From: Tubulanus polymorphus
Lineage: Eukaryota > Nemertea > Palaeonemertea > Tubulaniformes > Tubulanidae
Direction of reading: 5' to 3'
Assembly: GCF_964204645.1 (NCBI RefSeq)
Contig: NC_134033.1
Location: 7,166,231 to 7,230,230 of the forward strand
DNA: 64,000 bases
Shown here: piece by piece, positions 1 to 64,000 of the stretch
How positions within the stretch are numbered: position 1 is the first letter of the stretch
Layout of the letters: each line of letters begins with the position of its first letter
Made by a program: the position numbers and the translations under genes
Notes under the pieces: model-generated
What the model was told of the DNA's origin: nothing
Seen by the model: the letters and a program-made list of their open reading frames with translations, nothing else
The model's database searches: none

Positions 1-324
1 AGTTAATTTTTTTTTCAAAGCTAACTTTGTGCATTCATATTCAACTTCATCAATTACTTGAAGATCTTTATTTAATTCTAATTGTTTTAATTCTTCATTT
101 GCGTCAGTTAATTCTTTTTTTAACATGGTTATTTTAAAAAATCTCATCTTGATATTGGCAATTTCACCAGCTGATTCTTGCATACCTTTAATTTCTCTAC
201 GTGCTTGTTCAGGAAATATTTTTAATTGTTCTTCATTTAAATCAAGTAATCCTTTTTTTAATAAAGATTGCATTTGATTTGTTCCAGTTTCAGTACCGGG
301 TGTATCTAAAATACTATGCATCTC
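1..324 (-). pseudogene. 3' part of a coiled-coil protein gene, AT-rich island, runs off window edge
   Basis: The minus strand is open from about 324 down to the window edge, giving about 108 residues rich in Glu, Lys, Leu and Gln with A/T-ending codons. The spacing of leucines and charged residues in the last 60 residues suggests a coiled coil. It stays open at position 1, so the gene continues outside. The frame reads through the transposon insertion site: once the element at 331-1072 and one 6-bp copy are set aside, the frame at 1079-1110 joins this one without a shift, so this is the interrupted 3' part of the gene seen at 1079-1928. No family was recognised. An endogenous virus or Polinton-like origin is inference from the compact AT-rich layout. 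Confidence 0.55.
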
Positions 325-330
325 TTCTTC

Positions 331-1072
331 CAGGGATGAGAACGCCGACCTATAAAATCCGCGGGTTATTTTTTCTTGAGTGACATACGCGAACCAGCTG
401 ACGGCTACGCCGTCAGCACTAGCGAGCGCGGAAGGCGCGAAGCTATTTCGGGGGGGGGGGGGTTTGGGGGCCCTCCCCCAAGAAAATTTAAGAAATTAAA
501 TACGTTTTCCGAGCACTTAGAGCGATCTCGAACCCATGAACGACTATTATATTTTGGAAGGTAATGGCTAGTTCCAATGTGGTACATCCTCATTTGATGA
601 CATTCAGCATCTCATGCATTACGGGTCGAGCCCTGAATTATTGCAGTAAAAATGCGCCGATGAATGCTCACTAAAAATCATCACCAAGTAGTGTATAATA
701 TCCGAAAGCGTTCGCCACACACACGCAGCAACAGTAAGTAGACCTATATAAGTTACTACTGTTGCTGTGCGTGCGTGTCTGCAACCGATCGATAAAATAC
801 ATACAAACTCATCGTAGTACAATGTACATACAAAATCACTGTGTTGCAATGAATATGCATTGAAATGCGATACGTTTACGTGACGATAAGTAAAACAGGC
901 ACTGAACGCTTTTACGGTTCACCTGATTACCGATCGCGCCGGACCAATTGAGTGAGATCATCACCCCCCCCCCCCATACTTTTACATCATTTTTGGACTA
1001 TTTGGAAAATTGATATTTTTCAATACTGAAATCCGCGGGAAACCGCGGATCCGCGGGGAATTCTCATCTCTG
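331..1072. mobile_element. CAGGGATG-family DNA transposon I1, 742 bp, 6-bp target duplication
   Basis: The element starts CAGGGATGAGAA and ends with the imperfect inverted form TTCTCATCTCTG, with GC-rich subterminal CCGCGG motifs on both sides. It is flanked by TTCTTC at 325-330 and 1073-1078, a perfect 6-bp duplication. It carries G and C homopolymers (about 450-463 and 966-975) and a 9-bp-arm hairpin at 397-417. No transposase is visible, so it is non-autonomous. The same ends and 6-bp duplications occur at 11616-11986 and 26035-26575. It interrupts a reading frame. Superfamily is open: hAT elements usually make 8-bp duplications, while IS3EU or Dada types make about 6. Confidence 0.85.
397..417. 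repeat. Perfect hairpin inside element I1
   Basis: Arms GCTGACGGC and GCCGTCAGC enclose a 3-base loop. It lies in the GC-rich left end of the element. Confidence 0.7.
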
Positions 1073-1078
1073 TTCTTC

Positions 1079-1247
1079 AAATGAATTCATTGTATCCAGT
1101 AAGTTATCTTAATGTTTTCCTTATTGTAATTGCTTGAATCATTATCAATTTGTTGAATATCTCTTCTCGATGTTTCTGGTGTTGCAGTTCTTAATTTATC
1201 TAATCGATCTCCATACTTTTCCATTTCTGGATCAACATAAGTAGGAT
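1079..1247 (-). pseudogene. Frameshifted middle part of the AT-rich island gene
   Basis: After the stop of the 226-residue frame, coding character continues on the minus strand in a different frame for about 45 residues (motif PTYVDPEMEKYGDRLDKL). It then shifts frame again near 1105-1110 to meet the frame that crosses the transposon site. Both shifts look like single-base losses in A/T runs. The most economical reading is that 1-1928 is one decayed gene of more than 400 codons; separate overlapping genes are the alternative. Confidence 0.5.
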
Positions 1248-1928
1248 TTAAATTTTAAATGGGGAATATTTGTTAATATCAATACCAACATTTGGTTCTT
1301 CTTCATTCATTCTATCGAGTGCATTCCATATAATTCTGAGAAATTCTGAACCACCTTTTGAACGTTCAATTGTAGATCCTGCTCGCACTCCAGGTTCAAA
1401 AATATTTTCTTGACCCATTCTAGATAATTGTATTGATGCAGTTTTGTTATTTAATTCAACATTATAAAACCATACATCATTTTTAAATTCTAAATTATTC
1501 ATGAAATGTGGATCATCTTTTAAAATTTGCATTACAATTTCTTCTGTATCAACTTTATCTATTACATCTTTTGGTAATAATTCGTTAGCAATTGTATCTA
1601 TTACTCTACTTTTCATTCCATATAATTGCTCTTTCAAATAAGGATCAGTTGTATTTACTATTCTATTCATTAAATCTTTTCTAAATGTTACGGGTTTAAT
1701 AACTTCCCTTTCGGGAGCTGTCATATATTCTTTAAATCTTTCACGCGTTTCGTAATTAATTACACCATCATCTTCATCAGCTAAACTAGAATTATATGAT
1801 GGATCATCATCTTCATCATTATTTAAATTATTATTATATGCTGATCCATCATCATTACTGGTACTTGTATCAGGAAAATCAAGTTGTGGTTCATCACTTA
1901 TACCAGGGGCGTCACCAAAAGTATCCAT
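1248..1928 (-). CDS. Uncharacterised acidic protein (226 codons), AT-rich island
   Basis: This is the longest intact frame of the left-edge island, from ATG at 1928 to TAA at 1248. The first ~55 residues are disordered and strongly acidic with Asn/Asp/Ser runs. Residues ~60-226 look globular and mixed alpha/beta, with no signal peptide or membrane segment. Codons end overwhelmingly in A or T and there is no intron, unlike the host exons in this window. Its start lies only 27 bp after the stop of the upstream frame (1956-1958), a spacing typical of compact viral or mobile genomes. The TAA may be secondary, because coding character resumes in another frame just downstream. No family was recognised; a structural or packaging role cannot be argued from sequence alone. 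Confidence 0.6.
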   Translation of the reverse strand: MDTFGDAPGISDEPQLDFPDTSTSNDDGSAYNNNLNNDEDDDPSYNSSLADEDDGVINYETRERFKEYMTAPEREVIKPVTFRKDLMNRIVNTTDPYLKEQLYGMKSRVIDTIANELLPKDVIDKVDTEEIVMQILKDDPHFMNNLEFKNDVWFYNVELNNKTASIQLSRMGQENIFEPGVRAGSTIERSKGGSEFLRIIWNALDRMNEEEPNVGIDINKYSPFKI

Positions 1929-1955
1929 TGGAATATCTATTTATATAATAAAAAA

Positions 1956-2462
1956 TTAAAATTTAAAATATAATATTCCGCCTATTACAATTCCTATACA
2001 AGTTATAGCTAATTTAGTATTTTCATGGGACTTTTTATCATTATTGGTTTTAATTATATCTTCTATGATCTATATCTATCTAAATAATTTTGATAACTAT
2101 GTTTTCTGGAATCGATCTATTTTTATCATTATGAATGGAATCTTCAAATAAAACTTTAAATTGTTTTTGTGTATCAAATGATGTATTTAAATTTCCAATT
2201 ATTGGGGATCTTGTTTCAACTTGAGCACCTAGAATACATATCAAATAAGTTCTAATTGATTGATTTATTCTTTGTATACCAGCTTTACTAAATCTTTCAC
2301 TATTATCTAAAATAAAATAAACCCAACCATTATTATTTTCTTGTTTTAAATTATCATAGAATTTCGGAAATTTATTAAAATTTAATGTTTCTAAATCCTT
2401 AGTTTCTATTTTACCATAACCTAATTTATTATTAAAGATATAATAAAAACTATTAGATTGTC
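1956..2462 (-). pseudogene. Decayed gene with C-terminal membrane anchor, AT-rich island
   Basis: The minus strand is open from about 2462 to a TAG at 2080-2082 (about 125 codons, no usable ATG, so the 5' end is missing). It then continues in another frame to a TAA at 1956-1958. The last ~20 residues are a hydrophobic stretch (AITCIGIVIGGILYFKF) preceded by a Lys/Asn-rich segment, as in tail-anchored membrane proteins. Lesions: a truncated 5' end at the composition boundary near 2462, an in-frame stop and a frameshift near 2070-2085. Codon bias matches the neighbouring 226-codon frame, and both read in the same direction with little spacing. Family not recognised. Confidence 0.5.
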
Positions 2463-5400
2463 GTTATCATCATTATTCAAAAATTTGCGAAAATCAACCG
2501 TTTCTCCGTATTCCGACGATAATTACTAGGAAATAGAACTACCAATCAAAAAACTGTCATCAAACTGCGAAAATTTAAGGCATATACTACAGAAAAACCA
2601 AAAAATATTGACTGGGTTTGGAAAAAAATATTTTACTTTTTAGCTCTAAAAACACCATTTCGCAGATTTGACGAAAACCAGTAAAGTCAGAAGAAATTGG
2701 AAATTTACTCAAAGACCGCAGATTTTTTTAAACATCAGGTTCAAAGGTGACTATCGTAAGGTGCCGCCCTCTCTACCACCGCTGATTGTGCGCGGAGAGG
2801 ACATAATACAGAGGACGTTTTGACCGTAATTTAGTCTATCGATGCCATCAGGTTCGGATCCCTGTCGAGGGAATATGCCTGAAGCGCACTCCTGACGATG
2901 ATTTCCTAGGGCGAACTCTTATCAGATCGGAGAATCCGTTTGCCTCCAATCGTACTCTTTTATTGGTCACGTGACTTTTTGGAGTCTCCGAAACCTCCTT
3001 TCTGTCGAGGTGGTGTGATTCGGATTTTGTGTGGAGCCAACCGGAGATTTCGGACATAGACTTCGGAGGTCATAAAAGAGTACGCCCGTAGAGGTGCTTT
3101 CACACAAAAGAAACTTCAACAACATCTAAAATACATTTCCATATACACTTAACTCCCTTTATTCTTTACTTCTCTAACAATCAGAACCATCCAATATTAA
3201 TAATAATAATATGGTTGACCACTAAATAGTACACACTACATACATAGACAGATATAGATTATGAGGTGATCCCCAAAGCTGTAGGTCAGAGGATCTTCAG
3301 TAAATCAAGGTAATATAGAAATGCACAATGAGTTAATCTTAACATGTATAACAATCATAACAAATTTTTATTAACTCTAACTCGTTTATTACAATGATTC
3401 ACAGACGTCGTGACAATGGTTCACAAGATCGAATCTTTTTAGGCGCCATTGCCAGTCTTGCATTTGACTAGTAAAAGCTCAACTGGTTGTTAACTGAGTT
3501 GGATGGAGTCAGAACCTGTACCAAGGTTCAGTGAAAAATGATGCTTATTTCCACAATTCAGTAACTTCTCAATCTCGGATGGAAAATGGTTAACTCGACA
3601 ATCTCAAGTTGAATATTAATTGAATTAAACCGTTGAGCAGGGTCGAGTTAGCCCTATAGAACGATTCTAGGACAATTCTTCGGGTCAATCGCCCTAGACA
3701 TACATACACCCCCTCAAAAATTGCCCCGGTGATATTACGCCCCAAACAACTAAGTACTCCCATAGAATTATCCAAGATATTCGTCCTATGAAGGGACTTT
3801 TGGGGACATTTTCCTCCTGGCACAAAGAATACTACTGCTATTGGGGTGCAGTTACCAATCAACTAAATCAATGCTCTAGTCCCATCAAATGACAACAGCT
3901 TATTGAACTAAGTCAAGCTCAGGTTGACGAAGATCCGACCAGATCGTTGGATCGTCGATTCCTCAATAAAACATCAACGAATTCTCGACGGATATAATAA
4001 AATTGGCTGCCGTCTAATGCCGGGCGGTTGCTATTTTTAAAGCCACCAAAGCTCTGTTGAAGCTTAATATACTTACGGAAGGTGGAACTCTGTCGAAGCC
4101 AAATTATTGGTTTAATATCTTTCTGATACACGTAGTGCCATTCAATGCAATTCAATATTAACTCATCAACTTATAATCAGAATGACTAATAGGCTCCCGT
4201 TCAGTTCCATCAACAAACTTAAGAGAGGATTATGATACATACAAAATATGTAAAAAAAACATGGCTCAATTCGCATACAAGGGGAGGGGTCATATGATTC
4301 GTACATCTAAATGAACAACCCCAACGATAAACGATTGTAGAAATATGATTTTCTAGATTTTAATTTTCATACTGCAAATTAAAGTAGTATTTCATTTCCG
4401 TTTTAGTATGCTAAAACAAATTACTCTCTTACTTTCAGATCTTGTGTATTCCGAGCGTTTCTCTTGAATTCTTGATCAAGACCTGTCGAGGGCCTGACAA
4501 GACAGCTCTGACTCAAAAGGGTGAAAATCTGAGTTAATTTTTGGGCTGGGTGTTTGTCTGTTGAATTTTGGGCAGTAAGATATACTAGAAATATCGAAAA
4601 TAAGTGTCAATTATCTGAGGGGTATACATTGATAACTGCAGTGATTATATAGGCCTACCAACCTTGAAGAAAATAGAAATATGGCAAAGCCACGCGGGGC
4701 CCAGCAAAAGACACAGTAAATAGGTGCGCTAGGAGGGTTGAGGCTATTTTGGGTAGGAAGTTTCCACTAGTCAAATAATCTCCATTAAAGGGTATACCCT
4801 GAAATGGCAGTTTTATGTAAGTAGCGTCCACTGGTGGCCACTTAATCAATATGTTGAACTAGAAATGTTGTTATCTCGAGGAACAATTTTGCAATATATG
4901 TCATTGTCAAATCTGCTTTGCTTAGCAGATATCCTGAAAATAACACTCTTTATGTATCTATTGCCCCTGGAGGCCACATGAAAATGCTTAGGTCATGTTA
5001 TCATTATGTACACTGTACATGTATATCTGTTTAGTATCTGGAAAGTTTACTGGTACTTGAAATAGCAGTGTCCATTTCTAATGTTACGTGTCAGCAAATT
5101 GACGGATCCAGAATATAACATGCCAGTATTATTACACAGTGACAAAAATGTCTGTATATAACACTGATGATGCACTATGGCAACAGTCAAGAGCAAGTCC
5201 CAATGATTGAAGTAAAATTACACGAAAATTAAATAATGGGATCTTACTAATGCTACCTCATTAGTCAAGGATTCCATGTCTGGCAGGATAATGGTAATTC
5301 TTAATTCAGGACAATTGTGTTCATAATAAACAGTTAAGATTCAAGATTGTATAGACCACAATTCAATCGTAATTTGAATGATTTTCTATTATACCCGTTG

Positions 5401-6359
5401 ATCATACCATATTGTACAAAAACACCTACAAACAATTCGTGATCATTTAAGAATAAGTATCTTTGAAGGGTTCCATAAGGTAAGAGATATCAATGGTATC
5501 ATTATTACTTTAAATTTGCTTTTTGTCAAAAACATGTATTTAAATGGAAAACTATTTAGGAAGCCGGACGGTATTTAATTTTGATTAGCTTTCACCATAA
5601 TGAAGCCTGATCAATGCCAACTGTGGCAATCACAGATTCCTCTCATGGTTAAGTTAACTTAAATCTATTTTTCTGAGATTCAACTAATGATTGACTACAA
5701 AGTGTAAAACAGAAAAAAAATCGATGATTCATATTGCCTGGACAGTTCCAAGACCTTTCTTAGCATTAGAACACCTTTACAGAAATCATGAAATAGACTA
5801 GTAAGTACTTGATTATCCACAATCTCTTCTACATTTCATTAAATAAGTGAACTCTTCTTAAGTAAATCCATTAGAAACCTTAACTTTTGGTCAATTATAC
5901 AATAGTTAAAGCGGGGTTGATGCAGGAATCAATCACTAGGCTGGACCAATCCCTAGCTAAAAACAGGTATGAAAACATTTATAGGGGCAAATAAAATTTC
6001 GTCAATCAGCGAGCAGGAGTTTAAATATAGAAATATAGTAAGAAAACGATATAACAATGCAGTATTATAGGTGGTCACAGTCCCCAGTTAATAGAGCACA
6101 CGATTTGCACTTACCACACCCACAGCATAAGTAATATATCTAAATCAGGGCACAGAGACAAAGCAAGTGTAGACCAATTGTCTATAGAATAGTGAAATGA
6201 GATTGTCAAGGGCAGTTATTTATTCCAAAAGGGCAGAATTTCATTTAAAAGGTACTTTTTTAGCAATTCTTAAGCGACCTCAACTTAACATCTTCCATTC
6301 AATTCACCTTTATAAAGCTACATTATTTTCTTATTTCACAGAAACTTTCACTTAATAGG
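2463..6359. other. Intergenic stretch, no gene recognised
   Basis: Composition changes abruptly at ~2462. Short open frames occur on the minus strand (2848-3057, 3590-3862, 3919-4155) but lack homology I can recognise, splice context or consistent codon bias. A 13-bp motif CGTACTCTTTTAT at ~2951 recurs inverted at ~3073-3085. No promoter, RNA gene or complete transposon end was recognised. Confidence 0.4.
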
Positions 6360-6480
6360 ACAAATGACAAGTCTCATTTACCTGATGAAGCTGCTATGCA
6401 TTAGTAGTGAAAGTTTGTAGCTCAAATAATTAGTTAATAAATAACAATTTAACCTACATAGTACTATATTCTTTACGTTT
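6360..6480 (+). mobile_element. Penelope-like element 3' tail with hammerhead-like motif
   Basis: This segment matches the minus-strand tail of the Penelope-like fragment near 23040-23100: CTGATGA, a stem with loop, GAAA, a short variable region, then an A/T-rich run containing AGTTAA. Here the stem arms are GCTGCTA and TAGTAGT, which still pair if G-U pairs are allowed. The rest of the element is absent, as is common for 5'-truncated retroelements. Confidence 0.6.
6382..6425 (+). ncRNA. Degenerate hammerhead ribozyme-like motif
   Basis: Order seen: CTGATGA (6382-6388), stem II with arms GCTGCTA/TAGTAGT, GAAA, then a short segment ending in CTC in place of the usual GTC. The core order fits a hammerhead, which Penelope-like elements are known to carry. 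Stem III is poor, so activity is doubtful. Confidence 0.4.
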
Positions 6481-8039
6481 TACTGATTCAAAACCACGTT
6501 AACAAATCTTCAACAATTTCTAGGCAGCAGGATAATCCCTCTGCGCCATTTCATATTTTCAACCTCAACTATCATTGAAAGCACTACCTCGTGTGATTAT
6601 CTTTAGTTATTCCAGGTGATGCCACAATCAAGGCTAGTGACTACTTACGGCCGGCATAAGTTTATTGATGGAATCTGAACTATACATATATATAATATTC
6701 TTCGAGAGTAACAAATAGGTTCAACCTCAACAGATAGTTTGCATTCTGAGCAGCACTTGATGTAACCTATAAAGACCAGTTTCAAACAGAGAGTTAAAAA
6801 GAAAGATTTTTGGATTTGAAAGTATTAATTCAGTTTTTTCGGGTTTCTGTCTGTTTGCCTTATTCTTATTTCTGTGATTAGGAACATTTTCTAACAATTT
6901 TTTGTTCATAAAATATATCTTCTATCAAATTAGACTACAAATTACTACATGCTTGGCTGACAATAGTATAAAAATCTATCTGGAAACACCCAGAAGCTCT
7001 GTATGTGTACGTACTAACTACCCTTCCCTATACTAGCTAAATTTCTGAAATAAAAAAAACTGACCCAAACGTGAATTTTATCACTTGAATTCAGTATGGC
7101 TTTGCTATGTTCTGCTCTATCGGTAGGACGTCTTCGATTTCCCACTGCATTATTAGTAGAGCTGTATTTAGGCTACAAGTATTGCTTAAGTTAGGCTTGT
7201 AATTTAACGGAGTGATGAAACAAAGCCAATTAAACCAGTTAAGTTCATTTTTTTGTATAAAGATGGGTGCCTCCATAAAATTCCCTTAGGCATAAATTAT
7301 CTTGGCCCTGTTTAAGCTTTAACTTCGAGGTTACAATAAGGGTTTAAGCTTTCAGCTTTGAGGTTACAATAAGGAGAAACTTGGAACTCGGCTATTAAAC
7401 CAAACCCTGACACCCAATATCACAGTTGTGAATTAGAATTAAATAAAAAAACCAGTATTTTATTTTCAATTATTTCAACTCTGTGGGTCTAGGCAGAGAC
7501 AAAATGCTGATGTCATAGGCCAATTCATGGAGGCTTTCATCATTGATCTAGAGCAATCATGAATATACTTTACAAAGTAGACTCTTCACAAAATATGCTG
7601 TTTTCTGAGACCGGAGAGTAGTGAGTGATATATCTACTATCTTAAATTTTACTCAAATTTGACTAAATTTTTGTCACATTTGCTCCAATTGAGTCCATTT
7701 ATTAGCCCCAGTTGACTCATTTTCAAATTGAGTTGAAATATCACTTGTCCTCCAAGTTTATACTCCAAGTTGATCCTCCTCGTGGATAAATATATCCTAC
7801 TCCAACAATTACTCTTATTAACAATGTCAAAGATATATACTCCAAGCACTAGCTATTTAGAAATTCAGGTGACCTTGACATGATTCAACCAATCTGAGTG
7901 TTAGATATATAATTACAATTTACAGACATTAAGACATAAATAACTACAATATGGGCAGTTTTTTGTAGAGAGATAAAGACATATAGATGAACAACCATGA
8001 TTTTATACGCTTCAAACCAAGACATAATCTTGTGTTCTT
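6481..8039. other. 3' flank / probable 3' UTR side of the beta-arrestin gene
   Basis: Lies downstream of the arrestin stop codon on the minus strand. A possible minus-strand polyadenylation hexamer (TTTATT on plus) is near 7696. The minus frames at 6727-6909, 7091-7276 and 7649-7849 show no recognisable features. Otherwise unique AT-rich sequence. Confidence 0.4.
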
Positions 8040-8136
8040 TCAGGCCTCAGTGTCATCGCCATCGTGTCCCTTCAAACGCAGCCGGGCAAAATCTTCGAAT
8101 ATCAAATCATCGTCATGGTCAAAGAGCGCTTCACCA
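8040..8136 (-). CDS. ARRB: Beta-arrestin, terminal exon (C-tail, AP2-binding motif)
   Basis: 97-nt last exon: acceptor TTTCAG just before 8136, stop TGA at 8040-8042. It encodes 32 residues, GEALFDHDD followed by DDLIFEDFARLRLKG and an acidic end. The DxxFxxFxxxR pattern is the beta-arrestin motif that binds the beta-appendage of AP2 and drives receptor endocytosis. The second Arg-containing element corresponds to the polar-core arginine (R393 in beta-arrestin-1) that is displaced by receptor phosphates. The residue after FAR is Leu, as in beta-arrestin-2, where it forms part of a nuclear export signal; beta-arrestin-1 has Gln there. The first base completes an AA|T Asn codon from the previous exon. 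The C-tail after KG is short, without the longer tail of vertebrate paralogues. Confidence 0.95.
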
Positions 8137-8230
8137 CTGAAATTCAAGAAAGATAATAGGATGCATTTAGAATACAGCGTCACTATCTATATCTATTGCA
8201 TCAGTGCTAACCAACTTTAAAAACACTCAT

Positions 8231-9497
8231 AAATAAATTGCCCATGGGCAAAGTGTGGTTTACCTTGAAAGCCAGTGTTTGGTGTAAGGGCATTGCTTGA
8301 AAAATCTTTTTAATTTGTGACTTCAAAGTTCTAGAAGTTTATATTGTATTTTATCTTTCTTAAAGAATTATTTTGTAGCCAAATAAGACCATAGATGAAC
8401 ATTTGTTTATGGTCTTCGTCCAAAATTTCGTAGCGTACAGGTAGACGCGGCAGGGAAATTATCTTATATTTTCAAAAAAATATTTTTCACAATATGAACA
8501 AATATTCAAATAAAATTCATATGATGTCACATATCAGAGGGTGGGTGAATATTGAGTCTTGGAAACGAAACCTCTTCCAATATATGGCCGCGGAAGCTAA
8601 AACACCAGGCCGCGTTAGATCGTTTTATATCCTTGAATTTACCACTTCTACAATATTCAGACCTCATCTTATACGTATAGTTCACTGCTTAGTACTTTCC
8701 GGTCACTTACTCAAGAAATTATAATTTATTACAAATTCTATCAAACAGAAAACACAGCGCTCATCTTCTGCTACGACGATTATTCAGCTTGTTATCATAT
8801 CAAACGTGACGTGCCAAGCAACGTTACAGCATCACCATATTGTAGTCTGTATGAGCGTGTGTTTGTGTGTGCAACAGTCTAATGTTTAACACTCCGCGCA
8901 CGTGGAGGCCTTGTGTAGTGAACGTTTGCTTCACTTCAATCGCAATCGACACAATCACCGGGTATTAAAATGAAACAATACCTATGGCGATATGTGAAAT
9001 AATTATATTTTTCACCAGCAATGAGCATTTAAAATTTGCACATATACGGCACCTATTCCAATGAAATGTTCGCCATTAATGGCTTTCCCATGATTATTTT
9101 AGTAGCGCCGGAATTCCCTGTATATCCCAAAAACAGCAGTGTTTTCAATAAGAAATTAACAAGCCAGGTCCCTTTGAAAAACAGGAGGGTCCCCCTATGT
9201 CACAGTCCCTGAAACAAAAGCTGGTTTGAAAAAGCAGGCGGGTCCTTTACAAACAACAGACGGGTCTGGGACCTGGGACCTGGCTCTTACTGAAAACACT
9301 GAACAGCCAATCACATTCGCTCATAGAGACAACGCCCCCAATCGAGGTCATTGCAATTTTATAGCAAGAGCTTAGAATTTTCCCCACCAAAAACAGTTAT
9401 TCGTCAAATTTAAACAAAGTTGACCATGTCATCGATGGAGGTTCGTCATGTCTTCAATCGCATTGACTATACGTCGTTTAACCCGAGAACCAATGAA
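8231..9497. mobile_element. Family A element, copy 1 (3' tail missing)
   Basis: Starts with TAAATTGCCCATGGGCAAAG, which contains a 14-bp palindrome, then TGGTTTACCTT. About 1.2 kb of non-coding sequence shared with the copies at 9498, 37593 and 47454 follows. The normal 3' end (GGTAAACCAAAAA) is missing because copy 2 begins directly at ~9498. At 8480-8500 it preserves the empty site for the MITE found in copy 2, and at 9137-9301 it carries its own nested MITE. Confidence 0.8.
9137..9301. mobile_element. 165-bp CAGTGTTTTC MITE nested in family A copy 1
   Basis: Inverted ends CAGTGTTTTCAATAAGA and its complement, each followed inward by a GCCAGGTCCC-type motif. Direct repeats AACAG flank it (9132-9136, 9302-9306). 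Copies of family A without the insert show the intact sequence, so this is an insertion. CAG ends suggest hAT, although the visible duplication is 5 bp rather than 8. Confidence 0.75.
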
Positions 9498-9783
9498 AAT
9501 AAATTGCCCATGGGCAAAGTCAGGTTTACCTTGAAAACTTGTAGGTTGTTTGGAATAAGGGCATTGCTTCAAAAATCTTTTTAATTCGTGACTTCAAAGT
9601 TCCACAAGTTTATATTGTATTTATCTTTCTTAAAGAATTATTTTGTAGTCAAATAAGACCAAAGATATACATTTGTTTACGGTCCACGTCCAAAATTTTG
9701 TAGAGTACAGGTAGGCGCGGCAGGGAAACTATTTTATAATTTCCAAAAAATGTGTTTCACAATATGAAAAAATATTCAAATAA

Positions 9784-10350
9784 GGCCATCCCAAAATAAT
9801 TGTCTGTTTGCCGCAACACCGAATCAACTTTTCAGGAGTCAGTAGGTAGGTAGAAATTTCTTTTGGAAAATTTTTGGGCAAAAAAAACCAAATTTTTCAC
9901 CTTTGGGCTTTTTTACATGGAAACAATATCGCAAAAAAAATCATCTACATTGTGCACGGGAAATTTGTCTAATAGCGTAGATTTCAAGAATTATTCTAAA
10001 ATCATAACTTCGTCCAGAGCGTCATCCCTGAAATGAAACAGTACATTGAATATGTGCGCGCTTTTACGTTACCAGCTTTAATATAGTCACTATTAGAATG
10101 AATGGCAGCTTATTGGAACACTGCCAGTTTCCTGGAAAACTTAAACTAGGCCACATCTCAAGGCATGTTTTCACACGATGCACACTTGAATTCAAACATA
10201 CGTAGCTCATACGTCGGCAGTGGGTCGGTCGGTCGGCCGTTTTTATCAAACATAAAATTTATTTCAATCCCAGAAAAAAAGTTTTCACTCGGTACCTTTG
10301 ATGTTGGGTCGGTCGGGTTACGGCAAACAGACCATTATTTTGGGATGGCC
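9784..10350. mobile_element. PIF/Harbinger-type MITE, 567 bp, TAA target duplication
   Basis: Inverted termini GGCCATCCCAAAATAAT and the complement, extending inward through a TGTCTGTTTGCCG-type motif. Flanked by TAA at 9781-9783 and 10351-10353. Family A copy 1 reads TTCAAATAAAATTC across the same point with a single TAA, so the empty site is visible in this window. A 3-bp T(T/A)A duplication with GGC-starting ends is characteristic of PIF/Harbinger. No transposase is present. Confidence 0.9.
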
Positions 10351-10667
10351 TAAAATTCATATGATGTCACATATCAGAGGGTGTTGCTAAATATTGGGTC
10401 TTGGAAACCTCTTCCAATGTTGGCCACGGAAGCTAAAATACCGGTACAGAAGAAATCGGCTATAAGATCGTTTTAAATCCTGGAATTTACCCCTACAATA
10501 TTCAGACCTCGACCTATAGTTTGCTGCTTAGTATTTTCAGGTCACAAGAAATTAAAATTTATTACAAATTCTATCGACAGAAAACACAGCGCTCATCTTC
10601 TGCTACGATTATTCAGCCTATTTTCATGTCAAACGTGCACGCGTTACAGCATCACCCTTAGTAGTAG

Positions 10668-10694
10668 CATGGACGTATAAACTATACGTCCATG
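10668..10694. repeat. 27-bp palindrome in family A copy 2
   Basis: Arms CATGGACGTATA and TATACGTCCATG surround a 3-base loop. Absent from family A copies 1 and 6 at the same place. Confidence 0.75.
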
Positions 10695-11182
10695 GTAGTA
10701 GCGTACTGTACGAGCTTGTGTGTGTGTGGTGGGACACTCCGCATGCATGGGAGGCCTCGTGTAAGTGAATATTCGCTTACACCTCAATGTCAATCGAAAC
10801 AATCACCGGGTATTAAAATGAAACAAATACCTATGGCAGATGAGTGAAATAATACATCCTCACCAGCAATGAGCATTTGAAATCGGCACGTATACGGCAC
10901 CTAGTCCAATGAAACGTACGCCAATTTATGGCTTTCCCATAATTATTTTAGTAGTGCCGGAATTCCCGGTATATTCCAAAAACAGCCAATCCCATTCGCT
11001 CGAAGAGACGACGCCCCCAATCGAGGTCATAGCAATTTTATACGCGAGAGCTAAGAATTTTCCCGCCAAAAACAGTTTTTCGTAGAATTTTAACTCAGTT
11101 GACTATGTCATCGACGGAGGTTCGCCTGTGTCTTCAATCGCATCGATTCTACGTCGTTTCAGCCGAGAACCAATGAAACAAA

Positions 11183-11348
11183 TGCTCACATAAAAAAACG
11201 TACTGCGATTTTACATGAATTGGCTCAATGCCAACATCATATCGCTGACAAAGGTAAACCAAAAATGCTCACATAAAAAAACGTACCGCGATTTTACATG
11301 ATTTGGCTCAATGCCAACCTCATACTGCTGACAAAGGTAAACCAAAAA
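11183..11348. repeat. Tandem duplication of the family A 3' tail (2 x 83 bp)
   Basis: Two consecutive 83-bp units (11183-11265, 11266-11348), each starting TGCTCACATAAAAAAACGTAC and ending GGTAAACCAAAAA, with a few differences. Confidence 0.85.
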
Positions 11349-11615
11349 GTGTGGATGTATTTGGGTGGCTTGAGGAGTAATAGACAGGGCAGATACGGGC
11401 GGCTTGAGTGCTTATGGGCTGATCTATGTCGCTTCAACTCTTTTGATGTTGTTGGCAAACCGGTTTGCCGGGAATTGATGTGAAATAGGTTATCTTAGAA
11501 CACTGTTGGCGAAAATATTCGCCCTCACTCTGGTGACTTTGTCGCTGATTGGCTAGTGGTCAAAGCCATTCTAAGCATTTTAGCCAATCACCCACATGTA
11601 GGCAGTTACTACTAG

Positions 11616-11986
11616 CAGGGATGAAAATGGCCCATATTGAAAAAGTCGGAAAATATTTTCAAAAAAAAAAGAATTTTTTTTGGGAACAAAAATCAGTAAC
11701 TTTTAGCCAAAAAACTTACTTCCTTTTGGTCAAAATATTAATAGTTTGGGCCAGAATTAGAGCCGCTTTTTTAATGAGACGCCATATTGGTTTCTCCGAC
11801 TGCACAGTTGTGCTAACAACTGCCAAAAACCGTCTTAAGGAGCACTCCTAACTAAGGAGCGCTCCGATGTGACGCCTGCGATTGAGGTGATTAAAGCGAT
11901 TGAAGTGATTTACACTGTTCTCAGGAATAAAGAAAATGTTAGAAAAGGTCGGAAATCCGTCTATGGTCGGAAGATTTTCATCCCTG
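11616..11986. mobile_element. CAGGGATG-family element I2, 371 bp, 6-bp target duplication
   Basis: Ends CAGGGATGAAAAT and ATTTTCATCCCTG are inverted. TACTAG flanks both sides (11610-11615, 11987-11992). Non-autonomous. The open stretch at 11549-11851 lies across it and is not a gene. Confidence 0.85.
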
Positions 11987-11992
11987 TACTAG

Positions 11993-13437
11993 CTGAGGTT
12001 CCAGTAATTTCAACATCACAACACATGTTTTGAATGATTAGATGTACTGACATACACTGACTGTGTTAGAAACTAGGCGCTTAGTGCATACGTGATATAA
12101 ATTTATACGACCCCAAATAGAAATTTTGAAAATAATCTTCTGGTAGCTGAGGTCATAAGCTCCAAGAAAATTATAACTTTTATTATGCTATCGCCATTAG
12201 AACGACTGCAATAAGGCTTTTAAAAAAATACTACAAAATTGTTCCAAAACAATGAAACTAATTCATCACAACGCATGTAAGCGGTTAGTGCTGAGGGTCT
12301 GCTAAATCATTTGCAAACACACGCGTCAGCGGTTAGTGCCGAGTGTCTGCCTATATAGGTAACACATATGGTTATGTGTATAGGTAATCGCCTGGGCAAG
12401 TCTATAGCCGCGTTCACGTGACAACTAGTTAGACCAGTCTTAATGGGTCCGTACCTGGTACCAAATTTTTGTGAATGTTCACATGCCGTTTTGACACGCG
12501 TTGATAAAATCAAGATGTTGCCATCTGCTAAATAATTAATTGGGCCTGGATGAAGTCTTGCTTCCAGTTTCTAAGTAGAGCTAGACATTCTTCATTTGAC
12601 CAATCGATCCTCTGTCAGGTTTAGACATTTTTGCGGTTTTGATTTTATTCTATATTGAAACTCGTTTTAACACGATTCAAAACACGAAAGTAAAACATAT
12701 GATGATTGCGGCATACGAATATGAATATTAGTTACGCTCCAAACATTCCATGGTATATTTCGGAAAAACCAGTACTTAGAAATACTTACGTAAGCGGTAA
12801 TAAAGCATTTGAAACTTATTAACTGGACTCATACTCTACCGGAGAGGTCGTGACATCTACTGCAGAGATTCACAGTTACAATTTAAACCGAACCCGATTC
12901 GCTCTTTTGGACCATGCCAAATTTGAGTAGTCTAAACTAGATGGGTCTGATTTGGAACGGTATTTTTTCCCGTGTGAAAGCTTAGACCGGTCTTAATTTT
13001 GTCGTGCGACCGTGCCTTACATATATAGCAGTCACTTGGTGACAGCACTCTTCTGGCACGCGCGAATACGGTAACAATGAGATGTTGTGGCCGATTTATT
13101 TTTCATTTTTACCTTCTGCTTGCAATACAATGGTAATTAACAGCGAGTACTGCAAATACATTGAGTCAAATGGCAGTACTGCAATTTGATACTGAGATCC
13201 TTAGCTGTAGTATAAGAAATTTTCTTAGTAGCACTGCGATACTTGTGATAGCGCTCAATCGACCCCTATGATTAACTTATCACACCAGGCAAATCGTCTA
13301 AACCCTTCATCTAATCTTTCTATAGTATCTGTCAATAATATCTATAGGCCTAATATTGATGGCAAATAGCTGGTAGCACTGTTTCATAATCAGTCCATTT
13401 GTGAGATTTCAAAATAGTTTAAATTTCATACACTTAC
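11993..13437. other. Beta-arrestin intron sequence
   Basis: Between the last two arrestin exons. The motif GCGGTTAGTGC-GAG-GTCTGC recurs at ~12280 and ~12330, a short local duplication. No gene or complete element was recognised. Confidence 0.4.
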
Positions 13438-13578
13438 TTTGTTTCAAGTTGTATAAGATTAGTATCTATAGGTGGTTCGTTTGAACCAGGAGCCACTGCG
13501 CTGATTGGTCGACTTGGAGGTGGAGATTCAAGAGGTTTTGGATGCGTGATAGTAAATGGTAACTCAACTGCCAATTCA
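13438..13578 (-). CDS. ARRB: Beta-arrestin, penultimate exon (C-domain end and clathrin-box linker)
   Basis: 141-nt exon between acceptor TTTATTTCAG and donor AAA|GTAAGTG. It begins G|GT Gly then ELAVELPFTITHPKP, the conserved last strand of the arrestin C-domain, then a Pro/Ser-rich linker (ESPPPSRPISAVAPGSNEPP) and DTNLIQLET. LIQLE fits the clathrin-box pattern L-phi-x-phi-(D/E) that binds the clathrin terminal domain; vertebrate beta-arrestins have LIEFE or LIELD here. Phase 2 in, phase 2 out; it joins the terminal exon through an Asn codon. Confidence 0.96.
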
Positions 13579-13749
13579 CTGAAATAAATAGGAATCGATG
13601 AAGTTATAAATTGTATTGTTTGTTTAGGGCAGAGTGCATCTGTACTAATTGTACGAATTCTATGTAACTTTTATAGCAAGTGCATGTAAATATGCAATAT
13701 ACATCAGGGGTTTTTGAGGGGTAGACCATTTCCCACCAAGAAATTTCTG

Positions 13750-13963
13750 AAATGAATTGCCCAGGGCAAAGTGGTTTACCTAGAAAGCCAGAGGTTGTGC
13801 GCCGAGCGCATTGCCTATGGAAAAATTGTTTTAACTTTTAGCTTAAAGTTTCAAAGAATTATTTAGTAGTGAAGTAAGGCCAAAAATATACCTTTGTTTA
13901 CCGTCCATGTCGAAAATTTGGTAGGGTACAGGTAGGTGGGGAAACTATTTATTTGGAACTTGA
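13750..13963. mobile_element. Family A element, copy 3, 5' fragment
   Basis: Degenerate left end (GAATTGCCCAGGGCAAAG, then TGGTTTACCT) followed by ~190 bp alignable to copies 1 and 2, ending after the GTACAGGTAGG motif. Confidence 0.7.
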
Positions 13964-14090
13964 ATTACGCCTTAAATAACCCCCCCCCCCCCCCCCGCAA
14001 TACACTCTCACCCACTTTGTAAGAATTTAAGTGGAACACAGATTAACCTGTCTTAACTCTCACATCAAGTTCCATGGATATCCATCAAAT
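13964..14090. other. C homopolymer and spacer
   Basis: Contains a run of about 17 C at ~13980. Nothing else was recognised. Confidence 0.4.
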
Positions 14091-14800
14091 ATTCCAAGCT
14101 GTATCGTGCAAAACTAGAAATTCAAGATGGCTACCCTGGTGGCAATATTATAATATAATAGCTGATGACCTCCATTTTCGTAAGTAAAGAATATCTTACC
14201 TGCTCCAATCATCAAAACAAGTTTCATGTAAATCAATCAAGAATTTTAGGCTCTATTGTGCTAATAACATAATTCAAAATTGCCACCTAGGTGGCCATAT
14301 TTGAAAGTCGATAACTTCTATTTACAAAAGGGGCGCACATCTCACTTCCAAATGCAACTAAATAATGAAAGAATCGAGAATTATAGGCTGTTACCTGCTA
14401 ACAAGAAATTAAAGATGGCTGTCATTGCAATATTTGATGACTGATAACCTGTATTTTGAATAGGGGCCAGGCATCTCATCTACCCCAATCCTCACACTGA
14501 TTTCATGAAAACCAATCAAGAATTGTAGGCTCTATTGTCCTAACAAGAAAATTCAAGATGGCAACCATGGATAGCCATATTTGATGGCCGATTACCTCAA
14601 TTATCAATAGTAATAATATAATAATCTTATCCGCCAAAACAAGACACTAAATTCTATGAAAATCCATTAAGAATAATAGGCTGTTTTGAGCAAACTAGAA
14701 ATTCAAGATGGCTGCCCTGGCGGCCATATTTGATGGCACACAGCCTTAATTTTTGATAGGGGTGGAAATCTTGTGCTCCAATCCCAATCAGCGAGACATA
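14090..14800. repeat. Tandem array of ~145-bp 'CAAGATGGC' units (family C)
   Basis: Five diverged units centred on TTCAAGATGGCNNCC-TGG-GGCCATATTTGA start near 14121, 14271, 14411, 14551 and 14701 (spacing 139-150 bp). Each includes AACCAATCAAGAATTNTAGGCT. Related single units lie at ~27750 and ~63716. The array is followed by a non-repetitive 3' part shared with 28570-28800, so it is the central array of a larger mobile element. Confidence 0.75.
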
Positions 14801-15059
14801 GTGAAACGTGTTTCGTTTACAACGTCATCTGAAGTCATCACTGATTCATGTTCTGAGCTCCTCTAGTGGCCAAATGGAATATCATGTGACCTTGAAACTT
14901 TTTGCACTGGGGCTTGCCATTCCATCAACTATATATCCGCAACATATTTTCATTATCAAATCTGCTTCTTTAGATCTGACATCATCTTTTTCATGTATCA
15001 TGCATAAAAAAAAAACGAAACAAATATGGCCACCAGTTGGCCATCTTGGATCCAATTAC

Positions 15060-15290
15060 AAAACAAGAAACAAAGTGAAGCATGAATATACGTGACAGCG
15101 CATGTATCCTTCCGAAACGAAATGTAGTTCCAACAACAGATAAATAACTGAATTAATAAATAAGAAACTCATCCTGATGAAATACAATAGGGTTAGAGAT
15201 TTTATTACTGCATTGAATGTCCGAAGAGAAACTAAGCCTTGTTCGGAATTTAGTTTGAACCAAGGAAGAAAGTTTCAAATGCCAAAGTAA
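15060..15290. repeat. Family D 3' flank following the tandem array
   Basis: AGTTCCAACAACAGATAAATAACT through GGAAGAAAGTTT aligns with 28570-28800. Together with 14090-14800 it makes one dispersed element of about 1.2 kb. Confidence 0.7.
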
Positions 15291-15421
15291 AATAAACTTC
15301 ACTAAAGCGAAAGTCCATGAAAATAGGACCCATTTATTTATACGGAATAAGAGCTTAACTGGATAACCGAACACAAATTAACCGAAGTTGACTTAATCAT
15401 TAAGGAAGTGGGTTGACTTAC

Positions 15422-15508
15422 CCTGCTACTAGTCCAAGAATAAGTCGAACTTTCACTTTGTACTGAACAACAATACCAAGATTTTCTTTCTGATTTTGGT
15501 CCGATAAT
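15422..15508 (-). CDS. ARRB: Beta-arrestin exon (C-domain, GIVVQYKVKVRL strand)
   Basis: 87-nt exon with acceptor TTGTTGCAG and donor GG|GTAAGTC. It encodes LSDQNQKENLGIVVQYKVKV then RLILGLVAG, matching the arrestin segment [22 protein letters not shown]. Its first base completes AT|A Ile from the exon at 26696-26842, and its last two bases form a Gly codon with the next exon. The intron upstream is 11.2 kb and filled with repeats. Confidence 0.96.
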
Positions 15509-16834
15509 CTGCAACAAAAATCAAATAATTAGAAAAGTTATTTGTTCCTCAGAAACAAAGTGTTTTGCTTAAGAGCTGATAATAGCAGTCACAATAGAAT
15601 ATGTTGAAACCATCTACAAGACTTAACACCCAACTTTAGTTATTTCAGATATTGACATGAAATTTTACTTGATATGCATTGTTGGACATACCAGCTCTTT
15701 ATACAGCCATTTCTATAGCTGTTGATCATTCATTCATATTAATCCATTAGCACTCAAGCCACCCGTGTTCCGCCCTGACTATTACTCCTCAAACAACCCG
15801 AATCTGCCCAGACACTTTTTTTCGTATGGTGTACAAAAACAGTTATGGTGGGATTCAAACCCAATAGCTTATGATAAACTACGCACCCAAGGCCTCGAAA
15901 TACTGTCAAAAAATCAACATCCTCCTATTTTGATTCCTAGAGTATTTACAGTATGAACATGACAGATCTGGAATATAAGTCCCACAATCAGAGGAACAAA
16001 AAAGTTTTTTTTAACAAGAGGACTTCAAAGTCCTGGGGTTCGAAGAAGTCTGATGTACAAATTATAAATCACATAGAAGAAAGGCAAATTATGAAAAGAA
16101 ATTGATATTCCATTAGAGAAGTTTGTTCAAAAAAATTCAATTTGTTTTCCGTTTGCATTGCGCACGTGGTAATGTTATTGTTTATATCTGACGTCATCGA
16201 TAAAATGAGGCGCACAGCTGATACTGCCTGTCAATCAACATAATTGGTTTACACTAAAAATGCGCTTACTTGAAAAACTATGTAGTGTATCAATCTAGAA
16301 TTTTCGGCACAATATCCGATGCTAAATACCTTACTTTAAAGGTTTATTTGGTTTAAATCGGATCACAAATATTTCTAATATTTTGTTCTTAACTTTTGAT
16401 GTGGAAGCCGGTGTCGGCACCAACGTGTGTATGGCTGTACGTACGGGAACTGGCGCTTTAACAGGCTCAGCGTTGATGGTGTATTTATGCGCGAGTAGAT
16501 GTAATGATTTGTTTTAACCAACCGCTAAATCGGCATTCATTACGCATGATTTTAGAAAATGATATTATTCAGAGTATTTGAATATATCTATCATGATAAT
16601 TATAATATTCTTAAGACAAGCGAATTACGTATGTGGACCTATTTCATTGAGGCGTATCACTCAATCTGAAAAAAAAAATCTTCCGATCCTGTCACGTGAC
16701 TTCATGACTGCAACTTGACGATAGCTTAGGTTCTCATTCTTCGAACCAAAAATCGAAACTATTAAAATTTATTAATAATAATAACCCAAATTTTCGGTTT
16801 TATCCTAAAAACCATTTTCAAGAGTAACTGTTTC
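15509..16834. other. Beta-arrestin intron; possible tRNA-like B box at ~15850
   Basis: No gene recognised. On the minus strand GGGTTTGAATCCCACC (~15846-15862) resembles a Pol III B box, as in a tRNA-derived SINE relic, but no paired A box or tail was seen. Confidence 0.35.
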
Positions 16835-17100
16835 AGATCTTAGCGCTCACTTCAAATCCAAGTAAGTTTGAATGAATTTCGAGGGCCAAAAGGACACGAT
16901 TTTGGTGGCCCACCTCATCAAATCTTATATCATATGAAAGCCTTGACTATCTACTAAAATAACACGATCTTGTAGTGCATGGAAATAAACAGCAAATGAG
17001 CTATTCAGTATCGTGATGAACTTGGATTTTCCCTAGAATTGTCTGAGGAGTAATTGACACTACATAGTGAAATTCCCGAGTGCTAATGGGTTAAGTAACT
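16835..17100. repeat. Dispersed repeat family G, copy 1
   Basis: CAAAAGGACACRATTTTGGTGGCCCACC and GGAAATAAACAGCAAATGAG recur at 54700-54860, and the CACTACATAGTGAAATTCC block recurs at ~55815. In copy 2 the two halves are separated by inserted sequence including the hairpin element at 54893-55626. Confidence 0.75.
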
Positions 17101-17189
17101 GACTAACATTAGACTACAGGAAATATTCTACACTTGTCAACATTCGAACATGACGTGAGGGAGCTGAATTCTAATGAACAACTTGTCAG

Positions 17190-18480
17190 CCTGTACACAA
17201 TATGGCCTTATCTAAACAGGATATGTGTGGATATCATAAGGGGCCATGCAACCTAAGAACAGTAAGAATAGTCTTCTTTGACAAGCTTGCAAAAGACGCA
17301 GCCAAAGGAGGTTCAAACAGAGCCTCCTTTAACTTCTTTAAAATTATTGACAGATCCCATGGGAAACCTACTTTTGGTACTCAAGGGCCCCTAATTAAAA
17401 CCCTGCAACAAGCTGGGAAATTCCATGATCTTCTGTAACGTCCGCCCATCCGGAAGCCCACAAAGTATGGGCAATCGTGGAGCAGAGCAATGCATGCGAA
17501 GTGAATGGGAACCAGTCTACTTATCGGCCTCAGATTGCACCAGAACGTGCCTGCTTGCATGAAATTTTGAAAATTTTCCCCAGACCCCCCCTTCCATTCC
17601 TAAAAACTAACTCCCCAAAAAAAATCCTGAGGACGCCAATGGCCTCCTTGGATCCCATGATAAATGTGGCAGCCAACTCTAGAAAAAAGCCTGTAGCCGT
17701 TACCCTCGTTGGACAAGGTGAACAGATTTAACCACTGCCGGGTGCTGGGAAAAGCAATGGAAAGTTCGGGTTGAAATACAGGAGAAACCATTTCTGAGCT
17801 GGCTAACATGGAGCTATCAGAAAGATATTGCAATTGACCTCTTTAGTTGCTTTAATACCCAGGGGAGGACTGATCCAGGGGAAGATTGGCAAATAGATCC
17901 AATAATGGATTGGCAAGCAAGTATCCAATCTGTCCCCTCCTGGTGGAGTTCCAATTCTGTCTTCTGACGAAAGTGCACAAGCTATCATGGGAAATGCCCT
18001 CTGCCTGGCTGAAAAGAAGGACCATCGCCAACAAATCTGTAAGGGTTTCTGAATGAGGGCCAGTGACACCCCTTGACGGAAACATCCTGTAAGTTGGACT
18101 GGACTAAACCCATGTGCCACAGGAATCGGTGCAGAACGCCTCCTCTAAAGAGCTTGTGTGATGGACTGTCTGCCCCCATGAATTTTTCTCAACTCCACTG
18201 AAACTGGCATGCACCAACCTGAGAAGAGACAAAGAGAGCCTATTGATTCAGAGATTTCGAAACCTAATCTGTCTAACAAACTTAGTACCCAGTATCCATG
18301 ATCGACCGGCGGGATGCTAAAACGAGATTAGCCAGACCCCCAAATCGATAAAAGATTGGCATGCGAAACAAAACAAGCTAAGGATAGGATAACCCCGTCC
18401 ATCACTTCTAACTTCTGAACTTCTTTAGTTGGAGCTCTATGAACGGCTGCAAGAATCACGCATTGCTCCCTTGTCAGGAC
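17190..18480. other. GC-richer block with decayed open stretches, identity unknown
   Basis: Composition is visibly more GC-rich than the flanks, with medium open stretches on both strands (plus 17202-17438 and 17477-17731; minus 17600-17833, 17803-18120, 17852-18085). None has an initiation context, splice sites or a motif I recognise. It may be a decayed transposon or retroposed gene. Confidence 0.35.
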
Positions 18481-18890
18481 TTAAACTTAATTACAAAATA
18501 TGCATAGCTGCCAACATGAATAGACATATTGTATATGATTCAATATTCAACTCCCCCTGGTGGCAATAACAAAACATTGGGTGATCCCATATTTCATTTA
18601 AGGTGATATATCCCAAGACAATAAGTTAAAGCCTGTTGATATTTATCTCAAAAAAAAACTTTTTTCATCTACGAATGAGGACTGATGACACTAAGATGGC
18701 CGTCAATTGTGTGATACTTGGCTGATCGCAAAACCCCGTTGGTTTACTAAAGATCTCTTCTCAAAGAATATCCATCACAAATGTCAAAAGAAAATCACAA
18801 ACCAATAGGAAGGTCTCGGAATTCAGGTCAAAATTTTCCTTTTGGGGCTCAAAAGAGGTGACAGGTTAGGGGATACAAATAAAATGAAAG

Positions 18891-19770
18891 ACAAGAGCCC
18901 CAAGGGGCACTATGGCCAGCCTGTCAGCTTTTCATAAAATGGCAAATGATGCATTCTGTGAGTTAAATTTGTCCAAATACACAGTCCTGCTCATAGACTA
19001 GTCAATCCCAGGCTTATAATTTACACAATTCAATCGTGTTTTCTTAAGTAGCACAGACAGCGACTGGAGCTGGCAGGACCAAATACCTCAGATAAATCTT
19101 TTCCCTTGGTCTTTTTGATTTGAATGCGGAATAGAATTGAATTTCCTGAAATTTGCTCAATGAAACAAAATTGAATTGGATTTGCTGTTTTACCTTCCTC
19201 AATAAAGTAAAATTGAATTGATTTGATATCTTTTTTGCAGAACAAAATTTGATTGAATTTGCAGTCTGAGCACATGGCTAATTAGAGTATCAAGGTCATC
19301 CATCCGATTTGAGAAAAAGTGATTTTTCCCGGACTTTGCACAATTGTCAATGATATTTTCTGTAGTGCAAATGAAGATATTCCTCCCAAAAATTAAATCA
19401 ACTAAAGATTTCACAGAAATCTATATTGAAATACAATTTTAGATCTTAAAATAAAACCCGGAAGTAAAACGCTAGACGATACTGCGATACCACGATACCT
19501 CATTATAGGAGTCTTTGCTTTCTGATTGGCCTTTTAAAACAGATATTTTTGCGATCAGAATTTCGCAAAAAAGCTCATAAAATTTTTTTCGAGGCCCTCT
19601 TTCAAAATTCAGCTTCATTTGGGTTAGAGAATGGTTATTGCTCTAATGAATGATTTTTATGAATATATGCTCAGTTGCACAGTCAATGGGCCTTAGCTCT
19701 GGAAACCATGACATTTAAATTCGCTCCATTTGTATAGTAATAGGCTCAGCCTACGGCTGACCTAATAAAA
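18891..19770. mobile_element. Family F hairpin-bounded element, copy 1
   Basis: Begins ACAAGAGCCCCAAGGGGC (a self-pairing 5' end) and ends with the pairing block GGCTCAGCCTACGGCTGACC followed by TAATAAAA. It shares its interior with 20095-20719 and 25208-25916. Asymmetric ends with terminal hairpins, no TIRs and no obvious duplication are reminiscent of Helentron/HINE-type elements; this assignment is inference. The minus frames at 19030-19414 are not genes. Confidence 0.6.
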
Positions 19771-20094
19771 GTAATTGATTGAAACATCTTCAACATTTCC
19801 CATAAAAAATTCAAATGTGTGTAAGAAGTGCTGAGTCAAAGAGAATAGAACCATATGTGTAGTGTCTGCAGAACTGACAATGAATTCAAAGAAGTGGTTC
19901 GAAATGCTCAACAAACAAAAAATTTCAATATTCAAAGCCCCCTGGTGAATATTTTAAGGTTACAATGACCTTAAAACTCACCACAATCATAGACTAGAAA
20001 ATTTCAAACATGTGGTCGGTTCTCCTGCTCCGTTAGGTTTGAATGACAAAGATTGTTTTTCATTAGACTGGCTATATTTTATAAGTAACGGTAC

Positions 20095-20719
20095 TAACAG
20101 AGATACTGGGGCTGGCACGAACGAATACCTCAGATCAATCTTTACTCATCGTCTAGTGAATACATTTGAATGTAGAGTAAAATAAAATGGAATTCGATGA
20201 ATTTGAATTTTTTGCTCAATAAAGTTAAATTGACTTGGATTTGACATTTTGCGGAATAAGATTTTATTGAATTTGCAATTCGTGTACATGGCTAATTTGC
20301 ATATCAAGGTCATATATCCGATTTGAGAAAAAGCTATTTTTCCCGAACAATTGTCAAGGATTCAGAAGTGCAAATAAAACTTCCTCTCAAAAACCAAATT
20401 GAGTAATCACAGGAATCGATCTTGAAATACAATTTTGAATCTTAAAATTAAACCTGCAAATAAAACAGTCATCGATACCGCGGAATCACGTGAACACCTG
20501 ATGACTTCTGTGGCTAAGCCAATCATAGTGGAGACAATGCTTTCTGATTGACTTTTTAAACCTGACAGCTTAGCATTCACGCTTGAATGCACGATTTGTA
20601 TCATGAATATATGCCCAGGTTGCACAATGAAAAAACCTTTCATTTGAAACCATATGGTCAATAAAATTTGCTGTATTTGTATAGTAATATATAGGCTCAG
20701 TGTACGGATGGCCTAAAAA
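20095..20719. mobile_element. Family F element, 5'-truncated copy
   Basis: Aligns with copy 1 from the AATACCTCAGATCAATC block to the 3' end (TAGGCTCAGTGTACGGATGGCC, then TAAAAA). The 5' hairpin is missing. Confidence 0.6.
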
Positions 20720-20745
20720 TCAAAATCACTTCCCGTTATGTTATT

Positions 20746-21070
20746 AGGGTTTTCTGTTACTTCACAGAAAACCCTATTAAGATTTGCGTGTTTCTTATTA
20801 TTATTATTTCATGTCACACTATTTTCAATAAAAGAACATAGGCTTTGTTACCTTGCCACTGTTGCCGATACAATCGGTACGATATCCTTCAGCTCACTTC
20901 GATCTACAAATACTCCATGCGTATTTTGATAAATCAAAGTTACAAAAGCACTGTCGGGCCGTAAACATCGAAAATTGGGCCCCATTCAATGAGGCCACAT
21001 GTTTTTCTGAGTCGTCATCCCGCAATCCACCAGAGGCTGCTCGTCACTTCGATTATCAATTCAAGTGTAA
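20746..21070. repeat. Family H repeat with 12-bp-arm terminal hairpin, copy 1
   Basis: Starts with AGGGTTTTCTGT/ACAGAAAACCCT around a 6-base loop. The following ~300 bp, including CATCGAAAATTGGGCCCCAT, recurs in inverted orientation at 51555-51880, where it also ends in this hairpin. Confidence 0.7.
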
Positions 21071-21784
21071 ATAAACAAATTTATTGCCGCTAGACGTCCT
21101 TGGTTTTCTTTGTACCCATATCATGCCTTTCAGGTAGAAGCCCAACTTTCTGACCATGAACAGAACACTGCATCGCGTACACGCGATCGTGGTCGACACA
21201 TTATCCAGACAAGATCAAGAATACGAACAAGGTTGTGCAGAAAACCCGTTATTGCTGCTTTGCAGCTATATTTCTTACATTAGTCAACATACAGTGATGA
21301 TAGTAAGAACAGCACCCTCATACATCGGTGGCGCGCGTGTTAGCCTCTTCCATATCAAACAAACTAATCGGCAAAGTTTAATGTCAGGATAAAAAAAACT
21401 ACCTTCTAGAAAGCGATTACCATATATAAGTGCCTAAACTTGTCGAACGGATCACTTCAGCACTTTGACTAGTAACAACCAATCATAGCGTGGTTTCCCA
21501 TAATCACGTCAGTGCGCTCGACATAGCAGTGCAGTGCTGTCAATATGTGCCATAGTCTAGCCATAATCTTACAAGGAATTCTGTCAATTTTTACATCAAA
21601 TGACGGAAATATTGGACAGCGCAATAAACTTGATCTAACATTCAGTAGTACAAATGTGTAGAAAAGTGTAGACATTATGTGGTTACGGAGAAAACTGAAC
21701 GGTAAGAATTTGACTGACCTAGGAGACAACATGACGTCATTTGAACAGGATAACGAAGTGGTCGTTCACTACGTGAACCGACCA
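21071..21784. other. Beta-arrestin intron, nothing recognised; hairpin at 21759-21785
   Basis: Open frames here have no supporting features. A near-palindrome GTGGTCGTTCAC...GTGAACCGACCAC lies at the right edge, next to family B tandem units. Confidence 0.4.
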
Positions 21785-22080
21785 CAAAAATGTCACAAGC
21801 TACAATTTTGAAATTTATTGTGGTTACAAAAAATACAGTATGAAAAGTACTAAGTTATTCAGCTATTCAACGCCCCTTGGCGACCATATACATCAACTGG
21901 TGACCTAGAAACTCTTTACAATCATAGAACATGTCATGAGCTACAAGTTATTCAGCTATTCAACATCCCCTGGTGACCATGTACAAAATCCAATGACCTT
22001 GAAACTTAAACACAATCATACAACATGTAATAAGCTACAACTTTGCAATCAGTTTTGGTTGCAAAGTATCCATAGGTTGC
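21785..22080. repeat. Family B tandem units, two diverged copies
   Basis: Two units with CAACNCCCCNTGGNGACCATRTACA and TGACCTTGAAACT-CACAATCATA are related to the ~150-bp units at 31640-32110 and 53480-53990. A partial unit is also present at ~19915-20010. Confidence 0.65.
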
Positions 22081-23049
22081 AAAGTATCCATCAATATTTT
22101 TTGGTAGGTATACTCCATGGACCACACAAATCAAAGGTGCTAACTTTCAAGAATATCGCTGGTCCTTGAGGTGTCAAGAGCACTAACAAGGAATTCAAAT
22201 GTACTTTGGGGTGGCCATATTGGAAGAATGAGAAATTTGATCTTGAAAAGGTGTTACCAGTGGACTTAACCCATTATACCTATCTAGTTGAGAAGAAATC
22301 TAGAAGAGAAACAAACTAGTAAGACGTCTGCCTTGTTGGCTGCTTTGAAAGAGCGAAAAATTATAATAGAAGGTATGATCCATAGACGTAGCAAAGCATA
22401 ACTAGTAACTTAAGGGAAAGAACATCATTTGTAGTATCTACAGCACTAACAAGATAAAGGACCAATGGTCCAGTGGCTCCCCAAACTAGTGTGAAGTAAA
22501 GAATTTGCCATGCATAGGCTACTAGTACGCAAAAATTCATTTCATTGAAAGTTAGAAAAGAAAAAATATACATGTATCAGAAAGGACTTAATTTTGGTCA
22601 GTGATAACTGACTTTTTAACGAGAATGAAATCTTCGAAAAATTGATTTTGGAAATTTTTGTCTCAACAAATTAATATTCATAATTTCAATACATTCATAG
22701 AATGACATATAAAACAACTAAAACTATGAGTGACCCGGCAAAGTGAGAGCCTGGGTTTTCTTCAGAGGTTTTTCATTATCATACGGCCCAATAAGGACAG
22801 AAGCTCCCAAGTCTATGCAAATTTGAGGCCAGTGCCGGTTACTGACAAAATAAAGTTTATCGACTGACATGGTTGTTAATAATTTCACGATAGGATTGCT
22901 TTAAAGGGGAACTGCAGTCAAAAAATTATAATTGGCCATTCATTTCTACTCTTGTTGTTGTTTAGCATAACACTAGTTGAAATTTCCTAATCAACTTGTA
23001 TACAATAAGTAACGAGACGAGTAGTACTGTATAGGTTAACTATTTATTT

Positions 23050-23092
23050 GACGCACGAGCTTTCGCTTCTAATGAATAGAAGCTTCATCAGG
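23050..23092 (-). ncRNA. Hammerhead ribozyme-like motif in the Penelope-like tail
   Basis: On the minus strand: CTGATGA, stem II with perfect 7-bp arms GCTTCTA/TAGAAGC and loop TTCAT, GAAA, minimal stem III GC-TCGT-GC, then GTC as the cleavage triplet. This is the complete conserved hammerhead core in correct order. Stem I pairing next to the core is weak in this copy. Confidence 0.6.
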
Positions 23093-23300
23093 TGAATGAG
23101 TATAGTCAATAGAAAAACAACAGTATTTATAGGTAGACTGACACTAATTACAGAGAACTGAAACTGAGTGAGAAGAGTAATTACAAATAAATGATGAGTG
23201 ACATGATAATTAATAACTAAGTGAGTGAGTAGATAATCAATTAATTAAGGAACAACAAACTAAAACAAATCAAAGAGAAATAAATCAAAATGAAACTATA

Positions 23301-23830
23301 TCAAAGTAAAATAAACAGATAGTATCTAAGAGCAACGAATAACAAGAAATGGAAGTCCGAGATAAGTCCAGATACAATGAATAACAAACGAAATAACGTT
23401 CTGTAGTGGGACATGAATCCTAGATCGCCATTGAGGCCACGATTAACAGTATCACCGCGTTGAATAAGTTTTTTTTCCATGATTTCGCTCGAATGCTTAT
23501 TAGAAGTGTTCATTTTATGTAACGCGGTCACTTTTAGGTTTCTGATTATGTGGTTCGGAAGATTGAAATGATAGGTTTATCCATTTTCTTGTGTCTGATC
23601 AAATTTGTGACCGTTCAAGCGTTGACGTAATGTTTGTCCAGTTTCTCCGATGTAGATGGTTCCAGGGCACATATCGCATGTGATGGCATAAACAACGTTG
23701 GTGGAGTCGCATGTGTAGGGTCCAGTGACTTTGAGTTGTTGGTTGTTGGCTGCGGTGACGGTCGGTGATGAGTTGATGAGAGGGCAGAGTTGACATCTAG
23801 ATTAGTTGCAGGGGCGCGTGTATTTGTTAT
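23301..23830 (-). pseudogene. Penelope-like GIY-YIG endonuclease domain, C-terminal part, broken
   Basis: The decayed frame reads a Cys-rich finger (CQLCPLI, with a further Cys and an Arg-Cys upstream), then YTCDSTNVVYAITCDMC, then TIYIGETGQTLRQRLNGHK, and after a stop YHFNLPNHIIRNLKVTAL and GDTVNRGLNGDLG. This order (C-finger, NVVY-I-C, YIGET-Q-LR-R-N-H, HF-LP-H, C-terminal N-DLG) is diagnostic of the GIY-YIG endonuclease at the C-terminus of Penelope-like elements, which nicks target DNA for reverse transcription. Stops interrupt the frame at 23802-23804 (TAA) and 23577-23579 (TAA), so the copy is inactive. The 101- and 65-codon frames overlapping 23599-23920 are other-frame shadows. Confidence 0.88.
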
Positions 23831-24869
23831 CTGAGTCTTCTTCAGTGGATAGTTTGCTGCTGATGAGATGCTATGACGAAAAGCGTCTGCTACGTGGAGA
23901 AAATGGCGGCGGCCAAGCATTCTACAAAACCCTCTTTTTTGGATAAAGTATTAGATGAAATGTTTTTTCTGCTGTTGTGAAAATGTATCTATAAAGGTTT
24001 CTAACATATATAGATACAAACATTTTTTCACTGCAGTTCCCCTTTAAGTAGGCAGGCAAGCTTACATCTTCACTCATAATCGTTGATACGCGCAACCTGC
24101 GCCTTGGCACGTGTTATCTATAACAGATACATACACGCAGTGAACATGAGTATAAGGCGATATTGCCTACGCCACTGTTCACGACTGTTTTCAACGCGAA
24201 CGTCCATCACTGTGCAGCGATTTACAAACTAATACAAATAATCAGGCTCCAAAACAGATCGTTAATGCGAACGTCAATTAAATGACTTAAATCAATGATG
24301 ATTAAACAAGTATTCCAGTCGTGTAAATATCAGACTAATCTCTAAAAATTCAATGCTACCATCTGTAAATCAGCCGTGTGGCAAACACAGAAGTAAATTT
24401 CCGCAATTTGAAACCAGAATTTCGTCAGATATCTTGATGCAATGTTACCTTATGCACGGGATTTCAAAACTAGATGAATTGTTGAACACATCGCACACAA
24501 TAAATCATTATATCATACGCCTTGAGTATCAGTATTTTCGCGCTAGAAATGATGAATATGAACCTCTTCAATTGTGCCTCCATTTTGTTTAGCGCCTGCT
24601 GATCCACCTCATTTACATATTCAACGAATGCTATGACGTCATGATGTAGTTCAAACCGGGTCAACACAAATTATATATAACCGAGATTTTGGGCGTTTCG
24701 TCTTTGAAAGCCCATAAATAACGAACAAAGCGTCAGATCTCGACGAGATAAATTTCTTCCCACGCAAATAGCATTGAATTTTCACATGTGTAATTCTTGA
24801 CACTTAAAGATGCTGCATAAAAAATGTGCTCCGATAAATCGAATTTTTGACACTTTTGGTTAATTTCTC

Positions 24870-25165
24870 AAATAAATTGCCCATGTGTGGTGTACCTTGA
24901 AAAGTGTGGTTTACCTTGAAAGCTAGAGGTTGTTTGGAGAAAGGGCATTGCTTCAAAAATCTGAACAATTTGTGACGTCAAAATGCTAGAAGTTTATATT
25001 GTATTTCATCGTTCTTAAAGAATTATTTTGTAGTCAACTAAGACCAAAGATAAACATTTGTTTATGGTCTACGTCCAAAATATCGTAGCGTACAAATTAT
25101 TCAGCCTGTTATCATATCAAACGTGCACGCGCCAAGCAACATTACAGCATCACCATATAGTCATC
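24870..25165. mobile_element. Family A element, copy 5, internally deleted
   Basis: Left end with a doubled GTGTGGTNTACCTTGAAA block, 190 bp of shared interior, then a jump to the CAGCCTGTTATCATATC block found 400 bp further inside copy 1. No 3' end. Confidence 0.7.
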
Positions 25166-25207
25166 ACCAAATGACAATATCTTGAATAATGTCTGACAAA
25201 TGAAAAC

Positions 25208-25916
25208 AAACAAGAGCCCTAAGGGGCACAACCGCTGTTGATTTTTCATGAATGGCAAAAAGTGCAATCTGTCGGTTATATTTCTCAAAATACACTTCCC
25301 GCTCAATATAAATTAAATGGTACAATCATGTTTTCATAAGTAGCACAGACGGGGAAATGGCAGGAACAAAAACCTCAGATCAATCTTTTTCCTTGGTCTT
25401 ATTGATTTGAATGAAATAAAATTGAAATGGATTTGATGTTATATTTGTTCAATTAAGTAAAACTGAATTGGATTTTTAAAATTTTTTTGCAAAATAAAAA
25501 TTTGATTGAATTTGTAATTCGAGCAATGGCTAATTAGCATTACAAGGTCATCCAAATAAAATAAATAGCAAATAAAAATATTTCCCAAAAACCTCTATCT
25601 TAAAATAAAACCCAGCAGTAAAACAATAGACGATACCATAGGTTCAAGTTCTGATTTCTGCGCTAAGCCAACCATAGAGGAGACTTTCCTTTCTGATTGA
25701 AACTGATATTTTTGCGTTCAGATTTTCGCAAAAAACCTCCCATATATTTTAACGAGGCCCTTTTTCAAAATTTAGCTCCCTAGGATTTGGAGAATGAATA
25801 ATGCTTTAATGAATGATTTGTATGAATATATGCTCAGTTGCACAGTCTAAGCACTGGCAACTATATCATCTAAATTCGCTCCATTAGTATAGTAATAGGA
25901 TGGCCTAAAAATGTTG
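25208..25916. mobile_element. Family F hairpin-bounded element, copy 2
   Basis: Starts AACAAGAGCCCTAAGGGGC and ends TAATAGGATGGCCTAAAAA; the interior aligns with 18891-19770. Confidence 0.6.
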
Positions 25917-26034
25917 TGAAAGTATTTCGTGGTTAAAAGAACGCGAATGAAGGTTTTAATTCTACGTTTATAAGTAAAGGATTATGCTTCCTTTTTATTG
26001 AATTTTAGGGGGACACGATTTATGAGTCTAATTA

Positions 26035-26575
26035 CAGGGATGATAACAGGGCATCATTAAAAAGGCAGAAAATTTTAAATCTCGTAATAAAGAAAGCTGA
26101 GGCGTGAAGTTACTGGCGGCGTCAGGGGTCCTCCCCCAGAAAATTTTGATTTTTCACATTGTCTCATCATTTTTCAGCAGTTTTAAGATTGAAATTTCAC
26201 TCAGAGAATCAAACAACATCGTCCAATGTTTTACCATTAACACACTGCTAGTTCCAAGACAAGTCCAGATGCTCATCATCTATTCATTTGCATAAGAAAA
26301 ACACAAGACAAGTCCAGATGCTCATCATCTATTCATTTGCATAAGAAAAACAATGTAGGCGGTGCTACGTTACGGGCCGCAAAAGCTGTTTTTCAGCACT
26401 ACACGCGAGCACACGCATAAAAACGCTTTTATGGTCATACCAATTTATCCTTAAGATGCCATTATCCCCACCACCCCCTCCCCATTTTTTTAAAGGATTT
26501 GCATCGATCTGAGAAATGATAAAAATTGATTGAAAAGGCGGAAATCCGCCGAACGGTGGAATATCATCATCCCTG
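26035..26575. mobile_element. CAGGGATG-family element I3, 541 bp, 6-bp target duplication
   Basis: Ends CAGGGATGATA and its inverted form TATCATCATCCCTG. TAATTA flanks both sides (26029-26034, 26576-26581). It shares the CTCCCCCAGAAAATTT block with element I1. It contains an exact tandem doubling of 49 bp (26255-26352). Confidence 0.88.
26255..26352. repeat. 49-bp exact tandem duplication inside I3
   Basis: CAAGACAAGTCCAGATGCTC... repeats with a 49-bp period at 26255-26303 and 26304-26352 with no visible difference, so the duplication is recent. Confidence 0.85.
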
Positions 26576-26695
26576 TAATTAGTAGCTAAAATGGAAAATT
26601 TTCACTGGTGGTATGAACAATTCCGCAATAGGTTATTTTATTAATTGGAATGTCAATTCTGGAATAGTTTGTCAGTCGCATGAGTTGCTGCTTAC

Positions 26696-26842
26696 ATAGT
26701 TGATGATGCTAAATTAGTGTCTTCATGTTTCAACTTTCCATCGAGCGCGAGGCCACGTTTGTCTCTATTATTCAACAGCAGTGGAGTCAAATAGTAGACT
26801 TTACAGAAACCTTGAGTGCTCGGCTGTATTGGAAATCCTTCC
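26696..26842 (-). CDS. ARRB: Beta-arrestin exon (C-domain with lariat/gate loop)
   Basis: 147-nt exon, acceptor TTTTTCTAG before 26842 and donor AT|GTAAGC after 26696. It encodes [20 protein letters not shown] then [10 protein letters not shown] and [18 protein letters not shown], the most conserved arrestin signature. The Asp in ALDGK and the Asp in HEDTN correspond to polar-core residues (D290, D297) in the gate loop that hold the C-tail Arg in the inactive state and sense receptor phosphates. The leading G completes GA|G (Glu) with either alternative upstream exon; the trailing AT joins A of the next exon as Ile. The ATG-initiated frame extending to 26892 is read-through into the intron. 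Confidence 0.98.
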
Positions 26843-27749
26843 CTAGAAAAACAAAAACATTCATGGACATGAGATATCAAACAAACAGCCAATCACATTG
26901 CCTAATTTACAGATTTTTCAGTGCTTACAATATCATTGCATTCTAATTCATAGATCCTGTCCCATGTGATTAATGTGTGTTGTGATTAATGTATATCATG
27001 ATATATCTAATTCCATTGAACGTTCTCAGGTTAACACATACTTACTCTTAAGATAAATCTAAACTGATAGAAAACAAGAATACATTGGATGATAAAACTT
27101 TGAGCAACTCAGCGATCGTGCTTAAAATTGCAAACTGGTGTACAAATTTTAATTTTAAAACTGAGAATTTATTCATTAAAAAAACATAAATATAAAATAC
27201 ATGACGTTTTGATTCAAATTTTATAATTTGTACATAGTGGGTTTTTATCTTATCATCTGTTCACCACGTTTGAGTGTGGTTATTGTAGTATACAGTGAGT
27301 GTTAAGAACGCTTTACGATGCACCAGCAATTGTGTACTGCACCACTTCGCAAACAAGCCTGTTTTGTTATAATACTACCAATTAGGCCTGTGCCTAATCC
27401 TATTAAGTAGTCGTTGGAACTACCCGCCTCAGCATAATTGAAGAAACTCACGCCAGTTACGGTACCTTTTCTAAGCCTACAGCGAGGAGTTTGGCCTTTT
27501 TAACGAAGTTGAAAAAGATGGACCACAAATTATTTGTTTTGACCTGCGACTTTAAGGTATGATTTAATTGATATGAGTATCAAATCTTAATTAGTTTCTG
27601 AAACTCAAGCTGTACGTACTATGGCGTACTTGACTACAACTAAAACTTCAGTGGGATATGGCTTCATTGAGTCACAATGATGGTTTGAACAGATCAACGC
27701 TGACACGGTGCCCATTCATAGATAAACTGCATCAATTTTTAGACCAAGA
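26843..27749. other. Beta-arrestin intron, unique AT-rich sequence
   Basis: No gene, RNA or element end was recognised. Confidence 0.4.
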
Positions 27750-28805
27750 ATCACGGAAATCCATCTAGAATTACAGGCTAAATCTATTTGATAGCCAATG
27801 ACATAAATTTCAATAGGGTTTGACATTTCATCTCACTCAATCCTCACACCAAGTTTTATGGTAATTTATAAACAAGAAACGAAATTCTTAGTATGGACTT
27901 ACCTAAATTGACATGAGTGTATGTTTAATCAGCATCAAAATTTAACATTGGTGCTGTAGAGATTTAAGAAGAACAAATGAAAAAGAGTGATAACTATTGG
28001 ATTGAATTCAAATGATGGGAGAAAATTGACTTTTTACGGACAATTACATCGACAATAATGACGGAAAATATCAAGAAAAAATGTCTTTTCTCAAATTATA
28101 AATGGAAACGCATGAAGTTTTGGCAGAATTTCAGAGAATCCGTGCTCCAAGTAATCAAAAATGCCTAAGTTGTCCCCCTTGATTGAATACAGAAGTTTTC
28201 ATGAAAATCTGTCTATTGATACGATCTCCATCACATACAACAGCATGACGATTCATCATGAATATAAATGGTAGCTAGTTCCCCACTCACTCAAATAGAT
28301 ACTCTCCACATTCATGGTGTGAATATTTCTATACACTGTGTACAAAGTTTGTTAGACAATTTATTTTCGTAAATTGAACAATTTCCAAGTTCCCAATTTT
28401 ACTGCCCTTCTATTAAATTCACTGCTTTTCACGGCCAGCCGCGACGAACCCTGGCAGTTGAATAATTTGCAGTTTCCAGGAAAACTTAAGCGCATGGCCT
28501 TGTTAATAACTAGGCCACGAGCTTTTCATATACATGCGCAGATCAATACACCACATAGCAGCGAGTCTGTAACGAGCACTTGTTTGAAGCATAAATATAC
28601 GTAAAAATGCATGTGTTCTCCTGAGACGAAAAGTAGTTCCAACAACAAATAAATAACTAAATTGATGAATAAGCAACCGATTCCGATGAAATTCAATAGG
28701 GTTAGAGCTTTTATTACTGCATTGAATGTTTTAAAGGTTATGAAGAGAAACTTAGCCTCGTTTGGACGTTATTTTGTACCAAAGGAAGAAAGTTTTATGC
28801 ACCAC
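27750..28805. repeat. Family D dispersed element, ~1 kb copy
   Basis: Left part carries one diverged C-type unit (AGAATTACAGGCT near 27768, CTCAATCCTCACACCAAGTTTTATG). The middle (28190-28310: TTTTCATGAAAATCTGTC...ACACAACAGCATGAC-like) aligns with 58840-58970. The right part (28570-28800) aligns with 15080-15280. The frames at 28374-28604 and 28662-28856 lie inside it and are not genes. Confidence 0.65.
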
Positions 28806-31424
28806 CATAGTATATACATGAAGATGTCACTTTTTCGTACCGTAGCTATTTTGTAACTCTGTAGCTTATTTGCGCATAGGTTCCAATATTTGCTGTTAGG
28901 TGTCGTCTTAAGCACTTTTCCCCACCCTTGCAATTAGTTTTTGTTGCATATTTTTCAATTGCAAAATACCAGGATTTTCACATAATTTTTCCAGATTTTT
29001 TCTCGTCAAACTCACTCTGACAAGTACAATAACAAAAGCAGTGGCAATTTACTGATCACTATCTGGAAAATTTGAAATGTGAAATAAGACTTTTTAGATT
29101 TTAACAGAGCTTGTATAAATCTAGCTCCAGTTTATGCATAGAATAGATCAAAATATTTTTACCAACACGTTATTGGATTTTTCAAACTTCTTCATAATTT
29201 TTCAATTAGACATGTATTTTGAATCTGACCCCTGAAATATATTAAGGCCATTGAATTTTTTTCATGGATGAATGGATGTCTAAGAATTTCTCACAGATAG
29301 GAAGAAAGTATTTCGTGATTTCAAAGGTATCGTTGGACTCATACGTGTGATAAGTAATTGTGATGAAGTACTGTCGTCGATCAGACTGTATGGGCCATTT
29401 ACATTTGGCAACATTAATTTAATGCGGCATAAAATTGAAATCAATCTACAGAACAAAAAAAAATATATATATATCAAAGTTTTCTCTCCTATCATTTATA
29501 TAAAACTCTTGCACTAAGAATGAAAGATACAGCCAAAACGTTTCCATGGCGATACCTAACGGTGAACTCTGGAAGAAGCAACCAAATTAGCTACAATGTT
29601 ACAGAATAGCTACCTAGCTTTAAAGATACACCTTTGGGAATATACTACAGTGAAACAATTATCCTACTTCCGATCAATGGTCTTGTTTTTTGCATGAATC
29701 GCTTCCCATAGTATATCAAGAATCATCGAAATCAACTATAACAATAAAATGGCAAAATTCCTACATTTCAACATGTTTTTATCTAATAAGGGAAACTAGC
29801 AGAAAACACTAATAATCAACTCAAATGGGCCAGTCGCTCAAAAGGTAGGATACAACATGCCTGATGTGTCTGTACATGTATATCTAATTTCATCGAAAAC
29901 ACCAATAACAATCATTATTGATACATATTAATATGTTTTACGTATATAAAATGGGAAACTAGCAGAAACGGGAAACTGGCAGAAACAAGAATAGTCACCT
30001 CGAATGGGCTAGTTGCTCAAAAGTTAACCGCTAGTTGCTATACCTTTCAATATAATTCTTTAGTGGATCCATTTAACCATTGGTTAACCATTGGCTCAAT
30101 TTAGCTTATTTTTGAGCAACCGGCTCCTGATTAATCAATCATTTTCGAGTAAGACATTCTATTTTAGTCACATTCATTGAACATGCTTTGAATTATAATA
30201 ACATTCAAAATTGGTTATGATATGAACAACAATGTTATGATATGTACATATTTTCAATAGACATAATGAAATCACTCTAAATATAAAAGCTTAACTTAAA
30301 TCATCATGTAATAAAAGTTAGAAGATTAAGCTAGCATTGCTCGAGAGGATTGGCAGTTCATACACCACAAGGATGGCCAAGGAAAGTCCCAGTATAAGGG
30401 CCAGTCAAACCCGCATATGCTAAATTACCAATGAGAGGTATTTGTAGAAATCTGCTCAGTGACTTTTTCATATCTGAGAAATTATGAAAAATCTTTAACA
30501 GCTTTCAATCTGGAAATAAGCTTTTTCTAATTGTTAGATTAATAAAGGGGCAGAAAGAAGTTCCATACAGCCTTGTACTGGATCCTCCTCACAAGAGAAA
30601 TTGCCTCTACCGATTTGGCAACAAAGATGCTAGGATTATACTAAAAGATATGTAAATGACTGGAAAGTAAATCTTTATGTGACTGATCCAAATACATAAG
30701 CAAATCACCAGATTATCTTGTGTTGAGATATATTCAATAATTAAGCCTAACAAGTCCTACACCCTATTTAGCCAATTAATTAATTGTCACAATTTGTTGA
30801 AAATTATTTGGGTTTCAACATGAATCTCTTATTGGTGTCAGATTTAACACAGGAAATTGACAAACGCCTCACTGAGCCAGAAATTCTTAGCATGTGCGCA
30901 GGATTGGCTTGGTTAGGTAGGGGCAGGATCATGATGCTAAGTGTGAAGAATGATATGGTTAAAAAAGAAAAACAAGAACAAACAGACGAGTAAATGAATG
31001 ATAAAGAGAACTTGCCTGTTGCTGCTACTGATAGTGAGAAAAAAACAGATACAAATACATCAAAACAATATAGCATCATCATATTATAGCACAGATACAC
31101 AGAGGAAAACTGTTCACACGTCAATTGACATCTAGATCAGATGCCCATTTCATATCGAACATATCCCAGTTTTCTCCTCAAACAATAAACAATAAACAAT
31201 TTATTTTTATTTTTTAGATATCAGGGTTTCCTTTAAGGATTCTTAAACACATACCAGGAAAATGTTTTGATGAATATCAACTTAGAAATTCAGGTTTAAT
31301 ATATGTCAATTGAGTAAACCCCAAGGTTAAATTCAACAATAACCTCAATTTGGACAATAATCTCCAGTGTCACAGGTCAACGGCAAAGATTTTTCACATA
31401 CAATTCCATCACAGATTGCCCGAG
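28806..31424. other. Beta-arrestin intron; local ~160-bp duplication at 29788-30020
   Basis: GGGAAACTAGCAGAAA...TCAAATGGGCCAGTCGCTCAAAAG (29788) recurs diverged at 29951-30020. An open stretch at 30784-30993 (plus) has plausible composition but no recognisable domain or clean splice sites. Otherwise nothing. Confidence 0.4.
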
Positions 31425-31639
31425 ATTAATACCAGGGGTCCAGGGACACCATGCCCCCTTGGAAGGTGGTTTCAAATACCACAATCTAACAATTTCAAAT
31501 GCCCCCAGGTGATCATAAAAAAACCAATGACCTTGAAACTCGCCAAAATCATAGAGCATGCCACGAGCTATAAGCAATTGACTGTGATAAAAAAAATATA
31601 CCTAGGTACCAATAAGATATGGAAATACTAAACCATTCT

Positions 31640-32110
31640 ACTATTGAACGCCCCTGGTGACCATATGTAAAACCTAATGACCTTGAAACTCACCACAATC
31701 ATAGAAAATGTCATGAGCTACAACTTTGCAATTGATTGTGGTAACAAAATATGCATAGGTACCAATATGATGTAGAAATATGTAGTTATTATATTATTCA
31801 ATGCCCCTGCCGGCCATATGCAAAAACCAATCACCTTGAAACTCACCACAATCATGAACATGTTATGAGCCACAAATTTGCAATTAATGGTGGTAACAAA
31901 ATTTGTTTAGGTACTAACATAATGTGGAAATACTAAGTAATTCTATCATTCAACGCCCCCTGGTGATAATATGCCAAAATCAATGACATTGAAACTCACA
32001 ACAATAATAAAACATGTCATGAGCTAAAACTTTGCAATTGATTGTGGTTACAAAATCTGCTTAGGTACCAATATAAATAGACAAATTATATATCATTCGA
32101 TATTTAACTT
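31640..32110. repeat. Tandem ~150-bp units of family B
   Basis: Units beginning CAACGCCCCTGGTGACCATA and containing AATGACCTTGAAACTCACCA and GCAATTGATTGTGGTAACAA start near 31646, 31800, 31951 and 32106, a spacing of about 150-155 bp. A partial unit precedes at ~31490. Confidence 0.8.
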
Positions 32111-32759
32111 CCCCTAGTGGCAAGAACAAAGAATTAGGTGATTCCAATTCCATGTGAGGAGATGTATCTCATGACAGTGCTAATAACAGCCTATCAGTCA
32201 AAACCTCTTGATATTTTCCTAAAAAAAAAAACGTTTTACCACCTATAGATGAATACTGATGACACTAAGATGACCGCCAATTGCTGATCAAAAATACCTG
32301 TCTGATGTATTAAAAATCCCTTTCCATAGAATACCCATCACAAATTTAAATGAAAAATAGCAATCCATTAAGAAGCTACAGGACTCAAAATTCGGACCAA
32401 AATTGACATTTTCGGGCAAAAAACAGGTCACAGGACAGCCATCTTGTGTACAATCGCCCAAATTTTTCACATGCTAATGGGCCCTAGGGGGATGCAATTA
32501 TATACAAAAGATTTAGGAAATTGATCCAAGCGTCTTCAGAATTTCCCTCGAAAAATGTTTGAAAAGTGCTGATTTCGGCGAACAACAATGGCTGCCAGGC
32601 GGCCATCTTGATTCTGACCAGTTTTAGGGCTGAGGTGTGTCTAGGATAGATTACGTGTGCAAACCAAATATCAAGGCATTACATTGAAGCTTCTTAAAAC
32701 TTCCCAAAATAACTGGATTCCGTCTATGGACGGACAACGGACGAAAAGTGAACGCAATA

Positions 32760-33576
32760 CGGGATATCGACAAATTCAAGTTCTGGAATTTCTGGTTTGA
32801 TGGCGCTAGTCAGAACCGGAAATTGGACCCTAAATCCACCATGTTTTAGTTCATTTGCAATAAAGATCTCTCGCTTCAGGTTTTTGATGAGCGTTTTTTT
32901 ACTTACTATGTATCGTCATGATAAATCCTTCCAATGTGATATTTTACCGTTATGTTGGATTCGATAAAACCTCACTACAAAGGCTAGAAATCACTATAAA
33001 TGTCCTAAAATCATCGAAAACATTTTGTGACAGCTGACGATGTAAAGACTGGTTGCCAGGTATCACATGGTGGCAGCACATGACGACCCAATTTTTGATT
33101 GTCGGTTCGAGTCCTGATACTTTTCATATTTTTATTATGGATCTACGATTGCATTCCTTCAAAAATCAATTTTATTTCTTAATATTATTTCGTATTTATC
33201 AGTGTAGTCAGCAATAAATTCACCTTAGAGTCTTGAAGTGAACAACGAAGTGATGACACCCGGCACCAGTCTTTACTTTCGTTTGCTGCTTCGAACGTCA
33301 TCGCTAAATTTGTGATTATTGGTAATTTTTTGACATTTTAAGCAATCTTTAGCGTTTGAAGTTTTCTTTTATCGAACCCAATACATTGCCAGGATATCAT
33401 ACTTAAAGGATTACGTGTGACGATGTATAGTAAGTAAAATATCTCTAACTAAAAGCTTGATCCGCGAGATTTTTATTGCAAATGAACTAGAAAATGCCAG
33501 ATTTAGGTTACAATTTCCGGTTCTGACTAGCGCCATCAAACGAGAAATTCCAGAACTTGAATTTGTCGATATCCAG
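32760..33576. mobile_element. Long-TIR (foldback) element, 817 bp, probable TA insertion
   Basis: The first and last ~70 bp (GGATATCGACAAATTCAAG ... GGCGCTAGTCAGAACCGG) are inverted copies with very few mismatches, and weaker inverted similarity continues for ~250 bp. The family B copy at 54400 shows this site without the insert (GCAATAGCCCGC). TA occurs on both sides (32758-32759, 33577-33578). The ~300-bp core includes a Pol III B-box sequence. No transposase. Confidence 0.82.
33060..33120 (+). other. tRNA-like / Pol III B-box sequence in the core of the long-TIR element
   Basis: GGTTCGAGTCC (~33102-33112) is an exact B-box consensus, about 35-40 bp after TGGTGGCAGCACATGACGA, which loosely resembles an A box. 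The T-stem pairs poorly, so this is not a functional tRNA; a tRNA-derived SINE relic is possible. Confidence 0.35.
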
Positions 33577-33605
33577 TATTGCCTGCTGGGACTAAAGTCC
33601 CAAGT

Positions 33606-34622
33606 GGGCTAAAAATGGCACAATTAAAAAGCCAGAAGACATTGATCTGAAGATAATAATTCAAACAAATATTTCAACAACTGTATCTAAAAAATTTACT
33701 TATTTGAAATGTTCTAATTCAAAATAATACAAGTGTCATGCAATTTCACCACACTTTAAGGGATATTTTTTTGAAACAACAAAATACAACACTAAAATTA
33801 TTTTGATTGATACATATATCACAGAAAGGAAAAAAATGACTTAAAAGGTGGAAATTATGGCCCACTTGATAAATGAATAAAAATATGATGAAGGACCCAA
33901 ACCTTTATGGCAAAGCTTTCCGAGTTGGACTTTGTAAGGGTAAAAGGTTTCAATCAAGAAAGTGGACTCAGCTGCACAGAGTGCACTGAGTGCATTTCTC
34001 TTTCTAAAGCAAGTAAAGCAAGTCTCAGTTCAAAGATATCAAACTTAAATGAGAGAATTTGATTGAGGTCTACAGATACTTTCAATTTGTTAGCACCATA
34101 ATGAATCTATGTCTACCAAAAAATTCTCAGCTTAGAATATGTAACACAGCCTCCAAGCTCAGTGGTTTGTTTATAAAAGCATGCCCAGTCTTCTTTTTAG
34201 AATTAGTTTGTTTCTGATCTTAAAAAGTTATTGTTTTCAAATTTGCTCATGCAGGTAGTGGGCTTTTGTATCACGTATCCAGAATCCATTAGTAACTAAA
34301 CCAATTTCTTAGTGATACTAGATTAGACCTGGATTAAATGAATATCTGGAATAAACCAATTTTGGCTAAGCAGGTTTGGCTGTACATAGACAGCAGATAG
34401 GCTACTTGTTTGCTAGATTAAACATGAACGTTAAGATCAAAATCTAGGGCCTTAATTTGAGATGGCCCAAATAATTGCTGAATAACAGAACAGATAACAG
34501 AATAGATGACAAAATTCAATCTGTCTGAAGGGAATTTATTTTTGTGAAACTGAGTCCTGGGTAGTTGATCTGGAAAAGTGATCTGAAGTGGCAGATAGAG
34601 GGAACCCATCAAATAAACTTAC
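33606..34622. other. Beta-arrestin intron, nothing recognised
   Basis: AT-rich unique sequence between the family B element and the alternative exon. Confidence 0.4.
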
Positions 34623-34695
34623 TCGCTTTCCAGTTCGGCAACAGTGCACTTGTATTGAGCAGTAGAAAACAAACAAATATCGGCGAATTGTCGAA
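34623..34695 (-). CDS. ARRB: Beta-arrestin alternative exon a (VRQFADICLF...)
   Basis: 73-nt exon, acceptor TTTATTTCACAG and donor GCGA|GTAAGT. It encodes (V)RQFADICLFSTAQYKC then TVAELES(E), nearly the vertebrate beta-arrestin sequence RQYADICLF-TAQYKCPVA. Its first two bases complete G|TT Val with the exon at 57226-57310, and its last two form GA|G Glu with the exon at 26842. It has the same length and phases as the exon at 36200-36272, so splicing must choose one of the two. It keeps the Arg (R236 in human beta-arrestin-1) and the Lys in QYKC (K250) of the phosphoinositide/IP6 site. The larger frame over 34536-34976 is read-through. Confidence 0.96.
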
Positions 34696-36199
34696 CTGTG
34701 AAATAATGAAGGATGAACGAAAACTAAACATAAAAAGCTTTTTGATGGGAAAAAAACATCAACATTGATTAAACAATTGTCTAACATACTCAATCTGCTG
34801 TACCTGCCAGTGGCATTTTTCGATACATGAGGTGAAATTGTGCGAAAACCAGTATATATGGTATAACGAAACTCCCTAGAGCTATGTCTATTGAGTTGGA
34901 TCAGGTTTTGAGTAGGTGACGAGTTAAAATCAGTATATGTTTGATTATCTAAATCTAGAGTCAAATCCACAGACACAAAAGTGAAACAAGGAACTGGACA
35001 AGCCAGTCAATGTTGGGGGTTTAAGATTTCAAAATGCTCTCTAAATTGGGGCATTTAACGCTTTAGTTGTGTGATCAGCTTGGACTGGCTTTAAAGGCCT
35101 TAAATTAGAATCGCTATAGGCTAATCTGGTCTAAACAACTTGACAGAAAGCTATGACAAAATAATGTCCTACAGCACACTAATGGCATCTGGTGGACGAC
35201 TTGCTAGTAATATCACCAAACCAAAGGTAGATCATTGAACCTTACAACATCCCCCTTATAGACACAGCCCAGCATAACACCAAATTTTTTAACTAAAATT
35301 CAAAATTGAATTTCCAAAGTGTTGACCATTTTATTACAAAGTTTTCATAATCCCATTAAAACCTTTTTGTCGTTCAATTTCACTTTCAAGGCAAAGCAGA
35401 TTTTTTTCATAGCTAAAAAAGAGATTTGAAAAACAGAGCTAAAAGAGAGTTGACAGGCGAAAAACATACATATTTCTAAACAACAGCAGTGAGAAAAATC
35501 AATGAATGAATACATAATTGACATTGAGATAATAAAAATCATCAAACTCTGTGAAGCGTGATGTACCAGATGTGTGATGTCAGCCCTGGCAGGATAGTTA
35601 AAATATCTGTTGAAAGGATCTGTGATGCGCAAGTAAAAAGTAAGACATTTTTCATTGAATTTTGATTGAAGCAACTATACCAAAGGCTGCAAATATTGAT
35701 GTCAGAACATTTTTAAAAAATGCATCCAAGAAGATGCAATCTTTAAGAGGATGATATTTAAATCTTCCCCTGCCATGGTCGAACTAAAAGTGGAATGAAT
35801 GTGAAGAAACTATCATATCTAAAATTACAGAAATCATCACAGCTGCCAAGGCATAACAAGCAACAACCAGAACCCTGTTACACAGATGTGAGTTAAAACT
35901 TGACCCTCTAGGTAAGGTTATCGAAAATAAAATAATTTCAACTTTCTAAACTCAAAACCATAGCATACTCGTCACACAAGTTATAAAGAATTCTTTGGAA
36001 TTAAAACAATTGGAAATGAATTAAATTTGCGTCAAACTTAACTCACATGTAATGCTAGGGCCAGAACAACAGTTTACACGTCTGGTACATCAATACTACG
36101 TAAAATTAAATACTGAAAATAAAAACCAATAAAAATAATATTGACAAAAACGCAACATATACAAATAATGGGATAATCCTGGTAGGTGGCACCACTTAC

Positions 36200-36272
36200 T
36201 CCGTCTCCAGTTCGGCAACTGTACATTTATAGTTAGCTTTACTGAACAGCATAATGTCAGCGATTTGAACAA
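36200..36272 (-). CDS. ARRB: Beta-arrestin alternative exon b (VVQIADIMLF...)
   Basis: 73-nt exon, acceptor GCTGCAG and donor CGGA|GTAAGTG. It encodes (V)VQIADIMLFSKANYKC then TVAELET(E). 15 of 23 complete codons specify the same residue as in exon a, and the frame is intact with good splice sites, so it looks functional. Phases and length match exon a exactly; as 73 is not a multiple of 3, including both or neither breaks the frame. Differences from exon a: Arg to Val directly after the first Val, Phe to Ile, Cys to Met, Leu kept, TAQ to KAN. It lies 1.5 kb upstream of exon a in the direction of transcription. Confidence 0.93.
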
Positions 36273-36840
36273 CTGCAGCGATGAGGAAGGAAAAAGAGAA
36301 GCAAGTATTAATGAATGTTTATTATCATTGAGCATAAATATAATGCATGAGCTCAGTGTATAAAGCACACATGAGCAAGCAATGTTCAAGTTCATACCCA
36401 AATTAACCTATTCACATAACCCCTCATCTTGTGTATGCGGTTGGTTTGACGTTGGACTTATCAGATGTGGCCCAATGGGATGTGGAATGAATTGTGGGGC
36501 TAATGAGTTATGGGCCTATTGAGAGGATATAGGAACAGTGTAAATAAGTAGTTGCTTACATATGTTGGCAATATAGCAGTAAAATGATTTGCCACATGCA
36601 CCAGAGTTTGCTATGCTCGGTTCACGCACACAACTTTTTGAAGTGAAGTTGATGAGTTGACTCAACTTCCTGATTACTGTACTATTGACCCAAGTAGAAA
36701 ATAAACATAGTTGTATCAAAATGCACGCTCATGCACACAGCAATAAACCAGGTGAGTGAAGAAACAGATCAAGTATCTGCAATAAGTACAGAAGATTTTG
36801 TATCAATAAAAAGTTCAAAACATGCCATTTTTACCAGAAC
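36273..36840. other. Beta-arrestin intron upstream of exon b
   Basis: No further copy of the 73-nt exon was seen here. Nothing else recognised. Confidence 0.4.
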
Positions 36841-36849
36841 AATACAGTT

Positions 36850-37245
36850 CCTTTTCATATTATCATACACATATCATAAAAATTTCATGAATTTATCGCA
36901 ACGGTTTGGCGAGTCATCGTATATACGGGAAGTTCCTGCGTCAAAGGTAGATGGTGTCGGCCATCTTGAATTGGAGAAGTCCCCAAAACAATAAGGTTTC
37001 ACATCATACTATCATACATATCTCATATAAATTTCATGAAATGTTCTCAAACGATTTTTGGCACGTACATTGGTAGTTCACATATCAAAAATAGGTCATA
37101 ATTCGGCCATCTTGAATCATAGATTCCCCAAAAGGGTTCCCCACCATACAATTATGCACAAACCATAAAAATTTCACGAAATTGTCTCAAACGATTTTTG
37201 AGTTATCGTGTACACAGGAGGCTCCCGTGTCAAAAGTAGGACAGT
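36850..37245. repeat. Tandem ~125-130-bp minisatellite, about 3 units
   Basis: Units share CATAAAAATTTCATGAAAT, CTCAAACGATTTTTG and GGCCATCTTGAAT, starting near 36880, 37015 and 37145. The right edge (GAGCGCTCACTTCAAATCCAAG) is shared with ~16840. Confidence 0.65.
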
Positions 37246-37332
37246 GACAGACTTGAGCGCTCACTTCAAATCCAAGTAAGTTTGTATCCAAGTAATTTTA
37301 TATCAAATGTATTGTTTCATTTTGAACACAGG

Positions 37333-37541
37333 GATGACGCTCCATATGAAGTTAAAACAGTAAAATTATTCTTAAATGAGACAAATTTCCTGTGCACCAC
37401 GCAGATTGGTCATATTGTTTTCAATGTAGAAAAAAGTGATAAAATATTTTTGCCCTAAAATTCTGCTTAAAAATGTCTACCTACCTATCGACTCACCGTG
37501 AGTCAGCATTTCAGCAAACAGACAATTAATTTGGGGTAGCC
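37333..37541. mobile_element. Inverted, degenerate fragment of the Harbinger-type MITE
   Basis: The reverse complement aligns with the left half of the MITE at 9784 and 37881, ending in GCAAACAGACAATTAATTTGGGG-AGCC. It sits ~340 bp from the MITE in family A copy 4 in opposite orientation. Confidence 0.65.
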
Positions 37542-37592
37542 TAATATTTGATAGAAGTTTGCTTGAATAATGATATACCCTGTATAATTGTT

Positions 37593-38847
37593 TAATAAAT
37601 TGCCCATGGGCAAAAGTGTGGTTTACCTTGAAAGCTAGAGGTCATTTGGAATAAGGGCATTGCTTGAAAAATCTTTTTAATTCGTGACTTCAAAGTTCCA
37701 TAAGTTTATATTGTATTTTATCTTTCTTGAAGAATTATTTTGTAGTCAAATAAGACCAAAGATATACATTTGTTTCAGGTCCACGTCCAAAATTTTGTAG
37801 GGTACAGGTAGGCACGGCAGGGAAACTATATTTTATTTTCAAAAAAATATGTTTCACAATATGAGAAAATATTCAAATAAGGCCATCCCAAAATAATTGT
37901 CTGTTTGCCGTAACACCGACTCAACTTTGCAGGATGAGTCGGTAGGTAGGTAGAAATTTTTTTTTTGCAAAATTTTTGGGCAAAAAAAACAAATTTTTCA
38001 CCTTTGGGCTTTTTTACATGGAAACAATATCGCAAAAAAATCATATCCATTGTGCACGGGAAATTTGTCTACTAGCATAGATTTCAAGAATTATTCTAAA
38101 ATTATAACTTCGTCTAGAACGTCATCTCTGTGTTAAAAATGAAACAGTACATTGAATATATGCGCGCTTTTACGTTACCAGCTTTAATATAGTCGCTATT
38201 AAAATGAGTGGCAGCTTATTGGAACACTGCCAGTTTCCCGGAAAACTTAAACTAGGCCACATGTTAAGGCATGTTTTCACATGATCCACACTTGAATTCA
38301 AACATACGTAGCTCGTACGTCGGCAGTGGGTCGGTCGGCCGTTTTTATCAAAAATTCAAAGTTTTCACTCAGTACCTTTGAAGTCAGGTCGGTTGGGTTA
38401 CGGCAAACAGACCATTGGCGGATGTGTGAAATAATTACATCCTCACCAGCAATGAGCATTTGAAATACGCATGTATACGGCACCTAATCCAATGAAACGT
38501 ACGCCGTTCTATGGCTTTCCCATAATTATTTTAGTAGCGCCGGAATTTCCCATATATCCCAAAAACAGCCAATCCAATTCGCTTGTAGAGACGACGCTCC
38601 CCAATCGAGGTCATTGCAATTTTATACGCGAGAGCCGAGAATTTTCCACGCCAAAACAGTTTTCGTAGAATTTTAACTCAGTTGACCATGTCATCGACGG
38701 AGGTTCGCCATGTCTTCAATCGCATCGATTATACATCGTTTAAGCCGAGAACCAATGAAACAAATGCTCACATAAAAAAACGTACTGCGATTTTACATGA
38801 ATTAGCTCAATGCCAACATCAGATCGCTGACAAAGGTAAACCAAAAA
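37593..38847. mobile_element. Family A element, copy 4, with truncated nested MITE
   Basis: Left end AATAAATTGCCCATGGGCAAAA, right end GGTAAACCAAAAAA. It carries the MITE at the same TAA site as copy 2 (37881-38416), but the MITE right end and ~500 bp of family A are deleted, joining ACCATT to GGCGGATG. It ends 230 bp before the DUF7869-type transposon. Confidence 0.8.
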
Positions 38848-39077
38848 AGGAATGACGTAGAAATATCTTCTCTCCATTGTGTAATTGTAACAAAACGTGA
38901 CTATTATCATAGATGCTTGAACGATGGTAGAAGTTGGAGCTGATTTACTTGTATTTTCACATATTTCATAGGTGTTGGCACGTCCATATTTTTTAAGGTC
39001 AAACTTTTAATAATTCATTTTACTCGTAGGAATAACTCATATAACTTGTATATGACCAACTTTCACTAGGATTCAAA

Positions 39078-42000
39078 CATATGTGACTGGTGCTGGCAAA
39101 ATCAGTCGGAAGTCGCATTCATTCACTAAGCGTTATAGGCTATTTACTGCAGTCAGTGTTGAAAATATCGAATTTCAGTTTTCACTATTAGGCTATACTT
39201 TAAAAAGTTTAACTTTAAATGCTTCAAACATCGTTTTTAATTGGGGGTATTGAATCAATCATAATCAACATAGTCTCTAAAACAATCGAAATTAGCGGTC
39301 TATTTCACCTAAAATATTTTTACAATCAGTAGTCTGAATGGCACAAACCGGCTATTGATCGACAGCTCAGAAGTAGTGCTAAATGAAAATCAGCGTAAGA
39401 ATATCGAAATACGTCATTAAAAGCCAATGAGAGGGCTTGAAAGATCTGTAAACAATTCCCTTTGTTGAACGCAAGCCGAGCGTGTGATGTAAGCTGATCG
39501 CTGGTTGGCTTATCAACGCATCGCGCATTGCACACTGGGCAAAAAAACATGGCTGCCGTCGTAAACAAACGCAACAGTTAATTTCATTCTACTTGTTTTG
39601 AAAAGATTTCTCCTTTATTCTTGTTTAAATTCGTTGATAATAATGTCACTATCGAAGGAAAAACGTGTCGCGGATTCGTTGAACAGTCTGAGATCGTGCA
39701 ATTTGGAGTCACCGGCAATCGAAAGGCAGTGGTTGACACTTTTGGAGGATTATTTTGTTAATGATGTCGATGATGAGTGTGTTTCCTCTTCGTCAGAAGG
39801 ATCTTCAGATGAAGAAAGTGACACTGAAAACGATGTAAATAGATCTGTTTATAACTCCGTACCTGTTAATAACACTATTGTTTCACCGAATTCTAATGTC
39901 CTGTCAAAATCGTCATGTTCTGCGGCTACGCCAGGTCCAACATTGACGGCTCGACGAGTAAATAATGATACTGTTGGTGACCACTATCCAGCTACAAATC
40001 AGAGGATAGTTAGTGACAACGAAGACTCTTCTGCTGAAGATGATACTGCGGACGTCGTGGATGGTGTTCCTGAGATTCTCCGTGATGTGCCGGCTACTGC
40101 GAATAATCCTCGAGAAGAACTAACCAGAATTGAAAATTTCTCGTGTGTGTCCAGCTCATCGAAAAATAGCTGTAAACTAAATGATGGAAAGCCTTGTTTT
40201 TCATCCTTCGATAAAGATGAAATCTTTGATCTCAGAATGTCAATGAGTGCGTTAACTGCATTTGAGAAGGACTTAATGATTCTGGGCAAGTTGGGATCAT
40301 TTATGCGTAATGACTCGTTGACTGCATGTTCAAAACGAAAGACGCAGAAAGAATGAAAACAGCAGAGAACATGGTATTTCGTCCTCGGTCATCGATGTTG
40401 TCGTGAAACCTTCAAATTTGTTCACTGGTAAGTAGGCCTAATTTTTTAATTCTTTTTAATAAGAATAAAACCACTTATTTTTACAACATGTACAACAAAC
40501 CATGTCAATGATGGATGTAGGCCCTATATGCACGCGCTGTTTCCTTGACGTCTGAACTCGATAACAGTAGGTAGCTTTGAATGAAGAACGTGAGATAGGC
40601 CCAATGACAATATTCAAATGTACGGCTTTTGTTTTCAGGGACTTAAGTTTTTGGTTAAATATTTACTGGTTATTAATTATAACCCCTTTCTTTTCAGCAT
40701 GAGCCAAGACAAACTTACAGCCTTGATCAAGCATTATAAAGAGCATGGTATGACGCCACGTTACAAAAAGTCTGGTGGGCGCCGGGAGAACAACAAGCAC
40801 ATTATCACATACGATGATACGTCTCGCGTTGTGACATTTTTGATGAACTTCGCAGAAATGCATTCGATGGTCCTGCCTGGTAGAGTGCCTGGTTATAAGC
40901 GTTTCAACATTAAGTTGCTACCCTCCAGCATGACAAAAGCAAGCATTTGGAGGAACTATAAACAAGCTATGATTTCGACAGGTAAGCTTTCATAGATTAT
41001 CACAGGCATCCAATTAATTTTTAATCTTTTTCAAAAAACTACACGTCAAGCGAAATTCTGTACTTAAGTCGGGTTTCAATGCCAACACAAACTAATTTAA
41101 TGTACCCGACGTGCTATGGAAGTTGGATCAAATTGCCAACTGTTATAGGCGTTGTGTAAAATGAAGCAATCAAATTCATAACGTTTATCCCATTTCAGAC
41201 TTTAGGCATCAAGATTTAGTTATGTGACGGACTAACTGCACTGAGTTCTGTATCAGGAAATTGATAGGTTTCAATGTTTATTTTTCAGAGAATCGAGCAG
41301 TCAGCCTTCATTCCTTCAGAAGATTGTGGCGTACATTAGTTCCGTTTATTGTTATGAACCGCCCAATGACAGACTTATGCTGGGTGTGCCAACAGAATAA
41401 CTCCACTATATACCGTAGTGTGAACATCCCAGAGGAATTAAAATCTGAAAATCTGAAAAAACAGGAGGCGCATTTAGTAAAAGTTACGCTCGAGCGTAGT
41501 CTGTACCAGAAAATGGTTTCAAACTGTAAGACGGTTGTCAAAGGCCTTGGCCTTAAGAATTTGGAGAACAGTCCTCCAGCATCACGCGATGTTAAAATGC
41601 ATTATAGTTTTGACTTCGCGCAACAGGTTCATTACCCGAATGACCCTTACCTACCCGGACCCATGTATTTTGTTAGAGGTACGAATAGCTCATAGAGAGC
41701 CTCATCAGGAGTTACGTGTAACAACCAAATCTAGGATGAGAACTTTAGTAGATACAACGAGCGACACGTCGATTCTTTTTAGAGATTAGATTTCATGCTA
41801 TTAAACGAGTATTTAGGAGAATATATTGGTCAAAAACATGTAAGTTTAACCAGTTAATTTGTATTCTATTGTATTTGATAATGAATGTTTTAAATAGGAA
41901 ATTAATCAAAGATCAGTGTGCAAATTTATTTAAGATCAGAGTTTAAATTCTATATGTTATTAATTTCAGATCAGCATTTCATCATTTCATGTTCGTTATG

Positions 42001-43835
42001 TCTCGATATTAAAATCCAATATAAATATAAATCCTAAAGAAAGGTCTTCTTCACATTAATGGAGCCAACTACATATTTCCTGACACCACGTAAGTGTGGG
42101 CTATTTGGAATTGTGTGAAGGGTTACCACAGTAGGTGAATTATTTGATTGACGAGATTGTTTGCGTATCTAAGGGATCAAACAGCGTCATAAGCTACTTG
42201 GACCATTTTTTCGATAACCACGGTTTAGGGGAAATGGATGTCGAACTGCACTGTGACGACTGTAGTGGCCAGAATAAGAACAATTTCAAGAAATATCACC
42301 ATTTTAGGTAGGTATCTGTACACGAAGTCCTAATGAAAAATCAAATTTGACACAGGGTTGCGGGTTCAAATTCTAATAGCAAGAGAGTATCATATCGGTA
42401 TCTGCTTTGGATGGCAATCGGTGGTTAAATAATAATAATAATTATGATTATTATAGATGACAGAATTTTGAGAAAAATAGATCACTGCCCTATACCTGTT
42501 TTGTATAGTGATAATGTTTTTGCAGCCTAGAAGAATACAACTTTTGATTAACGGACTATTATTCAAAATATTTACTTTCTTATATTTTCAGATTTGACAG
42601 TAATCATCCAGGAAAGGTGTTTAGAAAGTTGTATGCGGATTCAGCGGAAGAAGTATTCACCCTTGCTATCGATCCGAATGTGATACCGCACAACACAAAA
42701 CCGGACATTATTCCTCCACCTGGATTATCGGCAGAAAGACAGTTGTACCTGTACCAAAAAATCCGGGAATTCTGCAGTGTTGAAACTAGAGACATAGCTT
42801 GTCCGTTACCGCAGGCTTTACCAGCTGCACCACAAGACTTACCTGTACCTGTAGTTGTTCCTTCCACTAGTGACTTGCCGGTACCATCAGATTCTGACAG
42901 TGATGCTGACTTTGCTCCTCCACCAGCGAAACGCGGGCGTGGTCGAGGTCGTGGACGAGGTCGTGGTAATAATCAGTAGATCAATACTAAATACCTTTTG
43001 ATTGTGAATCAAATAGGATTATCTTGCAGCAATCGGGGGCAGAAATCTATATAGTCCATTTTCTGGATTTGTGAAATCAGTGTTTCGAAGTGAATTAAAC
43101 TTGATAGTAATCAGCCGTTTTCACTGTCAAGTTCCATATGTAGCTCCAGAGATACACTTTATACAGGCATATGTGATAATTGTATTCTAATTGGTTGATC
43201 TGTGCAGTTTCGCTGTTGTTAGTGATGAAATAATAATTGAGTTGAATATTATGAAGATAAAAATTTTCATTTATTGCCGATTTTATCTAGTTCCTGGATG
43301 GACTGCTGCTCTCATTTTAAATTCAAAATACTTTCTTATAATAAGTGTTATATGCTCTAGAATCATAAACAATGACTTATTTATTTGGTATAGTGCAATA
43401 ATAAGTCACATTACTCAGAAAAATTCAATTAACTGTGAAATCTAATTTTTCCGAAAATATTTTTTTCTTCAAATTTAGTCATTTTCTATCATCCTAAAAA
43501 AAGTACCAATCCAGGAACTATATTTTTGCTTGAAAAACAAAGGGGATGATGTCTCGTACCCCTGGTAAAAATTTGGGGTCGATATCTCTATTCTAAGATA
43601 CTGGTTGCTATGGTGGATTGATATTTCTAAGTACCGAGACTTTAACCCTCGATTTCTCAGAATCCTTTTCCGCTGACTTAGTCTTCAAAATTTAATAACT
43701 CAGTGAGTTTTCGAGATATCAACATAATTTTTTTTGCATTGAATTCCACACAATTGTGGCTTTCAGAATATGTATAGTACTCAATTTTGATAAGGTGACA
43801 CAAGTGACTGATTTTGCCAGCACCGGTCACATATG
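39078..43835 (+). mobile_element. 4.76-kb DNA transposon with 30-bp TIRs and DUF7869-type transposase gene
   Basis: 39078-39107 and 43806-43835 are inverted repeats of 30 bp with one mismatch, core GGTGCTGGCAAAATCAGTC. They bracket a single five-exon transposase gene with ~560 bp of 5' and ~830 bp of 3' flank inside the element. The outermost six bases are the palindrome CATATG on both sides, so target duplication and terminus cannot be separated: TA, ATAT and CATATG are all possible. No other copy of these ends was seen in the window. It sits in the long arrestin intron, in the opposite orientation to that gene. Confidence 0.88.
39643..42979 (+). pseudogene. DUF7869-family transposase-like gene, five exons, inactivated
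   Basis: Exons: 39643-40427, 40698-40981, 41289-41678, about 42060-42307, 42592-42979. Exon 1 (ATG 39643) is a long acidic Ser/Asp-rich N-terminus ending in a Cys-containing block (CKLNDGKPCFSSFDKDEI) and LGHRCCRETFKFVH. Exon 2 has PGRVPGYKRFNIKLLPSSMTK. Exon 3 has MTDLCWVCQQNN (CxxC) and MHYSFDFAQQVHYP with a putative first catalytic Asp. Exon 4 has TPRKCGLFG, NYLIDE and HCDDCSGQNKNN with the second Asp. Exon 5 has PPPGLSAERQLYLYQKIREF and an RG-repeat basic tail. This order matches uncharacterised DUF7869-type proteins common in invertebrate and fish genomes. Lesions: TGA at 40354-40356 inside exon 1, a frameshift near 42115, TAG at 42132-42134, and direct fusion of the SGQNKNN block to KKYHHFRF, removing about 150 residues with the third catalytic residue. 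The exon 4 acceptor is unclear. The 252-codon reading from 39598 uses a TTG; the true start is the ATG at 39643. Confidence 0.85.
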
Positions 43836-46049
43836 ACAATGGATTGATATAAGACCAGTACATAGGACAAGTACATGAAAAATAACTCTGATATCTAACT
43901 GAATATTTATCAACTACATATTTTTGAACTATAAAAATTAATCAATCTAATTCTCATTAATTCTAGTTCTTATCACCCTTCATAGGTACGTACTATTTGC
44001 ATTATATCCTCGGCTTATTTGACATTATATCAAATGGATTTATACATACATGTTTAATCAACCCGCATGATGGTAATTTTCCTCCCAATGAATCTAATCA
44101 CCAATGATGATGCTTGGACCACACCCTGATAAATAGCTAATGAACATCTAAAACCCTCAACAAGCCTGATTGATTGAAAATGGTCGGTTCTAAGGAAATA
44201 GATTGAGCCACTTTCCTAGGAATAGATATATTATGTGGATAAATGAGTTCAGTCAGATTTTCATGATAGATAAGATGACTTGACACCAATGTCGATCTAA
44301 AATAACGAACAATTTCAGCATGTCTTCCAAAATCGATACAGTTAACCAGTTTTCATTAATCAGAAATTACCCTGTGAGGAATTGATAAAAAACAAATCAC
44401 TAAGATATCAGTCCCCACTTTGTTGTGATGGTCACACCCTTTATGGATACTATTGTTATGTCTTTACAATAACTTAAAGGTCAGGGATGTACACCGCACC
44501 CAGATGTACTGAGCCATGTATAGTCACGTCTGACCCACCATCACCTAGTTGAAAACAAACATAATTGTCACTCATTCTTATTGTTATATTTCAATCATTC
44601 CTAAATGCATTAAGAAATATTTCTAGAATGAACTTTTAAGACGAATATAGTTTCCCGTTGTCAAATATTGGCAACGTAAGCTTAGAATATTGCAAGAGAT
44701 ATAGGCACCCTGACAAGCTACATACCCTTAAATCTCAAACTGAAACTAAAGATCCCTGTGTTGTAGAGGAAACAATAAACAATAATCAATTTGTGATGGG
44801 CCTTTAATAGTGGTACATTAAGGGGTGATATATCTGTAAGTGATTGTGAAAGTGGAACTCATAGATGATTTAATTATCAAGAACAATTCTTCAATGAATG
44901 TAACTGAATCGATGTCGTAATTGATTGAAGACCGATCGAGGCAACGTTGGTAGTCAGTGCATCATTACACTCTTAAGTTTCACTAATGAATTCCCAAGTC
45001 AAGTAAAAATAAAGCAATATCTGTTTCATCAGTGGTATTTGATAACAGGAAAGAAATTCTAAAAATGGGCTTGCTGACATGGTTGTACTGAAAGCTTGCT
45101 TGGTGGTTTTGTATTTCTGTAGCAGAATTAAGCGAAATTTGAACTGATTACTTGTTAAAGAGCTAAGATATCGGTGTTGTCTTACATTGTTACATAAAAT
45201 GTTACACACGGGGACTGGGAATTGGAATGGTTTTATTGTAGACCCGGACCGAATTAGTGCAAGCGTTTAGATAGTTGTTATTTGAATATTTTATTGCAGT
45301 ATCTTAACGGAATCTATCATCTGTTGATAATTGCTAGATTATCAGATTGTGTGGAAATGATTTTGCATAGAAAAATTTACAGCTGAAAGAAAAAACGTGA
45401 CTTCAGGCGAACACGAAAACAAATAAGAGCCACAATTTTTCTTTTTAAAATAATAAAGACATTAAGCAAGATTAAGTTACATTTCCTTCAAATGACAATC
45501 CACTACGATCATCCGATGAAGTTTATTGCCACCATAGGCTACCGCCCCCTGGCTCTTTGAAGTGACAGGGAACAAGTCTTCAATTCAATTCAGAATTTAT
45601 TTTAAGGAAAAGCGGTTTTTAAGTTTGAGATATTTAAACTGAAAAATATAAATGTTCATACAGAGATTTTACCAATTGCTAACGCAAGCACCCAATGAAA
45701 GTAAAAGAAAATTAAAAGAAATTTTTAAAAACGTGAAAGTAAATGTTTCATTATGAAATTTTATGTCAATAAAGAATGAACTGAATTGTCGGCAGCACTT
45801 TGCCGCGTATGGATACCAATTTCAAGCCTGATCACGCACGCTCAACCAAGGTTGGTATGCGCTGCTGAAATAACAAAAACGATTAAACAAAATCATAAAA
45901 CAATGAAAACAACAACCGTTATAGCCAATATACGAAAGGAACCTAGATTTTGTTACTGCATTAAATGTGTGTAAATATCAGAGCCCAAGAAAGGTTCTAA
46001 CGAAAGTAATCGACTCCCCAAGCAAGTTATCAATCTGTGTGATAGCAAT
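43836..46049. other. Beta-arrestin intron, nothing recognised
   Basis: AT-rich sequence without element ends or exons I could identify. The minus frame at 44973-45209 lacks supporting features. Confidence 0.4.
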
Positions 46050-46075
46050 ATGGGCTTGCAAGCATGCAAGCCCAT
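46050..46075. repeat. Hairpin before an ACAAGAGGACC block
   Basis: ATGGGCTTGCA-AGCA-TGCAAGCCCAT, 11-bp arms, followed by GAAAACAAACAAGAGGACC, the family F-type 5' end. No matching 3' end was found. Confidence 0.6.
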
Positions 46076-46429
46076 GAAAACAAACAAGAGGACCATAAGG
46101 ACCATATGGTCAATGACAGTGTTTCAAATTGACTCGGGTGAGTGGATGAATGAGATGACAGTTGTATCAGTGAAAACAGATGTAAATTTCTCGTTATATC
46201 TTTTTAATACTACGCGGCAAACAGGGTATTTTTCAACTGTCATTTTGAGTCAGTCCATATTTACTAGAGGCAGGATGCCATCGCTTATCTCACCGTGTGT
46301 ACACAGGACTACTGTATCTAGCATGTACTAACTAACTAAGAGAGTACAGCGTCTTCGAATGGCCCAGTTTGCGTAATGTGATGCAGGCATTACTGGTTAT
46401 TTTCATGAAGAAAATCCATCACTCGCAAT

Positions 46430-46520
46430 GTGCAACTCGCAAAGGCATCTGGGGGCACTCCCCCGGAAAAATTTTATATTCATAGGTGCTAAGATACGTT
46501 TTCCAAGCAATTGGGGGCCA
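46430..46520. mobile_element. Fragment of the CAGGGATG family (I5)
   Basis: GGCACTCCCCCGGAAAAATTTTATATT and ATACGTTTTCCAAGCA align with 460-515 of element I1. Ends are not identifiable. Confidence 0.5.
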
Positions 46521-47453
46521 TAATGAACTAGTTTAAATTCGGTAATTTTCATCTAGCAGAGATCGTCGATAGTTTGTTCGAGGCACTTTTCTGTTGTATA
46601 TTGGTAGGCTTATGTGCATAATATAGTTCCATGTTCTCAAATCTGTTAATATAATTCAATTTTATCATCAACAGCTTAGAGGAAGCGTTTAATAATTTCG
46701 ATTTGCAAAATATTTTGGTGACTTTGATGGAGGCGCTTTACTAAAAAACTATGAGAATGTGTTTATACAATTATTGATGCATCAGTAATAAAATTGAGCG
46801 TGTGACCAGACCGTCTTAGAAAGCCAGATAAGTAAATAAACTCCTGATCATTTTCTTAAGCATGACAGAATTTCTTTAAGCATGGTGTATCTATTATTTG
46901 CATGGCGGTAAAGTGCCGTAGCATGGCGGGCCGCCATGCTAAAACCCCTCAGCAAGAACACAGTAAATCTTAGCGTCAAGAATTAGTGCAAACAAGACGC
47001 CGAGGTCCGCATAAGCAGGATCGTAGCAAGTTAGCTGCAGTTAAACCGCACGTTAAAATTCAACTATATACTACACAATATTGATCGACATGTATGGTGT
47101 TTTTAATACGAATTAAATTAGAATTGCTTAAAATTAATCTGCATACTGATACCTACGTTTTTTTCGTCAAGATAATCCCAAGGGTATGCATAATTAATTT
47201 TTATTCATGTATTTCTAACAAATCTTTTTTATTAACAGCATAACCTTGATCTAAAGATTAACGGCTTCGTTGAATTTAGTGAGCTTCACACTAAAACGAG
47301 GGCGCTATCATCACAGCTCTGCAGTAAATACCGCAAACGACGCCGCACATCGACATGCAATTTTCAGCAGAGCAAATGAAAAATCATCGTCAATCTTATT
47401 TCTTCTTTTGTAGATTTCTCATTGGAGAATTTTATATGTTGTATCAGTAATAT
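46521..47453. other. Beta-arrestin intron, nothing recognised
   Basis: Contains GCATGGCGG/CCGCCATGC pairing near 46910-46940 but no element ends. Confidence 0.4.
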
Positions 47454-48468
47454 ATAATAAATTGCCCATGGGCAAAGTGTGGTTTACCTTGAAGTTATAT
47501 ACCTGAAGCTGGAGGTTGTTTGGAGTAAGGGCATTCATTGCTTGAAAAATCTTCGTGAAAATTCGTGACTTCAAAGTTCTAGAAGTTTATATTGTTTTTT
47601 TTCATTCTTTAAGAATTATTTTGTAGTCAAATGAGACCAAAGATAAACATTTGTTTATGGTCTACGTCCAAGGAAACTAATTCATATTTTCATTAAAATA
47701 TCTTTCACAATATGAAAAAATATTCAAATAGCGGAAGCTAAAACACCGGAGCATAGTATTAGATCGTTTTAAATCCTGGAATTTACCACTACAATATTCA
47801 GACCTCGACCTATACCTATGGTTTGCCTGCTTAGTATTTTCAAGTCAAAAGAAATTACAATTTATCACGAATTCTATCAAACAGAAAACACAGCGCTCAT
47901 CTTCTGCTACCACGATTATTCAGCCTGTTATCATATCAAACATGCACGCGCCAAGCAGCGTTACAACACCACCATATAGCAGTCTGTATGAGCGTGTGTT
48001 TGTGTGTGCAACAGTCTAAATGTTTAACAATCCCGCGCACGTGGAGGCCTTGTGTAGTGAACGTCCGCTTCACTTCAATCTCAATCAACACAATCACCGG
48101 GTATTAAAATGAAACAATACCTATGGCAATATGTGAAATAATTATATTCTCACCAGCAATGAGCATTTAAAATTCGCACATATACGACACCTAGTCCAAT
48201 GAAACGTTCGCCATTAATGGCTTTCCCATTATTATTTTAGTAGCGCCGGAATTCCCCATATATCCCAAAAACAACCAATCACATTTGCTCGTAGAGACGA
48301 CGCCCCCAATCAAGGTCATTGCAATTTTATAAGCAAGAGCTAAAAATTTTCCCGCCAAAAACAGTTTTTTGTCGAAATTAAACAAATTTGACCATGTCAT
48401 CGACGGAGGTTCGTCATGTCTTCAATTGCATCGATTATACGTCGTTTAACCCGAGAACCAATGAAACT
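47454..48468. mobile_element. Family A element, copy 6 (3' tail missing)
   Basis: Left end AATAAATTGCCCATGGGCAAAG with TGGTTTACCTTGAAG, interior as copy 1, ending at GAGAACCAATGAAAC, where copies 2 and 4 continue into the TGCTCACAT tail. It lacks the nested MITE. Confidence 0.8.
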
Positions 48469-48910
48469 AGAAAGAAACTTTTTAATAGGTCGACGACAGA
48501 GAATAGAAATTAAAAGTGGAACTCAGGATGAATAGACTGGTTGCTAAGGCTTACACACTGTAGTGCTTTTCGCAAGTAAGGTCCAAACGAAGTTCCACTG
48601 TTAGACAAAGAGTTGAACATTTAATGCAAGTTTAAGGTATTACAGAGATTAAAGGCAAAACGGAGCAGTTAGCATCCCTGTAAGTTTGAAAACCAGAGGG
48701 AAAAAGGTCCCGAGGCTCGAAATATTGTAAGCTCGATCAATAAAATTGTTGTCGGTATGGATTGATATTGCCTTACATACAATTAGAGGGGTTGAGAAAC
48801 GAAGGTATCATTTTAGCCATCGGTGCATGTTTAATCAAAGTTATACTTACCATGACCACAGGATACAGTCTGCTCTTGGCACAATCGCCAAGAACCCATG
48901 ACATAGGCCA

Positions 48911-49090
48911 ATGACCATGCAGTCCATGGGGTACAAGCTTCACATCCATCTGTTAACACAGTTATTTGAAGCTGTTCACAGACTGAACCAAAGGCAACTG
49001 CTAACTGAACCCTTACGCCCTGGAGCTAATCAAACGATCTACCAAGTGGAACAGAATGAATATCTACCAGCGGTCTCATTAGAATTCTAA
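48911..49090 (+). other. Ambiguous coding-like segment, open on both strands
   Basis: The plus strand has a 59-codon frame from ATG 48911 to TAA 49088-49090 (QLFEAVHRLNQRQLLTEPLR). The minus strand across 48851-49023 is also open, is Trp/Cys-rich (CTPWTAWS, VSCGHG), and at 48851-48949 is bounded by an AACAG acceptor and a G|GTAAGT donor, a 99-nt phase 1-1 exon shape resembling a thrombospondin type 1 piece. Only one reading can be coding; I cannot decide which. No neighbouring exons were found for either. Confidence 0.3.
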
Positions 49091-49179
49091 CAAGATATCT
49101 TAAAGATTGATTATGGGAATCTTTGACCTGAAAAATGTTTGATAGATCAAGGAGAATGATACAAAACTACAATGAGGGT

Positions 49180-49660
49180 GTAGGCCGGTTACTGACGAGA
49201 AGTTACCTAATCGTTGGTGGTTAAAGCTTTTAAAATCAGATGGGATATTTGTGAAAATATCCGAACGTGAAACTAATGTGAAACTAATATGGCTACAGTC
49301 AAAATTAAAAAAGTTACTGACGAAATTAAGATACTGACTTAAAGGTTTTAATGGTTTCACAAAAGGAATTTTTTCTAGTAAAAGTTATCGTGAATAATAT
49401 TTCTTCTGCTAATTCAAAACCTTTTTGATATAACGAGCGTGTGGATTGTAGCCTACGCGCTCCGTAACGCGCATTATCTATTACTGATACATACCACGTA
49501 TATAAGGCGATATTGCCTACGGGACTGTAACTAATGATATCGACGCGCGATCTCATCACTGTGCCGCAAACTAGATACACATAATCGGGCTCTAAAAACG
49601 GATCGCTGACGCGAAATTCCAAAAGAATGAATGACGATAAATCATTTTACTAGTAATAGT
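49180..49660. repeat. Family E fragment, copy 3
   Basis: GGCCGGTTACTGACGA at the left and TATAAGGCGATATTGCCTACG...ATAATCGGGCTC at the right align with the 5' and 3' parts of the copies at 22450 and 60446. The minus frame at 49326-49622 lies inside it. Confidence 0.65.
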
Positions 49661-50139
49661 AAGATAGTTTTCAGCGTTGCTCGACGTACGAGTATCGATT
49701 CAACAGCAGCTAATGTTGAATCGATGTAGCACGTGTACTCGCCGAGTCCATATCAACAATGCGTAAACATTCAATTAATCCGCTGACACACACCAAGAAA
49801 ATACGGAAATTTCAGGCAATAAACGACAAAATAAATCTCCCGATATCTATACACGGAAATAAAGAACTAAATCATGAAATAGGCCTATGTAAAGTGCTTA
49901 TTCAAAAATGTATGCGTGGCACCATTTTAAGCGCGGACTAATACAGTTTTACTTCTAGACAGGGTTCAGAATTTCAATTTTTTCATTTCGGCAATATTTA
50001 ATTAACCAAGCAACAAAAATTCACCATATACGCCCTCAACCTTCCTTTTTTCATATTTAAGCTACTGTGAAAGTTTCAGACGCGTACGTGGCGTTAAACA
50101 GACGTAATCGTTTGACGTGACGGATTTCACGATAACAAT

Positions 50140-50169
50140 AGGACGACGTGTACTACGTACCGTCGTCCT
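50140..50169. repeat. Hairpin next to a family A tail
   Basis: Arms AGGACGACG and CGTCGTCCT around a 12-base spacer, directly before the family A tail. Confidence 0.65.
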
Positions 50170-50171
50170 AA

Positions 50172-50259
50172 AAATTGCTCACTTAAAAAAACGTACCCCG
50201 ATTTTACATGAATTGGTTCAATGCCAACCTCATACTGCTGACAACAGGTAAACCAAAAA
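50172..50259. mobile_element. Family A element, copy 7, isolated 3' tail
   Basis: TGCTCACTTAAAAAAACGTAC through GGTAAACCAAAAA, equal to the 83-bp terminal unit of copy 2. Confidence 0.75.
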
Positions 50260-51554
50260 GCCTACTTCGACAGCAAATGTTGCACAATTCTGCTCTTGTT
50301 GTTTACGTTAGTAGATCAAGACGACGTCACACTACATCGCTAAAATCCCCAAAAACGACATAAAATTGCAAATTTACCCAATTTAGGTTTCATCAATAGC
50401 CTTCAAAAGCAGTTGCCATTTAGCTGCCGTTATAACAGCCAACTAAATGCAGACCTTAGCCCGTGAATCATTTCACACTCGGAGGAGATAGCAGTCAACA
50501 CGAATTCAGCACTCCGTTTTATAATAATAGATTCAGCTGCGCTGAATCCAATAAAATCCGGGCTATAGTGTAGAACCCTGCAGAGACAATAATCTACCGA
50601 TCCTCTCCCAGTCAGTCTAAACCACTAACTGCGTAGCTTCATTGCCAGGTAAAACCGATATAGACAATTCACTGACAGGTAAGCCCTTCATGCGCCTAAA
50701 AACTATCCACATAGTTCATTGAATATAATTTTCTGGCAACTACAGCTTAGCGCTTTGCAAAAAAGTTTAGGGTAGAACAAAGTACAGGCCGCCCTGGCAA
50801 GCACGGTTTCTTGAATCTGAAGCCAAAGATCTTTTCATGTGTTTTTATCTCATACTGTCTTGCATATTTTCTACCTATTCGAAAAAATTCTGAGCTGAAA
50901 AATGTTGCCCATTTCCTATTTAAATGTATATCAAAATTTAGGAAGAATGCATCTAAGAGAACTCTATTTCCATAGAATTGTCCCCCAATAGGGTTTCAAA
51001 ACTTCGATCCTCACTCTTCACATGTAAACAAATAGTTCAGGTGTTAGAGAAGATCAGCCAAAAAATAAGGTCTATCAGTCTTCTTGTTCAGTGCCTTATA
51101 ATTTCTTTTTTCAAGTAAAGTAAACTCATTTATTTTGATACCTCGTCAACACTACAGCTTTTCTCCACTGCATCTTTTCAGCATGTTTAGTTTAGGCCTA
51201 CAACTCGCCAGTACTTAAATGGTACTTAAATGATATATTCTACTAAATATCCGGTAAATTCTGTAAAGGAAAATAGACTATTGTTAAACAAACTGTTTGA
51301 ACTGTCGGCCAAATCACTGGGAGTAATAAATTTATTTGTACTTGATTTGATTCTCATGGCGAGGAATACTTGCGGCGGATCCGCGGAACGACGATGTAAA
51401 GACACACGTTGGTTCATCGATCTTTACAGCTCAAAAGTGCTTATAATATTTAGAGCAGTAAATATCCTGTGGATCGGTTGAGTGTACTGATGAAGAAAAT
51501 GGGTAATTGTTAAAAACTGTTTGAAGACTGCAGCTGTATGTGAAGTCTTGAGGC
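50260..51554. other. Beta-arrestin intron, nothing recognised
   Basis: The overlapping frames on both strands at 51226-51481 have no motif or splice support. Confidence 0.4.
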
Positions 51555-51880
51555 AGATTTATACTTGAATTGATAATCGAAGTGACCAGCAGCCTGTGGT
51601 GGATTTCAGGATGACGACTCAGAAAAACATGTCGCCTGATTGAATGGGGCTCAAATTTCGATGTTTACGGCCCCACAGAGTTTTTTTAACATTGATTAAT
51701 CAAAATTCGCCAGGAGTATCTGTAGATCGAGGTGAGCACAAAAATTAAACGGATTGTATCAGAAACAGCGATAAGGTAAAAAAGCCTATGTACTTTCGAC
51801 GAAAATAGTGTAGAAAAGGGAATAAAAAATCACGTGAATATCAATAGGGTTTTTTGCTGTGGAGAAACAGAAAACCCTAA
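51555..51880. repeat. Family H repeat, inverted copy 2
   Basis: Reverse complement of 20746-21070, ending in AGGGTTTTTTGC...ACAGAAAACCCT. Confidence 0.7.
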
Positions 51881-53404
51881 TGAATCTATCATTGCAATTG
51901 ATTGAAGGATCAAAATTAGATTCAACAAGTAATGGATCCTGATTATCTTTTGACTATAAAAACTAATATTTCTAATGTTGTCTATAACAGCCAAAAGTTG
52001 TTCACAGGGGACAAAAACCTGCCACATGATATCAGTAATATCCAGCTTTCAAATACCTGTACATGTAATACAATTTTACCCACTTATCATATTAGCTCTG
52101 GCATCACCATCACTGTGTGAGACTGCCTCCAGGGGCGCTATTTATGGAAACTCATTACACTGATAGCGGTGACTTAAAAGTGAGCAACACACTGAATAAT
52201 ATCTGAATTCCTCTTTCCCGTTCTTCCTTTCCTCGAGCTCTTTAAAAAGGCCTTGCCTATTCTGTCTTCTGTCCAGGATTAGGCTTTCCACAATTTTATC
52301 AGTAAGGGCATCAAATGCTTACTGTGGGAATCCAAGAATCATACACCCTCATCTTTATATTACAGATTTTTTGCACAGTAATGCTTCAAAGTGAACTACG
52401 TATAGTTTTAGCAACAACTTCAACGACGCTGTACAGAAAAGTCATGGCAAATAGAAAAGATATGGCAAATAGAAGCAGATTTGAACATCAAACAGGGAAC
52501 ATGAAGTATCATCCAAAAAGGCGAAATCCGATGGAAATATCAAACAAGAAACAAGATTCTTAATTTGACTTTCTTGAACTTACATGATGGTGCAAGTTTA
52601 ATCCCTAAACTTCGGAGATTCAGAATTTACCCACTTGCCTTCAGTGTTTACTTCAGCGGCATGCAGTTGCTAAAATCATTTGCAGTGTCTTGGAAAACTT
52701 TAACTAGGCCACACGCGAAGTGCTCGTTTCCTATACATGCACTTAGCAAACAAATGTGAAAAGATCAATACAAAAGCAGGTAGTCTGTGTGACGCAATGA
52801 TTATAGTTCACTAATAGCGATTATCTAGGCCCATTCATACCTAAGCACTGTTTTTCTGCAGTACTGCTTGGAATAACATAACATCCTTAACTTTTTTCCA
52901 TCTCATTTATGTTTTTAACGGATATTAATTGGCGTTTTGGAAAGAAATGAAATATGATTAAAACTTGAACCGTACATCATTCCATCGGCATCCAAACGTA
53001 TTCCTAACACGTGTACGCTACCTTTCAATTGGTGCCACACATTTAACGTGCAAACGAAGCGCTATTTACCAAGGTAAATTCTAAGCTGCACTGTACCACA
53101 CAATATTTGACAGATGCCATAGTTCAGTGCCTCATTGTTCTGCAATGTAATATACATGTGCCTATAACGAAGAATAGCAGGTAAATTCATTTGAATGCAA
53201 TTTGAAACAAAACATTCATACAAGTGCTAGAGCGAACCTAAGGCGTGTACTACATTTCGTATCAAAAATTAAAAGCCTCCACTGACCTTTTCTCATAATC
53301 GTGCAAATAAAATTGTTGATTATACATGTGTAGCTGCAAAGCAATGATTATGTATTTTCTGCTTAGCAGCATCATTAATACGCAACCTTACGAAATCATA
53401 AATA
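51881..53404. other. Beta-arrestin intron with a family D fragment at ~52590-52760
   Basis: CTTGGAAAACTTTAACTAGGCCACA and TATACATGCAC match the 28470-28530 part of family D. The rest is unassigned. Confidence 0.45.
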
Positions 53405-54437
53405 GAAATGGAACTAGGGGTCCAGGGACACCATGCCCACTTGGAGAGTGGTTTCAAATGCTCAACAATCTAACAATTTCAATATTCAAAGCCCCCTGGC
53501 GACCATATACAAAACCAATGAACTTGAAACTCACCATGATCATAGAACATGTCAACGGCTATTATTTTGTAATTGATTGTGATAAGAAAATATGCTTCGT
53601 TACCAATTGAATATGGAAATACTAACTTATTCTATTATTCAATGCCCCCTGCTGACCATATGCAAAACCTAATGACCTTGAAGCTCACTACAATCATAGA
53701 ACATGTCATGAGCTACAACTTCGCAATTGATCATGGTAACAAAATATGCCTAGTTACTAATACAATAAGGAAATACTAAGTTATTCTTCTATTATGATAT
53801 AGAAATACTAAGTTTGTGTATTATTCAACGCCTTCTAGTGGCCATATACAAAAAGGAGTGACCTTGAAACTCAACAAAATCATAGAACACGCAATGAGCT
53901 ACCGCTCTCCATTTGATAGTGGTAACAGAATATGCTTAGGTATCAATATAATGTGGAAAAACACAAATGTGTCAATCCCACCTATGAATGAGTACAGATG
54001 ACACCAAGCTAGCCGCCAATTGCATCATTATTGGCTGATCAAAAATACCTGTGTCAGGTATAAAAGATCCCTTTCCGAAGAGTGACCATCACAAATTGCA
54101 ATGAGAAATGGTAAACCAGTAGGAAGTTACAGACTCAGAATTCGGGCCAAAATTGACATTTTTTGGGCACCAAAAAGTACATGGGACAGCCATCTTGAGT
54201 CCTATCAACCAAACTTTTTTTACGCTGATGGGCCTTTAGGGGTAAACAATGGATGCCAGTCGGCCATCTTGATTCTGATATGGCCAGTTTTTGGGCTGAA
54301 GTTGTGTCTAGGGTAGATACATGTGTACAAATATTATGACTTCCAAAAATAAAGGGATTCCGTCTACGAACGGACAACTGACGAAAAGTGAATGCAATAG
54401 CCCGCAGGGACTAAAGTCCCAAGTGGGTTAAAAATTG
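53405..54437. mobile_element. Family B element with central tandem array, copy 2 (uninterrupted)
   Basis: Same order as 31425-33605: GGGGTCCAGGGACACCATGC, four ~150-bp units (53480-53990), GGCCATCTTGATTCTGA, GACGGACAACTGACGAAAAG, terminal GGGACTAAAGTCCC hairpin and AAGTGGGTTAAAAA. It shows the empty site of the long-TIR element. Minus-strand GGTTTGAATCCCCGAC at ~54448 just outside is B-box-like. Confidence 0.72.
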
Positions 54438-54689
54438 TTTATTGTCGGGGATTCAAACCTGATATGACAGTAACAATTACGTCAATGTATTATACATGTA
54501 TCAGTGTAAGACCCTACAAATTACTTTTGATATGACGAGAGTTCAAACAAGCACAAGATACTATTCAATAAAAGTTCACTTAAATTGATGGGAATTGGAT
54601 TTATCCCAAAACTGCTGGTTCGAGTTAAAACCAAGTCGACTTTTAATGGAATTCAAACCTAACAAACTGTCGCACTTAAAAATTTGAAA

Positions 54690-54870
54690 TTGGATGAATT
54701 TCGGGGGGGGGGCAAAAGGACACAATTTTGGTGGCCCACCTTATCAAATCTTACATCATATGAACCTTGACTATTTACTAGAAAATAACCAAAACTTGTA
54801 ATGCATGGAAATAAACAGCAAATGAGCTATTCGGTATCGTGATAAACTTGGATTTTACCTTGCATTTTCT
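54690..54870. repeat. Dispersed repeat family G, copy 2, left half
   Basis: Aligns with 16880-17035; the right half resumes near 55812. Confidence 0.7.
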
Positions 54871-54892
54871 ATCAGTGTAGGATAATATAAAA

Positions 54893-55626
54893 ACAAGAGA
54901 TCCAAGGATCTTAATATCTCGGGTGCAGAATGTTATCTTTGTAATGTATAGGCGCCATCTGATTGATGCATCTTAATGGTTTTCCTTGAACACTTCATGG
55001 ATGTGTAAAATCAGCTGATTTCAGTGAACAACATCATCGAAATCCAATCAGCAATCATCGCGGCAATACACGAGGTTTCGGCCTATTCGATTGTGCGCGC
55101 ATAATCTTCCGTGAAGTAGCGTATCGATTGAATCTTCGGTAATTTGCATAATGAAATAGATATGGGGAGACGGATTCGATACTACGGCTATCAAATTAAA
55201 AATAAACATATAAGACTCTCCCATGACTGGGAAATGAGAAACTAGAACCGAGCAGATTAATAGATGAGAAGATTAAAAGACCGGTTTGTCTGCGTCAATC
55301 GAATATGCCCTTACATTGATTGACAGCGGGAGCAGTTATTTTACTTCAATGTAATGTTGTACATCGGTCTTCTAGCCGTTTTATGAAACAAAATGCTCCT
55401 TGAAATTTCTAAAATAAAAAATCGCCACAATTTCGTCGATTTCTCTTAAATGAACGCGATATTTAAAATTCCATTTCCAACAGATTTTAGCCGCATGATG
55501 AAGCTACATTTTGCACATAAACATAGTAGATTGCATGACTTCGTGTCAAAGTTATAACCTCATTTGTTAAAAAAAATCGATTTTTGGACCCATTACAACA
55601 TCTCGGGCTTCGCCCGAGATAAAAAA
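54893..55626. mobile_element. Hairpin-bounded element (F-like/HINE-like)
   Basis: 5' end ACAAGAGATCCAAGGATCT (self-pairing), 3' end ATCTCGGGCTTCGCCCGAGAT (9-bp arms) then an A run. No TIRs and no coding sequence. It separates the two halves of family G copy 2. Confidence 0.65.
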
Positions 55627-55859
55627 TAGTATTTAAGAGTTTTCACCAGTCATGGCAAATACAAACTTCTCCCTTGACCTGACAAATGAGCCAGAGAAGG
55701 ATTAATCAATTTCAAATAGACTGAATACAATTCGCGCAAATATCGGCTTTAAACGGCACAAGAACTACGGAAATACACCCAGCGAGGATTCGAATGCGAC
55801 AAAAAGATCTTATTGACACCACATAGTGAAATTCCTGAGTGCTAATGACAGCTACCAAA

Positions 55860-57054
55860 ATTTCATACTTCAGAATTTTCATTAGTCAAAATCACTGTGA
55901 TTTCCAAATGCAATTGAATACTTGTCCTGGTACACCACTGAATAAGATTGACTTGAGTCGGTGTCCTGTTTCCCCACTGAATAGCCATTATCTTTTATCA
56001 AATTGAATTAAATTAGTGTAAAGCTCCAATAGATTTGATTGAATTGCAGATAATTTTGTGAAATTGTGAACAATCCTAAGTTCATCATTGATGCCAGGTG
56101 GCTATGATTATGATATATTCAATGATAACTTTTCGTTTATGTGACATAAGTGTTCAGATTATAGGGAATTCATCATCAAAAGCCAATGAGAACAATGTTC
56201 TTTTCCAGATGAAACAATATTCGCGGAAAAAAAAAACTAAACTTTAAATGTTCATTACTTTGTAACAGAAATGGTATTTGTAGGCATTACCTTAGCATCA
56301 ATGCCATTGTCTGATCAAGACAAAATTCCAAAATAAACTGTTATTAGCATTTCAAGCACGTACGTAATGATTTTTCCAACTCAACAGAATTCGAAAATAT
56401 TGATTTCCACGTATCAATTGGGTGAAACAACCCAGAAAAACTAATAGAAAGAAAACAATTCACCTACATTAGCTACTGAATTATTCAAATCCCAATTCGA
56501 TAATTTCTAACTGTCTCCAACAGCAGAGTACACAACGCAGCTTGTTTCAGAATAACAAAATGGCCATGTACCATTTCAAAATTCAACCCAGGACCCCAAT
56601 ATAAAGACCAGTGCTAACCCCAGTAACTGACTGTTACTATCTGTGATGGCTATGTGACAAACCTAAAAGAAATATCATAGAAAATGTCTTATTAATTAAC
56701 ATTGAAAAATCATTTCAATATCATAAGTAATTTTACTTGTTTCTGAAAACATTTAAAAATGATGATATACAAAGATGGGAAATCAATCCTGAGCCATTTT
56801 GAAATTGTCAACACACTCCTAGAAAGAAAATGTCACCACACAAAAACAGAGTATACGACCCGGTGAAAAAATTATCATCGCAATTAGAAATGATCAAAAT
56901 TATATTTCATTAGCATATTTTCAGAGTGATCGTCCCGCCCTTCACATAATGAATGGCAAATAATATGCTGAGAGGCTATACAGTTGTTAAGATAAGGTAA
57001 TAAAAATCAAATAATCCTGAAGTCATATTGAACTCTGTGAGACTGAGTCCTGGT
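55860..57054. other. Beta-arrestin intron, nothing recognised
   Basis: Unique AT-rich sequence. Confidence 0.4.
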
Positions 57055-57205
57055 AAACGAATGTAGGTAAAAATCCCCTGGTAAATTTCCTCCCGGTAAA
57101 TATCCAAACTATTTAAGTTTTTCAAGATAAGAATATTCAAGTACTTTATCATAGTTTGCTGAGAAATCAAATTTGGGGGATTTTTACCTGTTACCCTGGT
57201 AAACA
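57055..57205. repeat. Short inverted-repeat element beside an arrestin exon
   Basis: GTAGGTAAAAATCCCC (~57063) and GGGGATTTTTACCTG (~57178) are inverted. The same motif occurs twice at 57909-57960. A 150-bp MITE is likely; no clear target duplication. Confidence 0.5.
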
Positions 57206-57225
57206 CATGTTGTTAGGAGACATAC

Positions 57226-57310
57226 CTGATATCTTGATCTTTTTGACACTTTTACTTGTGTTATTATCAACTAAAACGTTTACAGCAATTGATTCACCAT
57301 GGTAATATTT
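57226..57310 (-). CDS. ARRB: Beta-arrestin exon (KYYHGE...VKKIKIS, start of C-domain)
   Basis: 85-nt exon, acceptor ATTTTTCAG and donor ATCAG|GTATGT. It encodes [20 protein letters not shown] then SVKKIKIS, matching arrestin [29 protein letters not shown]. The final G plus TT of either 73-nt exon gives Val. The Lys before Ile-Ser is the first residue of the phosphoinositide/IP6 triad (K232 in beta-arrestin-1). The preceding exon must end in phase 0 and was not found before position 64000. The intron to exon b is about 21 kb and contains the DUF7869-type transposon. Confidence 0.97.
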
Positions 57311-58829
57311 CTGAAAAATGCATTAAATATCAAAACATTAATGAAAATAAAGGACCAACGGTCCTGTGGCCAATGTCTTAAGTTCAATTTATTCATATCA
57401 TTAACATATATCCAATCTTTTCATATGACCATAAGAAACACCATAAGGATATCATGAGCATACAAACTATAGTATATACTATTCTAATTAAAACATACTA
57501 CAAATTAATAGTTCATTAATAATAGAGTTTTATTAAAGTGATCAATCACACATCTCAATGAAAGGGTTCATCGCACATTTCAAATATACTGCACTAGCTT
57601 GAATCTAAAATATTTCAAATTAAATGTTCATTATTTCCAATAAATTATGGCATGCACAGCTCAAAATCTACCACAAGTTAACAAGAGTTCACAGTTCAAA
57701 AATATTTCAGTTCGAATTTTAAGATATTACGAATAAAAAGTTCATTTTTCTTATTAATTCTAACAATTTATTTTATTCAAAGCGTTAATTTAGGAATTTA
57801 TCACTACGAAAGATTTCATTTCACAGATCAAACATATTTCAGTCTCATTGCAAATGAATAAGATTGTAGAAACATCTTGCTTTGAAATGTTCTTGGAAAT
57901 CACCAAGTGGGGATTTTTACCTACTTTGGATATTTGGGGATTTTTACCCAGGGGAGTTTTACCTACAACCATTAAGGTACGGGATACGCCCATAATACCT
58001 CCGCCCAAAATAGTAAATATAAGTACAAGCTAGGGTACAACATACAACATAAAATCAGCCACAAACTATTTTTAAGATTTTAAAGTGGGGAAACTTAGGG
58101 GTACTGAAAAACAGCCAAATACAATAGTTAGTTGGAAATAATCAATAGAAAACAGATCACTGATGAAATGATTGATAATTAATGCAGTCAACCAAAATCT
58201 CGGTATGTAAACAGTGTTTTCATTAATCATTTTAGCCGTCATGTCATTTAGTAAAACAGCAGGGTCTCGAACAACTTTGACTGAAGGCCAAAAACAGGGT
58301 TCGTAGTTATAATGCTATAGGAAAAATATAAGCACTTAAACGCACTTTTTTCTAACCTAAGTAAATCAGCCTAGAAAAGTGAATTTCACTGCCATTGAAT
58401 GCCTATCTTATGTAAATTTCACTGCCAACTGCAGCAACTGTTTAAGAAATTTGCAATTTTTCGAGCCAGTGACCAAATGCCTATCCTAAGGCCCTTTATC
58501 AAATTGGTTGGAGTAGGCCTACTAATTTTAACAGCATAAATGAAAGGTTGAAGGGGAAAATAAAATTTACAATCTATGAAATATATTAATTTTCAAGATC
58601 ACGGATCTATCAAAATGGAAGGGATCATAGCTTCCTTCTTTGAGTATTTTCCATGTAAAATCTTGGAAGGACTGCAGAAAAATAAAGAATGAAAACTGGA
58701 TTTGATTGGATTCCAAAGATGAGAAATCTTACTTCCTTCAAGACGGAAATGTCAGGAAAAAGTTTGTTTTAAAGTAATATACAATAAATTCAAAGGGGAT
58801 CTGTGCTCCACTTTATTAAAAAAGCCTAT
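57311..58829. other. Beta-arrestin intron; self-pairing block at 57350 and GGGGATTTTTACC repeats
   Basis: AAAGGACCAACGGTCCTGTGG at ~57352 is the family E-type 5' end without its body. GGGGATTTTTACC occurs at ~57909 and ~57938. CAGTGTTTTCATTAATC at ~58211 resembles a MITE end. Confidence 0.4.
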
Positions 58830-59510
58830 CATGTGTCCCCTTGAGCCAAGAAATTTGTATGAAAATCCGTCAATGGACATGATCTCCGTAAAATCTTACA
58901 CAACTGTATGATGATTAATCATGGATATTTGTGGTAGTGGGTTTCCCCAATGACTCAAAATAGACACCTTCCGTACAACATTGAAAAGAAATCAATACAA
59001 TTTATATATCTTGCACCAAACATCGTCACACTGTTGCCAAGATTTCCATTATTACAAAAATAATCATTATTCTATAGATTTGCAACATTTTTTAAATTGG
59101 AGGCCCCTAAATCGATTTTGAAGACCCTTGCTGAATTCAAGGCCTTGAATTTCCCCTTTGATAATTCAATGATTGTAAGGCCCGCTACGAACGGAATCCT
59201 GTAGCAACAGCCAACATGCGTGGCACTTCTAGCTTCGCTGACAGCTGATTGGAACATTGCCAATTTCTTGGAAAACTTTAACTGTTCTCATAGCTAGCAA
59301 TAGTGAGTAGAGTCAAACCAATCGGCAGTAGTCGAGTGATGCGTGTGTGAAGCATATATTCACAAATACTTCTGACCAGAAAATACACAGTCGTGCTGAT
59401 AGCCGCCGGGAACAATGTCGGGTTGAAAAAATCAGCCGGGTCTAAAAGGACTGACAGACGGGTCCGGGACCCGACACCTGGCTATCTATGAAAACACTGG
59501 TAAATAACTA
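58830..59510. repeat. Family D copy with an attached CAGTGTTTTC-type MITE end
   Basis: 58840-58970 aligns with 28190-28310, and CTTGGAAAACTTTAACT at ~59265 with other D copies. At ~59400-59508 a fragment with GACGGGTCCGGGACC and ending ATGAAAACACTG matches the MITE at 9137-9301. Confidence 0.6.
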
Positions 59511-59869
59511 CTAATAATTATTTTATCGTGGTTGCATTCATTCCTACTATACAAATGTGACATTTTTGCCGGTGGCATTTGTTCTCATGTTGCAAAATTT
59601 GGTGGCATTTTTTTTGGTGGCATTTCTTCTTTAGTCAAAATTTCACACTGACAATATCTAGGGTGAGATCAAAACGCTGTCTTTTAATCTATTTTTGATC
59701 AAATAAGATCATTGGTTTTTAATTCTATTATAATCTGTAAATAATGGGTTTCTATTATAAAGGTACAAACTTGCTGAGAGAGCCTGGTCTCATTGGAGCT
59801 TTTTTAATGATAACAAAACTCATTTCAATGATAAAACCTATCAGCACGGAAGTTCCACGTTCTTCAGAT

Positions 59870-60010
59870 TTTAGGGCAGTGCCGGTTACTGATGGATTCA
59901 AGTTTATCGACTGACATGGTTTACAATAGTTTCAAGATAGGATTGCTTTTAGTAGGCAGGCATGAAAAGGCTAAGCTTAAAACAATGTGACTCAAGCTTA
60001 CACCTTCACT
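59870..60010. repeat. Family E fragment, copy 4
   Basis: GTGCCGGTTACTGATG...TTTATCGACTGACATGG and GATTGCTTTTAGTAGGCAGG, again without the TTAA insertion. Confidence 0.65.
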
Positions 60011-60445
60011 GAAAAGTCCTAGTTACGCCAGACCTACACCAGGGCTCATGTTATCTACTGGATTACTGATACACTATGGAAACCACGGGTGATTTTTAAA
60101 CGTAGAACTCCTGACTTATTAGTTCATTGCACGTGAAAAGGAGCATTTTTAAAGTGGCCTATTATGTGGTGTGATCACCAGTGCCTTAGAGACCATATGG
60201 GATCTCGGGACCGACATGACCTGTGCCCGAAATACTGGGGCCCTTAATCACTTACTCAAAATTTCTTCTCCCCATGGAGGCCCAAGGTAATAGAACTAAA
60301 GATAGAAACAAATATAGATCTTAGGTAGAGAGTCTAGATAATTGAAAATCCATAGAAGCAAAAACAGTACAAATCTCATTTCCTAATGAGAATCTCATTG
60401 CACGTGAAAACTGGAGATTTGAACCCCCGGATGCAGCAGGTAACA
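60011..60445. other. Beta-arrestin intron, nothing recognised
   Basis: No gene or element end seen. Confidence 0.35.
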
Positions 60446-61740
60446 GGTAAATAAAGGACCAATGGTCCAGTGGCTCACCAAACTGGTGAAGTAAAAAATC
60501 TGTCACGTAGGCTACCGGTATGCAAAAATTCATTTCATTGAAAATTAAAGAAGAAAAAAAAAAATATAAAAAAGGACTCAATTTTGGTCAGTGTGAACTT
60601 TTAATGATAACTGACTTTTAACACAAATGAAATCTTCGAAAAATTGATTATGGGCCTTTTGTCTGAACAAATGTTCATAATTGTAATACGTCCCTTGAAC
60701 GATGTAAAACAACTAAAACTATGAGTGACCCGATAAGATACGGTACAAACTTGGTGAGAGCCTGGGTTTCATCGGAGGTTTTTTCATTTTTATCATACGG
60801 ACCAATCAGGACAGAAGCTCCCAAGTTCTTCAAATTTGAGGCCAGTCAGTGCCGGTTACTGACGAAACAAAGTTTATCGACTGACATGATTTTTAATAAT
60901 TTCACGACATGATTGCTTTAAGTAGCTCACATCTTCACTCAGACAAATCGTTGTTACGCGCGACCTACACCATGGCGCGCGTACTCTATAACTGATACAT
61001 ACACGCAGTGAACACGAGAGTAAAAAGGCTATATTGCCCACACGACTGTACACGACTATTTTCAACGCAAACGCTCCAATATCTCGCAGTTAACAAACTT
61101 ATACAAATAATCAGGCTCCAAAATGGATTGCTAATGTGAACGTTAATAAAATGACTTCAATTAATAATGATACAAGTATTCCAGCCATGTAAATATCAGA
61201 CTCATCACTAAAAATGCGATGACTATCAGTAAATCAGCCGTGTTGCGAACACGGAAGTAAATTTCCGCATTTTGAAACCACATTTTCGTCAGATATCTTG
61301 ATGCAACGTTACCTTATGCACGGGATATCAAAACTAGATGAATCATTGGACACATCGCACACAATAAATCGTTATAACATATGCCTTGAATATCAGTATT
61401 CGCGCTAGAAATGGTGAATATCAACCTATTCAATCGTGCAGCCATTTTGTTTGTGAAATAAAGCGCACCAGCTGATCCACCTCGTTCAATGTTATGACGT
61501 CATGATGGAAGTCAAAACCGGGTAAACACAAATTTTATAGAACCAAGATTTTGAGGGGTTGTGTCTTTGAAAGCTCATAATTACTGAACCAAGTGTCGGA
61601 TCTTGGCAATATTAAGTTCTTCCGACACAAATAGCATTCAATTTTCACATGTATTATCTTGGACAGTTAAAGATGCTGCATAAAAAAACATGCTCAAATA
61701 AATCAAATTTTTGAAACTTTTTGGTAAATTTCTCAAAAAA
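60446..61740. repeat. Family E dispersed repeat, copy 2 (uninterrupted)
   Basis: Aligns end to end with 22450-24860 apart from the TTAA insertion. At ~60910 it shows the single TTAA of the empty site. Confidence 0.75.
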
Positions 61741-62014
61741 TATAAAACCCACGGCTTTCAACTTTGCGCACCATAAAGAAAATTACAAATACAAAATATA
61801 TTTTTGCTTAATCCGTTCAATTCACCCATTAGTAATGAAATTACAGGCTATTGGAATAGCGTTTGAGTGTGCTAAAAATAGCTTCGAGCGTAGCGTATTA
61901 AGCATACAAATGATTATCGAATGATATTATGAGTTTACACGCTTTATTGCAACAAGACATATATACATTGAAGCATAGAGGAAATTATGTCTGAAAATAT
62001 TAATTTCTATTTCT

Positions 62015-62074
62015 GCACCTGCCTCGGAAAAAATTTTACGGTCCCCCGAGATCCGAGGTGAGCGAGTTCTACTG
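62015..62074. mobile_element. Right-end fragment of a pogo/Tigger-like element
   Basis: CCTCGGAAAAAATTTTACGG...CCGAGGTGAGCG-GTTCTACTG followed by TA. It is nearly the same as the right end at 62805-62864 and abuts the next element. Confidence 0.7.
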
Positions 62075-62076
62075 TA

Positions 62077-62864
62077 CAGTAGACTCCGCATACCTCGGAT
62101 TCATACACCTCCGAATATTGCTTACATCAGAACAAATCTAAAATATTTTTCTTAATGCAATTATTTCTCAAATGAAAATCTCCGAGTAGCTCGGAGTTGC
62201 ATACATCTGAATATCGCATACCTCAGAATCATTTTTTTTATAAAATGAGTCCTAAAATCGTGTACCTCGGAAATTCTGAACATCGTCCCGACAATATTTT
62301 TTCAAAAATGCATCCCTAGCCTACTGCATAACAATTTGAAACAGATTAATCAACACCTGTTCTTGGACGCGACGTGAATCAACATCTGTACTTTGTTACC
62401 ACGTGTATTGCGACAGATATGCTGATGATCGTAAGAAGTGGAAGCGTGCCAGTCGCGCTAGTTCTCGGCTGTCTTTAATACGAATAGTCAATTGAATGGA
62501 TGTAGGCGGAGCTATATAGACTTGTCACTGCACATCAAACCCATGTGTTTTTAAATTCTCTCAACTTGGAAGGAGGCTTTACTTGGTGTACTACAGTACG
62601 ATGTTTTGATATAAAAGATGACAAGTCAAATCTCCCCGGGGATATGAGGTTTTGATTGAAATAAATAACAATAAAAACCTGTCAGATATGGTACATATAC
62701 AATGTTTATTCAACAAAGATTAGTATAAGAAGGATAATTTGAGCCCACGTGTCAGCAACAATTTTTTTTATGACAAAATTTGCGGACCTTATGTACCTCG
62801 GAAATAGCATACCACAGAAAAAATTTTCCAGTCCCAAGAATTCCGAGGTAAGCGGAGTCTACTG
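62077..62864. mobile_element. Pogo/Tigger-like TA element, 788 bp, non-autonomous
   Basis: Starts CAGTAGACTCCGCATACCTCGG and ends with the inverted CCGAGGTAAGCGGAGTCTACTG, flanked by TA at 62075-62076 and 62865-62866. TACCTCGGA motifs recur several times inside both ends. No transposase. Confidence 0.88.
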
Positions 62865-62944
62865 TATATATACTATTGATCTCCACAGTGGTTCTAGACA
62901 AAAGCGGTGTTTCGCAATGATGTTGTTAAAAAGATTTCAGAGAT

Positions 62945-63124
62945 CGTAGCACCGGTTTTATGAGACACTTTTACGGTCTGTTCTTTAAGTACGTTTACGA
63001 TCTTACATCAACTTCTCCCCAAGACCCAAACCCCCCTATCATTTTCTCAACGGAACTACATCGATTTCAAGAATGATAAAAATGGACCTCCAACCACGGA
63101 AATCCGCGAAAGATTTTCATCCCT
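62945..63124. mobile_element. CAGGGATG-family right-end fragment (I4)
   Basis: CGGAAATCCGCGAAAGATTTTCATCCCTG and ~150 bp upstream align with the right half of I3 (26400-26575). No left end or duplication was found. Confidence 0.65.
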
Positions 63125-64000
63125 GAATCTAATGGCATAGCAGTTGGCTCCAGTTGAAAAATCATTCGACAAAGGCCATCTTTTAGTTAAAAAAATCAAA
63201 AAAGTTTTGGCGCCAAAAAATCTAATTTGTTGTCAGGTATGTTTACACATGTGAGCAATGCACATGGTTATATTATTACATCTATATACGAACGTCCTAT
63301 AAACTCATTAATTGAGTTTATCGTCTTAAGGCAAAACTTTTGTCAGAAGCTAAGCTGCCACTTAAAAAAACTATCATATCCTTTATGAAAAACTCTGTAT
63401 ATATGCCAAGTTTCATGAGTAATTAATAAATAGACTTCTCAAACTGGGAATGAACAAGAGGCCCACGGGCCTTGTACCTTTATGACGCAGTAGAAGAAGA
63501 TTGATTCAGTATTCAAAGTTTTACAGAATGATTTACATTGTAACGAAGTAACAAGTTTTAAAATAGTTAAGAGGTATAGGCTATATGGCGATAATGTTCA
63601 TTTTCTGTTAATATATCCTTACATGAAAAGACAAGCCCATTTTAGCTGCCCCAAAGATGACACTACATGAAAAAATGCATCAAGAATTGGTGTAGGCATC
63701 GTGCTGAAAAAAAAATCCAAGATGGATGGCAACCCTGGTGGCCATACTTGAACTCAATTTTCAACAAGGCAATTTGATACTATGTATCTATGTCCCCCGC
63801 GATAGCCAGTAGGGAATGAATGACCCCTGAAGACACTGATCTTTGGTATAGAAAAATTATGAGTGTATCCAGGGAAAACCATACATTGAAATATCATTTT
63901 CCTGCTATGAATGGTTATTTAAGAATTGAGTTTACAGGGTTTTAGACAAAAGACTTCTACCAACCTTGACCTTTGACCCTAGAACTCCAAAATCACTAAT
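63125..64000. other. Right edge; family F-type 5' hairpin and a C-type unit
   Basis: GAACAAGAGGCCCACGGGCC at ~63452 is a family F-type 5' end. ATCCAAGATGGATGGCAACCC at ~63709 is a C-type unit. The rest was not assigned. Confidence 0.45.

Follow-up and report, generated by a model that had tools for sequence, protein, structure and literature searches.

Mutually exclusive exons are well known and include those of G-protein alpha genes, such as GNAO exons 7-8 and the cephalochordate preGNAI/Q/S exons described in the accessible part of one report (PMC5896119). In those genes, as in the gene described here, tandem duplication in a GPCR-signalling protein gave rise to alternative versions of an interface segment; the family is different, and in the present case the duplicated unit is a 73-nt internal arrestin exon. 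The word arrestin appears a single time in that report, whose accessible part contains no description of arrestin exons.

Isoforms of single arrestin genes are also known from the splice variants of vertebrates. One of these concerns exon 13 of ARRB1, which probably corresponds to residues 334-341, located at the edge of the C-lobe. According to the passages available to us, the short form of beta-arrestin-1 arises from the long form by skipping of this exon (PMC12116798) and the visual arrestin p44 is C-terminally truncated (PMC11173308), whereas in the present gene a folded segment is exchanged for a homologous one. The first-pass annotation of this DNA had placed the known vertebrate variants in the tail, which does not hold for the long and short forms of beta-arrestin-1. 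Among the papers listed by searches of the open literature on arrestin splicing and on arrestin in nemerteans, none was found to report homologous exons used as alternatives within an arrestin gene.

A beta-arrestin gene with two versions of exon 9

The window, a stretch of 64,000 nucleotides from Tubulanus polymorphus (contig NC_134033.1, positions 7,166,231 to 7,230,230), carries on its minus strand the 3' half of a beta-arrestin gene, comprising exons 8, 9B, 9A, a microexon and exons 10-13. All exon coordinates below are minus-strand features in window numbering. Exons 2-7 are located upstream, outside the window (85435-70060 in window numbering), and the sequence examined consisted of the window and 40 kb upstream (104 kb). 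Exon 1, which encodes MASSGDNAA... in NCBI isoform X2, was not found in the stretch of the window's contig that was examined. Exon 8 (57226..57310, 85 nt) ends in ...KKIKIS in phase 1 and is the upstream partner common to 9A and 9B. Their common downstream partner is exon 10 (26696..26842, 147 nt), which presumably encodes the lariat/gate-loop region. It is followed by exon 11 (15422..15508, 87 nt), exon 12 (13438..13578, 141 nt) and exon 13 (8040..8136, 97 nt, coding to the stop). Exon 12 carries LIQLE, presumably a clathrin-box-like motif, and exon 13 carries DDDLIFEDFARLRLKG, which we take to be an AP2-type motif; both align with the tail of human beta-arrestin. When the protein containing 9B (isoform B) was compared with solved structures, the best match was beta-arrestin-1 (E 5.5e-166, 555.8 bits, residues 7-404 of beta-arrestin-1). 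The best visual arrestin among the matches listed scored 424.6 bits, so that the protein is more similar overall to beta-arrestins than to visual arrestins. The gene product is predicted to be a full-length beta-arrestin of the non-visual kind, with putative clathrin- and AP2-type motifs.

Exon 9 was present in two versions. Exon 9B (36200..36272, VVQIADIMLFSKANYKCTVAELET) is the alternative version, which is found in NCBI isoform X2, and exon 9A (34623..34695, VRQFADICLFSTAQYKCTVAELES) is the common version. Both are 73 nt long, have the same entry and exit phases, are preceded by AG and are followed by the same donor (GA/gtaagt). They are identical at 49 of 73 nucleotides (67%) and at 18 of 24 amino acids. 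The alignable stretch consists of the exon and its splice sites alone (82 nt, 71%), and this end of the similarity at the splice sites fits an old duplication. The two exons have diverged strongly at silent sites and little in protein (dN 0.28 and dS 1.96 by NG86; the maximum-likelihood dS of 9.5 is saturated). When the 9A peptide was searched in six frames of the 104 kb, the top match besides 9A itself was 9B, with a BLOSUM62 score of 85 compared with 31 for the next match. The interval between exons 8 and 10 contains 90 segments of the form AG-73nt-GT, including 9A and 9B, and 20 of them are open in phase. With so many such segments in the interval, length and phase alone are no evidence, and it is the homology of 9A and 9B that counts as evidence. 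Searches for a further copy of exon 9, including one of the genome with the full protein, found none. These results bear out the first-pass annotation, which had described two 73-nt exons with the same phases and intact splice sites, encoding homologous versions of one C-domain segment.

Splicing of exon 8 to either 9A or 9B singly resulted in an open frame of 409 residues from exon 2 to the natural stop in exon 13. When both or neither of the two exons were included, a stop appeared 333 or 319 nt, respectively, before the last exon junction, as expected from the earlier claim that such transcripts are frameshifted. From established rules, these transcripts should undergo nonsense-mediated decay. 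The microexon, being 12 nt in length, does not affect this frame logic. The intron between 9B and 9A is 1504 nt long and both exons have gtaagt donors, so that steric or U12-type blocking of joint inclusion is unlikely; strict exclusivity would be imposed by the reading frame. Adjacent, homologous, matched in phase and in splice sites, and disrupting the frame when both or neither are used, 9A and 9B are in these respects as expected of a mutually exclusive exon pair.

Several other elements were observed around the pair. An inverted repeat in the 9B-9A intron (35559-35575 / 36076-36092, 17 nt, 94% complementary) may pair in the pre-mRNA; it was obtained from a generic scan and can be judged only alongside related sequences. 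A short repeat family with a spacing of 140-149 nt occupies 36840-37239, a few hundred nucleotides upstream of exon 9B. No Pfam match at E 0.01 was obtained for five open reading frames of 120-252 aa (39598-42979 on the plus strand and 1248-1928 on the minus strand); the first four sit within the intron that precedes exon 9B, and a mobile element may account for them. Scans of the window with Rfam (gathering threshold) and for tRNAs gave no match.

Of the 104 kb, about 99.9 kb aligned with a second contig of 181 kb (C17) in nine main blocks with 98.5-99.5% identity, the 50-kb block holding 9A and 9B being 99.3% identical. Both exons were present on C17 in unchanged order and with identical sequence. 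Ten of the 13 exons, 9A and 9B among them, were identical between the two contigs, and the six differences (exons 4, 7 and 10) were all silent. C17 is the other haplotype, that is, an uncollapsed allele and no second gene. A genome search with the full protein, in which all 26 candidates were scored, gave 25 matches; 24 were located on the two haplotype copies and one weak match (E 0.376) was located elsewhere. A second exon 4, an exon that a visual arrestin would be expected to match well, was not found in this search. Furthermore, a genome search with a squid visual-arrestin fragment (6/6 candidates) returned only 9A, 9B and exon 10, on both haplotypes. On these searches, a visual arrestin gene is likely to be absent from this genome. 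Pfam arrestin-domain matches elsewhere in the genome, which the beta-arrestin query did not recover, are probably alpha-arrestin-type genes.

Evidence on the use and conservation of the two exons

The gene model was compared with the annotated Tubulanus protein. The isoform compared was X2 only, taken from a protein collection clustered at 90% identity. The last 412 residues of NCBI Tubulanus polymorphus 'arrestin red cell-like isoform X2' were the same as those of the model with 9B and the microexon and without 9A. This match implies, by annotation, the junctions 57226>36272, 36200>31027 and 31016>26842. The first-pass annotation had named the junction from 57226 to 36272, which is present in X2 at this level, and that from 36200 to 26842, which in the annotation passes through the microexon (31027-31016). 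The microexon (31016..31027, 12 nt, TAGCAGCAACAG) is located between 9A and exon 10 and has the acceptor AG and the donor GC; it replaces E with DSSNR, a net gain of four residues, just before exon 10. An exon of 12 nt with a GC donor is unlikely to have been predicted without transcripts. Short insertions (DNSR, ESR) were also observed at the microexon junction in Haliotis (P0117) and in P0116, which suggests that an optional micro-insertion at this position may be old.

Exon 9A also appears to be used in Tubulanus, because all 24 residues that it encodes recur unchanged in the corresponding segment of Mytilus, Biomphalaria, Haliotis and Idiosepius. An X2 label implies that some other isoform exists, although not that this other isoform holds 9A. 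One Tubulanus gene probably makes two different arrestins by means of 9A and 9B, as had been proposed; the form with B and without A is the annotated one, and the identity with the molluscs points to the form with A.

To describe the distribution of the two types, 23 distinct arrestins were read, all of them from two region-limited protein searches (16 of 22 candidates passed in one and 9 of 20 in the other, two of them overlapping). The exon 9 segment was B-type in five and A-type in 18. The type was called by Arg236, so the split at this position holds by definition; besides Arg236, all 18 A-type segments had Phe/Tyr238, Cys242 and Gln248, and 17 of them had Thr246. All five B-type segments had a residue other than Arg at 236, Ile/Val at 238, Met/Ile/Val at 242, Lys at 246 and Asn/Ser at 248. 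They belong to Tubulanus polymorphus X2 (VVQIADIMLFSKANYKC; Palaeonemertea), Lineus longissimus X2 (VLQIADIMLFSKANYKC; Pilidiophora), Watersipora subatra (VIQVSDIILFSKASYKC; Bryozoa, an entry without isoform suffix), protein P0113 (VFQVSDIVLFSKASYKC) and Lingula anatina X3 (P0123, VHQVSDIILFSKGSYTS; Brachiopoda). Of the duplicated exon, which the first-pass annotation had suggested looking for in related genomes, the B-type segment occurs in four proteins besides that of Tubulanus; A and B together were seen in Tubulanus only. No other species with A beside B was seen among the 23 arrestins of the collection clustered at 90% identity; this clustering may hide B isoforms of other species, so that the lack of B among molluscs and annelids does not amount to absence.

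Tubulanus 9B and the Lineus B segment were identical at 23 of 24 residues. This difference of one residue places the origin of B before the split of Palaeonemertea and Pilidiophora. As judged from these alignments, exon B is constrained and old within Nemertea, and its origin is likely to be deep, in the lophotrochozoans. When conservation relative to Mytilus was compared between exon 9 and the flanking exons in 19 of the 23 proteins (P0104, P0105, P0106 and P0108, all A-type, were left out), exon 9 was significantly less conserved only in Lingula (p=0.0004); the corresponding values were 0.079 for Tubulanus, 0.23 for Lineus, 0.34 for P0113 and 0.38 for Watersipora. A tree of the 24 residues was built from 18 proteins out of the 19 in the alignment, to which Tubulanus A and five reference segments were added. 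It did not recover B as one clade, with 2 of 16 inner branches well supported from the 24 columns, and the B rows fell between those of A and those of the vertebrate visual arrestins.

The exchanged segment

The exon 9 segment corresponds to residues 235-258 of beta-arrestin-1, namely strand beta15, the C-loop and strand beta16, and from position 235 onwards its first 23 to 24 residues aligned with human beta-arrestin-1 without a gap. The alignment agrees with the earlier claim that the isoforms differ in the folded core. The changes from A to B are Arg236Val, Phe238Ile, Cys242Met, Thr246Lys and Gln248Asn in beta-arrestin-1 numbering. Tubulanus B retains K232 (encoded by exon 8), D240, Y249 and K250, whereas R236 is lost and K246 is gained. 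Among the key basic residues K232, R236 and K250, one of three is lost in Tubulanus B and two (R236 and K250) are lost in Lingula B.

Several reports, each seen in excerpt, describe the functions of these positions. The PIP2 headgroup is bound by K232, R236, K250, K324 and K326 (PMC10447241), and the placing of R236 and K250 in this site with K232, K324 and K326 is also given in PMC10686989, PMC11467438, PMC10866553 and PMC8733679; R236 is a mapped PIP2/IP6 ligand. The K232Q/R236Q/K250Q substitutions lowered the potency of glucagon 15-fold (PMC10447241), and the PIP2-induced change of the gate loop was, in the excerpt concerned, not seen with this triple mutant (PMC10686989). Against the simple expectation, PIP2 altered the hydrogen exchange of beta-arrestin-2 at beta18 and, as far as the available text goes, not in the beta15/beta16 peptides (PMC11467438). 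As for the receptor, ICL1 or ICL2 is contacted in various complexes by I241, L243, F244 and N245-T246 of the C-loop and by Y249 of strand 16, the contact of N245-T246 being from one neurotensin-receptor complex (PMC10866553, Table 1).

Through the loss of R236 and the gain of K246, B carries less positive charge at the lipid site and more in the receptor-facing C-loop. Tubulanus B still has two of the three key basic residues, so the effect on lipid binding may be modest. Many arrestin studies compare distinct genes or rely on engineered mutants, whereas 9A and 9B are apparently a natural swap of the beta15/C-loop/beta16 cassette. This cassette holds two of the three residues of the PIP2-deficient 3Q mutant as well as the loop touching the receptor intracellular loops, and the pair offers a natural experiment on lipid tethering and C-loop contacts.

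Interpretation of the exon pair

We consider it probable that 9A and 9B are a functional, old, mutually exclusive homologous pair in the sole beta-arrestin gene found, and that their isoforms differ in lipid tether and receptor contact. Splicing in of 9A or 9B would swap the segment of residues 235-258 and leave the remaining protein unchanged, the A form being the common beta-arrestin version, presumably used too, and transcripts with both or neither would be removed by nonsense-mediated decay. The B form would have a weaker C-lobe phosphoinositide tether and an altered C-loop contact with the receptor intracellular loops, and the two isoforms might differ in how long they stay at the membrane, in their endocytic routing or in the receptors they choose. 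If so, one beta-arrestin gene supplies distinct receptor-handling proteins by splicing.

Many duplicated exons get lost, as is generally known, and 9B might be a decayed copy, or a neutral one, that enters transcripts only now and then. This is very improbable, because its splice sites and frame are intact on both haplotypes, it is an exon of X2, and the near identity with Lineus B extends across the Palaeonemertea-Pilidiophora divide. Conversely, 9B might be the working exon and 9A a relic, leaving Tubulanus with effectively one isoform; the X2 proteins of Tubulanus and Lineus, the sole sequences read for each, contain B, and the B-type entry of Watersipora bears no isoform suffix. We consider this improbable, since 9A matches four molluscs residue for residue and is in frame, with good splice sites, intact on both haplotypes; the X2 label also implies another isoform, though not its 9A content.

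The stops in transcripts with both or neither exon would suit a pair that is mainly a switch of expression via nonsense-mediated decay, in which the protein differences hardly matter. However, B's own residues are kept in Lineus, with similar classes in Lingula and Watersipora, which argues for selection on the protein, and we give little credence to such a switch. The near-identical second copy of the locus on C17 might raise the suspicion that the pair reflects an artefact of assembly or a piece of another arrestin gene, but the nine blocks with both exons in the same order identify that copy as the other haplotype, 9A and 9B are only 67% identical, and the full protein found no further arrestin exons in the genome beyond the one weak match. 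This explanation is extremely improbable.

Another reading is that a pair of early-lophotrochozoan origin allows the single beta-arrestin to be made either in a standard version or in a visual-like one whose phosphoinositide site is partly lost. Worms without a visual arrestin gene would then use B in photoreceptors or in cells needing arrest without endocytosis. Indeed, B resembles visual arrestins in having no Arg at 236 (Glu in rod and cone arrestins, Ile in squid) and an aliphatic residue at 238. The segment is VEQVTN/DVVL in rod/cone arrestins and IIQLADICL in squid visual arrestin, which retains Cys242 and Lys250. According to partial texts, conservation of the high-affinity IP6 site is loose or lacking in both visual arrestins of vertebrates (PMC5501109), and GPCR endocytosis is not supported by visual arrestin (PMC9681205). 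If this reading holds, the gene would be comparable to the single arrestin gene of Ciona, which has visual and non-visual features (background of PMC5501109); an exon pair is not mentioned in the part of that paper available to us. However, visual arrestins are separate genes, and outside this segment the Tubulanus protein resembles beta-arrestins, with the clathrin- and AP2-type motifs. In a comparison of the Lingula B segment and its flanks (58 residues in all) with solved structures, the best match was squid visual arrestin (49.3 bits, compared with 40.1 bits for the best beta-arrestin), a match that owes part of its score to the shared EGFPI flank. In Tubulanus, the squid visual-arrestin fragment scored 20.7 bits with A and 20.4 bits with B. 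B is consequently no closer than A to squid visual arrestin, which makes the visual-like reading less probable, and we regard it as unlikely.
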